A stretch of DNA of 64,000 nt from Sulfurimonas sp. (GTDB taxonomy: Bacteria > Campylobacterota > Campylobacteria > Campylobacterales > Sulfurimonadaceae): contig JALSLJ010000014.1 of the NCBI GenBank assembly GCA_026988315.1, forward strand, positions 1-64,000, read 5' to 3'. This document shows, piece after piece, positions 1 through 64,000 of the stretch. The position numbers and the translations under genes were made by a program. Every line of letters begins with the position of its first letter. The stretch's first letter is position 1. The notes under the pieces are model-generated. The model was given only the letters and a program-made list of their open reading frames with translations. It ran no database searches and was not told where the DNA came from.

Positions 1-188
1 GTTCTTCACTCTCATCCAATTCCTCAAGGTCAAGCTCTTCATCTTCTCCATCAAGTGAAAGTTCTTCACTCTCATCCAATTCCTCAAGGTCAAGCTCTTC
101 ATCTTCTCCATCAAGTGAAAGTTCTTCACTCTCATCCAATTCCTCAAGGTCAAGCTCTTCATCTTCTCCATCAAGTGAAAGTTCTTCC
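1..188 (-). repeat. 60-bp perfect tandem repeat (at least 3 copies)
   Basis: Bases 1-60, 61-120 and 121-180 are identical, and the first 7 bases of a further copy follow (to about 187). Each unit encodes 20 residues (LSLDGEDEELDLEELDESEE-type) in the minus-strand acidic protein, so copy changes keep the frame. The array may continue beyond the left edge. Confidence 0.97.
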
Positions 189-814
189 TCTAACTCTTCT
201 GATGTCTCATCAAGAAGTTCTTGAACCTCTTGAACCTCCTCCTCATCTAAAACGCTCTCGCCACCCATCTCTTGTAAATCATCAAGTGCTGAAAGTTCAT
301 CATCCTCTTCCAGTTCATCAAGCGACAATTCATCATCCAATGAAAGCTCTTCATCGAGCGACAACTCCTCATCTAAGAACAGCTCCTCGCCATCAGAAGA
401 TGACGAATCATCACTTAACTCATCAATGCCTAACTCTTCTTCCAACGAAAGCTCTTCCTCATCCTCAACTACCTCATCGGGAGCAGAAACAACAATAATC
501 TCTTTGCCTATTGAAGAGAAAAGTTCAACTAAATCCGTTGGTAAAAATGGTTTTTTAAGTACAGATGTAAAACCTGAAACCTCCTCAGCATCTCTTGAGC
601 AAATATAAAGGGATTTACTAAACTCTAACTTACTCTTTAGCTCTTCCATAAGCTCTGCAGAGTAAGAAGTGTCATCAATCACAAGCAGGTCATAATTCTC
701 TTCACTAATCTCCTCTACACTCTTTACTACACTCAATTCATCAGAAGTTTTTTGTGCACTTAATGTCACTAACTTATTTACAACTGGATTTTCATTTAAA
801 AGTAATATTTTCAC
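1..814 (-). CDS. Highly acidic repeat protein with receiver-like N-terminus (3' end off window)
   Basis: The frame is open from a GTG at 814 to the left edge, at least 271 residues. An AAGGA ribosome site lies about 6 nt upstream of the GTG, and no in-frame ATG fits better. Residues 1-105 look like a response-regulator receiver fold: hydrophobic beta strand MKILLL, a candidate phosphoacceptor in LLVIDDTS (D47/D48) and a KKPF motif (K87/K88-P89). The first acidic pair is weak (NENP), so phosphorylation is uncertain. From about residue 115 the protein is dominated by Glu, Asp, Leu and Ser (LSLDEEL-type units), ending in three identical 20-residue repeats. It precedes fliR on the same strand, as do annotated highly acidic proteins in this phylum. 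Molecular role unknown; a motility link is inference from position. Confidence 0.85.
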   Translation of the reverse strand, partial: MKILLLNENPVVNKLVTLSAQKTSDELSVVKSVEEISEENYDLLVIDDTSYSAELMEELKSKLEFSKSLYICSRDAEEVSGFTSVLKKPFLPTDLVELFSSIGKEIIVVSAPDEVVEDEEELSLEEELGIDELSDDSSSSDGEELFLDEELSLDEELSLDDELSLDELEEDDELSALDDLQEMGGESVLDEEEVQEVQELLDETSEELEEELSLDGEDEELDLEELDESEELSLDGEDEELDLEELDESEELSLDGEDEELDLEELDESEE

Positions 815-876
815 GTGAATCCTTATTAAATATTATAATCATAAAGCTCTTTTGTCACTATTGTATCAAAAAAAAA

Positions 877-1641
877 CTAAAAAAACATCTCTAAGAAGTT
901 AAACGCTTGAAGCATCTCTGTTTTTACAATAAGCATAATAGCGGTAAAAGTTGCAATAAGAACAGCAAAAGAAACCATAATTTTTATAGGAAACCCTATA
1001 ACTAGAAGGTTAAATTGTGGCATAGTTTTCATAAGCATACCAAAGATAATATCAGCAAGCCATGAGAGAGCAATAATAGGAAAAGCTATCATAAATCCAA
1101 CCATAAACATTCTTGAAGTTGCGTATATAATGTAGTTAAAAAGATCTTCACTCATAATAAACCCACCTAAAGGGATAGTGGCAAGTGAATCATGTACAAA
1201 TAGTAACACCCAATGGTGCAAATTTATAGACATTAGCACCATCAACGCCATCAAGGACAAAAACTGAGAGATAATTGGCATAGAAACACCCGACTGTGGG
1301 TCAATAGCACTAGCCATTGAAAACCCCATCATAAAAGATATTTGCCCTCCAGCAAAGGTGATAATATTATAAGCCAACTGCAATATGATACCAATCGCCA
1401 AACCAAACATAAATTCACTGAGTATTGCTAAAACAATAGTAGTAACATTAATCTCTATCTCAAGAGGTGGCATCGATGGGTAAAACACTATTGTAAAGAA
1501 AAAAGCCATAGAAGCCTTTACCGTTGGAGGGATACTTTGATGTGAAAAAATAGGCACCGCGATAAACATAGCGCCGAGACGAAAAAACAATAGCATAAAT
1601 CCAATTATATAAGCATCACTAAATATTTGAGCCCACTGCAT
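877..1641 (-). CDS. fliR: Flagellar biosynthetic protein FliR
   Basis: The 254-residue, multi-helix membrane protein has the FliR/SctT/YscT profile: N-terminal FMLLFFRLGAMFIAVPIFS, then a helix starting with VKASMAFFF, and conserved small and polar residues through at least six membrane segments. FliR is a core subunit of the FliPQR export gate of the flagellar type III secretion apparatus. The ATG at 1641 has an AAGGAT site upstream. It lies 15 nt after the ABC ATPase gene and upstream of the acidic repeat gene, all on the minus strand, so co-transcription is plausible. Confidence 0.95.
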   Translation of the reverse strand: MQWAQIFSDAYIIGFMLLFFRLGAMFIAVPIFSHQSIPPTVKASMAFFFTIVFYPSMPPLEIEINVTTIVLAILSEFMFGLAIGIILQLAYNIITFAGGQISFMMGFSMASAIDPQSGVSMPIISQFLSLMALMVLMSINLHHWVLLFVHDSLATIPLGGFIMSEDLFNYIIYATSRMFMVGFMIAFPIIALSWLADIIFGMLMKTMPQFNLLVIGFPIKIMVSFAVLIATFTAIMLIVKTEMLQAFNFLEMFF

Positions 1642-1656
1642 TTTAGGTGCACATCC

Positions 1657-2301
1657 TTACTTGACCTTCACTAACTCTCTATTTTGGAGTCTGTAAACTT
1701 TACTACACATATGAGCTAAGGTTTCATCGTGAGTAACAAGTATCATCCCAGCTTTATTTTGATCACAATATTCAAAAAACAGATTCATAACATCATTGGC
1801 AGTTTGTTTATCTAAATTTCCCGTTGGTTCATCAGCAAATATTATACGGGGTTTTTTAGTTAAAACCCTCGCGATTGAGACTCTTTGCTGTTGTCCACCT
1901 GAGAGTTCGGTAACTTTTTGCTTTATACATTCCTCAATCCCCAATCTACTTAACAGTTCATCTTCAATATTTTGGTTTGAGAGCATCGCTGCAACTTCTA
2001 AATTTTCATAGGCACTAAAACCTTTAAAAAGATAATGCGACTGAAAAACAAGCCCCAAATCATCCCTTTTGATTTGAGCCAAGCTCTTTTTACTCATGCT
2101 TTTAATATCTTCGTTAAAAATTGTAACGGCACCATTATCAGGCTGCAACAGTGTTGATAAAATATGTAAAAGTGTAGATTTTCCACTACCACTTATCCCT
2201 ATAATTGCGATGCTCTCTTTTTCACTTAACTCTAGTGAAACACCATGAAAAAGTTCATACTCAAAAGTATGCGATAGATCTTTTGCTAATAGTAAATTCA
2301 T
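1657..2301 (-). CDS. ABC transporter ATP-binding protein, LolD/MacB-like
   Basis: A 214-residue ATPase subunit with a complete nucleotide-binding set: Walker A GISGSGKST near residue 36, signature LSGGQQQR, Walker B RIIFADEPTGNLD and H-loop VTHDE. Length and the EPTGNLD motif fit the LolD/MacB/FtsE group, which extrudes lipoproteins or other envelope substrates with a separate permease. No permease gene is adjacent, so the substrate cannot be fixed from context. It sits directly upstream of fliR. LolD is the first guess. Confidence 0.88.
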   Translation of the reverse strand: MNLLLAKDLSHTFEYELFHGVSLELSEKESIAIIGISGSGKSTLLHILSTLLQPDNGAVTIFNEDIKSMSKKSLAQIKRDDLGLVFQSHYLFKGFSAYENLEVAAMLSNQNIEDELLSRLGIEECIKQKVTELSGGQQQRVSIARVLTKKPRIIFADEPTGNLDKQTANDVMNLFFEYCDQNKAGMILVTHDETLAHMCSKVYRLQNRELVKVK

Positions 2302-2364
2302 AAAAAGATTATAGCTTTTTTTATATAAATAAATTCATGAAGTGATAGGAGATACTAAATTAGA

Positions 2365-2370
2365 TATAAT
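2365..2370 (+). promoter_or_regulatory. -10 box upstream of maeB
   Basis: A TATAAT hexamer lies 30 nt before the maeB ATG. No good -35 box is present, which is common for sigma-70 promoters of this phylum. An AAGGA site follows, just before the start codon. Confidence 0.5.
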
Positions 2371-2399
2371 TCCAAAAAATTATCCAAGGACTACACTCC

Positions 2400-3668
2400 A
2401 TGCTCAAAACATCAGTTACAGATCAAGAAGCATTAGATTATCATCAATTTCCAAAACCAGGAAAAATTTCTGTTGAAGCTACTAAGACAATGGAAACTCA
2501 AAAAGATTTAAGCTTAGCTTATACTCCAGGGGTGGCTGTACCATGCTTATCAATTGAAAAAAATCCAGAAGATGCTTACAAATATACAGCAAAAAGTAAT
2601 TTAGTTGCGGTTATATCAAACGGTACTGCTGTTCTAGGTCTTGGTAACATTGGAGCTTTGGCATCTAAGCCTGTGATGGAGGGAAAGGGTGTTTTATTCA
2701 AAAACTTCTCTGGGCTTGATTGCTTTGATATAGAACTCGATACTGAGAGTGTGGATAGATTTTGCTCTGTTGTAACTGCAATGGCACCAACTTTTGGAGG
2801 AATAAACCTAGAAGATATTAAAGCACCTGAGTGTTTCGAAATTGAGAGGCGTCTTATCGAAGAGTTAGATATTCCTGTTATGCATGATGATCAGCATGGA
2901 ACAGCTGTAATCTCTGCAGCAGGGATAATAAATGCTTGTGAAGTTACCCATAGACGAATAGAGGACTTAAAAATTGTTATTATTGGTGCGGGTGCTGCAG
3001 CTATCTCATGTGCAAGACTTTACCGTCATATGGGTGTCAAAACTATTTATATGCTCGATTCAAAAGGTGTTATTCACAATGGAAGAAGTGACTTAAATGA
3101 CTTTAAAAGAGAGTTTAGCATACATGATTACATGACTCACTCAGAAGTTTTTCAAAATGCTGATGTTGCTGTAGGTCTTTCTCGTCCAGGTACTTTTACT
3201 GTTGAAGATATAAAGCTTATGGAGAATGACCCTATTGTATTTACATTAGCAAACCCAACTCCAGAAATTTTTCCAGATGATGTTAAAGAGGCTAGACCTG
3301 ATGCTATCATCGCAACTGGCAGAAGTGATTTTGATAACCAAGTTAACAATGTTTTAGGTTTTCCTTTTATTTTTAGAGGCGCCATGGATGTTCGTGCAAA
3401 AAAAATAAATATTGAGATGAAAGTAGCTGCAGCTAAGGCACTAGCTATGTTAGCAAGAAAAGAGGTTCCTGAGTATCTCAATGAGCTTTATGGTAAAAAA
3501 ATTAAATTTGGTAAAGAATATCTTATCCCAAAACCATTTGATAAAAGACTTATTGTAGAGATCTCTAGTGCAGTAGCACAAGCAGCTGTAGATAGTGGTT
3601 CTTCCACTCAAGTAGATTTTGATATAAAAGCTTATAAAAAAGAGTTGCAAAGTATCCTTAAAGAGTAA
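2400..3668 (+). CDS. maeB: Malic enzyme (malate dehydrogenase, oxaloacetate-decarboxylating)
   Basis: The 422-residue protein converts malate to pyruvate and CO2 with reduction of NAD(P). Visible family features are LAYTPGVAVPC near the N-terminus, the catalytic/metal segment MHDDQHGTAVISAAGI, and the Rossmann motif VIIGAGAAAISCARL. It lacks the phosphotransacetylase-like C-terminal domain of enterobacterial MaeB, so it is the short bacterial form. The ATG follows an AAGGA site. The 3' end overlaps the convergent GGDEF-EAL gene by 11 nt. Cofactor preference (NAD or NADP) cannot be read with certainty. Confidence 0.93.
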   Translation: MLKTSVTDQEALDYHQFPKPGKISVEATKTMETQKDLSLAYTPGVAVPCLSIEKNPEDAYKYTAKSNLVAVISNGTAVLGLGNIGALASKPVMEGKGVLFKNFSGLDCFDIELDTESVDRFCSVVTAMAPTFGGINLEDIKAPECFEIERRLIEELDIPVMHDDQHGTAVISAAGIINACEVTHRRIEDLKIVIIGAGAAAISCARLYRHMGVKTIYMLDSKGVIHNGRSDLNDFKREFSIHDYMTHSEVFQNADVAVGLSRPGTFTVEDIKLMENDPIVFTLANPTPEIFPDDVKEARPDAIIATGRSDFDNQVNNVLGFPFIFRGAMDVRAKKINIEMKVAAAKALAMLARKEVPEYLNELYGKKIKFGKEYLIPKPFDKRLIVEISSAVAQAAVDSGSSTQVDFDIKAYKKELQSILKE

Positions 3669-5739
3669 CTACATCACTCTCCAATGGATGCTCAAGTGGC
3701 TTAGAAAAATAGTACCCTTGAGCATATCTAACCCCAACATCTTTTAAAATATCTACTAACTCTTTTGTCTCAACAAATTCAGCAATATTCTCTAAGCCTA
3801 AACCCTCTGTAAACTTATGAATACTTGTAAGCATATGAAGTTTTTTTTCATCAATATCCACACCTATAATGATAGAGCCATCAATCTTCACTATATCAAT
3901 ATCAAGTTTCGAAAAGTGAGAAAAGTTTGCATATCCAGAACCAAAATCATCTAAAAGTATCTTACATCCGTATTTTTTGACCTCTTTTATAAAGTTTTGA
4001 ACCTTGCTTATGTCTTGTAAATTCTCTGATTCTAAAAATTCTATATCAATCTTTGAAGCACTAGCACTGTTTTTTTGTAAATTTTCTAAGAGTGTATCGA
4101 CTAATCTATCATTTAAAATATCCATCATAGAGATATTGATAGAGAATCTATATTGAGGATACTTATTGGCAACTTGCAATGTTTTTTCTATCATTATTCT
4201 AGTTATTTCATGATAATATGGTGTTCTTTTTGCAATATCTAAAAATTCCAATGGAGAAAGTATGGCGCCATCTTTAAGTTTTAGACGAACCAAGGACTCA
4301 TACTTTACAATTTTTGATGTTTGCAAATCGACAATAGGCTGAAAATATGGAACTATTGTGTCTTCACTGATAGCACTTTTTATAAATTTAAGAATCTCAA
4401 GATTATGTTTAATATCCTTACTTAGATTTAAATCATCGCTATACTTTATCACCCTTTGAGTTATATCTTTTTTAAGCAACTTCAAAGCCAAATCTGTATT
4501 TTCCAAAATAGGTTCTATGTTATTGCTTGCGACACTCACTAATATACTGAGCTCCAAATCATTAATAATAAAATTATGGTGTGCAATCTCATATTCTAAG
4601 TGTTTGGCTATTTTAAATGCTTCGTCTGGATCAATATCTTCAAATAATACACCAAACTCATCCCCACCTAAGCGATAAACTTTTACCTCTGCATTTGTCA
4701 ATTTAAGCAATATTAACTCTGCTAACTCTTTAAGTAAAATATTTCCAACTTTATTTCCATATATGTCATTTATATGTTTAAAATTATCTATATTAATAAT
4801 CAAAAGATGGGGCATTTTTAGTGAAAAAACATCCTTTTCAAAAGCTCTTCTGTTATATAAGTTTGTAAGTTGATCGTATATTAAGGAGTGCTCAAGAGAT
4901 TTTTTTGTTTTTAGGAGTTTTTTATTCTCCTGTATATATTTTATAAATAAAAGTATTATGAAACAAAATACTAAAATAAATATAGTAAATAAAACAAGTG
5001 CAAAAGTATCAAGAGCTTTAAAATCAGTTAATGATAATTTTGCGAATCTCTCCCTATTGTCATCTATATAATCGTTAATTTCGTTATTAATTATACTTTT
5101 TGTGATCTTTATAAAGTGTGGATATTTTTTTACCATGTAGCTTGTGTGCATGTTGAAATTTTTAATAAAATTTTGAGTTGATGCATCAGTAGAAGAGGAA
5201 TATAGTAAAAAATTATTATCAAGATAATCCAAATTTTGCATATTTTTCATATTGTGAAAATATTCTAAAATCTGATGTGCTTCAATGAAGAGATCCTTAT
5301 CTTGCTCTTTTAAATGTTTTGCTTTATCTACATATCTTGTTAAAAAAAGAAGCGAATTCTTAATGCTGGCATTTATCATCAAGTACTCTTCTATATTTTG
5401 TAAATTCTCATCTATTAACTCTTTTAAATGAACAAGAGTTCTTTTAACTGGCATGTATGCTTTGGATTGTAGAATTGTTGCGTTTTCTAAATTTTGAAAA
5501 TCTTGATGGATGCTCCTAGTAACTTTAGCTATCTCATCTTGATTATTATAAGTATATAAAGAGTTTTCCAATATTATATTTGTCAACTCTCTTTGAGAAT
5601 GATCTAGTTGGTTGATAGAGATTAAGAACTCTCTATGTTGTTTTGTAAAATCTCTTTGAAGCAGATAAAAATACACCAACACTATCGCTAAGATTATACC
5701 AACAGCTAAAACTAAAAATATTAAACGGTTTAGCTTCAT
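3658..5739 (-). CDS. Membrane GGDEF-EAL protein (c-di-GMP synthesis/hydrolysis) with helical periplasmic sensor
   Basis: The 693-residue protein has membrane segments at about residues 6-27 and 246-268 enclosing a roughly 215-residue charged, apparently all-helical periplasmic domain. A GGDEF domain follows (RLGGDEF at 356-362) with no RxxD inhibitory site before it, then a C-terminal EAL domain. The EAL signature reads ESL, but the other expected catalytic positions are there: SINIS, LLDDFG, VKIDGS, AEFVET, AQGYYF. Both activities are therefore possible. Its start overlaps the stop of the di-heme peroxidase gene by 4 nt (ATGA), suggesting translational coupling and perhaps sensing of peroxidase-linked redox state. 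The periplasmic domain may be of the DAHL type, which I cannot verify. Confidence 0.92.
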   Translation of the reverse strand: MKLNRLIFLVLAVGIILAIVLVYFYLLQRDFTKQHREFLISINQLDHSQRELTNIILENSLYTYNNQDEIAKVTRSIHQDFQNLENATILQSKAYMPVKRTLVHLKELIDENLQNIEEYLMINASIKNSLLFLTRYVDKAKHLKEQDKDLFIEAHQILEYFHNMKNMQNLDYLDNNFLLYSSSTDASTQNFIKNFNMHTSYMVKKYPHFIKITKSIINNEINDYIDDNRERFAKLSLTDFKALDTFALVLFTIFILVFCFIILLFIKYIQENKKLLKTKKSLEHSLIYDQLTNLYNRRAFEKDVFSLKMPHLLIINIDNFKHINDIYGNKVGNILLKELAELILLKLTNAEVKVYRLGGDEFGVLFEDIDPDEAFKIAKHLEYEIAHHNFIINDLELSILVSVASNNIEPILENTDLALKLLKKDITQRVIKYSDDLNLSKDIKHNLEILKFIKSAISEDTIVPYFQPIVDLQTSKIVKYESLVRLKLKDGAILSPLEFLDIAKRTPYYHEITRIMIEKTLQVANKYPQYRFSINISMMDILNDRLVDTLLENLQKNSASASKIDIEFLESENLQDISKVQNFIKEVKKYGCKILLDDFGSGYANFSHFSKLDIDIVKIDGSIIIGVDIDEKKLHMLTSIHKFTEGLGLENIAEFVETKELVDILKDVGVRYAQGYYFSKPLEHPLESDVVTL

Positions 5740-6659
5740 TTTTCGTCCAATATTGTTGGTAACTCACCATCAAGTGTTTCTAAAAAATAAATTATTTTTT
5801 CAACCTCGCTATCTAAAAGAATGATTCCTAAACTATGTTTAGCCATAGTAATCACTGCTTCTTTTAAGGTTTTTGCACTGCCATCATGAAAATATGGTGC
5901 AGTAAGAGTTATATTTCTAAGGGTTGGAACTTTAAAAACATTTTTATGGGATTTAATTCCTGTGACATCATATCTATCTGGGTAGGTAGTGTTTAAATCA
6001 TACTCAAAAAATGTTCCCATTTTTTGAAATGAATTTCCACCAATATTTATGCCGTTGTGGCAAGTTATACATCCATACTCTTTAAAAATATAATAACCTT
6101 CCCTCTCTCTTTTGCTTAAAGCTTCCTCACCTCTTAAAAATTTATCAAACTTTGAATTTGGTGTAATTAAAGCATTTTCAAACTCAACAATAGCATCTAT
6201 AACTAAGGCCATTGTTACATATGAAACTCCGTAAATATCTTTAAATTTCTGCTTATAGTGTGAAGATTTATTGATTCTTTTTTCCAATATTTCACTGTCC
6301 ATATTATGCTCAACAGGGTTACCGATAGGTCCCTTGACTTGTTCGTATAAATCTTTTGCTCTTCCATTCCAAAATTGTTTAAAATTATATCTTGCATTTA
6401 AAACAGTGGGAGAATTTATGTTTCCCTCTCTAGCTCCAAACCCAATAGAAACCACCCGCGTGTCAGCTCCACCGTTAAAAACATCATGACAACTCAAACA
6501 TGATGTTGAATTATCTCGAGATAATATAGTATCAAAAAAAAGCTCTTTTCCAAGCACTGCCTTATCTATATTTACCCCACTTTCTTGTGGGATCGCAGAG
6601 ATAGGCTCCCCTGCATATAAATAGATACAACTTAAGATTACAAGAATTAATTTATACAT
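5736..6659 (-). CDS. Di-heme cytochrome c peroxidase (MacA/CcpA family)
   Basis: The 307-residue precursor starts with a signal peptide (cleavage probably after LYAG). It has two heme c sites, CLSCH in the N-terminal half and CITCH after the middle, the layout of bacterial di-heme peroxidases that reduce hydrogen peroxide in the periplasm. Typical family segments are LGKELFFDTILSRDNSTSC, GPIGNPVEH and KVPTLRNITLTAPYFHDGS. It is first of a two-gene unit with the GGDEF-EAL gene (4-nt overlap). MacA-like electron transfer rather than peroxide reduction is an alternative role. Confidence 0.93.
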   Translation of the reverse strand: MYKLILVILSCIYLYAGEPISAIPQESGVNIDKAVLGKELFFDTILSRDNSTSCLSCHDVFNGGADTRVVSIGFGAREGNINSPTVLNARYNFKQFWNGRAKDLYEQVKGPIGNPVEHNMDSEILEKRINKSSHYKQKFKDIYGVSYVTMALVIDAIVEFENALITPNSKFDKFLRGEEALSKREREGYYIFKEYGCITCHNGINIGGNSFQKMGTFFEYDLNTTYPDRYDVTGIKSHKNVFKVPTLRNITLTAPYFHDGSAKTLKEAVITMAKHSLGIILLDSEVEKIIYFLETLDGELPTILDEK

Positions 6660-6682
6660 GGGTATATATTAGCAGATTAACT

Positions 6683-7330
6683 TTAAAACTTCACTTTGTT
6701 ATAGAACTTTTTAAGCCCAAGCTTTGCTCTTGTATCCAGTTTATAAGAGATACACTCAAGGTAAATAAGTATATCTTGTTTACTTACATTTGTTCTCGTT
6801 GATGCTTGCTCTAAAATGTATTGAGGAATTTTGATTTGTGATTTTAAAAAGTTTTTTTGAATTTTTTTGTACAGTTCTTTGTCCCTATGATAACACAGCA
6901 AGGCAAAAACAAATGGCAAGTTGGTTTCTTTGTTCCACTCTCTCGCCAAATCAATATGCACTTTGCCATCAAGATAGTATTTTAGCGCTTTATCACCGAT
7001 AAGAACTTCACCTTTGATACCCAGCACTTTTGCTAAAACATTTGATGTTGCTGATTCTTTGTCATCTCTATCTGTGTCATTTGGTATCACTAAAACACTC
7101 ATCACCTCTTTTTTGGCAATAATCCCTAAGTCAACATGTTTATGAGTAAGGGCACTAATGCTAGAGATAAAAGCTGCATCTACTCTACGAGATAAAAATT
7201 TACCATTGATTTTTGAAGGGACGCCTCTTTTGTAGTGCATACTCATGCTTTGCTGAGAACTTCTCGTAAAGCGTTTCATAAAAACATGAAATGGCAAGAG
7301 GTTAAGATACTCTATTTTTCCAAAAACCAA
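6683..7330 (-). CDS. mqnA: Chorismate dehydratase MqnA (futalosine menaquinone pathway)
   Basis: The 215-residue protein begins IEYLNLLPF, the MqnA hallmark, and continues with RRVDAAFISSISAL, VDLGIIAKKEVMSVLV and VLIGDKAL, matching the periplasmic-binding-protein-like fold of MqnA/MqnD. MqnA makes 3-[(1-carboxyvinyl)oxy]benzoate from chorismate, the first step of the futalosine route used by this phylum. The start is a TTG at 7330 with GGAG 6 nt upstream; no ATG covers the conserved N-terminus. It is shorter than many MqnA proteins (about 270), as usual in Campylobacterota. It is divergent from moaD. Confidence 0.87.
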   Translation of the reverse strand: MVFGKIEYLNLLPFHVFMKRFTRSSQQSMSMHYKRGVPSKINGKFLSRRVDAAFISSISALTHKHVDLGIIAKKEVMSVLVIPNDTDRDDKESATSNVLAKVLGIKGEVLIGDKALKYYLDGKVHIDLAREWNKETNLPFVFALLCYHRDKELYKKIQKNFLKSQIKIPQYILEQASTRTNVSKQDILIYLECISYKLDTRAKLGLKKFYNKVKF

Positions 7331-7398
7331 AAGTTACTCCATAAAGATTATTTAAATGAAATTATACATAGCTTAACTTATAAGAAAGATGCGTCTGA

Positions 7399-7404
7399 TA
7401 TAAT
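7399..7404 (+). promoter_or_regulatory. -10 box upstream of moaDE-moeA
   Basis: A TATAAT hexamer 30 nt before the moaD ATG, in the intergenic region shared with divergent mqnA. A convincing -35 box is not visible. Confidence 0.45.
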
Positions 7405-7433
7405 CACATATTCAAGTATATAAGGAATAATTT

Positions 7434-7655
7434 ATGGTAAGAGTAGAATTTTTAGGACCTATACAAAAAAAGCCATTAGAATTAGAGATAAAAAACTTAA
7501 ATGAGTTGGCTCATATACTCCAAAAAGACAAAGAGCTGAGTGAGTGGTTGCAAAATTCAGCTGTCGCTGTTAACGATACACTTGTAAACTCTCTTGATGT
7601 TGAGTTAAAAGATGGAGATAAAATCTCTCTCTTACCACCAGTTTGTGGAGGTTAA
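7434..7655 (+). CDS. moaD: Molybdopterin synthase sulfur carrier subunit MoaD
   Basis: This 73-residue ubiquitin-like protein ends in the essential di-glycine (LLPPVCGG). The C-terminal thiocarboxylate donates sulfur to precursor Z in the MoaD-MoaE complex. Motifs VAVNDTLV and LKDGDKISLLPPV are typical. An AAGGA site precedes the ATG. moaE starts 4 nt after the stop and moeA follows, so this is a molybdenum cofactor operon. Confidence 0.93.
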   Translation: MVRVEFLGPIQKKPLELEIKNLNELAHILQKDKELSEWLQNSAVAVNDTLVNSLDVELKDGDKISLLPPVCGG

Positions 7656-7658
7656 TAA

Positions 7659-8105
7659 GTGCTTTACTTATATGATGGTGCCCTAGATGTACCAACTATA
7701 TTAAAAAATTGGTATGAAGCAGAAGCTACAAGCAACTATGGAGCGTATATACCCTTTGTTGGAACAGTACGAAGTGAAAATAACATAAGTGGACTTAGTT
7801 TTGATATTTATGAACCTATTTTAGAAAAATGGTTTGACTCATGGCAGCTAAAAGCAAAAGCAAAAGGTGCAATTATCAAGATGGCACATTCTCGCGGGGA
7901 TGTTATGCTTCATGAATCATCCTATATTGCAGCAGTCTTTTCACCAAAACGGCGTGTAGCTTTAATGCTTATAGAGGAGTTTGTAGAGGATTTTAAAGCA
8001 TCCGCTCCAATTTGGAAATATGATTTAAAACAGAACAAAAGAATCTATGCACTTGAACGCTCTACTGCAATAAGCGGTAGTGGTATATTAGGGGTTTTCT
8101 CATGA
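7659..8105 (+). CDS. moaE: Molybdopterin synthase catalytic subunit MoaE
   Basis: The 148-residue protein has MoaE signatures: GAYIPFVGTVRSENN, a central YEP segment, and KYDLKQNKRIY near the C-terminus containing the catalytic lysines. It converts precursor Z to molybdopterin with MoaD. Translation appears to start at GTG 7659, three bases after the moaD stop; GTGGAGG within the end of moaD serves as ribosome site. The 3' end overlaps moeA by 4 nt. Confidence 0.92.
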   Translation: MLYLYDGALDVPTILKNWYEAEATSNYGAYIPFVGTVRSENNISGLSFDIYEPILEKWFDSWQLKAKAKGAIIKMAHSRGDVMLHESSYIAAVFSPKRRVALMLIEEFVEDFKASAPIWKYDLKQNKRIYALERSTAISGSGILGVFS

Positions 8106-9313
8106 GCTTACTTTCATATGAAACATCTCAAAATATGCTACAACTCCTAGATGTTATGCAATCAAGAGTTGAGAATGTCTCACTTAGTAGTTCGCTGGGG
8201 AGAATCTTAGCTCAAGATATCGTTGCAGAGTTCAGTGACCCTCAATTCCCTACAGCATCTATGGATGGCTATGCTATCTTACACTCCGATCAAGATAAAG
8301 AAAGCTTAACCGTACTTGGGGATAATCCAGCGGGATATGATGAAACAAGAGTGATACACTCAGGAGAGTGTATCAAAACTTTTACCGGTTCAAAAATGCC
8401 AGAGGGTGCTGATACTCTTATCCAGATAGAAAATGTAACATTTGATGATGGCAAAATTACTATTAATGAAAAAGTTCTAAAAAACGCATCTGTCCGCCCT
8501 GTAGGTGAAGGGTACAAAGCTGGGGATGTTTTAATCAAAAAAGGGACAAAAATAGGCTTTGCAGAGATTGGTGTTATGGCAGGGCTTAATTGCGTTATGG
8601 TAAAAGTGTCAATTAAGCCTCGTGTGGCAGTAATAGCAACAGGGAGTGAAATCCTAGACCTTGGAGTTGATAGCGATAACCCTGCACAGATAAGAAGTTC
8701 AAATAACTATACCTTAGGTGCTCTTTTTGAGTCAGCTGGTGCAGATGTGATTCAACTTGGAGTTGTTGGAGATGATAAAAACACAATAATGCAAACCTTT
8801 CAAAATGCTCTTAATTCTGCTGATATTTTAGTAAGTACGGGAGGGGTAAGTGTAGGTGATTATGACTTTATAAAAGATATTGTTCCCCGCTTAGGTGCGG
8901 ATGTTGTTTATAAAGGTGTAGCGATTAAACCAGGAAAACATATCTTACTTGCTCAAAAAGAGAGTAAATTCATAGTCGCTCTTCCAGGTTTTGCATACTC
9001 TTCAACTGTAACTGCCATACTCTATGTACTTCCTCTCATAGCCAAAATGTTAGGGAGCAAAAGAGCATATAAAACTGTTGCAGCAAAGCTAAGTGAAGAT
9101 TTTACCAAACGCAGTAAGCTTACAGAATTTAGTGCGTGTAATATCTCCATAGAAGATGGTGAATATTTTGTAAATTTTAAAAACAAAAAGATCGGAAGCT
9201 CTGCAATTCTAACCAACCTTTTAGATGGAAGTGCTTTGATGATAAGTGGTGAAGAAGATGGAAACTTACCAGAGGGAACCTTCGTAAATGTTATCCTTAT
9301 AGATAACCTATAA
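8102..9313 (+). CDS. moeA: Molybdopterin molybdenumtransferase MoeA
   Basis: The 403-residue enzyme inserts molybdate into adenylylated molybdopterin. Signatures are ASMDGYAI, FTGSKMPEGADTLIQIENV, ATGSEIL, STGGVSVGDYDF and the KPGKHILLAQ segment. The start codon overlaps the moaE stop (ATGA), so the genes are probably translationally coupled. The full domain set I-IV is present and no disruption is seen. Confidence 0.94.
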   Translation: MSLLSYETSQNMLQLLDVMQSRVENVSLSSSLGRILAQDIVAEFSDPQFPTASMDGYAILHSDQDKESLTVLGDNPAGYDETRVIHSGECIKTFTGSKMPEGADTLIQIENVTFDDGKITINEKVLKNASVRPVGEGYKAGDVLIKKGTKIGFAEIGVMAGLNCVMVKVSIKPRVAVIATGSEILDLGVDSDNPAQIRSSNNYTLGALFESAGADVIQLGVVGDDKNTIMQTFQNALNSADILVSTGGVSVGDYDFIKDIVPRLGADVVYKGVAIKPGKHILLAQKESKFIVALPGFAYSSTVTAILYVLPLIAKMLGSKRAYKTVAAKLSEDFTKRSKLTEFSACNISIEDGEYFVNFKNKKIGSSAILTNLLDGSALMISGEEDGNLPEGTFVNVILIDNL

Positions 9314-9347
9314 AGCTATGGTTATTTTAAAGTTTTCTCTTTTTCGT

Positions 9348-9353
9348 TATAAT
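9348..9353 (+). promoter_or_regulatory. -10 box upstream of the Sel1 gene
   Basis: TATAAT hexamer within TTCGTTATAATTC, 25 nt before the start codon at 9378, after a T-rich stretch. Confidence 0.5.
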
Positions 9354-9377
9354 TCAACATAAATTTGAGGAAACTAA

Positions 9378-9641
9378 ATGTCATATACAATTGAAGATGG
9401 TTATAGATTCTACAACGAAAAAAGATTCAAAGAAGCTTTTGATACACTTTTTGATGCCGCAGCATATGAAAATAGTTCAGAAGCACAATTTTACATTGGA
9501 ATGATGTACTATCATGGCGATGGAGTTGAAAAAAGTGAAGATAAAGCCCTGAAATTTTGGACTAAAGCCAGAAGAAATGGCCATGTAGATGCAGCAAGTA
9601 GAATGGCTGAAATCTCAATTACAACAAAAAATATGTTTTAA
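9378..9641 (+). CDS. Small Sel1/TPR-like repeat protein
   Basis: An 87-residue soluble protein. Residues about 22-74 match Sel1-type helical repeats (EAFDTLFDAAAYENSSEAQF, then YIGMMYYHGDGVEKSEDKAL, then WTKARRNGHVDAASRMAE). Such repeats mediate protein-protein contacts; the partner is unknown. No signal peptide is visible, so it is likely cytoplasmic. A GAGG site precedes the ATG. It lies 11 nt before nhaA and may be co-transcribed, but a functional link is not evident. Confidence 0.8.
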   Translation: MSYTIEDGYRFYNEKRFKEAFDTLFDAAAYENSSEAQFYIGMMYYHGDGVEKSEDKALKFWTKARRNGHVDAASRMAEISITTKNMF

Positions 9642-9652
9642 ATAGGAAAATC

Positions 9653-10993
9653 ATGAAAATATATGCACCTTGGGAAAAAACTTTCCGAAAAATATCTACG
9701 CCGTTTGAGCACTTCTTACACGCTCAAACAACTACAGGCTTAGTCTTAATGCTTATGACTATTGTTGCTCTTGTTCTTGCGAACTCCCCCCTTGCAGAAG
9801 CATATGCTCATTTTTTTCATACAAAGATAAATATTGATGTTGGTTCATGGACACTTTCACATACCATCCATCATTGGATAAATGATGGACTTATGGCTTT
9901 CTTTTTCTTTATCGTTGGATTAGAGATAAAAAGAGAGATTTTAGTTGGTGAACTCTCGAACATAAAAGTTGCTATGTTGCCAATTCTAGCTGCAATTGGC
10001 GGAATGGCTTTGCCTGCACTTATATATCTTAGTATCAACTACGGTGGTGAGGGTGTAAATGGTTGGGGTATCCCAATGGCAACAGATATCGCCTTTGCTA
10101 TTAGTGCTTTAGTTCTTTTAGGCAATCGTGTTTCCCCTGCACTTGTTACATTTTTAGTAGCACTAGCTATTGTAGATGACCTCGGTGCTGTTGCTGTAAT
10201 TGCCCTATTTTATACCGAACAAATCAACATGATTCCTCTTAGTTTATCATTGGCATCTTTTTTTGTTTTGGTATCTTTTAACCGTTTTGGTATCCATGCA
10301 ACCCTCCCTTACTTTTTAGTGGGTGCTGTGATGTGGCTGTTTATGTTAGAATCAGGTGTTCACGCAACTATTGCAGGTGTTATTGCTGCAATGGCGATAC
10401 CCTCTAAACCAAAGTTCAATCCTAAAGACTTTGCGCAACATACAAATAATTTACTCCAAGAGTATGATAATTATCCAGTTGCAACTGATAATATGATGCA
10501 TGAAAAACAAAAAGCAATTTTGCAAAATATAAAAGATAAAATTGATGCCGTTGGCTCACCTGCTGCCAGACTTGAGCATGGATTACACCTTCCAGTTGCC
10601 CTTATCGTTATACCACTATTTGCTCTTGCTAATGCTGGTATATCAATTGATTTTTCATCCATTGGTGAAACAATAGTCACTCCTGTTTCATTAGGTATTA
10701 TTGCTGGGCTTATTTTAGGCAAAGTGATTGGAATAGCAGGGGTTGCATGGGTTGCAGTAAAGCTCGGAATTGCAAAACTTCCTGAAGATAGTACAATGAG
10801 TCAAGTTTTTGGGGTAGCTTTTTTAGGTGGTATAGGTTTTACAATGTCCATCTTTGTTGCAGATTTAGCCTTTGTAGGGAATGATGCACTTGTATTTCAG
10901 GCAAAAGTTGGTATTTTGGCGGCATCCTTTTTTGCTGGAGCATTTGGCTTTATTTGGTTGAAATATATGACTAAAAGACCTAGTAAACAATAA
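9653..10993 (+). CDS. nhaA: Na+/H+ antiporter NhaA
   Basis: The 446-residue membrane protein has the NhaA core: LMAFFFFIVGLEIKREILVG, MATDIAFAISALVLLG with the functional Asp, and LAIVDDLGAVAVIALFY with the ion-binding Asp pair. It is longer than the E. coli protein (388) mainly because of a roughly 50-residue hydrophilic insert around residues 260-305 (PKFNPKDFAQH through DAVGSPAARLEHGLH), also known in other NhaA homologues. It exchanges sodium for protons across the inner membrane. AGGAAA lies upstream of the ATG. Confidence 0.95.
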   Translation: MKIYAPWEKTFRKISTPFEHFLHAQTTTGLVLMLMTIVALVLANSPLAEAYAHFFHTKINIDVGSWTLSHTIHHWINDGLMAFFFFIVGLEIKREILVGELSNIKVAMLPILAAIGGMALPALIYLSINYGGEGVNGWGIPMATDIAFAISALVLLGNRVSPALVTFLVALAIVDDLGAVAVIALFYTEQINMIPLSLSLASFFVLVSFNRFGIHATLPYFLVGAVMWLFMLESGVHATIAGVIAAMAIPSKPKFNPKDFAQHTNNLLQEYDNYPVATDNMMHEKQKAILQNIKDKIDAVGSPAARLEHGLHLPVALIVIPLFALANAGISIDFSSIGETIVTPVSLGIIAGLILGKVIGIAGVAWVAVKLGIAKLPEDSTMSQVFGVAFLGGIGFTMSIFVADLAFVGNDALVFQAKVGILAASFFAGAFGFIWLKYMTKRPSKQ

Positions 10994-11024
10994 GGAATTA
11001 TATATTCATATAAGTTATTTTAGT

Positions 11025-11030
11025 TATAAT
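11025..11030 (+). promoter_or_regulatory. -10 box upstream of the multiheme cytochrome gene
   Basis: TATAAT within TTTTAGTTATAATTTTATC, 32 nt before the ATG at 11063. No clear -35 box. Confidence 0.5.
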
Positions 11031-11062
11031 TTTATCAAATATACATCAATAAAAGGCTTCTT

Positions 11063-12172
11063 ATGAAAAAACTTTATTTACTTCTACTTATGAGTGCTTC
11101 TATAATAGCAAATGATGCAGTTCACTCTTACGCTTCAAGCGAAGAGTGCAAAGCATGTCATACACAAATATATGATGAGTTTTATAGCTCAATGCATGCA
11201 AACTCAACGCCAGATAAAGATCCTATTCATAATGCTATTTGGCAAAAACATCCACAAAATATAAAACAAAATAGATATGGATGTGGGAAATGCCACACAC
11301 CTGCAGCAGACAACTTAGATAAGATGAAAACTCCTGGACAAATAGCAATGCCAGATATCAACAATAAAACTCATCAAGAGGGAATTAGTTGCGCATACTG
11401 TCATCGTATCAAAAGTATAGAGCTGCATAAAAAACACAACACTAACATTATGACAAACACTCCAAAGAACTACTTTGGTACGCTCGAAGATGGCATTGAA
11501 TCTCCATATCATGAGATTTCAGTAGATGGCAATGAGCATATGAAAAATGGTAATGTTTGTATAGGATGCCACTCCCATAAACAAAATAAACATGGACTTA
11601 ATGTATGTTCAACAAACATTGATAACGAGATGGATGGTGCAAACTGTGTTAGCTGTCATATGCCAAAAATTGAAGGTAGTGTATCTGGACTTCGTGATAC
11701 AAAAGTTCACTCATTTCATGGCTTTCCAGGGAGTCACGCAAACTCAGAGATGTTAACAGAGTATGTTGATTTATCTATTGTAAGAAATATTGATAACTTT
11801 ATAGTAAATGTTGATAACCGTACTTCCCATGCCCTTTTATTGCACCCTCTTAGAGTGGCTGTTCTTAAAGTAAAAGTAATTAGGGAGAATAAAATAACTC
11901 AGATGAAAAATGAAATTTTTGTACGCGTAATCGGCAAAAATGGTAAGCCTGCTATGCCATGGGCAGCAGATAAAACTCTCAAAGATACTATGATTCAAGC
12001 AAATGAAAAACGCAGTGTTGAATATGATTTTAAAATTCAAAAAGGTGATACAGTTGATGTAACCCTCGGTTGGTTCCTTGTCAATCCAAAAGTTGTTAAA
12101 AAATTAGGTCTTGAAAATGAGAAGATAGCAACTCAGTTTACAGAATTTAAAAAGCAGAGTTTTGCTTTTTAA
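11063..12172 (+). CDS. Pentaheme cytochrome c (c554-like family)
   Basis: The 369-residue precursor has a signal peptide (MKKLYLLLLMSASIIANDA) and five CxxCH heme sites: C29-H33, C74-H78, C110-H114, C166-H170 and C195-H199. All hemes lie in the N-terminal 200 residues; the remaining 170 residues look beta-rich and heme-free. The spacing recalls the multiheme c-type family around cytochrome c554 and related periplasmic electron carriers. The redox partner is unknown; neighbours nhaA and bpt give no hint. A hydroxylamine- or nitrogen-oxide-linked role is possible but not supported by context. Confidence 0.9.
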   Translation: MKKLYLLLLMSASIIANDAVHSYASSEECKACHTQIYDEFYSSMHANSTPDKDPIHNAIWQKHPQNIKQNRYGCGKCHTPAADNLDKMKTPGQIAMPDINNKTHQEGISCAYCHRIKSIELHKKHNTNIMTNTPKNYFGTLEDGIESPYHEISVDGNEHMKNGNVCIGCHSHKQNKHGLNVCSTNIDNEMDGANCVSCHMPKIEGSVSGLRDTKVHSFHGFPGSHANSEMLTEYVDLSIVRNIDNFIVNVDNRTSHALLLHPLRVAVLKVKVIRENKITQMKNEIFVRVIGKNGKPAMPWAADKTLKDTMIQANEKRSVEYDFKIQKGDTVDVTLGWFLVNPKVVKKLGLENEKIATQFTEFKKQSFAF

Positions 12173-12184
12173 GATATAAACATA

Positions 12185-12898
12185 ATGCATCTACTCAAAG
12201 AATTTTCTCTTAACGACAAATGTTCTTATCTTGATAATTTAGAGCAAACAACGCACTACCAAATTATTGACAATTGCGACTCTGCCCATTGCCAAGATTT
12301 GATAGAGCGTGGCTATAGGAGATTTGGCAAGATGTATTTTAGACCAATCTGCTCTGGCTGTAATGAGTGCCAGAGCATCAAGATTGATGTAAATAACTTT
12401 ACTTTCTCAAAATCTGCAAGACGGGTTATAAAAAAAGCCACCTCTATCAAAAGCTACATCCAGATACCAACAATAAGCCAAGCCCACTTAAACCTCTTTG
12501 AAAAATACCATAAGTATATGAGCAAGTCTAAAGGATGGGAATATCAAAAAACATCCGCCCAAAACTACCACAACTCTTTTGTAAATGGTCATAATGGCTT
12601 TGGTCACGAGATACTTTATTTTGATGGCGATAGGCTTATAGGGGTTGATTTAATAGATATTCTTGAAGATGGTTTATCTTCTATATATTTTTATTATGAT
12701 CCAGATTACATGCATCTTTCTTTAGGGAGATTATCTCTTTATTTTCAAATAAAATTTGCTAAGGAGACCAATAAAAACTGGATATATTTAGGCTATTATG
12801 TACAAGATTGCCCTTCGCTCTCATATAAGGCACAATATACCCCTTTTAAAACCCTCCAGGGAAGACCAACAATTAATGAAGCATTTGAGTGGTTATAG
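12185..12898 (+). CDS. bpt: Aspartate/glutamate leucyltransferase Bpt (N-end rule)
   Basis: The 237-residue protein matches Bpt/ATE-like aminoacyl-tRNA-protein transferases: the N-terminal cysteine region (IDNCDSAHCQDLIERGYRRF, then RPICSGCNECQSIKI), and the C-terminal SSIYFYYDPDYMHLSLGRLS and WIYLGYYVQDCPSLSYKAQY motifs. It transfers leucine from Leu-tRNA to proteins with N-terminal Asp or Glu, marking them for ClpAP-type degradation. The ATG at 12185 lies 12 nt after the cytochrome gene. A decayed sequence resembling the other transferase, Aat, is seen at 53.45-53.64 kb. Confidence 0.92.
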   Translation: MHLLKEFSLNDKCSYLDNLEQTTHYQIIDNCDSAHCQDLIERGYRRFGKMYFRPICSGCNECQSIKIDVNNFTFSKSARRVIKKATSIKSYIQIPTISQAHLNLFEKYHKYMSKSKGWEYQKTSAQNYHNSFVNGHNGFGHEILYFDGDRLIGVDLIDILEDGLSSIYFYYDPDYMHLSLGRLSLYFQIKFAKETNKNWIYLGYYVQDCPSLSYKAQYTPFKTLQGRPTINEAFEWL

Positions 12899-12907
12899 CT
12901 CTATGAG

Positions 12908-13561
12908 TTAGTAAGATAGCTCTTGTTTTTGGTACTCTTGTATCTCTCTTTTTTTTCTTTTTGCTTCAGCTTCTAAATATTTTTCCATTCTCTCTTGTTT
13001 GACTTTATCGCTTGCTTGAATCCTTTTAACTCTAGCTTTATCCTCTGAATATTTAGATTCTTTAATTCTTTGGCGCTTAAGTGACTGCTCGTCCCTATCA
13101 AACTCAGCTTCAAGTTTTGGAGGGAGAACCACTTCATCTTTGTGAGTATAATAATAGGAACGAATATCTTTTCGATACCTCCTAATATCTACAAGTTCAG
13201 AATTAAGAAGTTGAGAGAAAAAAACACTCTCCTCGTTTTTCATTGCTAATGTAAAATTTTTATGAACCTTAGCGATATGTTTGTCATTGAGTTTTTGAAT
13301 AACTCGAAGTTTTTTTAGATACTCAGACTTAGTGGTTTTGCTTGGATGATCATCAACTAAAAATCCATACTCTTTTACTTTATTAACTTTTTTAATGTAT
13401 TTTTCAATATTCTCTTTTTCTAAATTATATAAATTTTTATTTTTTAATTTATTAAAATTGTCTGCATTGTTGTATATAACATCACCCAATAAGGAGTAGG
13501 TTTTGGGATTATCAGCAAATATAGCCACAACAAGCAATAGTAATACGATTATGTTCTTCAT
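12908..13561 (-). CDS. Exported charged coiled-coil protein, unknown function
   Basis: The 217-residue protein starts with a signal peptide (MKNIIVLLLLVVAIFADNPK). The mature part is extremely Lys/Glu rich and helical; residues about 150-215 form a continuous charged coiled coil (KQERMEKYLEAEAKRKKREI). No catalytic motif or known domain is recognised. It is convergent with bpt, 9 nt apart. A periplasmic scaffold role is possible but is only a guess. Confidence 0.75.
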   Translation of the reverse strand: MKNIIVLLLLVVAIFADNPKTYSLLGDVIYNNADNFNKLKNKNLYNLEKENIEKYIKKVNKVKEYGFLVDDHPSKTTKSEYLKKLRVIQKLNDKHIAKVHKNFTLAMKNEESVFFSQLLNSELVDIRRYRKDIRSYYYTHKDEVVLPPKLEAEFDRDEQSLKRQRIKESKYSEDKARVKRIQASDKVKQERMEKYLEAEAKRKKREIQEYQKQELSY

Positions 13562-13607
13562 AAGTTTATCCTATATATTTATTAGTTTTTTCATGCTACA
13601 ATCTTAT

Positions 13608-13841
13608 ATGATTAAAATGTTATCAAAAGAAACAGCTTACTTTTTTGCCATCCTTGTTGTACTTGCATTATTGCAACATCCAGATCTCTTGCACTCTCCA
13701 CTCCTGAGAATAGAAAACTTTATACACAATGGAAGCTATTTACATCCATTTCTTTGGTCGTTAGGATTATACCTAATTATCGGCTTTTTTAGAGTAACAC
13801 TAAAGTTTTTGATAGGTTTGAAAAATAGATATAAAAAGTAA
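13608..13841 (+). CDS. Small membrane protein, unknown function
   Basis: A 77-residue protein with two predicted membrane helices (YFFAILVVLALLQHPDLL and PFLWSLGLYLIIGFFRVTL) separated by a short polar stretch and ending in a basic tail (KNRYKK). The start is uncertain: in-frame ATGs at 13593, 13608 and 13617 all lack a clear ribosome site. A longer reading from 13503 would overlap the divergent gene and is unlikely. Two-helix topology and a basic tail suggest inner-membrane insertion. Not recognised. Confidence 0.5.
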   Translation: MIKMLSKETAYFFAILVVLALLQHPDLLHSPLLRIENFIHNGSYLHPFLWSLGLYLIIGFFRVTLKFLIGLKNRYKK

Positions 13842-13878
13842 AATAAGGGAAATAAGATTTAGCAAACAAGAAGAGAGG

Positions 13879-13900
13879 GAGACTTCCTATTGGAAGTCTC
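13879..13900. terminator. Terminator hairpin between the convergent small membrane gene and fusA
   Basis: A perfect 9-bp stem GAGACTTCC/GGAAGTCTC with loop TATT. On the plus side it is followed by CTAATTTTAG, on the minus side by a pyrimidine-rich tract, so it could end transcription from both converging genes. Confidence 0.6.
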
Positions 13901-13916
13901 TAATTTTAGCTAATAA

Positions 13917-16007
13917 TTAGCCATTGCGTTTTTTCTGAATCTCTTCAGATACATTTTTTGGAACTTCAGCATAGTGATCAAATTCCATTGCATATGTAGC
14001 ACGACCTTGAGTTGCTGAGCGAAGATCAGTTGAGTAACCAAACATTTCAGACAATGGTACATGTGCATCAACAATTTTGTTACCAGCTCTGTCACCCATA
14101 GAGTTTACTTGTCCACGACGACGGTTAAGGTCACCAATAACATCACCCATATTCTCTTCAGGAACTTCAACTTCAACTTTCATCATTGGCTCTAGGATAG
14201 AAGGTTTTGCTTTACGACAAGCTTCTTTAAATCCCATTGAAGCAGCAAGCTTAAATGCCATCTCATTTGAATCCACATCATGGTAAGAACCATCATAAAG
14301 TGTAACTTCAACATCTTCCATAGGATACCCCGCAAGAACACCAGTTTGCATAGCTTCTTCACAACCCTTTTTAACAGCAGGAATATACTCTTTTGGAACA
14401 GATCCACCCTTAATTTCATTGTTAAAGATAAAACCTGTATCTGGCTCACCTGGCTTAACAGTAAGATATACATGACCAAACTGACCACGACCACCAGATT
14501 GCTTAGCATATTTGTACTCTTGGTTTACTTCTTCTTTGATTGACTCACGGTAAGAAACCTGTGGAGCACCAACTTCAGCTTCAACAGAGAACTCGCGCTT
14601 CATACGATCAACAAGAATCTCAAGGTGTAACTCACCCATACCAGAGATAATAGTTTGACCAGTTTCTTCATCTGTATTTACACGAAAAGATGGATCTTCA
14701 GCAGCAAGCTTACTTAAAGCGATACCCATTTTTTCTTGATCAGCTTTAGTTTTCGGCTCAACTGCAACAGAGATAACTGGATCTGGAAAATCCATTCTCT
14801 CTAATACAATCTTTTGCTCACCTTGACATAAAGTATCACCAGTGGTAGTTGACTTAAGACCAACAACTGCACCGATTTCACCAGCATAAATCTCTTTAAC
14901 TTCTTCACGCTTAATAGCATGCATCTTTACGATACGACCGATTCGCTCTTTTTTATCTTTTGTCGAGTTATGCACAAAAGAACCTGCCTCAAGAGAACCA
15001 CGATACACACGGATAAATGTAAGAACACCAACAAACGGATCTGTCATAATTTTAAATGCCAATGCAGCAAAATCACCCTCATCACTAGAAGGAATAGCTA
15101 CCTCTACCTCTTCATCGTCCATAAGCGTACCAACAATAGCTTCTGACTCTACTGGTGATGGTAAATAATCAACAACTGCATCAAGAAGTGTTTGAACACC
15201 TTTATTTTTAAATGCTGTTCCTGGAGTCATTGGAACAACAGCCATCCCTAAAGTAGCAGCTTTGATTGCAGCTTTAAGCTCATCCTCTGTAAACTCTTCA
15301 CCCTCTAAAAATTTTTCAGCAAACTCTTCATTGCCCTCTACATCAGAAAGAGTTTCAAGCATTTTTTCTCTATACTCATCAGCAATCTCTTGTAATGATT
15401 CACGGATATCTTGGATATGGTAGTTAGAGCCCATAGCAGCATCTTCATCCCAAACAATCTCTTTCATTTTTACTAAATCTACAACACCTTCAAACGCAGC
15501 TTCAGCACCAATAGGAAGTTGAAAAGGCATTGGATTCCCTTTGAGTCTATCACGAATTTGACGCTCAACTTCGTAAAAGTCTGCACCTGTTCTATCCATT
15601 TTATTAACAAAAACAATAGATGGAACTTTATAACGGTTTCTTTGTCTCCATACAGTTTCTGATTGGGGCTGAACACCACCAACAGCACAAAACACTGAAA
15701 CAGCACCATCAAGAACACGCATAGAACGCTCAACTTCAATAGTAAAATCAACATGTCCCGGAGTATCAATAATATTTATCTGTTTCCCGTTCCACTCACA
15801 AGTAGTTGCAGCAGAAGTAATTGTAATACCACGCTCTTGTTCTTGTTCCATCCAATCCATAGTAGCAGCACCATCATGAACCTCACCAATTTTATGCTCA
15901 ACACCAGTATAGAATAAAATTCTTTCTGTTGTAGTAGTTTTACCTGCATCAATGTGAGCAGCAATACCAATATTTCTTACATCGTTAAGTTTGTGACTTC
16001 TTGCCAT
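13917..16007 (-). CDS. fusA: Elongation factor G
   Basis: The 696-residue translational GTPase catalyses ribosomal translocation and, with RRF, ribosome recycling. G1 is [17 protein letters not shown]3 is [10 protein letters not shown]4 is [11 protein letters not shown]. Domain IV and the C-terminal region ([14 protein letters not shown]) are complete. The ATG at 16007 follows an AAGGT site. It is the last gene of the rpsL-rpsG-fusA set; tuf lies about 14 kb upstream in the same transcription direction. Confidence 0.98.
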
Positions 16008-16039
16008 ATTTAAATACCTTGTTTATTGTTGTTAGAGAT

Positions 16040-16120
16040 AACCTCTTTTATTAAAAAATTTTTATTTTCTTATAAAAGAGGTTGAGTATGTTAAAGATAC
16101 TCTAGCTATCTAGCTAGAGT
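16040..16120 (-). promoter_or_regulatory. rpsG-fusA spacer hairpins with overlapping alternatives
   Basis: Three inverted repeats fill the spacer. In plus coordinates: AACCTCTTTTAT (16040-16051) pairs with 16072-16083 over 12 bp. GAGTAT (16084-16089) pairs with ATACTC (16097-16102). ACTCTAGCT (16099-16107) pairs with 16112-16120. The last two share bases 16099-16102 and cannot form together, so the fusA leader has alternative folds. Folding effects on fusA expression are inference. Confidence 0.6.
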
Positions 16121-16143
16121 AGTCTAATAATGTTACTGTAAGA

Positions 16144-16629
<486 letters not shown>

Positions 16630-16715
16630 TCAATTTTTTCAAATTTACTCAAAATTAATCACTAAAGATTAATCCTGTAGCTATTGAATATTATATTTAA
16701 AAAAATAATCTATAA

Positions 16716-17090
16716 TTATTTTTTAGGCTTTTTTGTACCATATTTTGATCTAGCAACCATACGGTTAGCAACACCAGCAGTATCTAATGCGCCACGAACT
16801 ATATGATACTTAACACCAGGTAAATCTTTAATACGACCACCACGAACAAGAACGATTGAGTGCTCTTGAAGGTTATGACCCTCACCACCGATATAAGAGA
16901 TAACTTCAAAACCTGAAGTTAATCTAACTTTTGCAACTTTTCTTAAAGCCGAGTTTGGTTTTTTTGGTGTAGTTGTGTAAACACGAGTACAAACACCACG
17001 ACGCTGTGGACACGATACAAGAGCTGGTGATTTTGATTTTTTAATCACTTTTTTACGCTCTTTACGAATCAATTGATTGATTGTAGGCAT
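16716..17090 (-). CDS. rpsL: 30S ribosomal protein S12
   Basis: The 124-residue protein has the S12 hallmark [18 protein letters not shown] and the [17 protein letters not shown] segment of the decoding-centre protein. The Lys in TTPKKPNSA corresponds to the classical streptomycin position and is wild-type in appearance. It begins the rpsL-rpsG-fusA group after a 192-nt spacer behind rpoC. Confidence 0.98.
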
Positions 17091-17125
17091 ACAATTCCTT
17101 TGCTTTATTTTTTCCAGTAGAATTT

Positions 17126-17148
17126 AACTCTCTATTTTTTAGAGAGTT
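17126..17148 (-). promoter_or_regulatory. Hairpin in the rpsL leader
   Basis: A 9-bp perfect stem AACTCTCTA/TAGAGAGTT with a 5-nt T loop (A in the transcript), 36 nt before the rpsL start. It could be a processing site or an attenuator; no U tract follows directly. Confidence 0.45.
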
Positions 17149-17245
17149 ATAGACGCGTAATAATACAGAAATAGTATTTAAAGTTAGCTTATTTTAAGTG
17201 TTAATTAATAATTATAATTTTAAGTGAGAAATAACAAGAGGATTT

Positions 17246-17273
17246 AACTGAAACGAATAGTGTCGTTTCAGTT
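17246..17273 (-). terminator. Stem-loop just after rpoC
   Basis: An 11-bp perfect stem (AACTGAAACGA with TCGTTTCAGTT, 6-nt loop) begins 9 nt after the rpoC stop. No run of U follows on the minus strand, so partial termination, RNA processing or 3'-end protection are all possible. Confidence 0.45.
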
Positions 17274-17282
17274 ATAAATTTA

Positions 17283-25959
<8,677 letters not shown>

Positions 25960-26046
25960 TTAATTGGTGGTTGATCATAGCGATCAAGTCTATCGTATCT
26001 AAGCGTCCTTAGATAGATTTATTTATAGTGCTTATAAACGACATAA

Positions 26047-26152
26047 GGGCACTTTTAAGATAAGAATAAATTCTTATCTTAAAAGCGCCCAGAAAAATTA
26101 AAGGATATGCACGAGAAAATTTAATTTTTCTCGCACATCACGCCTTTAGGCG
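26047..26152 (-). promoter_or_regulatory. Three consecutive hairpins between rplL and rpoB
   Basis: Reading in the minus direction: CGCC/GGCG (26141-26152), CGAGAAAA/TTTTCTCG (26112-26133) followed by a U-rich segment, then a 44-nt hairpin (26047-26090) with a 14-bp A/T-rich perfect stem (TTTTAAGATAAGAA) extended by GGGC/GCCC past one A-C mismatch. Their place between L7/L12 and beta fits an attenuator plus processing site that sets the ratio of ribosomal protein to polymerase synthesis, as known in other bacteria. Confidence 0.65.
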
Positions 26153-26158
26153 TAGATA

Positions 26159-26530
26159 TTATTTAACTTCTACTGATGCACCAGCTTCTTCTAAAGCAGC
26201 TTTAGCTTCTTCAGCCGCATCTTTATCTACACCCTCTTTGATTGTAGATGGTAAACTTTCACAAGCTTCTTTTGCTTCTTTAAGTCCTAAACCAGTTAAA
26301 GCACGAACAGCTTTAATAACACCGATTTTCTTAGCACCAACATCTGTTAACACTACATCAAATTCAGTTTTCTCTGCAGCAGATTCGCCACCAGCAACAG
26401 CGCCACCAGCAACAGCAACAGGCTGAGCAGATACACCAAATTTTTCTTCAAATTCTTTTACTAATTCAGAAAGTTCTAATACAGAAAGTCCTGAGATATA
26501 TTCTAATACGTCTTCTTTAGTTACAGCCAT
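26159..26530 (-). CDS. rplL: 50S ribosomal protein L7/L12
   Basis: The 123-residue stalk protein has the N-terminal dimerisation helices ([20 protein letters not shown]), an Ala/Gly-rich hinge ([19 protein letters not shown]) and the factor-binding C-terminal domain with [17 protein letters not shown]. It recruits translational GTPases. It follows rplJ by 42 nt and has an AAGGAG site. Confidence 0.98.
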
Positions 26531-26572
26531 AATAGCTCCTTATTTTATTTTTTTATATTTGGAAAAAGAGGC

Positions 26573-27055
26573 TTATGCTTCTTCTTCTAGTTTCTTTCTA
26601 AGCGCATCGATTCCAACTGCCATATTTGTAATTGGTGCCATCCAAGTTGCTGCAAGCATACCAAGGAGTTCTTCACGACCTGGAAGTTTAGCAAATGCTT
26701 CAATTTTAGCTATGTCCGCAGGTTCTTTATCTAAATAACCAGCTTTGATAACAAATTGTTCATTATCCTTAGCAAAATCTGAAGAAATTTTTGCAGCATT
26801 AATAACATCATCAGACCAAATAAAAATATTTGTGTCTTTAATTTCAACACCTGACATTCCAGAGTTATTTAATGCAATTGTTGCTAAAGTATTTTTAACA
26901 ACCTGAACACTTGTATCTTTAGCACGAGCTGCTTTTCTTAACTCTTCTAATTTACCAACTGTTAAGCCTTTGTAATCACAAATAACAACTGCAGTTGTAT
27001 TAGTAAATGAATCAGTTAATTGAGCAATAACTTCTGCTTTTTTCGATTTTAACAT
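26573..27055 (-). CDS. rplJ: 50S ribosomal protein L10
   Basis: The 160-residue protein forms the stalk base and binds L7/L12 dimers with its C-terminal helix. Typical segments are AVVICDYKGLTVGKLEELRK, VVKNTLA and KLPGREELLGMLAATWMAPI. AAGGAG precedes the ATG. A probable L10 leader RNA lies directly upstream, consistent with autogenous control. Confidence 0.97.
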   Translation of the reverse strand: MLKSKKAEVIAQLTDSFTNTTAVVICDYKGLTVGKLEELRKAARAKDTSVQVVKNTLATIALNNSGMSGVEIKDTNIFIWSDDVINAAKISSDFAKDNEQFVIKAGYLDKEPADIAKIEAFAKLPGREELLGMLAATWMAPITNMAVGIDALRKKLEEEA

Positions 27056-27080
27056 ATAATCTCCTTTCTAGACATAACTT

Positions 27081-27150
27081 CAAGAGGGGCGAGAAAGGCT
27101 CGATTAAGCTAACTACCGACACGGCAGATACCCCCAACTATCTTTAGTCC
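27081..27150 (-). ncRNA. Probable ribosomal L10 leader (cis-regulatory RNA)
   Basis: On the minus strand the sequence upstream of rplJ has the order expected for the L10 leader: AAAGATAGTTGGGGG, an internal hairpin (CTGCCG/CGGTAG), the conserved-looking GCTTAAT, a small CGAG/CTCG hairpin, and CGCCCCTC able to pair with the GGGG run. L10-L12 binding here would repress rplJL translation. Assigned from memory of the family pattern and position; a covariance-model search was not possible. Confidence 0.6.
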
Positions 27151-27179
27151 AAGTAATTCAGATTTCCATTACTGAAAAT

Positions 27180-27213
27180 CTTTACTTTGAGATACAAATA
27201 TCCCAAAATAAAG
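27180..27213 (-). promoter_or_regulatory. 15-bp stem-loop between rplA and the L10 leader
   Basis: A continuous 15-bp stem (with G-U pairs in the transcript) closes a 4-nt loop; arms are 27180-27194 and 27199-27213. It separates the rplKA and rplJL parts of the transcript and may be an RNase or attenuation site. Confidence 0.5.
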
Positions 27214-27255
27214 ACTTATTACAAGCCCATTAAGTATAACTCAATGGACTTCTTG

Positions 27256-27948
27256 CTATTTAATATCAGCTAATTCTATAACATCAAGCTTTACAGCAGG
27301 ACTCATAGTTAATGAAAGTACACCATTTTTAATATAGCGACCCTTGGCAGAAGCTGGTTTTTGTTTATTGATAGCTACAAGAAATGATGTCAGGTTTTCA
27401 GCAATTTTATCAGCATCAAAACTTGCTTTGCCAATACCTGCATGAATATTACCTTTTTTGTCAACACGGAACGCTACTTGACCACCTTTAACATTTTTAA
27501 CAGCAGTGGCAACATCTGGTGTAACAGTACCAGTTTTAGGGTTAGGCATTAAGCCTTTTGGCCCTAATATACGACCAATTTGGCCAACTAATCCCATACA
27601 GTCTGGTGCAGCAACAACAACATCAAAGTTAAAGATTCCCTCTTTTATATCAGCTACTAAATCATCAGTACCAACAATATCAGCGCCAGCAGCTTTAGCT
27701 TCATCAGCTTTAGCACCCTTAGCAAAAACTGCAACGCGTACAGTTTTACCAGTACCATGAGGTAGTACAATTGCACCACGAACCATTTGATCAGCATGAC
27801 GAGGATCAACATTTAAATTCAATGCTACCTCTACAGTTTCATCAAACTTTGCACTTTTTAATTCTTTTACAATATTAGCTGCTTCAACAACACTGTAAAC
27901 TTTTGTATTATCTATTTTTTCTAATAATTGTTTATATCTTTTACTCAT
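27256..27948 (-). CDS. rplA: 50S ribosomal protein L1
   Basis: The 230-residue protein from the ATG at 27948 (GGAG 8 nt upstream) begins [13 protein letters not shown]. An extension to 27975 is rejected because it lacks a ribosome site and family support. L1 signatures include [37 protein letters not shown] and [16 protein letters not shown]1 forms the mobile stalk at the ribosomal E site and often represses its own operon with rplK. Confidence 0.97.
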
Positions 27949-28021
27949 TTTCAAATCTCCTATAAATTCTGCCACATAATTTTATATCACTGTGGTCGGT
28001 GATATTCTATGATAGAAATAT

Positions 28022-28447
28022 CTAATCTACTATCTCAATACCAATTGAACGAGCTGAACCAGCTAAAGTACTTGCAGCCATCTCTTTGTCATCAGTATTT
28101 AAATCTTCAATTTTTTGCTCAACAACTTCCATTAACTGAGCACGGGTAAGCTTACCAACTTTGTTCTTAAGTGGATTGTCAGTACCTTTTTTAAGTCCAG
28201 CAGCTTTCATAAGAAGTGCAGATGCTGGTGGTTGTTTAGTGATAAATGAAAAACTTCTATCACTATATACTGTAATAACAACAGGAACTTTAAATCCCAT
28301 TTTATCTTTTGTTTTTTCATTAAATGATTTACAAAATTCCATGATGTTAACACCACGCTGTCCTAGTGCTGGTCCAACTGGTGGAGCCGGATTTGCTTTA
28401 CCAGCTTCAATTTGTAGCTTGATATAGTCCATAACTTTTTTTGCCAT
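28022..28447 (-). CDS. rplK: 50S ribosomal protein L11
   Basis: The 141-residue protein has the L11 N-terminal motif [20 protein letters not shown] and [15 protein letters not shown], and the rRNA-binding C-terminal domain ending in [14 protein letters not shown]. It forms the GTPase-associated centre with L10/L12. It lies between nusG and rplA in the standard order. Confidence 0.98.
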
Positions 28448-28467
28448 GTTTTTTTCCTTTTATGTAA

Positions 28468-28995
28468 TTAGATTATTTTTTCAACTTGAGTGTATGAGAT
28501 ATCCACTGGTGTTGCTCTGCCAAATATTGAAACATTTAGCTTTAAAGTACCATGCTCTAAATCATACTCATCTACCGTTGCTGTAAAGTTTGCAAATGGT
28601 CCATCTATAATACGAACCATCTCACCATTGTCAAAGAATACTTTTGGTTTTGGAGCCGCTCTATTGTTTACACGATCAAGTATTACATTTATGTCATGCT
28701 CACTTAAGGGTGTAGGAATATTCGATTCACCAATAAATCCAGAAACTTTTGGTAAAGACTGAATCATATGTTGCACTTCTGTAGTTAGGTCGATTTTTGC
28801 AAAAACATATCCTGAATAAAGGGAGCGTTCCGATATTTTCTTTTTACCATCTTTCACTTCTATAACATCTTCTGTAGGAACAATAACTTCAGTAATAGCT
28901 TCTTCAAGACCATACTCTTCAATCATACTAAATATAGCATCTCGTACAGTTCTATCATTGCCGTAGGTTTGAATGGAATACCATTGATGTGCCAT
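28468..28995 (-). CDS. nusG: Transcription elongation/antitermination factor NusG
   Basis: The 175-residue protein has the NGN domain (HQWYSIQTYGNDRTVRDAI, SLYSGYVFAKIDL, IQSLPKVSGFIG) and a C-terminal KOW domain (NGEMVRIIDGPFANFTATVD). NusG binds polymerase and couples it to Rho or S10. It is 10 nt downstream of secE. Confidence 0.97.
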   Translation of the reverse strand: MAHQWYSIQTYGNDRTVRDAIFSMIEEYGLEEAITEVIVPTEDVIEVKDGKKKISERSLYSGYVFAKIDLTTEVQHMIQSLPKVSGFIGESNIPTPLSEHDINVILDRVNNRAAPKPKVFFDNGEMVRIIDGPFANFTATVDEYDLEHGTLKLNVSIFGRATPVDISYTQVEKII

Positions 28996-29005
28996 AACTA
29001 ACCCC

Positions 29006-29185
29006 TTAACCTAAAATTGCAGACATTACAGATGACATTAGTAAATCAACTAAAGCTAAAAAAGCAGCAATCACTGTTACAACTATCAATACTGCTATAT
29101 AAGCTTGTTTAACCTGACCTTTTGTAGGAAAGATTACCTTAGTTAACTCTGCTCTTGCGTTTCTAATATGTAAACCTAAATTCAT
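29006..29185 (-). CDS. secE: Preprotein translocase subunit SecE
   Basis: A 59-residue single-helix form with an amphipathic N-terminus (RNARAELTKVIFPTKGQ) and one membrane helix (AYIAVLIVVTVIAAFLALVD). The ATG at 29185 is preferred over a TTG immediately upstream because it gives AGGA a normal 7-nt spacing. SecE stabilises SecY in the Sec channel. It precedes nusG as in most bacteria. Confidence 0.93.
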   Translation of the reverse strand: MNLGLHIRNARAELTKVIFPTKGQVKQAYIAVLIVVTVIAAFLALVDLLMSSVMSAILG

Positions 29186-29249
29186 CAAATATTCCTAAAA
29201 GTGCATTATTTATAAATAAAGCTACTCAGCTTCACTAATAATTAATGTG

Positions 29250-29325
29250 TGGCAGGCGTAGAGAGACTCGAACTCCCAACACCCGGATTTGGAATCCGGT
29301 GCTCTACCATTGGAGCTATACGCCT
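29250..29325 (-). tRNA. tRNA-Trp (anticodon CCA)
   Basis: A 76-nt cloverleaf on the minus strand with acceptor stem AGGCGTA/TACGCCT, anticodon loop TTCCAAA carrying CCA, T-loop TTCGAGT and a genome-encoded 3' CCA. It lies between rpmG and secE, the usual place in this operon. Confidence 0.96.
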
Positions 29326-29375
29326 AAAAGATTAATAAATAGGAAAATCCTATTTAAAACAAAAGAGAAAAAACT

Positions 29376-29528
29376 TTACAGTTTCATCTCTTTGTGTATC
29401 GTATGTTCTCTACAAAACTTACAATATTTTCTCACTGAAAATTTTTCAGTATGAGTTTTTTTATTTTTTGTTGTGTGATAATTACGCCTAGTACATTTCT
29501 CACAACCTAAGTGAATTGCTTCTCTCAT
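29376..29528 (-). CDS. rpmG: 50S ribosomal protein L33
   Basis: A 50-residue protein on the minus strand: start ATG at 29528, sequence MREAIHLGCEKCTRRNYHTT, then a basic stretch, KYCKFCREHTIHKE and stop. Two CxxC pairs mark it as the zinc-binding form of L33. It lies between tuf and tRNA-Trp, the canonical position. Confidence 0.93.
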   Translation of the reverse strand: MREAIHLGCEKCTRRNYHTTKNKKTHTEKFSVRKYCKFCREHTIHKEMKL

Positions 29529-29574
29529 CTTAAATTACCTTTTTAAAGGATTAATGCAAATTCGCCAAAGCGAA

Positions 29575-30774
29575 TTATGCAAGAATCGATGCTACAACAC
29601 CAGCACCAACAGTTCTACCACCCTCACGGATTGCAAACTTAGTACCTTCTTCCATAGCGATTGGATGAATTAACTCAGCAGTGATGCTTACATTGTCACC
29701 TGGCATAACCATCTCAGTACCTTCTGGTAAAGTGATTGCACCTGTAACATCTGTCGTACGAACATAGAACTGAGGACGATAACCGTTGAAGAATGGAGTA
29801 TGACGACCACCTTCATCTTTACTTAGTACATAAATCTCAGCTGTAAATTTTGTGTGTGGAGTGATTGTACCTGGCTTACAAAGTACTTGACCACGCTCAA
29901 CATCATCTTTACCGATACCACGAACAAGAATACCACAGTTATCTCCTGCTTCACCTTGCTCCATCTCTTTACGGAACATCTCAACACCAGTAACAGTAGT
30001 TGTTTGCGTATCTTTGATACCAACAATTTCTACAGTTTCACCAACCTTAATAACACCACGCTCGATACGACCAGTAACAACTGTTCCACGGCCAGAAATT
30101 GAGAAAACATCCTCAACAGGCATTAAGAAATCTTTATCAGTTTCACGAGTTGGTTCTGGAATATACTCATCTACACTAGCCATAAGTGCAATAATTTTAT
30201 CTGACCACTCACCAAGAGTACCAGTTTTTGCTTCTTCAAGAGCTTTAAGAGCTGATCCAGCAGTGATTGGAGTATCGTCACCTGGGAAATCATACATATC
30301 TAGTAGTTCACGGATTTCCATCTCTACTAATTCCATAAGTTCTTCATCATCAACCATATCTTCTTTGTTCATGAAAACAACGATATATGGAACACCAACT
30401 TGCTTAGAAAGAAGGATATGCTCACGAGTTTGTGGCATAGGACCATCAGCTGCAGAAACAACTAAAATAGCACCATCCATTTGAGCAGCACCTGTAATCA
30501 TGTTCTTAACATAATCTGCGTGACCTGGACAATCAACGTGTGCATAGTGACGCTTGTCAGTCTCATACTCAACATGTGAAGTAGCGATAGTAATACCACG
30601 CTCTCTCTCTTCTGGTGCATTATCAATTGCATCATAATCCATAAGCTCTGCACCGTTAGTTACTGCTAATACTGCAGTAATAGCTGCTGTTAATGTTGTT
30701 TTACCATGATCAACGTGACCAATTGTACCAATGTTTACATGCGGTTTATTACGCTCAAACTTTTCTTTTGCCAT
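29575..30774 (-). CDS. tuf: Elongation factor Tu
   Basis: The 399-residue GTPase starts [21 protein letters not shown]1 is [15 protein letters not shown]3 [17 protein letters not shown]4 MNKEDMVD. The ATG at 30774 has a strong CGGAGGACACT upstream; extension to 30828 is rejected. EF-Tu delivers aminoacyl-tRNA to the ribosome. A -10 box at 30811-30816 and co-transcription with four upstream tRNAs both look possible. Confidence 0.98.
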
Positions 30775-30810
30775 AGTGTCCTCCGACTTTAATTGTGAAT
30801 TAGAAATGGG

Positions 30811-30816
30811 ATTATA
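30811..30816 (-). promoter_or_regulatory. -10 box upstream of tuf
   Basis: TATAAT in GGGTATAATCCC on the minus strand, 37 nt before the tuf start codon. No good -35 box at 17 nt. It would give tuf its own promoter in addition to read-through from the tRNA promoter at 31.4 kb. Confidence 0.5.
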
Positions 30817-30826
30817 CCCAAAAATC

Positions 30827-30968
30827 ATTCAATTATTGCTTAAATTCTTTTAAAACTTATTAATGGTGCTGACGGTGGGAATTGAACCCACGGCCTCTTC
30901 CTTACCAAGGAAGTGCTCTACCCCTGAGCCACGACAGCCTCTGGGTGGTCTATAAGCAATAATTGAAT
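30827..30968. repeat. 16-bp perfect inverted repeat bracketing tRNA-Thr(GGU)
   Basis: ATTCAATTATTGCTTA (30827-30842) is the exact reverse complement of TAAGCAATAATTGAAT (30953-30968). The tRNA gene (30864-30938) sits between, with 21 and 14 nt on either side. In the precursor RNA the arms could pair and present the tRNA as a branch of a long stem. Confidence 0.85.
30864..30938 (-). tRNA. tRNA-Thr (anticodon GGT)
   Basis: A 75-nt cloverleaf with encoded CCA. D-stem GCTC/GAGC, anticodon stem CTTCC/GGAAG with loop TTGGTAA, T-loop TTCAATT. The acceptor arms GCTGTCG and CGTCAGC leave a T-T mismatch at the fifth pair; otherwise the structure is complete. Confidence 0.94.
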
Positions 30969-31095
30969 AATTCTTCATTGTAATATTAGTTTTATGATTA
31001 GATTTAAAAGCTATATAGTTATTTATAATATACTATATAATTGAAGTAATTTTAAGTGGTAATTATACTTCAGCTTCCAGAAAGTAAACATTCAA

Positions 31096-31171
<76 letters not shown>

Positions 31172-31188
31172 ATATACCATTGAAAAAG

Positions 31189-31273
31189 TGGTGGTGAGAA
31201 GAGGAGTCGAACCTCTGAACCCATAGGGAGCAGATTTACAGTCTGCCGTCGTTGGCCACTTGACTATCTCACC
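31189..31273 (-). tRNA. tRNA-Tyr (anticodon GTA)
   Basis: An 85-nt class II tRNA with long variable arm, acceptor GGTGAGA/TCTCACC, anticodon loop CTGTAAA carrying GTA, T-loop TTCGACT and encoded CCA. Confidence 0.96.
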
Positions 31274-31315
31274 ACATATATCTGGTCTAACACTGTTTCT
31301 AATATCTCTCATTCA

Positions 31316-31392
31316 TGGTGCCGTCACGAGGATTTGAACCCCGGGCCTGCTGATTACAAATCAGCTGCTCTAGCCAACTGAGCTATGACGGC
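31316..31392 (-). tRNA. tRNA-Thr (anticodon TGT)
   Basis: A 77-nt cloverleaf with acceptor GCCGTCA/TGACGGC, anticodon loop TTTGTAA carrying TGT, T-loop TTCAAAT and encoded CCA. First gene of the tRNA-tuf unit, just downstream of a consensus promoter. Confidence 0.96.
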
Positions 31393-31410
31393 CTTTGAAT
31401 TTGAGCCAGA

Positions 31411-31439
31411 ATTATAGTGCAAAAGATTTTTAATGTCAA
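31411..31439 (-). promoter_or_regulatory. Consensus sigma-70 promoter of the tRNA-tuf-ribosomal block
   Basis: On the minus strand TTGACA (31434-31439) and TATAAT (31411-31416) are perfect hexamers separated by exactly 17 nt. The expected start point lies about 10-12 nt before tRNA-Thr(UGU). It is the strongest promoter match I found in the window. Confidence 0.9.
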
Positions 31440-31448
31440 GTGTTTTTC

Positions 31449-33362
31449 TTAGAAATATAAAAAATCTCCATCTTTTAGTATATTTGCCTCCCATTTGCCC
31501 CTATATTGTTCCATCTCTTTTATTATTGTATTCATAAAACTTGGTTTTATATGGTTTATGTAAAGCTCGATATCTTCCCTTTTTAACTTTTTTAGTTGCT
31601 CAAAAAGTAATTTTGGTGTTAAATGCTTACTTTCTATTGCAAGATTTTCCATATCCGATGGAAAAGAACATTCAATTACCATTGATTTTATATCTTTTCT
31701 TTTATCAATTATTTCAAGTATATTATCAAGACTAAATGTATCTGCTGTTATCAACACACTTGTATCACTCTTCTTCACAATATATCCGCAACTTGGAACT
31801 GTATGGTCTGTTGCAAACGCCTCTATGCTCTCATCAACACCAATCTTATATACTACGCCTATTTCTAACTCTGTATATTTAATTGTCATTTTTTTTGAAT
31901 TATTCATCGGGATAGCAGAAAAATCTGGCCAAATTAGATTATTTAAAAAATATTTTTTTACAGCTTTAATAGTTTGGGGAAGCCCTATAATATTTAATGT
32001 TTTTGTCCGCATAGAGAAATAGTTATCTATTATATATGCTATATCGCTAATATGATCAAGATGAGAGTGTGTAAGCCAAATGTTTTCTATCTTGAGAGAT
32101 TCCTCTTCCAAAGGTTCAAGTAAATTCCCCGCATCAATCACATTTTTTGGGTTCAGTAAAAATGCACTTGTACCAAAACCTTTTGCTTTTGTCCCATAAG
32201 CACCTAGAACCTTAATGGTTTCACCATAAATCTCTTTCTCTTGCACAAAAGAGTCTTTAAATGTTTCTCTAATTTCTAAAAATTTATCTATATTTTCAAA
32301 AAACATATCTACTAAACTTGGGTCAAAATGTTTTCCTCTCTCTTCCTTGAAGAGATTAAAAATTCTATCATCATCCCACGCTTTTTTATAAACTCTGTCA
32401 GAGCCTAGAGCATCAAAAACATCCGCTATAGCTGTGATTCGACCATATATATGAATCTCATCACCCTTAAGTTTTCTTGGATATCCTGTTCCATCCCATT
32501 TTTCATGATGCTCATACGATACAATAGCCGCAGCTTTAAGGAGAGGGCGATCAGAGTTCTTTATCATACTATAGCCCAGTTCAGCATGGGTATCCATTAT
32601 ACTTCGCTCTTGAGCATTGAAACGACCTGGCTTTTTCAGTACTGAATCAGGAATAGCAATTTTACCTATGTCATGCATAGGGCTTGCTTGTTTTAATAAC
32701 TCTGCTTCTTTCTCATCCATCCCAATTGCTAGAGCTAAAACCTTAGAATACTCTGCGACTCTTTTTACATGATTCCCAGTCTCTTTACTTCTACTCTCAC
32801 CAATAGCACCCATAGTAAAGACAACCTCTTTTTGAGTATCTTCTATCTCTGCTGTGAGTTTTGCCGAAATTATTGTCTCTGCGGCATAGGTACTCGCTAA
32901 AAGCAAGCGCTCCATGTCTCTCTCATCAAAAACACCCTTTTCCCCTTTATGGTTTATAACTTGAAATGCACCAATAATCTCATTTTCATTGTCACACATA
33001 GGGATAACCATCATACTTTTTGTTGTATATCCAGTTTTTTTGTCAATATCAGAGTTAAACCTATCATCTTTATATACATCATCAATAATAATCTTTTCAT
33101 TATTCATAATCGAGCTACCTACAATTCCAGAGTTAATTGGTAACTCTATGGCATCCATCCCATGCGCTACTTTTGTCCATATGCTCTTTTTATCATCATT
33201 TACAACCCAGACAGTACATCGATCAGCACTTGTAAGAGCTCTACCCATATCTGCTAAAACCATAATAATATCATCGTAGCTTCTCATAGAAGAAACTTCT
33301 GTTAAGTATTTAAATATAAGTTTTAAAATCTCGTTTGCACTTAAACTTCTTGCGTGTTTCAT
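31449..33362 (-). CDS. GAF / HD-GYP / class II cyclic-nucleotide phosphodiesterase fusion
   Basis: The 637-residue soluble protein has three parts. Residues about 20-170 are a GAF sensor domain (RCTVWVVND, NSGIVGSSI, MMVIPMCDNENEIIGAFQVI). Residues 180-365 are an HD-GYP domain with HD at 230-231 (MHDIGK), HH then GTGYP at 291-295, and AIADVFDAL; this family hydrolyses c-di-GMP. Residues 384-637 are a metallo-beta-lactamase-fold domain with VIDAGNL, HSHLDH at 432-437, IWPDFSAIP, ATDHTVPSCGYIV and HLTPKLL, the pattern of class II 3',5'-cyclic nucleotide phosphodiesterases. It lies 27 nt downstream of a CHASE2 nucleotidyl cyclase. Substrates are inferred, not shown. Confidence 0.88.
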   Translation of the reverse strand: MKHARSLSANEILKLIFKYLTEVSSMRSYDDIIMVLADMGRALTSADRCTVWVVNDDKKSIWTKVAHGMDAIELPINSGIVGSSIMNNEKIIIDDVYKDDRFNSDIDKKTGYTTKSMMVIPMCDNENEIIGAFQVINHKGEKGVFDERDMERLLLASTYAAETIISAKLTAEIEDTQKEVVFTMGAIGESRSKETGNHVKRVAEYSKVLALAIGMDEKEAELLKQASPMHDIGKIAIPDSVLKKPGRFNAQERSIMDTHAELGYSMIKNSDRPLLKAAAIVSYEHHEKWDGTGYPRKLKGDEIHIYGRITAIADVFDALGSDRVYKKAWDDDRIFNLFKEERGKHFDPSLVDMFFENIDKFLEIRETFKDSFVQEKEIYGETIKVLGAYGTKAKGFGTSAFLLNPKNVIDAGNLLEPLEEESLKIENIWLTHSHLDHISDIAYIIDNYFSMRTKTLNIIGLPQTIKAVKKYFLNNLIWPDFSAIPMNNSKKMTIKYTELEIGVVYKIGVDESIEAFATDHTVPSCGYIVKKSDTSVLITADTFSLDNILEIIDKRKDIKSMVIECSFPSDMENLAIESKHLTPKLLFEQLKKLKREDIELYINHIKPSFMNTIIKEMEQYRGKWEANILKDGDFLYF

Positions 33363-33389
33363 ACTAAGTCCTTAGTCATAAATAACCCT

Positions 33390-35435
33390 CTATTTTGTTG
33401 TCATCTTATGTACACCCCATGGATGTTTATCATCTATTTGTTGCACAAAATATTTTGATACGCCATCATCATATTTTTCTACTAAATATCCAAATAATTT
33501 TTGAGCACCTTCTAAATTATCATCTATATATAAATTTAATGCCTCATCATAAAGTTTCTTAAGTTCTCTAGCATCATCTGTAAAAGGGAGCAGTTCATAC
33601 AATAATACCGCTTCATTTTTGCCTTTTACCTTAACAGGTTCTATTTTTCTATAAACAAAGATATCACTAATTTTAAGAACCGTAAACTCTGTTATCAAAA
33701 TATTAATCCCATAGTTTTTAGTTAAGCCCTCCACTCTTGAAGCTAAATTAACACCATCACCTATGACAGTATAGTTAAATCTTGTATCTGAGCCCATATT
33801 TCCAACAACAACCTCAGCAGTATTTATCCCTATACCAATTTTTATAGGGGTCAAACCCTCGGAGATTAATTGCTTATTTAGGGTATTTAATCTCTCTATC
33901 ATCACTAAAGCTGTTTTACACGAAGCATCTGCATGCTCTTTTACATCCACAGGAGCATTAAAAAACGCCATAACTGCATCACCTATGTATTTATCAAGCA
34001 TCCCACCATTTTCTAGAACTGCATCAGTCATTGGGGTAAAATACCTATTTAAAAGCTTAATTAAAGAAACTGGATCCATAGACTCTGAGATTGTTGTAAA
34101 ACCCCTAATGTCACTAAAAAGGATACTAAGCTCTTTTTTTTCTCCACCTAATGAAAGTGCTTCTGGATTTTCTATGAGCCTATCAAGCAGGTCTGCTGAG
34201 AGGTAAGAGGAGAAAGCTTCGCGTATAAATCGACCACCTTTTTCTTGAATATTGAATGTGATTGCCTCCACTCCAAGCATACTTAAAACTAAAGCTATCA
34301 AAGGGTAAAAAAGATCAATATATAGCATCTCTACCACAAATAGATAACGAATAAAAGCATATAACGCTAAATACACTACAATATTTATAACAACTCTATA
34401 TAAAATCTTTTTGAAAAGTAAAACTAAAATAAAAGGCAATAAAACCATAACAATAACCAACAAAGAGCTTACACCGAGATATTCTTTAATGAGATGATCT
34501 TGTAAATAGTTGGAGATAAATGTATAGTGAAGCAGTGGGCCAGGCATTGGTCCCATTGGTGTGCTTACAACATCCCCCGCTCCAACCTCTGTAATTCCTA
34601 GTATTACTATTTTGCCCTCAAAATACTCAGGTGCTATCTTTTGTGTTGCAAGATCTAAAAACGACACAACATCATATTGGTCGGGTTGATAAAAATTGAG
34701 CCTTACAAAACCGTTGTCATTAAGTTCAATCGACTTATTGTTTATTGCAACAGTTCTATCCCCTATCCTTTGAATATCTGCATTATATTTAAGTCGAATC
34801 CCCTGAATAGCTAAAGATGGATATAAAATATTTTGAAAATACACTGCAATTGGATAAGAGCGAAGCAGATGATCACTCTCAGAGAGAGTAGAAAAACTTC
34901 CAGAGAGAGAGCAAGATTCCATTATTGGCAAAATATTCATCTCTGCATAAGAAGCTGAAATAAAAGGTGGGTTTTTATATTCTGCGATTTGAGCTTGAAG
35001 CATATCAAGTGAAGAGTCACTCAGTATCTCAAGCACTTCATCACTGATTTCTTGCGTAGATGTATGCCTAAGAAAAAATCCACAGACACTGCTATTTAGT
35101 CCAGCTATCGACTCTGCAAGTGCCATGTCTTGTTCTTTGGATGTTGGCTCTGAAAAAATCATATCCATCAGCACAACATCTGCTTGACTTAAAGCATCTA
35201 CTCCCTTTGCTAAAACATCCCTATCCCAAGGCCATCTTCCAAACTCATTTACGCTAGGCTCATCAACCGCCACAAAAACTATCTCTTCACTCGGTTCTTT
35301 TTTTTGTAAATTAAAATTAACATCATTAAAGCGTAAAGAAAAACTCTCAAAAGGCTCTATTTTATTTATTTGAAGTAGGAGCGTTACTATTATTATTGTC
35401 AGTAATAAAGTAAGATAGAGAAGTTTATCTTTCAC
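33390..35435 (-). CDS. CHASE2 class III adenylate/guanylate cyclase
   Basis: The 681-residue protein has an N-terminal membrane helix (7-22), a CHASE2-type periplasmic domain (about 23-315: VFVAVDEPSVNEFGRWPWDR, DVVLMDMIF, GKIVILGITEVGAGD), three membrane helices (about 322-393) and a C-terminal class III cyclase. Catalytic positions visible: metal Asp442 (FSDIRGF) and Asp486 (IGDAVMAF), base-recognising Lys482 and Thr556 (NYTVIGD), and transition-state Asn563 and Arg567 (VNLASR). The Lys/Thr pair indicates an adenylate cyclase of the IIIb kind. The start is GTG 35435. It sits between a FecR-domain gene and a phosphodiesterase fusion. Confidence 0.93.
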   Translation of the reverse strand: MKDKLLYLTLLLTIIIVTLLLQINKIEPFESFSLRFNDVNFNLQKKEPSEEIVFVAVDEPSVNEFGRWPWDRDVLAKGVDALSQADVVLMDMIFSEPTSKEQDMALAESIAGLNSSVCGFFLRHTSTQEISDEVLEILSDSSLDMLQAQIAEYKNPPFISASYAEMNILPIMESCSLSGSFSTLSESDHLLRSYPIAVYFQNILYPSLAIQGIRLKYNADIQRIGDRTVAINNKSIELNDNGFVRLNFYQPDQYDVVSFLDLATQKIAPEYFEGKIVILGITEVGAGDVVSTPMGPMPGPLLHYTFISNYLQDHLIKEYLGVSSLLVIVMVLLPFILVLLFKKILYRVVINIVVYLALYAFIRYLFVVEMLYIDLFYPLIALVLSMLGVEAITFNIQEKGGRFIREAFSSYLSADLLDRLIENPEALSLGGEKKELSILFSDIRGFTTISESMDPVSLIKLLNRYFTPMTDAVLENGGMLDKYIGDAVMAFFNAPVDVKEHADASCKTALVMIERLNTLNKQLISEGLTPIKIGIGINTAEVVVGNMGSDTRFNYTVIGDGVNLASRVEGLTKNYGINILITEFTVLKISDIFVYRKIEPVKVKGKNEAVLLYELLPFTDDARELKKLYDEALNLYIDDNLEGAQKLFGYLVEKYDDGVSKYFVQQIDDKHPWGVHKMTTK

Positions 35436-35451
35436 TATGTAAATCCCCGTT

Positions 35452-36156
35452 TTAGTTTGTCAAATTCATCAGCTCTTTAAAATATGCAAACTCTGCTTCA
35501 TCATCTTTACTCCAGCCATCTTCATTCACTCTCTCTTCATTAAATGAGATGCGATTCCCCTCTTTAAGGTCAAACTCTTTTGTTTTGATGGGCTCTGCAT
35601 ACTTATTCTGTTTATTTTTAAACTTTTCAAATTCAGACATCTGCTCATCTATAAATTTGTTATACTTAGCTTCAACACTTTTTCTATAAAGATTAAACTC
35701 CTCTTTTATACTACTAACCCCAATAAGTCCCTCTTTTAATATTACAGAAGCATCCCCGTCCGCAGAATTTATGATAAAAGTTGTCCCTTTGATACCTATA
35801 ATGGCAAAAGGTGTGGTAACCGCTAAGGCATGTTGCGAATCTCTTGAAGTGATTTTATAATATATCTTTCCATCTTTTTGCTCTAGCGATAAAGCAGATG
35901 CGAAACGGACAGTCGAACTTGCATCAAGAACGATAGTTGAATCATCTCTAAGTTTAATAACAGCTGATGAATTTTTAGATGTACTTAACAAATCACCAGC
36001 TTTAATTTTAAAGCCAACTTTCACTTTGCTTTTTTTAAAGGAATCTTCACTTTTCACTTTTACAACTCCATTTAGCTGCTCCACACTACCAATAGCATCG
36101 CTTGCATAAGTAAAAGTAAAAAAAGTCGCTATAAAGATTAAGAAAAATATTCGCAT
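35452..36156 (-). CDS. Periplasmic FecR-domain protein
   Basis: The 234-residue protein from ATG 36156 (GGAG 6 nt upstream; the ATG at 36168 overlaps that site and is rejected) has a signal peptide MRIFFLIFIATFFTFTYA. A FecR fold follows (GVVKVKSEDSFKKSKVKVGF, KAGDLLSTSKNSSAVIKLRD, VTTPFAIIGIKGTTFII), then a charged helical tail. FecR domains occur in sigma regulators and as stand-alone periplasmic proteins with CHASE2 cyclases. It is first in the operon, 16 nt ahead of the cyclase. A role as periplasmic ligand or partner of CHASE2 is inference. Confidence 0.9.
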   Translation of the reverse strand: MRIFFLIFIATFFTFTYASDAIGSVEQLNGVVKVKSEDSFKKSKVKVGFKIKAGDLLSTSKNSSAVIKLRDDSTIVLDASSTVRFASALSLEQKDGKIYYKITSRDSQHALAVTTPFAIIGIKGTTFIINSADGDASVILKEGLIGVSSIKEEFNLYRKSVEAKYNKFIDEQMSEFEKFKNKQNKYAEPIKTKEFDLKEGNRISFNEERVNEDGWSKDDEAEFAYFKELMNLTN

Positions 36157-36216
36157 TTTAAGCTCCATATGTAGATTTGTGACTATTATATCATTTATAT
36201 TATAAAATTTATATGG

Positions 36217-36295
36217 TAACTCCTGCGAAGATGTACCTAGAACAAGAACTCTCTATCACTCACTGTAATTGGTGTTATTTTTGACTCAGGAGTTA
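36217..36295. repeat. 79-bp element with 9-bp terminal inverted repeats
   Basis: TAACTCCTG (36217-36225) and CAGGAGTTA (36287-36295) are perfect inverted repeats bounding 61 bp without coding capacity, between fecR and yaaA. The right end read inwards on the minus strand, TAACTCCTGAGTCAAAAAT, recurs with one mismatch at 53434-53452. It may be a mobile-element relic or a regulatory motif. Confidence 0.5.
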
Positions 36296-36315
36296 TATAT
36301 AAAAAGGATTATTGG

Positions 36316-37044
36316 ATGTTAAAGGTACTGTTTTCACCATCTGAGGGTAAAAAAAACGGCGGGAAAGAAAAAGCAAAAGAGTTATTTGGCTCAAATAGCG
36401 CGAGAGAAAGTATTTTAAATGGATACAACAATATAATCAATAGTGGCAATAAAGAGGAGATAATAAAACTTTTTGGAATTAAAAAATTTAATGATTGCGA
36501 GCCATATATCAATGATATATTTAACTCTCCTCTAATGAGTGCTATTGAGAGGTATCAAGGGATTGCCTATGATTACTTAGAGTTTGATTCACTTGATGAA
36601 AAGGCTCAAGAGTATCTAAAATTAAACACCATGATTTTTTCAAATCTTTATGGTCCACTCCTTGGTGGAGACACAATAGCAAACTATAAAGTAAAACAAG
36701 GTAGTGATATAGGTGAAATTGCTCCTGATAAGTTTTACAAAGATAGATTTTCATACCAACTCGATCTTTATCTTAGTAATTATGAGATTTTAGACCTCCG
36801 TGCAGGATATTATGACAAATTTTACAAAATATCCAAACCCTACACCACACTGAAATTTCTAAAAGGTGGTAAAAGCGTCAGTCATTGGGCAAAAGCTTAT
36901 AGAGGCTTAGTTTTAAGGGAGCTCGCAAAACACAATATCAATTCTATTGAGGAATTTATCTCTTTAGAGATAGCTACCCTTCAGATTAAAGAGATTAAAG
37001 TTATCAAGAATAAAACAGAGATAGTATATAATATTATAGAGTAA
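36316..37044 (+). CDS. yaaA: YaaA family protein (peroxide stress, DUF328)
   Basis: The 242-residue protein begins KVLFSPSEGKKN, the YaaA/DUF328 start, and contains AIERYQGIAYDYL, FSNLYGPLLGGDTIANYKVK, LDLRAGYYDKFYKI and SHWAKAYRGLVLREL. In E. coli YaaA limits free intracellular iron and oxidative DNA damage after peroxide exposure. AAGGAT precedes the ATG. It is followed by a TrmH-family gene 14 nt later, probably co-transcribed. Confidence 0.92.
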   Translation: MLKVLFSPSEGKKNGGKEKAKELFGSNSARESILNGYNNIINSGNKEEIIKLFGIKKFNDCEPYINDIFNSPLMSAIERYQGIAYDYLEFDSLDEKAQEYLKLNTMIFSNLYGPLLGGDTIANYKVKQGSDIGEIAPDKFYKDRFSYQLDLYLSNYEILDLRAGYYDKFYKISKPYTTLKFLKGGKSVSHWAKAYRGLVLRELAKHNINSIEEFISLEIATLQIKEIKVIKNKTEIVYNIIE

Positions 37045-37058
37045 AAGAGGATTTTATA

Positions 37059-37808
37059 GTGAACGATTCACAAGAATATTTAGATAAAAAAGCATATTAT
37101 GAAAAAACAATTACACTCTATGGTAGAAATGTTGCGATAGAGATTTTACAAGACCAGAACATAGAGATTCACAAAATTCATTTGGCAGATTCCAACAAGC
37201 ATGATACTACTATCAATGCTATTATTGCTTTAGCAGAAAAACGCAATCTTGCAATCACCTACCACGATAAAAAAGCACTTAGTCGCATAAGTAAAAATGC
37301 TAAACAGGACCAGGGTGTTGCTATTGATATCATCTCTTCAACTTACAAAAATGCTTCAGAGATAAGTAGATTAAACTCATATAAACTTATAGCATTAGAT
37401 GGCATTCATAATCCACAAAATCTTGGAATGATAATCCGTTCATGTGCTGCTGGAAATGTGGATGGGATAATACTTCCAAAAAAAAGTACAGCAAAAATAT
37501 CTCCGCTTGTTATGAAAGCGAGTGCTGGTACACTTTTCAAGATCCCTATATATTTTTGTAATTCCTTGGATGAAATTTTTCCAAATTTCAATGAAACAAA
37601 AATCTATTCTCTATCATCACATGCAAAAAACAGCATCTATGATGTAAAAAAGAGTAAAAAGTCTATATTTGTTCTAGGAAATGAAAGTGAAGGAGTTAGT
37701 AAAGAGGTATATAATTTGTGTAACGACTCTATCTCTATCCCTATGCAACGCGGTGTAGAGTCATTAAATGTTGCAGTTACTGCCTCACTTATCGCATTTA
37801 TGCAGTAG
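37059..37808 (+). CDS. TrmH/SpoU-family RNA 2'-O-methyltransferase
   Basis: The 249-residue protein has an N-terminal substrate-binding segment (ITLYGRNVAIEILQDQNIEI) and a SPOUT knot with the family motifs ALDGIHNPQNLGMIIRSCAA, IFVLGNESEGVSKEV and SIPMQRGVESLNVAVTASLI. RlmB, which methylates 23S rRNA G2251, is the closest type, but tRNA substrates cannot be excluded. Start GTG 37059 with AAAAGAGG upstream. It ends 2 bp from the convergent DUF1566 gene. Confidence 0.92.
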   Translation: MNDSQEYLDKKAYYEKTITLYGRNVAIEILQDQNIEIHKIHLADSNKHDTTINAIIALAEKRNLAITYHDKKALSRISKNAKQDQGVAIDIISSTYKNASEISRLNSYKLIALDGIHNPQNLGMIIRSCAAGNVDGIILPKKSTAKISPLVMKASAGTLFKIPIYFCNSLDEIFPNFNETKIYSLSSHAKNSIYDVKKSKKSIFVLGNESEGVSKEVYNLCNDSISIPMQRGVESLNVAVTASLIAFMQ

Positions 37809-37810
37809 TC

Positions 37811-38230
37811 TTAAATATCTGCTCTAACACAAAGAACACGACTTTTTTTTGTTTTATAATAGCCATCTTTTTGACCATAACTAAAGTTTACATACCAAGC
37901 AGCTTTTTTTTCTGAGCGCTCGGTTGAACTCCAGTAACGGTAAGAGATAGTGTTTTCAAACTCTTTATTTATTGCTGGTAGCTTACGCTTTATATCTACT
38001 AATGAGTCGAGTTCTTCCTTGTTTGGTAAACGCCAATCTTCGTGATTTGCAAACTCTAAATCTTCGCAATATTTCAAGGACTCTTTCCAAATCAGCATTG
38101 GCACCTCTTCTGAATCTTGCCACATCAAAGCTCTTTGATCGTCAATGACAGTATCAGTTGAGTAGTCACGAGTAAAATCTGCTAAAAGCATCCCTGAGGC
38201 GATAAGTAGATATAAAAATATATTTTTCAT
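37811..38230 (-). CDS. Exported DUF1566 (Lcl-like) domain protein
   Basis: The 139-residue protein has a signal peptide (MKNIFLYLLIASGMLLA) and a single DUF1566 domain: TVIDDQRALMWQDSE, WRLPNKEELDSLVD, YRYWSSTERSEKKAAWYVNF and SRVLCVR. This fold, related to C-type-lectin-like surface domains, is common in exported proteins of this phylum. Ligand unknown. It is convergent with the methyltransferase gene and lies 22 nt after the thioredoxin-like gene. Confidence 0.85.
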   Translation of the reverse strand: MKNIFLYLLIASGMLLADFTRDYSTDTVIDDQRALMWQDSEEVPMLIWKESLKYCEDLEFANHEDWRLPNKEELDSLVDIKRKLPAINKEFENTISYRYWSSTERSEKKAAWYVNFSYGQKDGYYKTKKSRVLCVRADI

Positions 38231-38252
38231 CTAATGGTTCCTATAATATAAA

Positions 38253-38573
38253 TTATGATGTCATAATATCATAAGGGCGTTTAATAGTATCTACAACCTC
38301 ATCAATACTCATATGGCGTGATTTTCTCAAAAACTCTTTAGAGTCTAAAAAGACTAAAATAGTTGGGATAGTAAAGACACTAAAATATGCTGCTATCTCT
38401 TGGTTTGCAGATGTATCAATACTGATAATCATAAAATCCTTAAAATTTTCATCTACTGCTTTAATAAGCTTTGGTTTAAGTGCTTGACAAACACTACAAG
38501 TTGGTGCTGAAAAATAAACCATAACAGCTAGATTCTCATGGATTATATTCTCAATATCTTCTATTGTTTGCAT
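38253..38573 (-). CDS. Thioredoxin-family protein
   Basis: The 106-residue protein has the thioredoxin pattern VMVYFSAPTCSVCQALKPKL with redox-active CSVC, the cis-proline strand FTIPTILVFLDSKE and no signal peptide. The start at 38573 places AGGG about 5 nt upstream; the ATG at 38576 is an alternative, and the longer reading to 38624 lacks a ribosome site. The CxxC differs from the CGPC of thioredoxin 1, so it is likely a specialised thiol reductase. Confidence 0.85.
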   Translation of the reverse strand: MQTIEDIENIIHENLAVMVYFSAPTCSVCQALKPKLIKAVDENFKDFMIISIDTSANQEIAAYFSVFTIPTILVFLDSKEFLRKSRHMSIDEVVDTIKRPYDIMTS

Positions 38574-38663
38574 CATATCCCTTTTGAAAATAATATTATA
38601 TTCTAATTTACTTTTATTATTCAATAATAGTGTAAAATAAAGTAATTTATTTAAAGGACAACA

Positions 38664-38939
38664 ATGAATAATAATAACATAGACTTAGATACACTCTATA
38701 CAACAGCAGATAAATTTATAAACCTAGCGAATGAGCTTTCTCAAAAAGATACAAGTGGTACAGTTGGTTCAGCTTTGCGTTATGCAGCAGCAAGATACAG
38801 TTCTTTTGAAGCTTCGATGGTATCAAAAGATATGGCGGCGGAGAAAGAGGCTATTAAAGAAGCGTTATTAAAAGATTATGCCTTAATGCTTGATAGTAAT
38901 TTAGATACTTACATCCAGCATTTAGCATCTCAAAAATAA
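38664..38939 (+). CDS. DUF3144 family protein
   Basis: A 91-residue acidic helical protein with the DUF3144 pattern: LYTTADKFINLANELSQK, then SALRYAAARYSSFEAS, and DYALMLDSNLDTYIQHL at the end. Function unknown in the family. AAAGGA lies before the ATG. It is convergent with the desaturase gene, with a possible hairpin between them (38953-38960 with 38978-38985). Confidence 0.85.
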   Translation: MNNNNIDLDTLYTTADKFINLANELSQKDTSGTVGSALRYAAARYSSFEASMVSKDMAAEKEAIKEALLKDYALMLDSNLDTYIQHLASQK

Positions 38940-38994
38940 ATTTCTATCATAGATAAGAGCGTAAAATTTATTTTTTTGCTCTTATGTGATAAAT

Positions 38995-39957
38995 CTAATA
39001 TTTCTTCAATACATTATTGATTTGAACATATGCCTCTATAGGTGTGCTCTCAAAATACTCCATATTATGTTTTTTCGCAAATTCTCTGGTCATATTTTGT
39101 ACCTTTAAGAGATTAAATCGTGGTGCTTTTGGAAAGAGATGATGCTCGATTTGAGTGTTTAATCCACCATAAAACCAGTGCACAAATGCTCCACCAATAA
39201 GTGAACGAGATGTTCTCATTTGAAGTTCCATCCATGTAAGTGATTCACTTTCCTTTTTATTAAAAACCTCACATCCTAAATGATTAGTGATAAAACCAAA
39301 AGCTAACCATCCAGATAGAGCGAAATAAAGTGTTACAAAAACAATCAGAGCATCCATGAAGGGGAGAAGATAAAACATAGTTCCCCAAATTATTGGCCAG
39401 TGGAGTAACATCATAAATAACTCACCGTACTTTTTCTTTTTAATTACATAACTATATGATTGCACAATAAAAGCCGGGTACATAAAAAATAATGCACCCC
39501 AAAAGACAAGATATTTCAGACTTCTTAAAGTAGCACTATCTCCCTTATTATGTGGTGTAAATGCTCCATCCATTGCCAAAATATCTTCATCTTTTTGAGG
39601 AACATTACACCAAGTGTGATGATTTACATTATGTTTAACATCCCACCACGAAGAGGAGTTACTCAGTATTATGGCTGAAAAAGGGTAGCTTAGCTTAAAT
39701 GAAAAAGATTTAGATTTAAAATATTGTGTATGTAAAATATCATGCGAAACAAAAACGGCACGAGTAAAAACCAAAGCCATAAATAAACCTAACAGAAATG
39801 GATTCCACATCGGTGCTGTCATATATATAAAAAGCATGGAAATAATTATGGAAAGCATCTCAATGGAACCACGGACAGGGATACGATCTAAAAGACCAGC
39901 AGCACGAACTTCAGCTTTAAGCTCGTTAAACATATCGGGATATTTTGCTATAGACAT
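38995..39957 (-). CDS. Membrane fatty acid desaturase
   Basis: The 320-residue integral membrane protein carries the three histidine boxes of membrane di-iron desaturases: HDILH (after AVFVS), HNVNHH and QIEHH. The QxxHH form of the last box is typical of acyl-lipid desaturases. Four or more membrane helices flank the boxes. The enzyme would introduce a double bond into membrane acyl chains; regioselectivity cannot be read from the sequence. It stands alone; tkt is downstream of its promoter side by about 110 nt. Confidence 0.9.
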   Translation of the reverse strand: MSIAKYPDMFNELKAEVRAAGLLDRIPVRGSIEMLSIIISMLFIYMTAPMWNPFLLGLFMALVFTRAVFVSHDILHTQYFKSKSFSFKLSYPFSAIILSNSSSWWDVKHNVNHHTWCNVPQKDEDILAMDGAFTPHNKGDSATLRSLKYLVFWGALFFMYPAFIVQSYSYVIKKKKYGELFMMLLHWPIIWGTMFYLLPFMDALIVFVTLYFALSGWLAFGFITNHLGCEVFNKKESESLTWMELQMRTSRSLIGGAFVHWFYGGLNTQIEHHLFPKAPRFNLLKVQNMTREFAKKHNMEYFESTPIEAYVQINNVLKKY

Positions 39958-40029
39958 TAGCCTTTGCCTTTAATTATAAGATAATAGAAAAATTATTATA
40001 ATATTTTTAAAATTAAAAGCTTATTATCC

Positions 40030-40054
40030 TAGACTAATTAACAAAATTAGTCTA
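40030..40054 (-). terminator. Stem-loop after tkt
   Basis: A perfect 10-bp stem TAGACTAATT/AATTAGTCTA with 5-nt loop begins 17 nt after the tkt stop on the minus strand. The U tract after it is poor, so termination strength is uncertain. Confidence 0.5.
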
Positions 40055-40070
40055 AAATTTACTTTAGTAT

Positions 40071-41990
40071 TTATTTAATTTTTCCCAAAATAGCATCTAC
40101 AGAGAAACCAAATTTCTCAAACAATTGTCCTGCTGGAGCTGATGCACCGAAACTATCCATTGCGATTACAATATCTGCTAGTTTATACCACTCTAAACCA
40201 CGAGCTGCTTCTATAGCTACTTTTTTCGTACCCTCTTTAATGATAGAATTTATGTAAGCCTCATCTTGTTCAATGAAAAGATCATAACATGGAACACTTA
40301 CAACATTCACAGGCACATCCATGCCATTGAGTGTCTCTTTAAGCTTTAGTGCAAGTGCCACTTCACTTCCAGATGCCATAAAAGTTATAACAGCGTTTTC
40401 ATCAGATGCAACTAAGTAACCTCCCTGAGCAGCTGTACCAAATACTGCATCTGGAAGTACTGCTAGGTTTTGACGAGAGCATACAAATGCTGATGGAGAT
40501 TTTTTCATCTCTAAGGCAGTTTTCCATGCTTCAATATTTTCAGCACCATCTGCAGGTCTCCATACATAAAAATTTGGCAATGCACGAAACTGTGAAAGAT
40601 GCTCAATTGGTTGATGTGTTGGTCCATCTTCACCAACACCGATAGAATCATGTGTCCAGATATAGAAGTTTTGGATGCCACTTAGTGCTGCAATTCTAGC
40701 AGCTGGTTTTAAGTAGTCTGAGAAAACAAAAAAAGTAGCACTAAAAGGTAAAAGTGGACCATAAAGACCCATTGCGTTTACAATGGAAGCCATTGCGTGC
40801 TCACGGATACCGAAGTAAATATTTCTACCCTTTGGAAAAACACCCATATCATTAAGATTAGTTTTATTAGATGGTGATAAATCAGCTGAACCACCTAAAA
40901 AACTTGGAATTGCTCTAGCGATTGCATTCATAACTTTTCCATTTGTACCGCGAGTCGCTTCAGCTTTTTCAAAAACTGGCCACTGGATGCGAGAAAAATC
41001 AGGATTTTGTAATGCTGCTAGCGCTTCATTCTGTTCCATAAGAGGAAGAGTATTTTGAGAGTGAATCCACTCTCGTTCTAGAAGGTCACCCTCTTCTATT
41101 GCACATCTAAACCTTGCCATGACATCTTCATCTACAAAGAATTTTTTCTCAGGATCAAAACCAGCTTTTGCTTTAGCTTCTGTAATTATCTCTTCGCCTA
41201 GAGGTGCGCCATGTGAGTGATGCGAACCCTCTAATGAACCAGCACCTTTAGCGATGATAGTATTTGCTATGATAATTGTTGGTTTTTTGTTGGTTTTTGC
41301 AGTAGTTATAGATGCGTCAATTTCATCAAAATTATGACCATCACACTCTAGCACATCCCAGCCCTGTGATTCAAAACGCCCACGAATATTTTCAGATATA
41401 CTCAAATCTGTTGAACCCTCAATAGTGATGCGGTTTGAATCGTAAATAAGAATTAAGTTATCAAGTTTATTATGCCCAGCGATTGAAGCTGCTTCATAAG
41501 AGATGCCCTCTTCTAAATCACCATCACCACATAAACAATATACATTATGGTTGATTAATGCTGCGGTATCAGAGTTTACTTGAGCGCCTACAAACTTAGA
41601 AGCCATTGCAAAACCAACAGCATTAGCGACACCCTGACCTAGTGGTCCCGTAGTGATCTCTATACCTTCCGTATGGCCGCACTCTGGGTGTCCTGGAGTT
41701 TTAGAATCTAATTGACGAAAATTTTTCAAATCTTCAATCTCTAAACCATATCCCCAAAGATAATAGAGTGAGTAGATAAGACCTGTAGCGTGGCCACCTG
41801 AAAAAACCAATCTGTCACGGTTTAACCAGTTAGGATTTTTTGGATTGTGGTTTAAGTGCTCACTTAAAACAACAGCAATATCTGCAAGACCCATAGGGGC
41901 ACCTGGATGTCCTGAGTTTGCAGACTGTACCATATCTGCTGCTAAAAATCTTATACTATCTGCCATCTTTTGACGCATTACATTACTCAT
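40071..41990 (-). CDS. tkt: Transketolase
   Basis: The 639-residue thiamine diphosphate enzyme interconverts sugar phosphates in the pentose phosphate and Calvin pathways. Features: SANSGHPGAPMGLADIAVVL, the ThDP/Mg motif GDGDLEEGISYEAAS with downstream YDSN, GIREHAMASIVNAMGLYG, and THDSIGVGEDGPTHQPIEHL. Full length with no interruption. Last gene of a six-gene minus-strand run beginning with the 2Fe-2S protein; 41 nt after ispA. Confidence 0.97.
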   Translation of the reverse strand: MSNVMRQKMADSIRFLAADMVQSANSGHPGAPMGLADIAVVLSEHLNHNPKNPNWLNRDRLVFSGGHATGLIYSLYYLWGYGLEIEDLKNFRQLDSKTPGHPECGHTEGIEITTGPLGQGVANAVGFAMASKFVGAQVNSDTAALINHNVYCLCGDGDLEEGISYEAASIAGHNKLDNLILIYDSNRITIEGSTDLSISENIRGRFESQGWDVLECDGHNFDEIDASITTAKTNKKPTIIIANTIIAKGAGSLEGSHHSHGAPLGEEIITEAKAKAGFDPEKKFFVDEDVMARFRCAIEEGDLLEREWIHSQNTLPLMEQNEALAALQNPDFSRIQWPVFEKAEATRGTNGKVMNAIARAIPSFLGGSADLSPSNKTNLNDMGVFPKGRNIYFGIREHAMASIVNAMGLYGPLLPFSATFFVFSDYLKPAARIAALSGIQNFYIWTHDSIGVGEDGPTHQPIEHLSQFRALPNFYVWRPADGAENIEAWKTALEMKKSPSAFVCSRQNLAVLPDAVFGTAAQGGYLVASDENAVITFMASGSEVALALKLKETLNGMDVPVNVVSVPCYDLFIEQDEAYINSIIKEGTKKVAIEAARGLEWYKLADIVIAMDSFGASAPAGQLFEKFGFSVDAILGKIK

Positions 41991-42031
41991 ATTCTTTTAC
42001 CTTTTTTTAATTTATTTCTAAAGAAACACTA

Positions 42032-42895
42032 CTATTCGAGCGATTCTCTTGCTTTATGTCTATTTATATATTTTGTAAGTAGTGGTGATAATTCACTCTG
42101 TAAATTATCATCAAAACTGCTTAACTCTTTGAAAAGTTCATCCGCTAAAGCGTTCGCTTCATTCATTGCAACCTCAAGTCCTAAAATCGTAACAAAACTA
42201 TTTTTATCTTCATCGTTATGTGTTAATTTTCCTGCTTCTTCAGAACTTTGCGTAACATCTAAAATATCATCTTGTATCTGAAATAAAAGTCCCAGTTTTA
42301 TACCAAAGCTATAAAGTAGATCCCCTAGCTCTTCCTTGCCTATTATAATCGCACCCATCTTTAATGAAGCAGCTATCAGTTTCGCTGTTTTATTTATATG
42401 AAGTGTTCTAATATCTTTTATCTCCAGTGGTTTGTTCTCAAAATAGCAATCAATAGCCTGGCCTAAAACCATCCCATTAAGTCCACCATTTTTTGCTAAC
42501 TCATTAATAAGTCTCACTCTTGTGTAGTCTGAAAAAGGTGATTCGCTTAAAACTTCAAATGCATAGGTGTTTAAGGCATCTCCAACAAGAATAGCCGTCA
42601 CCTCATCAAACGCAACATGAAGAGTTGGTTCACCACGCCGTAAAGGTGAATTGTCCATAGCAGGTAAATCATCATGAATTAAAGAGTATGTATGCAAAAG
42701 TTCTATTGCATAAGCAGCACTATATGCTCCATCGAGCATTAAATGGTTATATGATTTTACAACACCAAGTAAAAGAGCTGGTCTAAATCGTTTGCCGCCA
42801 GCTACAAGCATTTGCTTTAAAGCTCTTTCGTAAGTAGGGTGGATGCTTTGTGACCTAGGTAAATGTTTCAATAAAAAAGATTCAAAATTTTGCAT
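42032..42895 (-). CDS. ispA: Polyprenyl synthetase (farnesyl/geranylgeranyl diphosphate synthase)
   Basis: The 287-residue enzyme has the first aspartate-rich motif SLIHDDLPAMDNSPLRRG, the second motif LLFQIQDDILDVTQS, and GGKRFRPALLL near the N-terminus. It condenses isopentenyl diphosphate with allylic diphosphates to make C15 or C20 precursors for quinones and undecaprenyl phosphate. It lies between the PDZ gene (12 nt) and tkt. Confidence 0.93.
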   Translation of the reverse strand: MQNFESFLLKHLPRSQSIHPTYERALKQMLVAGGKRFRPALLLGVVKSYNHLMLDGAYSAAYAIELLHTYSLIHDDLPAMDNSPLRRGEPTLHVAFDEVTAILVGDALNTYAFEVLSESPFSDYTRVRLINELAKNGGLNGMVLGQAIDCYFENKPLEIKDIRTLHINKTAKLIAASLKMGAIIIGKEELGDLLYSFGIKLGLLFQIQDDILDVTQSSEEAGKLTHNDEDKNSFVTILGLEVAMNEANALADELFKELSSFDDNLQSELSPLLTKYINRHKARESLE

Positions 42896-42907
42896 TTGGA
42901 ATTGTAT

Positions 42908-43900
42908 CTAATTAACTCGGATAAAAAACTGAAAATTATCTCTCTCAAATAACAAAGAAGCAAACTCCTTAAAATTTGAAATATTCTCCATGACATCTTG
43001 TTGATTCTCAATAATCACACCATTAACTTGCAAAAGCTTATCTCCTAGTTTGAGCCCATAGTCCTTTTGTGGTTTATCTATTTTAATAATCTTCAAATCT
43101 TTTGAGAAATAGAAACCTTTATGCTCTAAAAAGGTATCACTTATATATCCACCACCATCTCTTTTTTGAGTTTTTACATCTAGTTTAAGTATTTTTCCAC
43201 CCCTTTTTACTTCAATCTTGTGAGATAAACCAACTTTACTAAATAGTACATCTCTCATAAAAGCAGAGCTTGATTTTACTTTTTTACCGTCGAGAGAGAT
43301 GATACAATCACCCTTTTTAAAAGGATTATTTTTCATAAAAGGGTCTATGCTTTTTACTATTACAAGGGAATTAAGCTCTTGAATTCGCATTCCAAAATCT
43401 GCATAAGTGTTTTCATTAGAGTTAATAAATCTTTGTAAATACTCTTTTTCAATGATTCCATTTTCTGTAACTAGACCCTCTAGGGCGCAACAACTATTTG
43501 TCAAAACCATAGGAGTTTGCAACTCCTCACTAAAAAGTGCAAAATTATTTAACCCCACCTGTCTTTTTGTTATTTTTAACTCTGTTGCAGCAGTTTTATT
43601 TATTGCAGCACAGCCCAAAGCTTGATTCATATTTATAATAAATGGGTATTTAAAACCCTTTATATCTTCTACTAAATACAAAGAAAGAAAAGGATCATGT
43701 TTGAGTATTTTATAATTTAGAATATTTTTTGGAATATTTTTTGCGAAAATTATTTTTTTATTGTTCTCTACTGGAAGCTGTAGTGTTTCGTTTATAATTG
43801 CGTTAGAATCTATAAGTTTTTGCTTACAAGAGTCATATCCATCCTTGCAGGCCTGAAGTGTTAAAAGGAGTAGGTTTAGTGCTAAAAATAGGCGGAACAC
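42908..43900 (-). CDS. Exported PDZ-domain protein, unknown function
   Basis: The 330-residue protein starts at GTG 43900, directly after the ybaB stop. N-terminus MFRLFLALNLLLLTLQACKD is a signal peptide; a lipobox-like LQAC makes a lipoprotein possible. Residues about 170-245 form a PDZ-like domain (VIVKSIDPFMKNNPFKKGDC, then IISLDGKKVKSS) and 265-330 a second, weaker one (YGLKLGDKLLQVNGV). No protease triad is visible. A conspicuous SCCALEG segment lies before the PDZ part. Function unknown; the gene is embedded in an operon with ispA and tkt. Confidence 0.78.
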   Translation of the reverse strand: MFRLFLALNLLLLTLQACKDGYDSCKQKLIDSNAIINETLQLPVENNKKIIFAKNIPKNILNYKILKHDPFLSLYLVEDIKGFKYPFIINMNQALGCAAINKTAATELKITKRQVGLNNFALFSEELQTPMVLTNSCCALEGLVTENGIIEKEYLQRFINSNENTYADFGMRIQELNSLVIVKSIDPFMKNNPFKKGDCIISLDGKKVKSSSAFMRDVLFSKVGLSHKIEVKRGGKILKLDVKTQKRDGGGYISDTFLEHKGFYFSKDLKIIKIDKPQKDYGLKLGDKLLQVNGVIIENQQDVMENISNFKEFASLLFERDNFQFFIRVN

Positions 43901-44218
43901 CTATTTAGCTCCAAATGGGTTTGCCCCGCCCATACCACCTAGCATCCCCATTGCACTACTTTGTTTATTTTGCTCAACCATTTTATGAGCATCATTCATT
44001 GCGCCTATGAGTAAAATTTGAAGTGACTCTTTGTCTTGCATCAATGAATCATCAATAATAATATCGATAACTTCACCCTTGCCATTCATTGCCACCTCAA
44101 CCATCCCTCCGCCACTTTTTACAAAAAAAGTTTTAGATTCTAATTCAGCTTGAAGTTTATGTGCATTTTCTTGCATCCCCTCAAGCATTTTACCCATATC
44201 ACCAAGATTTCCAAACAT
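43901..44218 (-). CDS. YbaB/EbfC nucleoid-associated protein
   Basis: The 105-residue protein has the YbaB pattern: helical LGDMGKMLEGMQENAHKLQ, then the strand region GGGMVEVAMNGKGEVIDIII and a Met/Gly-rich tail (MGMLGGMGGANPFG). Family members bind DNA as dimers. It lies 2 nt after panD and abuts the GTG of the PDZ gene. Confidence 0.9.
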   Translation of the reverse strand: MFGNLGDMGKMLEGMQENAHKLQAELESKTFFVKSGGGMVEVAMNGKGEVIDIIIDDSLMQDKESLQILLIGAMNDAHKMVEQNKQSSAMGMLGGMGGANPFGAK

Positions 44219-44220
44219 TG

Positions 44221-44586
44221 CTAAATACTTTGGGCTATATAGTCTATGTCGTTATTATCATCTAAGATAACAACTTTTGGCTCGTAAGTCTCAAGCTCTT
44301 TTTCATCATAAGTCGCATAAGCAACAATGATAACCTTATCACCAGGTTGAACTTTTCTTGCAGCAGCACCATTTAAACAGATGTCTCTTTTGCCCCGTTC
44401 ACCTAAAATGATATAAGTTGAAAACCTTTCACCATTATTTATATTTAAGATTTCAACTTTTTGACCAATACGCATCTTTGAAGCTTCTAAAAGCTCCTCA
44501 TCTATTGTTATAGAACCAACATAATTTAAGTTAGCGTCCGTAACAGTAGCACGATGAATTTTGCTGTAAAGCATCTCGATAGTCAT
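44221..44586 (-). CDS. panD: Aspartate 1-decarboxylase proenzyme
   Basis: The 121-residue proenzyme carries the self-cleavage site G24-S25 (NYVGSITID), which generates the pyruvoyl cofactor. Other signatures are [32 protein letters not shown]. It makes beta-alanine for pantothenate and coenzyme A. It starts 1 nt after the 2Fe-2S gene stop, within the same operon. Confidence 0.96.
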
Positions 44587-44587
44587 T

Positions 44588-44962
44588 CTATCTTCCCATC
44601 TGCTTTTGCATCTCTGCTGGAGTTATTGCTGTATCCCATAGTTCAGAGTCAATTACATACTCTTGCACCACATTTCCACCGATAATATGCTCAGCAATTA
44701 TTCGATCAATTTTTTCTTTCGTTAATCCTGTGTACATTACATGACCAGGTTCTACTAACATAATTGGACCAGCTCCACAACGGTTCATACATGAAGTACG
44801 AATAGGTTGCACAGTTCCCATGATTCCCTCTTTCATAAGCGTTTGCGCTAAGTGTTGAAATAGGTCTTGAGATTGTGGTGTAACACATGATGGTTTTGGC
44901 ATACCTGGAGGAGCTGATTGCTCACACTTAAGTATATAAAATGCTGGTTGAGGAATTCCCAT
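44588..44962 (-). CDS. Thioredoxin-like 2Fe-2S ferredoxin
   Basis: The 124-residue protein resembles the C-terminal NuoE-like/Shethna-type thioredoxin-fold ferredoxins: cysteines at about 13 and 26 ([18 protein letters not shown]) and at [18 protein letters not shown] would bind the cluster. It may deliver electrons in the cytoplasm; partner unknown. First gene of the operon with panD, ybaB, the PDZ gene, ispA and tkt. Confidence 0.85.
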
Positions 44963-45081
44963 TAAAATAATCCTTGATTTTTTATTGAAATTATATCAAA
45001 AATATGGTTTGATAATCTCAAACAAAAATATAAGTTGCAATATTTAAGATAGTTAATATATTTTAGTATGTAAGTTTTGGA

Positions 45082-45087
45082 TATAAT
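45082..45087 (+). promoter_or_regulatory. -10 box upstream of the 45.1 kb envelope genes
   Basis: TATAAT within TTTGGATATAATTCAAC, 33 nt before the TTG start at 45121. Confidence 0.45.
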
Positions 45088-45120
45088 TCAACACTTTAAA
45101 CTAAAGGGAAGATTTTAAAA

Positions 45121-45660
45121 TTGAAAAAAATTACACTTTTTTTATTACTTATCAGCTCTTTATATTCAGATCCCATGCTTTATTTAGGCTTAGGTCACGG
45201 ATATTATGAAGAGAGATATACGGATGTTGACGCACAAAGTTCAAATACAATGAATACTTTTAAGATTGGCTATGGGGATAGAAAGGCGTATGCGATAGAA
45301 CTTTCTCTACAAAACCTAAAAAACAGTGCAAAAATATTTTCACTCAATGATTCTGATAAAAATACAATCAATATAAACCTTATAAAAGCGTTCAATTTTG
45401 ATCTACTACCAATACCTTTTTTCAGAACTGGTATTGGTGCTGGTGTATTCGATATAGATGGTCAATTTCAAAAAACTCTGCACTTTAGTTCATTTAACCT
45501 TGGTCTTGGTATGTTTATCCCGATAAATGAATCTTTTGATTTTGAATTATCTTATACACAAAAGTTTATATCCTATGAGGGGATAGATACTATCACAGAA
45601 GATGTAAGTTATGAATCAACAATGAGCATAACAAATTTTGGGTTTAATATAAGGTTTTAA
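45121..45660 (+). CDS. Probable outer-membrane beta-barrel protein
   Basis: The 179-residue protein has a signal peptide (MKKITLFLLLISSLYS) and alternating hydrophobic/polar strands ending in an aromatic residue (FGFNIRF), the usual C-terminal signature of outer-membrane barrels. Its size suggests an eight-strand OmpA/OmpW-like barrel. Start TTG 45121 is the only start preserving the signal peptide, with GGGAAG upstream. It lies 8 nt before a lipoprotein gene. Specific function unknown. Confidence 0.72.
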   Translation: MKKITLFLLLISSLYSDPMLYLGLGHGYYEERYTDVDAQSSNTMNTFKIGYGDRKAYAIELSLQNLKNSAKIFSLNDSDKNTININLIKAFNFDLLPIPFFRTGIGAGVFDIDGQFQKTLHFSSFNLGLGMFIPINESFDFELSYTQKFISYEGIDTITEDVSYESTMSITNFGFNIRF

Positions 45661-45668
45661 GGATTCAT

Positions 45669-46286
45669 ATGAGGTTAATTAAGAAATTTATTTTATTGTT
45701 TGTAACTCTATCTTTTATTGGATGTGGCGATAATACAGATACACCATTGACGCATCTCGTAAGCTCTATTGACATTAATGTATCAAGCGTAGAGATCCAC
45801 TCAACAGATGCTATGGTACAAATCGGAGCGACCGTACACTTTGATGATGGCATAAGTGCTGACATAACAAATAATGTTCGCTGGTATAATTCAGATTACA
45901 ATGTAACAAATATGCTTGGAGGAGAGATCTCAGGTGGACCACAAAATGGTGGGGAATCAAATGTTAGTATTGAGTATGAGCATCTTAGCGATTTTATTAC
46001 AGTGACTGTCCATAAACTTGACTTGAACTCTACTCGTATTTTAACAAATAGTGAAGTGAATGCTACAGGCACCTATATCTTTACAGCCGTTGGTGACTTT
46101 GACAACGGAGATACAAATATAACTTTAGTGAGAAATTTATACTGGACAGCAAGCAATGGGGCTATCGTAACTGTTGAAGATGGTATAGCAGAGATTGAGA
46201 TAATCAATACTGGTGAAACCAGTGTAAATGTAAGTTTTTTTGATGACGACACATCAGATAAAAACATCACTTATACAATTAACTAA
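45669..46286 (+). CDS. Lipoprotein with Ig-like fold
   Basis: The 205-residue protein starts with a lipoprotein signal (KKFILLFVTLSFIGC, Cys at residue 19). Two beta-rich segments follow, each resembling bacterial Ig-like (BIG2) repeats: VSSVEIHSTDAMVQIGATVH with DGISADITNNVRW, then STRILTNSEVNATGTYIFTA with ITLVRNLYWTASNGAIVTV. Probably a surface or periplasmic adhesion-like protein. Function unknown; co-transcribed with the barrel gene. Confidence 0.78.
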   Translation: MRLIKKFILLFVTLSFIGCGDNTDTPLTHLVSSIDINVSSVEIHSTDAMVQIGATVHFDDGISADITNNVRWYNSDYNVTNMLGGEISGGPQNGGESNVSIEYEHLSDFITVTVHKLDLNSTRILTNSEVNATGTYIFTAVGDFDNGDTNITLVRNLYWTASNGAIVTVEDGIAEIEIINTGETSVNVSFFDDDTSDKNITYTIN

Positions 46287-46289
46287 AAA

Positions 46290-46319
46290 AGCTACTTAAT
46301 TATTTTAAATTAAGTAGCT
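46290..46319 (-). terminator. Terminator of murE with its 5' arm inside the coding sequence
   Basis: An 11-bp perfect stem AGCTACTTAAT/ATTAAGTAGCT with an 8-nt loop. On the minus strand it is followed at once by TTTTTTAG, a classical rho-independent terminator. The first arm encodes the last murE residues (ELLN) and the loop contains the stop. It also lies 3 nt after the convergent lipoprotein gene and may serve both. Confidence 0.8.
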
Positions 46320-47595
46320 CTCGAACAACTTCTCTATCATCAAATGGAAGCTTTTTGTCATAGATAATCTGATGAGACTCATCGCCTTTTCCTAAAATAA
46401 CAACAACTTCACCCTCTTCTTGAGCATCCAATGCCATCTCTATTGCTTTTTTTCTATTAAGCTCTACAGTAACATTCCCTTTATCTTCTATCCCTGCTAA
46501 TATCTCTTGGACAATTAACTCTGGGTCTTCATTACGCGGGTTATCGCTCGTTATATAAATTTTCTTTGCTAATGCTGATGCTACTCTCCCCATTAAAGGG
46601 CGTTTCTCTCTATCTCTATCTCCACCTGCTCCAAATACTACAAGCAGTTCTTTCTCTTTGAGGGCATTTAAAACCTGCTGCATCCCATCTGGCGTATGAG
46701 CAAAATCTACTATAACATTTGGCGCTTCACACACTTGTTCCATCCGCCCACTAACACCTGCAAAGTTATCAACAACTTCAGCTACATTCTCTAGTTTTTT
46801 ACCCGTTAGGATATGCACAGCACTTATCGCTGCCATAAGATTATAAAGATTAAAAAAGCCATGAAGAGAAGCTGTAAAAGGTACTATCTCTTGAAAGTGT
46901 TGAATAATCCCACTACTTGCATCATTTAAAGAGTATGCCATAAGTCTGTATGTAGATGGGTTTTCTATGCCGTAAGTAAAAGTATTTTTGATGTTAAAAG
47001 CGGCTCTCGGCTCATCTTTGTTTATAAGTTTTTTTTCTTCATCTTGAAAAAAACTATTTTTTACTGCGATATACTCACCTATAGTTTTATGATAGTCTAA
47101 ATGATCCTGGGTGATGTTAGTTAATATCTTTAACTCAAAATTAAGACCTTCAACTCTTTTTTGAACTATTGCGTGAGAACTTACTTCCATTATAAAGTAT
47201 TCGCAACCAGCTTGAACTGCTTGATAAATATGCATATATGTATTTAAAACACTAGGGGTTGTAAGTGATTTTCCTGCAACAACTTCATCGTTCATAAAAA
47301 AACCACGGGTACCTTGCATAGCTACTTTATAATCCAAATCAAGCAAAAAAGAGTAGATGGCACTCGCTGTAGTTGTTTTACCATTTGTTCCAGTTATTCC
47401 AACAATTTTTATCTTGTTTATGCCAAATAGTTTCGCTATCTCACCTATCTCAATGATTGAATGAGCACCATTATCTTTTGCATTTTGAAGATATTTTTCA
47501 TTTTGAGTTGTTAGCACAAAAGCAGTTTGAGGATCGCACTCTTGAGAGTTTTCGGACACATATTTAAAGCTTTGAGAGGGTAGCTTTATCTTCAC
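46300..47595 (-). CDS. murE: UDP-MurNAc-tripeptide synthetase MurE
   Basis: The 431-residue Mur ligase adds meso-diaminopimelate to UDP-MurNAc-L-Ala-D-Glu. Signatures: ATP loop VGITGTNGKTTTASAI, MEVSSHAIVQKRVEG, and ITSDNPRNEDPELI, whose DNPR motif marks DAP specificity. It is shorter than the usual 480-500 residues because of a compact N-terminal domain, as typical of this phylum. Start is GTG 47595, overlapping the upstream gene's stop by 4 nt (GTGA). Confidence 0.94.
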   Translation of the reverse strand: MKIKLPSQSFKYVSENSQECDPQTAFVLTTQNEKYLQNAKDNGAHSIIEIGEIAKLFGINKIKIVGITGTNGKTTTASAIYSFLLDLDYKVAMQGTRGFFMNDEVVAGKSLTTPSVLNTYMHIYQAVQAGCEYFIMEVSSHAIVQKRVEGLNFELKILTNITQDHLDYHKTIGEYIAVKNSFFQDEEKKLINKDEPRAAFNIKNTFTYGIENPSTYRLMAYSLNDASSGIIQHFQEIVPFTASLHGFFNLYNLMAAISAVHILTGKKLENVAEVVDNFAGVSGRMEQVCEAPNVIVDFAHTPDGMQQVLNALKEKELLVVFGAGGDRDREKRPLMGRVASALAKKIYITSDNPRNEDPELIVQEILAGIEDKGNVTVELNRKKAIEMALDAQEEGEVVVILGKGDESHQIIYDKKLPFDDREVVRELLNLK

Positions 47596-48179
47596 TTTTT
47601 AGGGCCTTTGGCTAATTTTTTTAATAATTTTCTAAGCAGTTCATCACTTGGATACACACTCAACGCATTTTCTAAATAGGACAGTGCCATCTCCTCAAAA
47701 CCGTGGTCAATTAAATTATCTAAAAAATCTATAAAATCTTCTTTTTGAGTAATAATTACACGAGTTGAAAACATGATGTTTTCAAAAGTTTCTTTAAAAC
47801 CTTCTCCACCTTCAATGATAGCTTTGAAATCTTGGTAGAGTATCCCATCCTCAAACTCTAGTCTATCACGAAGAGGTTCAGCAAATACTTCACTGAGCTT
47901 CTCTAAACTTCCATCCATGTTTTGCAAGATCTCACTCATAATCTTGTCTGCGACCTCTTTATCCTCTTCTTTTAATATTTCATAATAATCAAATAATGCC
48001 TCAGCACCGCCCTCACCACTCATCGCCATCTCTGAGAGTATTACTCCGTTATAGGCCTCTTTAGAATTAGGATAATTTTCTAAAACCATTGCAAATTTAT
48101 CTAGTGCATTTTTAAAATCAGCCTTAGAAAAACTATCTTTAGCTTGTGTTAATATTTTATATTTACTAGTGCTACTCAT
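47592..48179 (-). CDS. TPR-like helical protein, unknown function
   Basis: The 195-residue acidic, helical soluble protein has TPR-like pairs (AKDSFSKADFKNALDKFAMV and LENYPNSKEAYNGVIL, then EMALSYLENALSVYPSDELL). It is coupled to murE by a 4-nt overlap, a pairing seen in related genomes as far as I recall. Interaction with the Mur enzymes is possible but unproven. Confidence 0.75.
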   Translation of the reverse strand: MSSTSKYKILTQAKDSFSKADFKNALDKFAMVLENYPNSKEAYNGVILSEMAMSGEGGAEALFDYYEILKEEDKEVADKIMSEILQNMDGSLEKLSEVFAEPLRDRLEFEDGILYQDFKAIIEGGEGFKETFENIMFSTRVIITQKEDFIDFLDNLIDHGFEEMALSYLENALSVYPSDELLRKLLKKLAKGPKK

Positions 48180-48199
48180 ATCCTACTCTTTATTTTATT

Positions 48200-48475
48200 T
48201 TATAAATTATCTATTTCGTTTTCCATACCAACAGGTACATTAATAACGCTAAGTTCTGGATGTATATCCATTCTAAGCTGTCTCTCTACGCCATATTTTA
48301 AAGTGCTTCCACTACTTGCACAACCGATACATGCACCTTTTAGTTGAACATATACTTTTGAGTTTTTAACAGTAATAAAATCAATATCACCGCCATCAAG
48401 TGCCAAAGATGGGCGAACCTTATCTATTACATTTTTTACTGGGTCCATTAACTCTTCATCACTAAATGGAATCAT
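48200..48475 (-). CDS. NifU C-terminal-domain Fe-S protein
   Basis: The 91-residue protein is a single NifU C-terminal (Nfu) domain: VIDKVRPSLALDGGDIDFIT, then the cluster ligands GACIGCASSGSTLKYGVE. Nfu proteins carry and deliver 4Fe-4S clusters to apoproteins. It lies 20 nt before the TPR-murE pair. Confidence 0.93.
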   Translation of the reverse strand: MIPFSDEELMDPVKNVIDKVRPSLALDGGDIDFITVKNSKVYVQLKGACIGCASSGSTLKYGVERQLRMDIHPELSVINVPVGMENEIDNL

Positions 48476-48559
48476 CGATTATCCTTTTATATTATTAATG
48501 ACATAAAATATGATAATATGGCTTAACATGTCCTAAAAAATAAAAGTATATTTTTCTTT

Positions 48560-49777
48560 TTAATCTTTAAGAGCCATTATTTGATGCACATACGATGGCT
48601 TTCTCATCCCAACAAGTATATAATCTATGTCATTTTTTTTCATCAAAAACCTTAATGCACACTCTTGCATGGAGGCATCACACCCTTTTAAAAACTCTTT
48701 TATTTGTAATTTTGTCGTTTTTGAACACTCATAAGCCACCATTTTTCTATACTCTTGCAAAAAAATATCTATAAAATTAAACATTGTTTCTTTATTTTTT
48801 TCATCAACTGTATCTAAAGTTTTTTTCATATGTGGTATTATTTCAGCATAAAGAAATGCTTCATAATCACCAATCCAACCAAACTTATGTTTATTCGCAT
48901 CCAGCTGCTCTACTAGATTATAAACAGAGCGAAGCATATCATTATCACATACCTCTAATAACTCATTTAAATGGTGATAATATTCACTACTTTCATCATA
49001 CTCTGCCAATCTAAACATCAACTCTTCATGTTGCGCATTTAATGGTCGATTAGCAAGAACTCTCAACCCGTTTTTTTTGGCCCATGCAGCACATTTAAGC
49101 CCCTTTCGTTCAAGCAAATTTATAGGAAGCTCTACTGTTGTAAAACTGTCATTTTCATTTCCAACTTCCTCTGCCGCATTCGAAGCTAAAACAGACAAGT
49201 CTTCGTAAGGCAAAAAATCTTTTTCGTGCTGTGCTTTAGAAAAACTATTTGAACTGATTCCATAAGAGGAAATTCTTCCGTTTTTCACCTCCTGTTCAAG
49301 CCCTACAAAAGCTTCGTATATACGCCTAAACATCTCATCTAGGCGTTCATCTTCATCAACATCCCTATTTATAGCATCTAAAAGATAGTACTCTGGGTTA
49401 TGGATTAGATAACAATCAATTTTTTCAACTTCTAATCTTGATAAAGAGTGTGTAAGTTGATCTTTTAAAAACGATTTTGAGATAGAGTGATAACAACTAT
49501 CACTAAAGTTAACCACCTCTTCAAAAGGTTCATTATCATGTCTCTGTCTAGTTGAGCCTTGTATATAACCAAACTTGCTCACTATCTCGATACTCTTTTT
49601 TTTCTTATCGTCAAATTCTCTAAAGGCTAAAGCTATAGCTCTCTCAGCTCCACCGTCCATATAATTTGATGATGTATCAATCATTGTGATACCAGCTTCT
49701 ATTGCTTCTTTTAATGCTTCAATATGTTGAGGGTTTAAATCACTTACTCTGTAAGTTCCAAATGCGAAATTACTCAT
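48560..49777 (-). CDS. Aldo/keto reductase
   Basis: The 405-residue protein begins with an aldo/keto reductase barrel: catalytic Asp/Tyr in MIDTSSNYMDGGAERA, Lys in IEIVSKFGY, His in CYLIHNPEY, then GRISSYGISSN and LKCAAWAKKNGLRVLANRPL. The C-terminal helical extension of about 150 residues (from LMFRLAEYDESSEYYHHLNE) is unusual in length, and the last segment returns to the family (ALRFLMKKNDIDYILVGMRK). Substrate unknown. It stands alone. Confidence 0.88.
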   Translation of the reverse strand: MSNFAFGTYRVSDLNPQHIEALKEAIEAGITMIDTSSNYMDGGAERAIALAFREFDDKKKKSIEIVSKFGYIQGSTRQRHDNEPFEEVVNFSDSCYHSISKSFLKDQLTHSLSRLEVEKIDCYLIHNPEYYLLDAINRDVDEDERLDEMFRRIYEAFVGLEQEVKNGRISSYGISSNSFSKAQHEKDFLPYEDLSVLASNAAEEVGNENDSFTTVELPINLLERKGLKCAAWAKKNGLRVLANRPLNAQHEELMFRLAEYDESSEYYHHLNELLEVCDNDMLRSVYNLVEQLDANKHKFGWIGDYEAFLYAEIIPHMKKTLDTVDEKNKETMFNFIDIFLQEYRKMVAYECSKTTKLQIKEFLKGCDASMQECALRFLMKKNDIDYILVGMRKPSYVHQIMALKD

Positions 49778-49858
49778 AATATCTCACTTTTTGTTAAAGT
49801 ATTTTAGAATTGGGAAATTTGAAGGGACATTGGGCAAAAGCCCAACTAAGATATTGAA

Positions 49859-50209
49859 TTATACTAATTCAATAAATGCCATAGTAGTAGCGTCACCACG
49901 GCGGATACGAGTTCTATTGATTCTAGTGTAACCACCAGCACGATCAACGTACTTTGGAGCGATTTCATTTACTAGAGTTTTAGTTGCTTCTTTACTTTGA
50001 AGCGCCGCAAATACTGATCTGTGAGCATTTGAATCATTCTTACCAGCAATAGTGATAAGCTTTTCAATATAAGAACGAAGTTCTTTTGCTTTTTCAACAG
50101 TAGTTTCTATTTTACCATGTTCGATTAACGAAATACTAAGGTTCTTAAGTAAAGCAGCACGGTGTGCGCTTGTACGATTTAGTTTACGGTATCCATGACG
50201 ATGTCTCAT
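49859..50209 (-). CDS. rplQ: 50S ribosomal protein L17
   Basis: The 116-residue protein starts [20 protein letters not shown] and contains [14 protein letters not shown] and [16 protein letters not shown], typical of L17. Last gene of the alpha operon, 14 nt after rpoA. Confidence 0.98.
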
Positions 50210-50223
50210 CTGCTATCCTCTTG

Positions 50224-51222
50224 TTAAGCTTCTTTAGCTTCTATTTTCTTTTTTAATGCACTTACAACTTCATCTGCAAGATCCGCACCAACTGCAAAAC
50301 CAAATTCTTGCACTTTTTCAACGATCTCATCATATGACTTTTTACCAAGGTTTTTAACATTTTTTAAGTCACTTTGACTCATCAACGCTATTTCACCAAT
50401 GATTTTAATACTTGAACGATCAAGGCAGTTAAAACTACGAGCACTCAATCCCAAACTATCAATATGTGTTGAAAGCTTTTTAATATCTGGGTTCTCTTCA
50501 ACTCTTTCAATAGTTGCTGGAGCTTTGATACTGATTTCACTGTTAAATACTGCAAGTTGCGCATACATAACTTCTAACGAGTTTCTAAAAGCATCTAATG
50601 GAGTAATTTGTCCATCAGTTCTAATGTTCATGATAACTCTTTCAAAGTTAGGGTTATCTTCTACAAGAACATTCTCTATTTTGTATGTAGCACTGCGAAC
50701 TGGAGTGAAATAAGCATCAAGTGCTATATATCCATCTTCAAGTTCATCATAAGTATCTTCACTAGCAACATAACCTATACCTTGCGCAATTTTAATAGTA
50801 AAATTAAGCGTAGCATCTTCGTTCAGTGTTGCAAGATGAGCATCAGCTGTTACAACTTCAACTTCATCATTACTAAGGTCAGATCCTTTAATAACACAAG
50901 GACCAGCAAAGCTGTAGTTAATCTCCACTTCTGTAGCTTCACCATTTAACTTAAAGCGAATCTCTTTAAGATTAAGGATGAAGTCTGAAATATCTTCAAG
51001 CATACCACGCACTGAGTCAAACTCATGTTTAGCACCCTCGATTTTGATAGCGATTGGAGCATAACCAACAGAGCTGCTTAATAAAAAACGGCGAAGAGGA
51101 TGTGCTAAAGAGATGGCATAACCTGTTTCGAAAGGAAATGCCATAATATTAGCTTCATTCTCACTAATTTGTTCTACCTCGAACTCTTGAGGAGCAAGTG
51201 GAGTAGTTTTAATTTTTTTCAT
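50224..51222 (-). CDS. rpoA: RNA polymerase subunit alpha
   Basis: The 332-residue subunit has an N-terminal dimerisation domain ([29 protein letters not shown]) and a C-terminal domain with [20 protein letters not shown] and [19 protein letters not shown], which contacts UP elements and activators. Complete. In the usual place between rpsD and rplQ. Confidence 0.98.
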
Positions 51223-51243
51223 TCATACGCCCTTTTTTATTTA

Positions 51244-51870
51244 CTATTTCGAGTAAAGTTCAACGATTAATCGTTCTTCAACTGGAATAACAACTTCTTC
51301 ACGCTCTGGTAAACGAGTGTAGATACCAAATACTTTTTCAGCATCAATATCAACCCATGGAGCTAAACCTGTTTGATTAGTTAACTCTAATGCACGAACA
51401 ACTTGAACATTTGTTTTGCTTGACTCACGAACTTCTATTTTCTGTCCCGGTTTAACGCGGTAAGAAGGGATGTCAACTTTTTTTCCATCTACTAAAAGGT
51501 GACCATGAGAAACAAGCTGACGAGCAAAACGGCGAGTTGAAGCGAAACCCATACGATAAACAACATTATCAAGTCTGCTTTCAATTAAAGTGATAAGGTT
51601 TGTACCTGTATTACCATCTCTTCTTTTTGCTTCTACGAACAATGCACGGAATTGTTTTTCAGAAACACCATACATAAATTTCGCTTTTTGCTTTTCATTA
51701 AGTTGTAAACCATACTCAGAAATTTTTTTACGACGCTGACCATGTTGACCAGGACCATAAGGTCTTTTTTCTAATGCAGATTTACCCGCTAAACGACGCT
51801 CACCTTTAAGGTTAAGACTTACTCCGAATCTTCTTTCGATCTTTTCTACTGGACCTCTATATCTTGCCAT
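51244..51870 (-). CDS. rpsD: 30S ribosomal protein S4
   Basis: The 208-residue protein begins [19 protein letters not shown] and includes [20 protein letters not shown]-like and [20 protein letters not shown], then the S4 RNA-binding domain [20 protein letters not shown]. The N-terminal zinc-knuckle cysteines of some S4 proteins are absent. S4 often represses the alpha operon. Confidence 0.98.
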
Positions 51871-51881
51871 CAGTAATCTCC

Positions 51882-52274
51882 TTAAACTCTACGACGCTTA
51901 GGTGCGCGACAACCGTTGTGTGGTAATGGTGTAACATCTTTCATGAATGTAACACGGATACCTTCGATAGCACCTACAGCTTTAACTGCTGTTTCACGAC
52001 CTGAACCAGGACCTTGAACTTTAATACCAAGTTCTTTTATACCATGAATTTGAGCTTTTGCTACTGCATCTTCAACAGCCGCTTGAGCCGCAAATGGAGT
52101 AGATTTTTTAGAACCTTTGAAACCAAGGCTTCCAGCTGAACTCCAAGCAATCATGTTACCCATCTCATCTGTAATTGTTACAAGTGTATTGTTAAATGAA
52201 GCAGCGATATGAACTATACCACGAGCAATATTTTTCTTTACTACTTTTTTTCTAACAGCTTTTCTTTTTGCCAT
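51882..52274 (-). CDS. rpsK: 30S ribosomal protein S11
   Basis: The 130-residue protein has [20 protein letters not shown], then [20 protein letters not shown] and the C-terminal [17 protein letters not shown], all S11 hallmarks. Its start follows rpsM by 10 nt. Confidence 0.98.
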
Positions 52275-52284
52275 CTGCTAATCC

Positions 52285-52647
52285 TTACGCTGCGCCGACA
52301 GTTTTGCGTTTACCCTTACGAGTACGCGCATTTGTCTTAGTTTTTTGACCACGACATGGAAGACCACGACGGTGACGAAGACCACGATATGAACCTAAAT
52401 CCATAAGTGCTTTAATGTCCATTGCTACTTTCTTACGAAGATCACCTTCAACCATATGGTTAGCACGGATTTCAGCTGTAATTGCAGCTACATCTTCTTG
52501 TGAAAGTTCAAAAACTCTTTTATTGTAGTCTATACCTGTCGCATCTAAAATTAGACGAGAAGCATGAAGACCAATTCCATAGACATATGTTAGACCATAC
52601 TCTATTCTTTTCTTTTTAGGTAAATCAACACCAGAAATACGAGCCAT
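52285..52647 (-). CDS. rpsM: 30S ribosomal protein S13
   Basis: The 120-residue protein begins [20 protein letters not shown] and ends in the basic [19 protein letters not shown] tail that reaches the P-site tRNA. It starts 2 nt after the rpmJ stop. Confidence 0.98.
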
Positions 52648-52649
52648 GA

Positions 52650-52763
52650 TTATCCTTGTCTCTGTTTATGTTTTTTAACTTTGCAGATTACTCTAACAAT
52701 GCCTTTTCTTTTAACGATCTTACAATCGTCACACATCTTCTTAACTGAAGCACGTACTTTCAT
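52650..52763 (-). CDS. rpmJ: 50S ribosomal protein L36
   Basis: A 37-residue protein: [20 protein letters not shown], then [17 protein letters not shown]. The CxxC-(n)-C-H arrangement (last His in KKHKQ) is the zinc-ribbon form of L36. GGAG lies 6 nt before the ATG at 52763. First gene of the alpha operon; infA and map are not upstream. Confidence 0.95.
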
Positions 52764-52899
52764 TGAAAGCTCCTGTTTATTAAATCTTTGCTGCATCTAG
52801 GCGAACAATATTTTGCTTGCCAATACTTTTATCTTTTGTATTATGTACTAAAGATAGAAATACTCTCTATGTTTTGTTAAAACAGCAAAGCGGACGAGG

Positions 52900-52905
52900 A
52901 TTGTA
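52900..52905 (-). promoter_or_regulatory. Possible -10 box of the alpha operon
   Basis: TACAAT on the minus strand in GGGTACAATCC, about 137 nt before rpmJ. No matching -35 box. The resulting leader of about 130 nt could house ribosomal-protein autoregulation. The rest of the 52764-52981 spacer shows no gene. Confidence 0.4.
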
Positions 52906-52981
52906 CCCAAATAAATGTAAAAGATTTATTAAGTAGATAAAATTTTTACTATTTTATAAACTTTTAAGCATTTATTTTACA

Positions 52982-53326
52982 TCAATCCCAAAGCACACTG
53001 ACTCCATACTCTTGATTGAGTGTTATAAATTTATTATAGTAAACTTTTTTGCCATATTTTTTACTTAGTAGCTCTACTTCTATAGATTCATCTTTAAGAA
53101 GTTCTCTTATCTCTTTATATGAAAGCCATTTTCCATATCGAGCCAGAGAGTTTTGCCAAATTTTAAAATCACAACTGGAGTCATCTGTTAGTTCAAACAT
53201 CTCGCCATCTTCTGTTTTCCATTGAGCATTAGTACAAGCATACAATTTTACCTTCTTAGCGCCAACCTCTTTATCTCTAACCTCAATAATTCCATCATCA
53301 CAGTATGGACATTTTCCTAAAATCAT
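52982..53326 (-). CDS. Zinc-ribbon protein, unknown function
   Basis: The 114-residue protein from ATG 53326 (GGAG upstream) opens with a zinc-ribbon half MILGKCPYCDDGIIEV followed by VKLYACTNAQWK and SSCDFKIW, reminiscent of the C-terminal zinc fingers of topoisomerase I. The second half is helical (YKEIRELLKDESIEVELLSK). A longer reading to 53428 has no ribosome site and a non-matching hydrophobic N-terminus. It is upstream of rpmJ but separated by over 200 nt. Function unknown; nucleic acid binding is likely. Confidence 0.75.
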   Translation of the reverse strand: MILGKCPYCDDGIIEVRDKEVGAKKVKLYACTNAQWKTEDGEMFELTDDSSCDFKIWQNSLARYGKWLSYKEIRELLKDESIEVELLSKKYGKKVYYNKFITLNQEYGVSVLWD

Positions 53327-53433
53327 TTTAACACTCCAATAACGACTATTTTTGCATTCATAGAAAATTTTATATAAGAATAATATTGTAAAAAATGAGA
53401 AATATTCAAAAATATGACAAATTGCCATACAAT

Positions 53434-53452
53434 TAACTCCTGAGTGAAAAAT
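53434..53452 (-). repeat. Second copy of the TAACTCCTGAGT motif
   Basis: The sequence TAACTCCTGAGTGAAAAAT matches the right end of the 36.2 kb element (read on its minus strand) at 18 of 19 positions. No partner inverted repeat is found nearby. It lies where the adjacent gene fragment loses its 5' part. Confidence 0.55.
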
Positions 53453-53642
53453 TGAAAAGTGTGTAAGGTCAGATAATTACCATGGAAAACTACAACTTGT
53501 TTTACTTGCCAAATATCTTCAAAAAGAGGGTTTTAGTTTTTGGAATCTTGGGCACCCGCATATGGAGTATAAACAAAAATTAGGTTCTACCACATACACA
53601 AGAGAAGAATTTTTAAAAAGATGGCAAGAGGCTACAAAATAA
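53448..53642 (+). pseudogene. 5'-truncated fragment resembling Leu/Phe-tRNA-protein transferase C-terminus
   Basis: An open frame without a start codon runs to TAA 53640-53642. Its last 50 residues (LQLVLLAKYLQKEGFSFWNL, then GHPHMEYKQKLGSTTYTREE, then FLKRWQEAT) follow the order expected of the C-terminal end of the Aat fold: helix, GF strand, H/SLGA-like loop, then an R-x-x-FL helix. No upstream coding is left, and a TGA lies in frame at 53445. The family assignment is tentative. Confidence 0.45.
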
Positions 53643-53685
53643 AACTATAATATAGCCTCTAGTCTAATTTACAATAGACGAAGGA

Positions 53686-53796
53686 TCAGCCTCCTCCATC
53701 ATCAAACATCAGATTTATTCTCACCATTTTTAGAAATCGTTTATTATAATCAACCTTAGGACTGTTAACACAAACTCGAACTAAAACATTTTTCAT
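53686..53796 (-). CDS. Possible small peptide gene (36 residues)
   Basis: From ATG 53796 to TGA 53686, with AAGGATGG placed 3-6 nt upstream. The peptide begins MKNVLVRVCVNSPKVDYNKR and ends FDDGGG. It is basic in the middle with an acidic-glycine tail. No maturation or transport gene lies next to it. It could be a true small protein, a relic or chance; the ribosome site is the main support. Confidence 0.35.
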   Translation of the reverse strand: MKNVLVRVCVNSPKVDYNKRFLKMVRINLMFDDGGG

Positions 53797-53962
53797 AATC
53801 CATCCTTACTTTTTCTAATACTTAGCAATAGCAACAAAGAAAATTGTGTGAATCCACAAAACTAACAGCAAGAAGTGTTCACAAAATAAGAATAAAGTCA
53901 AAAAGAGTTATAAAAAATCAGTTCTAATAAATTAACGACAGTGGCAATATCTTTTTATATGC

Positions 53963-53968
53963 TATTAT
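53963..53968 (+). promoter_or_regulatory. Extended -10 promoter of the DEAD-box helicase gene
   Basis: TGCTATTAT, an extended -10 element, about 52 nt before the start codon at 54020 and after a T-rich segment. A -35 match is not obvious. Confidence 0.45.
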
Positions 53969-54019
53969 TGCAAACTAAAAACTCAATATTTTTAACTCTC
54001 CTAAACAAAGGTATCATAT

Positions 54020-55279
54020 ATGTCATTTAACAATTTAGGTCTATCAAAACCTATTCTACGCGCTATACAAGAGCAAGGTTACACAGAACCTACTCCTATT
54101 CAAAAACAAGCTATCCCTACAATTTTAAGTAGAAAAGATGTACTAGCAGGTGCGCAAACTGGTACTGGGAAAACAGCTGGATTTACTCTGCCACTCTTAC
54201 AATTACTCAGCGAGACTGAAAGAGGCAATTCAAAACCTCATATTCGCGCACTCATTATTACTCCTACTCGCGAACTTGCTGCTCAGGTGGGAGAAAGTGT
54301 TGTTACTTACGGAAAACATTTACCATTTAAGTCAAGTGTCATTTTTGGTGGTGTAAAAATCAACCCTCAAATAGGAACGCTTAGAAGAGGGATAGATATT
54401 TTAATCGCTACTCCTGGTCGTTTACTTGACCATGCGAGTCAAAAAACTATCGATTTATCAAAAGTTGAAGTTCTTATCTTAGATGAAGCAGATAGGATGC
54501 TTGATATGGGTTTTGTACATGATATAAAAAAGATACTTGCACTTCTCCCTGCAAAACGACAAAACTTACTCTTTTCAGCAACATACTCTGATGATATTAA
54601 AAAGTTGGCTGATAAACTACTCAACAAACCTGAACTAATTGAAGTTGCAAAAAGCAATATCTCCGCAGAGAGTGTAGAGCAAGTTGTGCATCCTGTAGAT
54701 AAGGGGCGTAAACGGGAACTCCTTACTCACCTCATAAATGAGGGGAAGTGGAAACAAGTTCTTGTATTTACCCGCACAAAACATGGAGCGAATCGCCTAA
54801 GCGGGCAACTTGAAAAAGATGGAATCACCTCAGCAGCTATCCATGGTAACAAAAGTCAAAATGCAAGAACAAAAGCACTCGCTGATTTTAAAGCTGGAAC
54901 AGTGAGAGTGCTTGTGGCTACTGATATAGCAGCTAGGGGAATTGACATAGACCAACTACCCCATGTTGTAAACTTTGAACTTCCAAATGTTGCGGAGGAT
55001 TATGTTCACCGCATAGGTAGAACTGGTCGTGCTGGCAACGAGGGAGAGGCAATGTCTTTGGTATGTGTTGATGAGCTTGAGCTGTTGGCAAATATTGAAA
55101 AACTGATAGGGCGTAAAATTACAAGTATAAAAATTCCAGGTTTTAGAGTAGATCCTTTAATAGAAGCGGAACCTATTCGAAATGGAAGGCAAGGAAAAGC
55201 AAAACAAGGTGGAGGCAGACAAGGTGGTCGCTCTTCAGGAAGAAACTCTAGAGGTCGCTCAAACACTAGAAGAGGTTAA
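54020..55279 (+). CDS. rhlE: DEAD-box RNA helicase, RhlE-like
   Basis: The 419-residue protein has all core motifs: Q motif ([12 protein letters not shown]), [21 protein letters not shown] ([12 protein letters not shown]), [14 protein letters not shown] and [10 protein letters not shown]. The C-terminal 40 residues are Arg/Gly/Ser rich ([19 protein letters not shown]), an RNA-binding tail typical of RhlE-type helicases. Likely in ribosome assembly or cold adaptation. It stands alone behind its own promoter. Confidence 0.93.
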
Positions 55280-55289
55280 ATAAACCTCT
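55271..55289 (+). terminator. Terminator hairpin at the end of the helicase gene
   Basis: AGAGGTT/AACCTCT forms a 7-bp stem over the stop codon region, followed by CTTGTCTCTATTTTCTTT. It sits between two convergent genes. Confidence 0.5.
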
Positions 55290-55296
55290 CTTGTCT

Positions 55297-56886
55297 CTAT
55301 TTTCTTTCTAGCAGCACATCTATAAGCTCTTTTACTTTTGTGTTATTTTGTTTTAGTTGCTGCTGCTTTAAAAGGCTCTCTCGTAAGCTAACATCCTTAA
55401 TCGTTCCTATTGTTTTAATCGCTACAATTCTAACCTTTATGCTCTTTGAATTTAAAGAGTTCTCTATCTCAGCTATAAAGTTTTCAGCTCCAGCATTTTG
55501 CATAGAATACAAAATATTTTTTTCTCTATCTAAAGATATATCACTATTATATTCGGAACGAATGTAGCTTATAATATCTTCGTTTTGAGAACTAGCATAT
55601 TGCGCATGTGCCCCTAGTGCTAAAATAGAAGTATTTGATTTGTCATTTAAATTATCTGCACCTCTGGCATCGCTTAACTCCATGAGAGCATCTATGGTTT
55701 TTTGTGTAGAAACATCAACGCCACCCAATCCTATGATAGCTCTTATGTTATTCATATGTGAAGTATCTCCAGAATTTGCTACATCTACAAGCAGCTCTTG
55801 AGCCTCTGGGGTTCCAACGAGCGAGAGCATGGAAAGCATTCTCAAAGCTACACTATCATCTGCTTCCATTATAATAGATTTTAATTCACTTGTTTTATCT
55901 GGAAATAGTTTTATAAATTTAGCAATTTTTCTATATACAGAGCCATCTTTTGAATTTTTATTTAGCTCATGTATGAGAGAGTCTATATTTGTTTGAGAAC
56001 TTATGAATTGTTTTTTACTATTTTCATTTTGTATAACTTCAAAAATATTTTCATCTTTATTTTTAAGTTCATTAAAGGATGTCAAAATCTCTTGAACACT
56101 ACGGTTTTCTTGCCAAATTTGAAGAGAGGTATCTATAATTTCATCACTCTTTTGCAGTTTTATGATATTTTTATTTTTTGCGTATGGCATTTTGTTTTCA
56201 TCACGAATCAAAAGATTTTCTTTAAGATTTAAACTCTTTAACCAGTTTGCTTTTGCATCAACTTTAGCCAAGAGGGAAAACTTTTCTACTTTGACCTTAT
56301 ATCTTTCATCAGGAGTGAATACTTTGGTATATTTGTTTTTTTGTTTTTCTATAAGATAGAGATTTTTTCTATAAAATGAGCTGTATGTACCTATAGAGTC
56401 TCTTTGTAGAAGCTTATAATTATTTTTATCAAGGCTTATCACCTCTAAGAGATAAAGTAACTGCTTTAGACCAGCAAAATTTATATCAACTCCGCCAAAG
56501 TGCATCTCTGTGATTTTTCCAAAAAAATCTACTTTAACTAAAAACATAGATGAATAGTATGGCTTTAGTCTCTCAAGCATATCTTTCGTAACACCCTCTC
56601 CACTCAAATCAAACTTTGAGAGTTGGTAAGCCAACCAGTAAAATTCACCCTCTTTTTGAAGGACTCGCATATTGAGCATTGCCTCTACTGCAAAGTTATA
56701 TGTAAATTTTCCTGGAAGTAAATCACTACTTATTAGAGAAGAGTTTTGCTTAAACTCAAGTGTGTAATGAGTTTTTATCTCTGTATCAAAATTGTATAAA
56801 GTTGAAGTTGTTTTTTCTTCTACAAAAAACCAAACACCAATGAGTATAAGACAAAAGAGAAATAAAAGAGTTCTATCAATCTTCAT
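55297..56886 (-). CDS. Membrane-anchored HEAT-repeat protein, possibly lipid-transfer-protein-like
   Basis: The 529-residue protein has an N-terminal membrane anchor (TLLFLFCLILIGVWFFV). Residues about 28-235 look beta-rich (YNFDTEIKTHYTLEFKQ, FLVKVDFFGKITEMHFG). Residues about 300-525 are HEAT-like helical repeats (VALRMLSMLSLVGTPEAQEL, MNNIRAIIGLGGVDVS, SILALGAHA, VRIVAIKTIGTIKD). A beta-rich head followed by a helical superhelix with SLVGTPEAQ/LALG elements resembles the N-terminal part of vitellogenin-type large lipid-transfer proteins; this is inference from pattern. It follows the lipoprotein gene by 8 nt. Confidence 0.75.
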   Translation of the reverse strand: MKIDRTLLFLFCLILIGVWFFVEEKTTSTLYNFDTEIKTHYTLEFKQNSSLISSDLLPGKFTYNFAVEAMLNMRVLQKEGEFYWLAYQLSKFDLSGEGVTKDMLERLKPYYSSMFLVKVDFFGKITEMHFGGVDINFAGLKQLLYLLEVISLDKNNYKLLQRDSIGTYSSFYRKNLYLIEKQKNKYTKVFTPDERYKVKVEKFSLLAKVDAKANWLKSLNLKENLLIRDENKMPYAKNKNIIKLQKSDEIIDTSLQIWQENRSVQEILTSFNELKNKDENIFEVIQNENSKKQFISSQTNIDSLIHELNKNSKDGSVYRKIAKFIKLFPDKTSELKSIIMEADDSVALRMLSMLSLVGTPEAQELLVDVANSGDTSHMNNIRAIIGLGGVDVSTQKTIDALMELSDARGADNLNDKSNTSILALGAHAQYASSQNEDIISYIRSEYNSDISLDREKNILYSMQNAGAENFIAEIENSLNSKSIKVRIVAIKTIGTIKDVSLRESLLKQQQLKQNNTKVKELIDVLLERK

Positions 56887-56894
56887 TCAAAACC

Positions 56895-59297
56895 TTAATC
56901 ACACTCATCCGCTAAAGGGATAGAAAAAATATTCCAGTTTTTATCTAAGAGTGTTGCAGTGTATTTTCCACCCTCCCAATCAGCAAAAGTTTTTGTGCGT
57001 CTGCGATTTTTCCAATCACTATCAGTTGGTTTGGACCATTTATACGGACCATAAAAACTAGCATAGGCATAGGTCTTACCTTTCATAGTTGAGAGATAGT
57101 TTGTTATGTTTTGATTGAGGGCACCTTTGAGTTCCACTATGTAATCCCCATCCTCAACAAATCTAAGTGAGCCTACCACTGTAGTTGTAAAACGCTCTGA
57201 GAGTAACCAGAGATAACTTCCAGCACCTGCACTATAGTTTATGTTTACCCAACAACAACTAATAGAAGCACCAACACCAGCCTCAAGATATGCACCTATA
57301 TAAGCATTTGGCTCAAGCATTGCACTAATACTTGTAATCCCATCTAAGCTAATCTCAGCATCATAACCAATTCTAGCCTCAGCTCCAGCCGTCACAACGA
57401 TAGGGATAATTGCAAACATTATAGTTGTTGTTCTTTCTGTACTTTTTCCAACACGCCAATTACGCTCAAGGCTTACTAAAGATAAATTTGTCGTGGATGT
57501 AGTGGTATATGTTTTAAGTTTATCTTTTACCGCTTTAATCCGTTTTTGTTTTAAAAGAGTCTCTCTTGTTGTTACTGTCGTCGTTGTATTGCTATCTGTT
57601 GTATTGCTATCTGTTGTGTTGGTATCAGTAGATGATAAAGAGATTCGCCTCTCCTCCTCTGTCGTTAAGGTAACTATTGGCTCGTCTAAACCAGCTGATT
57701 CTAAAAGAGAGTTACTCTTTGTGTATATAACTTTTCCAAGAGATGAGAGTTCTATATCATAACCTGTATCACTAAAAGAGCTAGGGTCTATATCTGCCGT
57801 AGCATTCATACGAAAGATTCTCCACTTTGTATCTGAAAACCTACGGATTCTTATAGAGGCATAAGCCTTTCCATGTACCCCATCAGCATCCAGCCACCCT
57901 CGACCAAGTAGATAAGCACCAGCACCAAAACGCTTTCCATATTTTTTCTTCTCATACTCTTTTTCATATTTTAGTTTTTTTAGTCCACATTCACCGCTTG
58001 TTGTTCGTGGTTGGGAAGAGGCTAAAGATGCACTAGGGAAAGGTATAGCTATGTTTATATCTACTAAATCACTCAGATTTGTATCTGAAATATTAGCATC
58101 TGCAATCGTTGAGTTTATTTCATCTATAGTTTGATTTATATCATTCAGTGTTAGGTTTAAATCACTTGCATTCAAATCATCTAATGTTAGGTTGCTATCA
58201 AATTCAGTTATGGGATTAGTGAGAGTGTATAAAAAATCACTATGTAAAAATAGATTCAGAGGATAGCTAAGAGTATTGTTTTCAGTCGGATTTATTATAC
58301 TCTCATTGTCAGTTTCTATAGTCACCTTAAGTGTTGCATCTAGCACAGCATTAGAATTTGTAGCAATTTTTGTTAGAAGTTTAGATACAAAACTTGCCAC
58401 ATCATCCACTCCAATCAAAAAGTCTAAACTAAGGCTTTTCTCAACATTTGCCTCAAGATAACCTAGCTGAATTTGAGAAGAATAGAGAGGCTCAACTGTG
58501 CCTATTATTGATACATTGTCTTCATCTTCGGCAGATATACTAACATTATCTTCTGTTGATATAACTTGAAGTATTGGAATATCTATGCACTCAGAATCAA
58601 GCTCCATACAAGCGGAAATATTTACATCCGAAGCGTCAACTATGTTTGATATAAATCTAATTGTTGAAGAGATTTCAAGTGGCTCATCTTGATTTAAAAT
58701 CTCAATCGGCATAGCAGATAACTCCTCTGCTAAAAGGGAGATGGCTGTAGCGTTGATTTCACTTGAAGTTATATCATCAAATTCACTATCAAAGCCACTA
58801 TGCTCTAAGTCCAAAGTGATAGATAAAATCTCAAGTTCAGGTTTATTATCATGTGCTAAAACTTCAAAATCAGAAGATTTATACTCATACAAAACAGACT
58901 CGCTGTCACTAATACTAACATTTAAGAAGTATCTACTTGCATTCATATCATAGGGTATATGTAAGTCAAAATCATAAAAATGTGTCCCCTCTTGAATGAG
59001 GCTTAAGGAGTCTGTATCAAACCAGATAGTGTTATTTTCATCATTCACATCCACTAAAGATAAAAAGAAGAAAATTGAACTTTCATTATCATCGGCTGAA
59101 ATGCTTAGGGGGGAGTATATCTCTAACTCCACCTTATGAAGTGAGCCTGCATATATATCTTTTGAAGGTAATTTAGAACTTTGCACAACTATATCGTTTA
59201 TATTAACACCTTCGGCACTATTTGTTTCCTCACTACATCCAATAAAAAGAATAGATAACGCAACAATAAAAAACATTTTAGAAATAAACTTAATCAT
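56895..59297 (-). CDS. Large lipoprotein (800 residues), unknown function
   Basis: From ATG 59297 (GAGGTG upstream; an earlier ATG at 59309 overlaps that site) the protein has a lipobox (VALSILFIGCSEE). The N-terminal 150 residues are beta-rich and may be CARDB/Ig-like. A long Asn/Asp/Leu/Ser-rich section (residues about 370-420) includes TLDDLNASDLNLTLNDINQ. A Thr/Asn/Asp repeat lies near 570. The C-terminal third (MFAIIPIVVTAGAEARIGYD, GAYLEAGVGASISCCW) could be a beta barrel or sheet domain. No known family recognised. It is upstream of and probably co-transcribed with the HEAT protein gene. Confidence 0.78.
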   Translation of the reverse strand: MIKFISKMFFIVALSILFIGCSEETNSAEGVNINDIVVQSSKLPSKDIYAGSLHKVELEIYSPLSISADDNESSIFFFLSLVDVNDENNTIWFDTDSLSLIQEGTHFYDFDLHIPYDMNASRYFLNVSISDSESVLYEYKSSDFEVLAHDNKPELEILSITLDLEHSGFDSEFDDITSSEINATAISLLAEELSAMPIEILNQDEPLEISSTIRFISNIVDASDVNISACMELDSECIDIPILQVISTEDNVSISAEDEDNVSIIGTVEPLYSSQIQLGYLEANVEKSLSLDFLIGVDDVASFVSKLLTKIATNSNAVLDATLKVTIETDNESIINPTENNTLSYPLNLFLHSDFLYTLTNPITEFDSNLTLDDLNASDLNLTLNDINQTIDEINSTIADANISDTNLSDLVDINIAIPFPSASLASSQPRTTSGECGLKKLKYEKEYEKKKYGKRFGAGAYLLGRGWLDADGVHGKAYASIRIRRFSDTKWRIFRMNATADIDPSSFSDTGYDIELSSLGKVIYTKSNSLLESAGLDEPIVTLTTEEERRISLSSTDTNTTDSNTTDSNTTTTVTTRETLLKQKRIKAVKDKLKTYTTTSTTNLSLVSLERNWRVGKSTERTTTIMFAIIPIVVTAGAEARIGYDAEISLDGITSISAMLEPNAYIGAYLEAGVGASISCCWVNINYSAGAGSYLWLLSERFTTTVVGSLRFVEDGDYIVELKGALNQNITNYLSTMKGKTYAYASFYGPYKWSKPTDSDWKNRRRTKTFADWEGGKYTATLLDKNWNIFSIPLADECD
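57583..57627 (-). repeat. 15-bp tandem repeat in the lipoprotein gene
   Basis: GTTGTATTGCTATCT occurs twice exactly (57583-57597, 57598-57612) and a third time with three changes (57613-57627). It encodes Thr-Asp-Ser-Asn-Thr units in frame, so length variation is tolerated. Confidence 0.85.
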
Positions 59298-59436
59298 AAC
59301 ACACCTCATGTATTACTCAGTATCTAGTTAAATACTACTCCTTATAAACTTAAAAATCTCTTTTTTTATAATGCAACAAGTTTGAAACAATATCTAAATA
59401 TAATATATTAAGATGATTACTACAAGGATATTTATC

Positions 59437-60525
59437 ATGTTTATTGTTACAAATAGAAAGATATCAAAGAAAAAAGGTGGTTTTGAAATCTTTAAAAAAA
59501 CTCCAAATGCCAAAGGTCCGAATGAGTTAAGATTGTTAGAGCTTGTAGATGAAAACAACAAAAAGAGTTTCACTTTACTCAATGATAAACTCAGCAAAAA
59601 GCGTGTTAAAAGCATAAATGCTAACTATAACTTAGGTCTTAATACTAAAGAAAACTATCCAGCAAGTTTAGATGTTGCATGTAAAATATTTGATGAAGCC
59701 AAATCAAAAAATAAGCATATTTTAGTGTATGTCCACGGCTACAATAATGATATGAAAGATATTGTTACAACTGCACAAAAACTAGAAAAAGCTTACAATA
59801 TCATTGTAGTTATCTTTAGTTGGCCAGCTAATGGCGGTGGATTTTTTTCTGGAACAGCTCAATATCTTGGGGATAAAAGTGATGCCCGTGTCTCAACTGG
59901 AGCTTTAAATAGTTTTTTAAACAAACTCCATCAATATCACTCTATGTTAACAAGCGCAGAGGTGGATGCACTTTGGGAAAAAGCAAAAAATAAATATGAA
60001 GACAATTATGAAGAAGCTAGAGGTGAATATGCAAAAATGCAACAAAAACTCTGTAGGGTGAACATTAGCTTACTCTGTCACTCTATGGGGAACTATGTCC
60101 TTAAATATGCGACTATTCCGTCTGACACCCAGCTCACAAAACCTATTTTTGAAAATGTTTGTTTAGTTGCTGCGGATGTCAACAATAAAAATCATGCTCA
60201 GTGGGTACAAAAGATAGAAGCCCGCTCAAACATTTATGTTGTAATTAACCAAAATGATTCGGCTTTAAAATGGTCAAGGGTTAAACCTGGAAAAGCACAA
60301 CACGCCAGACTTGGTCACTATATAAAATCTTTAGATGCTCCAAACGCAACCTACATTGATGTAACAAAGGCTAAAGGGGTTGATGATGAACACTCTTATT
60401 TTAAAGATAGACCTGTAAATGAAAATGCAAAACTAAGAACTCTATTTTCTGACCTCTTTGAGGGGAGAAAAGCGGAAGAAAAACTAGAATATAAAGCAGA
60501 TTTAAACGCATATATTCTTTCATAA
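59437..60525 (+). CDS. Alpha/beta hydrolase (DUF900-like)
   Basis: The 362-residue protein from ATG 59437 (AAGGAT upstream; earlier starts lack a site) has an alpha/beta hydrolase core: ILVYVHGYNNDM for the oxyanion region, VVIFSWPANGG, the nucleophile elbow SLLCHSMGNYVL and late His-containing DDEHSYF. The elbow has Cys where most members have Gly (CHSMG instead of GHSMG), a variant also seen in DUF900 proteins. No signal peptide. Substrate unknown, probably an ester. It is divergent from the lipoprotein gene. Confidence 0.83.
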   Translation: MFIVTNRKISKKKGGFEIFKKTPNAKGPNELRLLELVDENNKKSFTLLNDKLSKKRVKSINANYNLGLNTKENYPASLDVACKIFDEAKSKNKHILVYVHGYNNDMKDIVTTAQKLEKAYNIIVVIFSWPANGGGFFSGTAQYLGDKSDARVSTGALNSFLNKLHQYHSMLTSAEVDALWEKAKNKYEDNYEEARGEYAKMQQKLCRVNISLLCHSMGNYVLKYATIPSDTQLTKPIFENVCLVAADVNNKNHAQWVQKIEARSNIYVVINQNDSALKWSRVKPGKAQHARLGHYIKSLDAPNATYIDVTKAKGVDDEHSYFKDRPVNENAKLRTLFSDLFEGRKAEEKLEYKADLNAYILS

Positions 60526-60569
60526 AATAAACTTAAATTCTAGTTAGCAATTAAGTAGATTTACTTTGC

Positions 60570-60575
60570 TATAAT
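60570..60575 (+). promoter_or_regulatory. -10 box upstream of the symporter gene
   Basis: TATAAT within TTTGCTATAATTTCG, 36 nt before the TTG start at 60612. It would be a TGCTATAAT extended -10. Confidence 0.55.
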
Positions 60576-60611
60576 TTCGACACAAATTTCAAATTATAAA
60601 CAGGGTAAAAA

Positions 60612-61829
60612 TTGATTAAAAAAATAAAAAAATATACAACAACAAACACGCTTGTTATTCTAGGTATAATTTTAGGTGCTTTATTTGGGAGTTTTTTTCC
60701 AGAATTGGCACTTGAGCAAAAAGTTATTGGCGCTGCTTTTATAGCCTTTTTAAAGATGCTCGTTGTTCCTCTTGTATTTGCAAGTATCTACATAGCGATT
60801 TTAGGTTTAGGCTCACTTGAACATCTAAAAAACATCGGTTTAAAAACGATAGGTCTATACCTCTTAACTACTACATTTGCCGTTATATTAGCGATAATCG
60901 TTATGAATATAGTTGGAATTGGGGAACCTGTAAGCGGCGAGGGTCTTGAGTATGCAAAAGCAGGTACAATCGCACCTTTTTCATTTGAAGCTATGATTTT
61001 AAGCTTCATCCCTACCAATATATTTACAGCACTTAGCAATGGCTCAATGATGCAAATCATAGTGTTTGCTATCCTTTTTGGTGTCGCATCTCTCTTTTTA
61101 AAACCGAGCGAACAAGAGCCAATGGTGAAGTTTTTCACAGCGGTTTCAGAGGCGATGTTAAAGATGGCAGAGTGGGTTATCCTTATGACCCCTATCGGTG
61201 TTTTTTCTCTCATCTCTTATGTTATTGCGGAACAAGGGATAGATGTGGTTCTTGGACTTTGGAAGTATGTCCTTGTGGTTGTTGGTGTTATCCTTTTACA
61301 CGGACTTGTAACACTTCCTGCAGTTTTAGCATTTTTTGGTAAAGTAAATCCTTACCGTTATCTCTCAGATGTTCGTGAATCTCCAATCATGGCATTTTCA
61401 ACAGCCTCTTCAGCAGCTACACTTCCTGTTTCTATGCGTGTAACGGAAGAGATGGGTGGTGTAAATAAAAAAACAGCCTCGTTTGTTCTTCCACTTGGAG
61501 CTACAGTTTCTATGGATGGAACTGCGGCTTATCTCACAGTAGCCGTTCTCTACATCGCAAATATGGCTGGTGTTGCACTTAGTTTTGGTGACCAACTCCT
61601 CTTAGGAATTACGGTCGTTGCTCTTAGTGTTGGAGTTGCAGCACTTCCAAGTGCATCATTAGTTATGATGGTGGTGATTTTAAACCAACTAGGACTACCT
61701 GTTGAGTACATGGCTCTCATAGTAGCGGTTGACCGCATACTCGATATGTGTAGAACATCTTTGAATGTTACATCCGACCTTGTAGTGACTAAGATAGTTG
61801 ACCAGATGGAGAGGCGTTCCGCTGTTTAA
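60612..61829 (+). CDS. Dicarboxylate/amino acid:cation symporter (DAACS family)
   Basis: The 405-residue membrane protein has the DAACS/GltPh pattern: FLKMLVVPLVFASI, then FSTASSAATLPVSMRV (serine-rich hairpin), VLPLGATVSMDGTAAYL (NMDGT-like; here SMDGT) and DRILDMCRTSLNVTSDLVV. It takes up glutamate, aspartate or C4-dicarboxylates with Na+ or H+. The conserved NMDG appears as SMDG, as in some bacterial members. Start TTG 60612 with AGGG upstream. Confidence 0.92.
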   Translation: MIKKIKKYTTTNTLVILGIILGALFGSFFPELALEQKVIGAAFIAFLKMLVVPLVFASIYIAILGLGSLEHLKNIGLKTIGLYLLTTTFAVILAIIVMNIVGIGEPVSGEGLEYAKAGTIAPFSFEAMILSFIPTNIFTALSNGSMMQIIVFAILFGVASLFLKPSEQEPMVKFFTAVSEAMLKMAEWVILMTPIGVFSLISYVIAEQGIDVVLGLWKYVLVVVGVILLHGLVTLPAVLAFFGKVNPYRYLSDVRESPIMAFSTASSAATLPVSMRVTEEMGGVNKKTASFVLPLGATVSMDGTAAYLTVAVLYIANMAGVALSFGDQLLLGITVVALSVGVAALPSASLVMMVVILNQLGLPVEYMALIVAVDRILDMCRTSLNVTSDLVVTKIVDQMERRSAV

Positions 61830-61842
61830 GCAAAAGAGCGAA

Positions 61843-62703
61843 ATGAACAATACCCACTTCACTTACCTCCTAATTTTAGCGATGCTACTCTGGGGTGGAG
61901 GTTGGAGTGCTCTTAAAATTCTGACGCCTACTCTCCCTATGGATGTCATCATTTTTTGGCGATTTTTCATTATGAGTATCGCTTTTTTACCCATTCTTTA
62001 TTTTTTTAAAGAACCTTTAGTTATAAATAAATCAAACCTTAAATATATCATAGGTAGCTCTGTGCTTAACATCGCATTTATGGTTTCTTCATTTATGGGG
62101 ATTAAATATGGACTAGCTGGAGCTGGAGGAGTTATAATTACCACACTCTCTCCCGTTATGACATTTCTTTTAGTCGCTATACTCTTTAGAAAAAAACTTC
62201 AGAATCGGCAATATATTGGACTCTTTTTAGGCATAATCGGTGGATATACAATGCTTGAAATTGGTAACTTTGAGCAATTTCTCAACGGTTCAAATATCTA
62301 CTTTTTACTATGTGCTCTTATATGGGCAGGGGTAACCCTTCTTTCTCAGTATTCACACAAGCATATACATCCAATACATTATAGTTTTATCATCTCCGCT
62401 ATTGCAAGTTTTGTAACTTTTATATATGCTTATGATTCAAACTTATTAGTTGTTTTTGAACAAGATAGTAGATTTTGGATTGCAATGATTTATCTCGCTG
62501 TTCTTGGTCAAAGTGTAGCTACCACCATCTTTTTTATAGCATCAGGGAAACTTGGTAGTGAAAAGACCAGCTCTTTTATGTTTCTTGTTCCCCTTTTTGC
62601 TCTAGTGATTGCTTATTTTACTTTAGATGAGCCTTTGCAAATTCATATACTACTAGGGGGTGCCTTAAGCATGATTGCTATCTTTTTTATAAATAAAAAA
62701 TAG
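61843..62703 (+). CDS. EamA/DMT-family transporter
   Basis: The 286-residue protein has ten predicted helices in two EamA halves (ILAMLLWGGGWSALKILTP, then SVLNIAFMVSSFMGIKYGLA; second half IWAGVTLLSQYSHKHI, then GSEKTSSFMFLVPLFALVIA). Drug/metabolite exporters of this family move amino acids or other small metabolites. The ATG at 61843 is chosen by family alignment; the upstream reading overlaps the symporter gene. It lies 13 nt after that gene and is probably co-transcribed. Confidence 0.88.
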   Translation: MNNTHFTYLLILAMLLWGGGWSALKILTPTLPMDVIIFWRFFIMSIAFLPILYFFKEPLVINKSNLKYIIGSSVLNIAFMVSSFMGIKYGLAGAGGVIITTLSPVMTFLLVAILFRKKLQNRQYIGLFLGIIGGYTMLEIGNFEQFLNGSNIYFLLCALIWAGVTLLSQYSHKHIHPIHYSFIISAIASFVTFIYAYDSNLLVVFEQDSRFWIAMIYLAVLGQSVATTIFFIASGKLGSEKTSSFMFLVPLFALVIAYFTLDEPLQIHILLGGALSMIAIFFINKK

Positions 62704-62771
62704 TTAAAAATCTAATCTTAGAGTAATCTATTTAGTGTATCATTATAAATAATTAAATTCTAGGTTGATTT

Positions 62772-63983
62772 ATGGGCTACGAAACAAATACCCTCGGGGC
62801 GAATAACATTCTTATACTTGGGGCTGGTTTTGCTGGTCTTGAAGCTGCTATATTTTTAAAAAAAGCTGGTTATGATGTAACTTTTGTCAATGAAAGAGAT
62901 TATTTTTATATCTATCCTACATCTATATGGGTACCTACACATGAAAGTAGTTTTGAAGATGTTTGTATAGACCTCAAACTTCTTCAAAAAGTGCATCAAT
63001 TTAACCTCATCATAGATAGGGTAGAGAGCATAAAAGTTAAAGAGTCTCAAGTTATACTTAAAAGTGGAAAAATCCTAAATGGCTACCACTCTTTAATCAT
63101 CGCTATAGGTGCTTCAAAAGTCAAGCATAGTGGTATTGAGAACACACTCTCAATTTGTGGAACTCCTGAGACATCTTTACTTATAAGGGACAAGATAGAT
63201 GCGCTTATTGCCAAAGGAAGTGGTAAAATTTGTTTTGGTTTGGGGGGCAACCCTAAAGATTCATCGGCTGTTCGTGGTGGTCCCGCTTTTGAACTGCTTT
63301 TTAATGTAGATACCCTTTTAAGAAAAAAGAAAATTCGAGACAACTACGAGCTGACTTTTTTTGCACCAATGCCTCAACCTGGAAAAAGGATGGGGGAAAA
63401 AGCACTAAAGATGATGGATAAACACTTCAAAAGATTAAACATAAAGCAACATTTTGGAAAAAAGATAAAATCTTTTGAAAAAGACTCTATAATTTTTGAA
63501 GATGATTCTAAACTTGAATCTGATTTTACAATGTTTATAGCTGCTGGAGATGGTCATGAAGTGGTTAAAAAATCTGATTTACCAACAAATGAAGCCGGAT
63601 TTGTAAAGATTGATAACTATTGCAATGTGATTTTTGACGATAAAAGCATACCAACAAATATCTATGCTATTGGTGATGTTGCTGCATTGGATGGCTCTTC
63701 TTGGAGGGCAAAACAGGGTCATGTCGCAGAGGTGATGGCAAGAAATATTGCACATAATATAATTGAGAAAGATAAGGACTCTAGCAAGCTAAAAGGATAT
63801 ATAGAGCATCTCAACATACTCTGTGTTATGGATAGCGGAGATGGTGCCTCTTTTATCTATAGGGATGATAAGAGAGATTTTATGATACCAATGCCAATCG
63901 CCGGACACTGGATGAAAAAAGCGTGGGGACATTATTTTAAATATTCGAAGCTTGGTAAAATTCCTAGGATTCCAGGATTATAA
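62772..63983 (+). CDS. SQR-like FAD-dependent oxidoreductase
   Basis: The 403-residue flavoprotein has an N-terminal FAD motif ILILGAGFAGLEAAIFL, the second motif around IGASKVKHSG, and IYAIGDVAALDG binding the FAD ribityl. The C-terminal AGHWMKKAWGHYFKYSKLGK is amphipathic and may dock to the membrane. It resembles sulfide:quinone reductases and flavocytochrome c sulfide dehydrogenases. Cys129 and Cys351 match two of the three SQR cysteines in rough position; where the third is expected (SAVRGGPAFEL) Arg/Gly stand. Activity as sulfide oxidase is therefore uncertain. Confidence 0.87.
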   Translation: MGYETNTLGANNILILGAGFAGLEAAIFLKKAGYDVTFVNERDYFYIYPTSIWVPTHESSFEDVCIDLKLLQKVHQFNLIIDRVESIKVKESQVILKSGKILNGYHSLIIAIGASKVKHSGIENTLSICGTPETSLLIRDKIDALIAKGSGKICFGLGGNPKDSSAVRGGPAFELLFNVDTLLRKKKIRDNYELTFFAPMPQPGKRMGEKALKMMDKHFKRLNIKQHFGKKIKSFEKDSIIFEDDSKLESDFTMFIAAGDGHEVVKKSDLPTNEAGFVKIDNYCNVIFDDKSIPTNIYAIGDVAALDGSSWRAKQGHVAEVMARNIAHNIIEKDKDSSKLKGYIEHLNILCVMDSGDGASFIYRDDKRDFMIPMPIAGHWMKKAWGHYFKYSKLGKIPRIPGL

Positions 63984-64000
63984 AATCTTAGATTTTCTCT

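Follow-up and report, generated by a model that had tools for sequence, protein, structure and literature searches.

According to the text of a study published in mBio in 2022 (PMC9239204), 21% of Campylobacterota species have an adenylate cyclase and 86% have a Crp-like protein. All of the cyclases found there carry a CHASE2 domain, and most are found in a cluster with FecR and TPR proteins and a cAMP phosphodiesterase. Because that text reports this arrangement in Campylobacterota, the FecR-CHASE2 cyclase-PDE cluster is already known and not new as such; an earlier note on the DNA analysed here had called cAMP signalling barely described in this phylum. cAMP-sensing GAF domains are likewise known in c-di-GMP enzymes, namely Tlr0485 (GAF-HD-GYP) and Lcd1 (GAF-GGDEF) (PMC8846402). 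The main text of the mBio study, supplementary tables aside, does not mention a link to HD-GYP or GAF domains. In that text and in the literature that we searched, we found no description of the HD-GYP/GAF fusion, of its two opposite builds, of the occurrence of PDE together with GAF-HD-GYP in other phyla, or of the missing usable Crp in this genome.

Results

The three-gene operon

In the window, the whole stretch of 64,000 nucleotides of Sulfurimonas DNA that was analysed, the genes for a FecR-domain protein, a CHASE2-class III cyclase and a GAF/HD-GYP/class II PDE protein adjoin one another on the minus strand at 31449-36156, where the earlier note had placed them, with gaps of 16 and 27 bases (Table 1). 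Their open reading frames span 35452-36168 (238 aa), 33390-35435 (681 aa, GTG start) and 31449-33362 (637 aa). The first ATG of the fecR frame is at 36168; the second, at 36156, has GGAG 8 bases upstream and thus the better Shine-Dalgarno spacing. The domain calls of that note all exceed the curated Pfam cut-offs against which the matches were judged, and the catalytic residues of the cyclase, HD-GYP and PDE domains are intact. Judged from the sequences, these matches and conserved active sites are not due to chance. Upstream of fecR lies a divergent gene (36316-37044, plus strand) that looks yaaA-like by eye, and the fusion gene is followed by tRNA-Thr, tRNA-Tyr, tRNA-Gly and then tuf.

Table 1. 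Coordinates of the genes and domains of the operon, with the supporting matches
Feature	Position	Strand	Evidence
FecR-domain protein with N-terminal signal peptide	35452..36156	-	PF04773 2e-11, over cut-off
CHASE2-class III nucleotidyl cyclase, predicted adenylate cyclase	33390..35435	-	PF05226 2e-40, PF00211 (Guanylate_cyc) 1e-25
CHASE2 domain, residues 15-332	34440..35393	-	PF05226 2e-40
Cyclase catalytic domain, residues 433-609	33609..34139	-	PF00211 1e-25; invariant catalytic residues
GAF-HD-GYP-class II cyclic-nucleotide phosphodiesterase fusion protein, 637 aa	31449..33362	-	Pfam domains
GAF domain, residues 1-168, candidate cAMP sensor	32859..33362	-	PF01590 4e-11; model pLDDT 86
Predicted HD-GYP c-di-GMP phosphodiesterase domain, PmGH type	32238..32858	-	PF13487 (HD_5) 1e-33
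Predicted class II phosphodiesterase domain, metallo-beta-lactamase fold	31452..32228	-	PF02112 (PDEase_II) 2e-15; model pLDDT 95

The signal sequence of the FecR protein, read by eye from the translation, is MRIFFLIFIATFFTFTYA-S. FecI/FecR systems have a cytoplasmic N-terminal anti-sigma domain and an adjacent ECF sigma gene, whereas the FecR protein of the window is without both. Only PF04773 was matched, with no cytoplasmic N-terminal anti-sigma domain, and no ECF sigma gene is found among the fecR neighbours (the yaaA-like gene, the cyclase, and the tRNA/tuf genes). We rejected the classical anti-sigma reading on the signal peptide, the match to PF04773 only and the neighbouring genes.

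Conservation and co-occurrence

Close homologues of the fusion enzyme are found in Sulfurimonas and its relatives. The FecR and CHASE2 cyclase genes lie directly beside the enzyme in 15 of 20 loci, a proportion that describes operon structure and not frequency, because the loci were picked for carrying the GAF-HD-GYP/PDE enzyme; the trio that the earlier note had wanted followed across genomes is thus conserved. The enzyme is encoded by one fused gene in nine of these 15 loci and by two overlapping or adjoining genes, for GAF-HD-GYP and for PDE, in the other six. Most of the 20 loci share the same flanking genes, of about 242 aa on one side and 399-418 aa on the other. The remaining five have a different TPR/FecR/CHASE2-cyclase cluster (two loci, L070 and L079) or no adjacent cyclase (three loci). 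At L070 and L079 the GAF-HD-GYP-PDE gene stands at its usual site and the different cluster beside it is divergently transcribed, which looks like an exchange of the cyclase module. A stand-alone PDE-II gene occupies the same site, with no FecR or cyclase gene adjoining, at L103, L104 and L105, and the L104 genome has no class III cyclase at all. The genome of L100 encodes several class III cyclases, and at this locus a GAF-HD-GYP gene is followed by two tandem PDE-II genes.

Co-occurrence of the genes, on which the earlier note had staked its proposal beforehand, is strong across 397 Campylobacterota genomes. Of these, 75 have both PDE-II and a class III cyclase, 16 have PDE-II only, 2-5 have a cyclase only and 301-304 have neither of the two (Fisher p about 1e-58 to 1e-62, with genomes counted without correction for descent). 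PDE-II thus occurs in about a quarter of the genomes of the phylum. Counted by genus, which does not fully correct for descent, 30 of 68 have both, two PDE-II only, one a cyclase only and 35 neither. The two genes lie within 6 kb of each other in 57 of the 75 genomes that have both. Together with the domain assignments, this co-occurrence upholds the claim that one operon encodes, as predicted activities, a sensor and enzymes that make and degrade a cyclic mononucleotide, tied to c-di-GMP turnover. In the 16 genomes that have PDE-II but no class III cyclase over the cut-off, the orphan PDE-II copies that were aligned keep their metal ligands; the PDE may therefore have a use without the cyclase. 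In one cyclase-free genome (G077) the fusion gene is broken by a stop codon, a single case that fits decay after loss of the cyclase.

Two domain orders and unfused relatives

A reversed build, PDE-GAF-HD-GYP (type B, about 780 aa), is found in other Campylobacterota families beside a divergent CHASE2 cyclase, so that this build and the GAF-HD-GYP-PDE build of the window (type A) both adjoin CHASE2 cyclases. A TPR/beta-barrel protein often adjoins the type B loci, and FecR is present in some. An unfused PDE gene lies beside CHASE2 cyclases in Burkholderiales, Troglogloeales and Myxococcota, and beside GAF-HD-GYP or HD-GYP genes in Nitrospirota, Bdellovibrionota, Nitrincola and Desulfurobacterium (Aquificota); two loci (L123, L172) combine an unfused PDE with both kinds of neighbour. 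In a quick tree of the HD-GYP domains, whose long branches make fine placements unsure, a fully supported branch divides the two builds into separate lineages, and the reversed build groups with unfused proteins of the Burkholderiales type. The two domain orders and the separate HD-GYP lineages indicate that PDE-II and GAF-HD-GYP came to be linked on at least two occasions, and this speaks for a functional connection between them.

Some loci have other surroundings. In Campylobacter gastrosuis (L127) a PDE-GAF-HD-GYP fusion without an adjacent cyclase lies next to an autotransporter gene. In two proteobacterial MAGs (L165, L168) the PDE lies near GAF-HD-GYP genes and near CHASE2 proteins that have a Ser/Thr kinase as their output in place of a cyclase, an architecture confirmed by Pfam for L165.

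The GAF domain and the Crp-like proteins

The best PDB folds for the GAF model are PmGH and the cyclic-nucleotide-binding GAF domains of PDE5, CyaB2, Lcd1 and PDE10A. In CyaB2 the cAMP-contacting residues are R291, T293, I308, D356 and N359, and we mapped the pocket from these contacts as given (PMC4411481). The corresponding residues of the cassette GAF are R48, T50, V65, D107 and T110, three of them the same as in CyaB2; at the other two, V takes the place of I and T that of N. These positions are conserved in type A GAFs as R, T/S, V, D and T, and background GAFs share several of them. Unrelated single-domain GAFs of the same family from related genomes share most of the pattern, including R-S...D...S/T and NKFD, and we have dropped the pocket as proof of cAMP binding. 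The pattern is compatible with cAMP but, being shared in this way, not diagnostic of it. A Thr at the CyaB2-293 position is, among the aligned GAFs that keep the arginine, confined to cassette GAFs. Type B GAFs are without the pocket arginine. The NKFDE motif is complete in most of type B; in most type A GAFs its N, F and D are kept and its K and E replaced. The GAF could also sense another ligand than cAMP, and a similar GAF is carried by PmGH.

cAMP-binding CNBDs of the Crp type have a Glu and an Arg-Ser/Thr in their phosphate-binding cassette. The earlier note had seen no Crp-like receptor in the window. A genome-wide search shows that the genome does hold four Crp-like (CNBD) proteins, but the canonical cassette is present in none of the four, so that the claim survives in this narrower form; this, with the 39 GGDEF places of the genome, counts in favour of the relay proposed in the Discussion. 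L001, L003 and L004 were compared by alignment and L002 by eye from its ORF; L002 is missing the Glu and has Arg-Glu, and the best Crp-like protein of the genome has Tyr-Pro at the Arg-Ser/Thr position. By analogy with known cAMP-sensing GAF domains, we reason that the cassette GAF is a likelier cAMP receptor than these proteins. Arg-Ser/Thr, as in the canonical cassette, occurs in four of the 28 CNBDs that were aligned from 14 further cassette genomes. These four are L193, L198, L207 and L211, of which L198 and L207 lie in frames of more than 600 aa; by sequence they are possible other cAMP targets.

A different account, which we consider unlikely, is that the two messengers are controlled in parallel. 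The cyclase and PDE-II would adjust cAMP for a receptor that lies elsewhere and has escaped recognition, such as a divergent Crp-like protein, GAF-HD-GYP would sense an unrelated ligand, and the fusion would merely co-express two phosphodiesterases. The four Crp-like proteins would supply candidates for such a receptor, but they have Tyr-Pro or other residues in place of Arg-Ser/Thr. The pocket residues are not diagnostic and cAMP sensing by the GAF is argued only by analogy; against this, both domain orders, and the unfused relatives too, keep the GAF together with HD-GYP and PDE, and the genome has only two PF01590 GAF domains.

The HD-GYP and PDE domains

The motifs HDIGK, HH, GYP and DxFDAL are all found in the fusion protein. 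The HD-GYP domain matches 4mcw with 232 bits over 214 residues and keeps the E/H, HD, H, HH, GYP and D ligand positions. In the alignments it thus has the HD, HH and GYP motifs and the extra Glu and His ligands of the PmGH type, and is predicted to belong to it.

The C-terminal domain scores 57 bits against the PDEase_II family profile (cut-off 23.7) and has the HxHLDH metal motif with distal His and Asp. Its metal ligands H56, H58, D60, H61, H144, D165 and H228 are invariant in an alignment of 20 sequences. The top PDB fold for its model is yeast PDE1 (4ojv, TM 0.83), and a profile search ranks PDE1 first (62 bits), ahead of RNase Z (44 bits). The stretch GLPxTIxxLxxHxFNDxIWPD is common to the domain and yeast PDE1. 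Since the metal ligands are kept and PDE1 comes first by fold and by profile, sequence and model assign the domain to the class II cyclic-nucleotide phosphodiesterase family.

It is very unlikely that this domain is instead an RNase Z-like or other MBL nuclease, with no cAMP hydrolysis in the cassette. RNase Z is the second sequence match, but its 49.5 bits to TIGR02651 are far under the family cut-off of 292.95 and PDE1 outranks it. The fusion gene adjoins tRNA genes, but these have their own perfect -10/-35 promoter match. Some PDE-II copies persist without a cyclase, as described above; PDE-II is nevertheless closely associated with cyclases and is confined to about a quarter of the genomes. 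We rejected the RNase Z identity on cut-off, fold rank and distribution, and leave it a low weight, as the genome yields no RNase Z above that cut-off.

The cyclase

Class III adenylate cyclases are marked by two metal-binding Asp, a Lys and a Thr or Asp for adenine, and an Asn and an Arg for the transition state. The cyclase of the window, the only class III cyclase in this genome by a single genomic match, has both metal Asp, the adenine pair K482/T556 and N563/R567; D442, K482, D486, T556, N563 and R567 are invariant in an alignment of 15 sequences, some distant at about 30% identity. The closest solved catalytic domains are adenylate cyclases, including Pseudomonas CyaB (3r5g). Because of the adenine-type pair and the PDE1-like hydrolase, the cassette nucleotide is most likely cAMP. 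Least likely of all the alternatives, and very unlikely, is another product (cGMP, cCMP or cUMP, as in Pycsar), with the cassette serving some other kind of signalling or defence. The cyclase domain is matched by PADLOC PycC models (1e-28), and the fold matches to the PDE domain include the anti-Pycsar enzyme Apyc1, but CHASE2 and FecR point to envelope sensing and the Lys/Thr pair is of the adenylate cyclase type, and we rejected this reading because the PycC match covers the generic catalytic domain only and no Pycsar effector gene lies beside the cyclase at this locus.

Discussion

The best explanation of the locus, to which we give a probability of about 55%, is a self-contained relay from cAMP to c-di-GMP. 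Together, the FecR-domain protein and the CHASE2 domain would act as a sensor on the envelope side and govern the genome's only class III cyclase, which would make cAMP at the membrane. The fusion protein, encoded by the following gene, would read the cAMP with its GAF domain and so switch its HD-GYP domain, lowering local c-di-GMP. The C-terminal class II PDE domain of the same protein would destroy the cAMP and thereby reset the switch. The domains, their intact active sites, the conservation of the operon and the repeated independent linkage of the activities come from sequence and structure comparison. We infer cAMP as the nucleotide, the GAF as its receptor and the role of FecR; the cAMP effect on HD-GYP is probably activation, by analogy with Tlr0485.

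A wider proposal is tentative, and we rate it at somewhat less than even odds. Campylobacterota and several other phyla may possess a Crp-independent cAMP pathway, in which cAMP from a CHASE2 cyclase acts directly via GAF-HD-GYP and not via a transcription factor, c-di-GMP falls, and the pathway carries its own cAMP off-switch, the same activities having been assembled independently at least twice in opposite domain order. It could also explain a puzzle, namely that Campylobacterota have adenylate cyclases although their Crp-like proteins seem unfit for binding cAMP: the receptor may be part of the operon, with c-di-GMP as its target. A single locus would then turn an envelope signal into two second messengers.

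The locus combines features of several known systems. With the cluster described in the text of PMC9239204 it shares the CHASE2 cyclase, cAMP phosphodiesterase and FecR protein together, and some type B loci also have the TPR protein; in the window, by contrast, the operon is without a TPR gene and the PDE is fused to GAF-HD-GYP. The PDE domain shares fold, profile match, metal ligands and the GLPxTI...IWPD stretch with yeast PDE1 (4ojv), although identity is about 20% and PDE1 is a stand-alone enzyme with insertions. PmGH (4mcw, from Persephonella marina) has the GAF-HD-GYP layout of the cassette protein, with a match of 357 bits across 360 residues, but ends after its HD-GYP domain, without a PDE-II domain. 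Tlr0485, compared here by a review's description only (PMC8846402), also joins a GAF to an HD-GYP domain with cAMP as the proposed regulator of c-di-GMP breakdown, but no fused cAMP phosphodiesterase or cyclase operon is mentioned for it. In the system of PMC6717892 the sensor is a CNBD, the hydrolase is an EAL domain and no cAMP hydrolase is attached; what it would share with the cassette is the principle that cAMP directly controls c-di-GMP hydrolysis within one protein.
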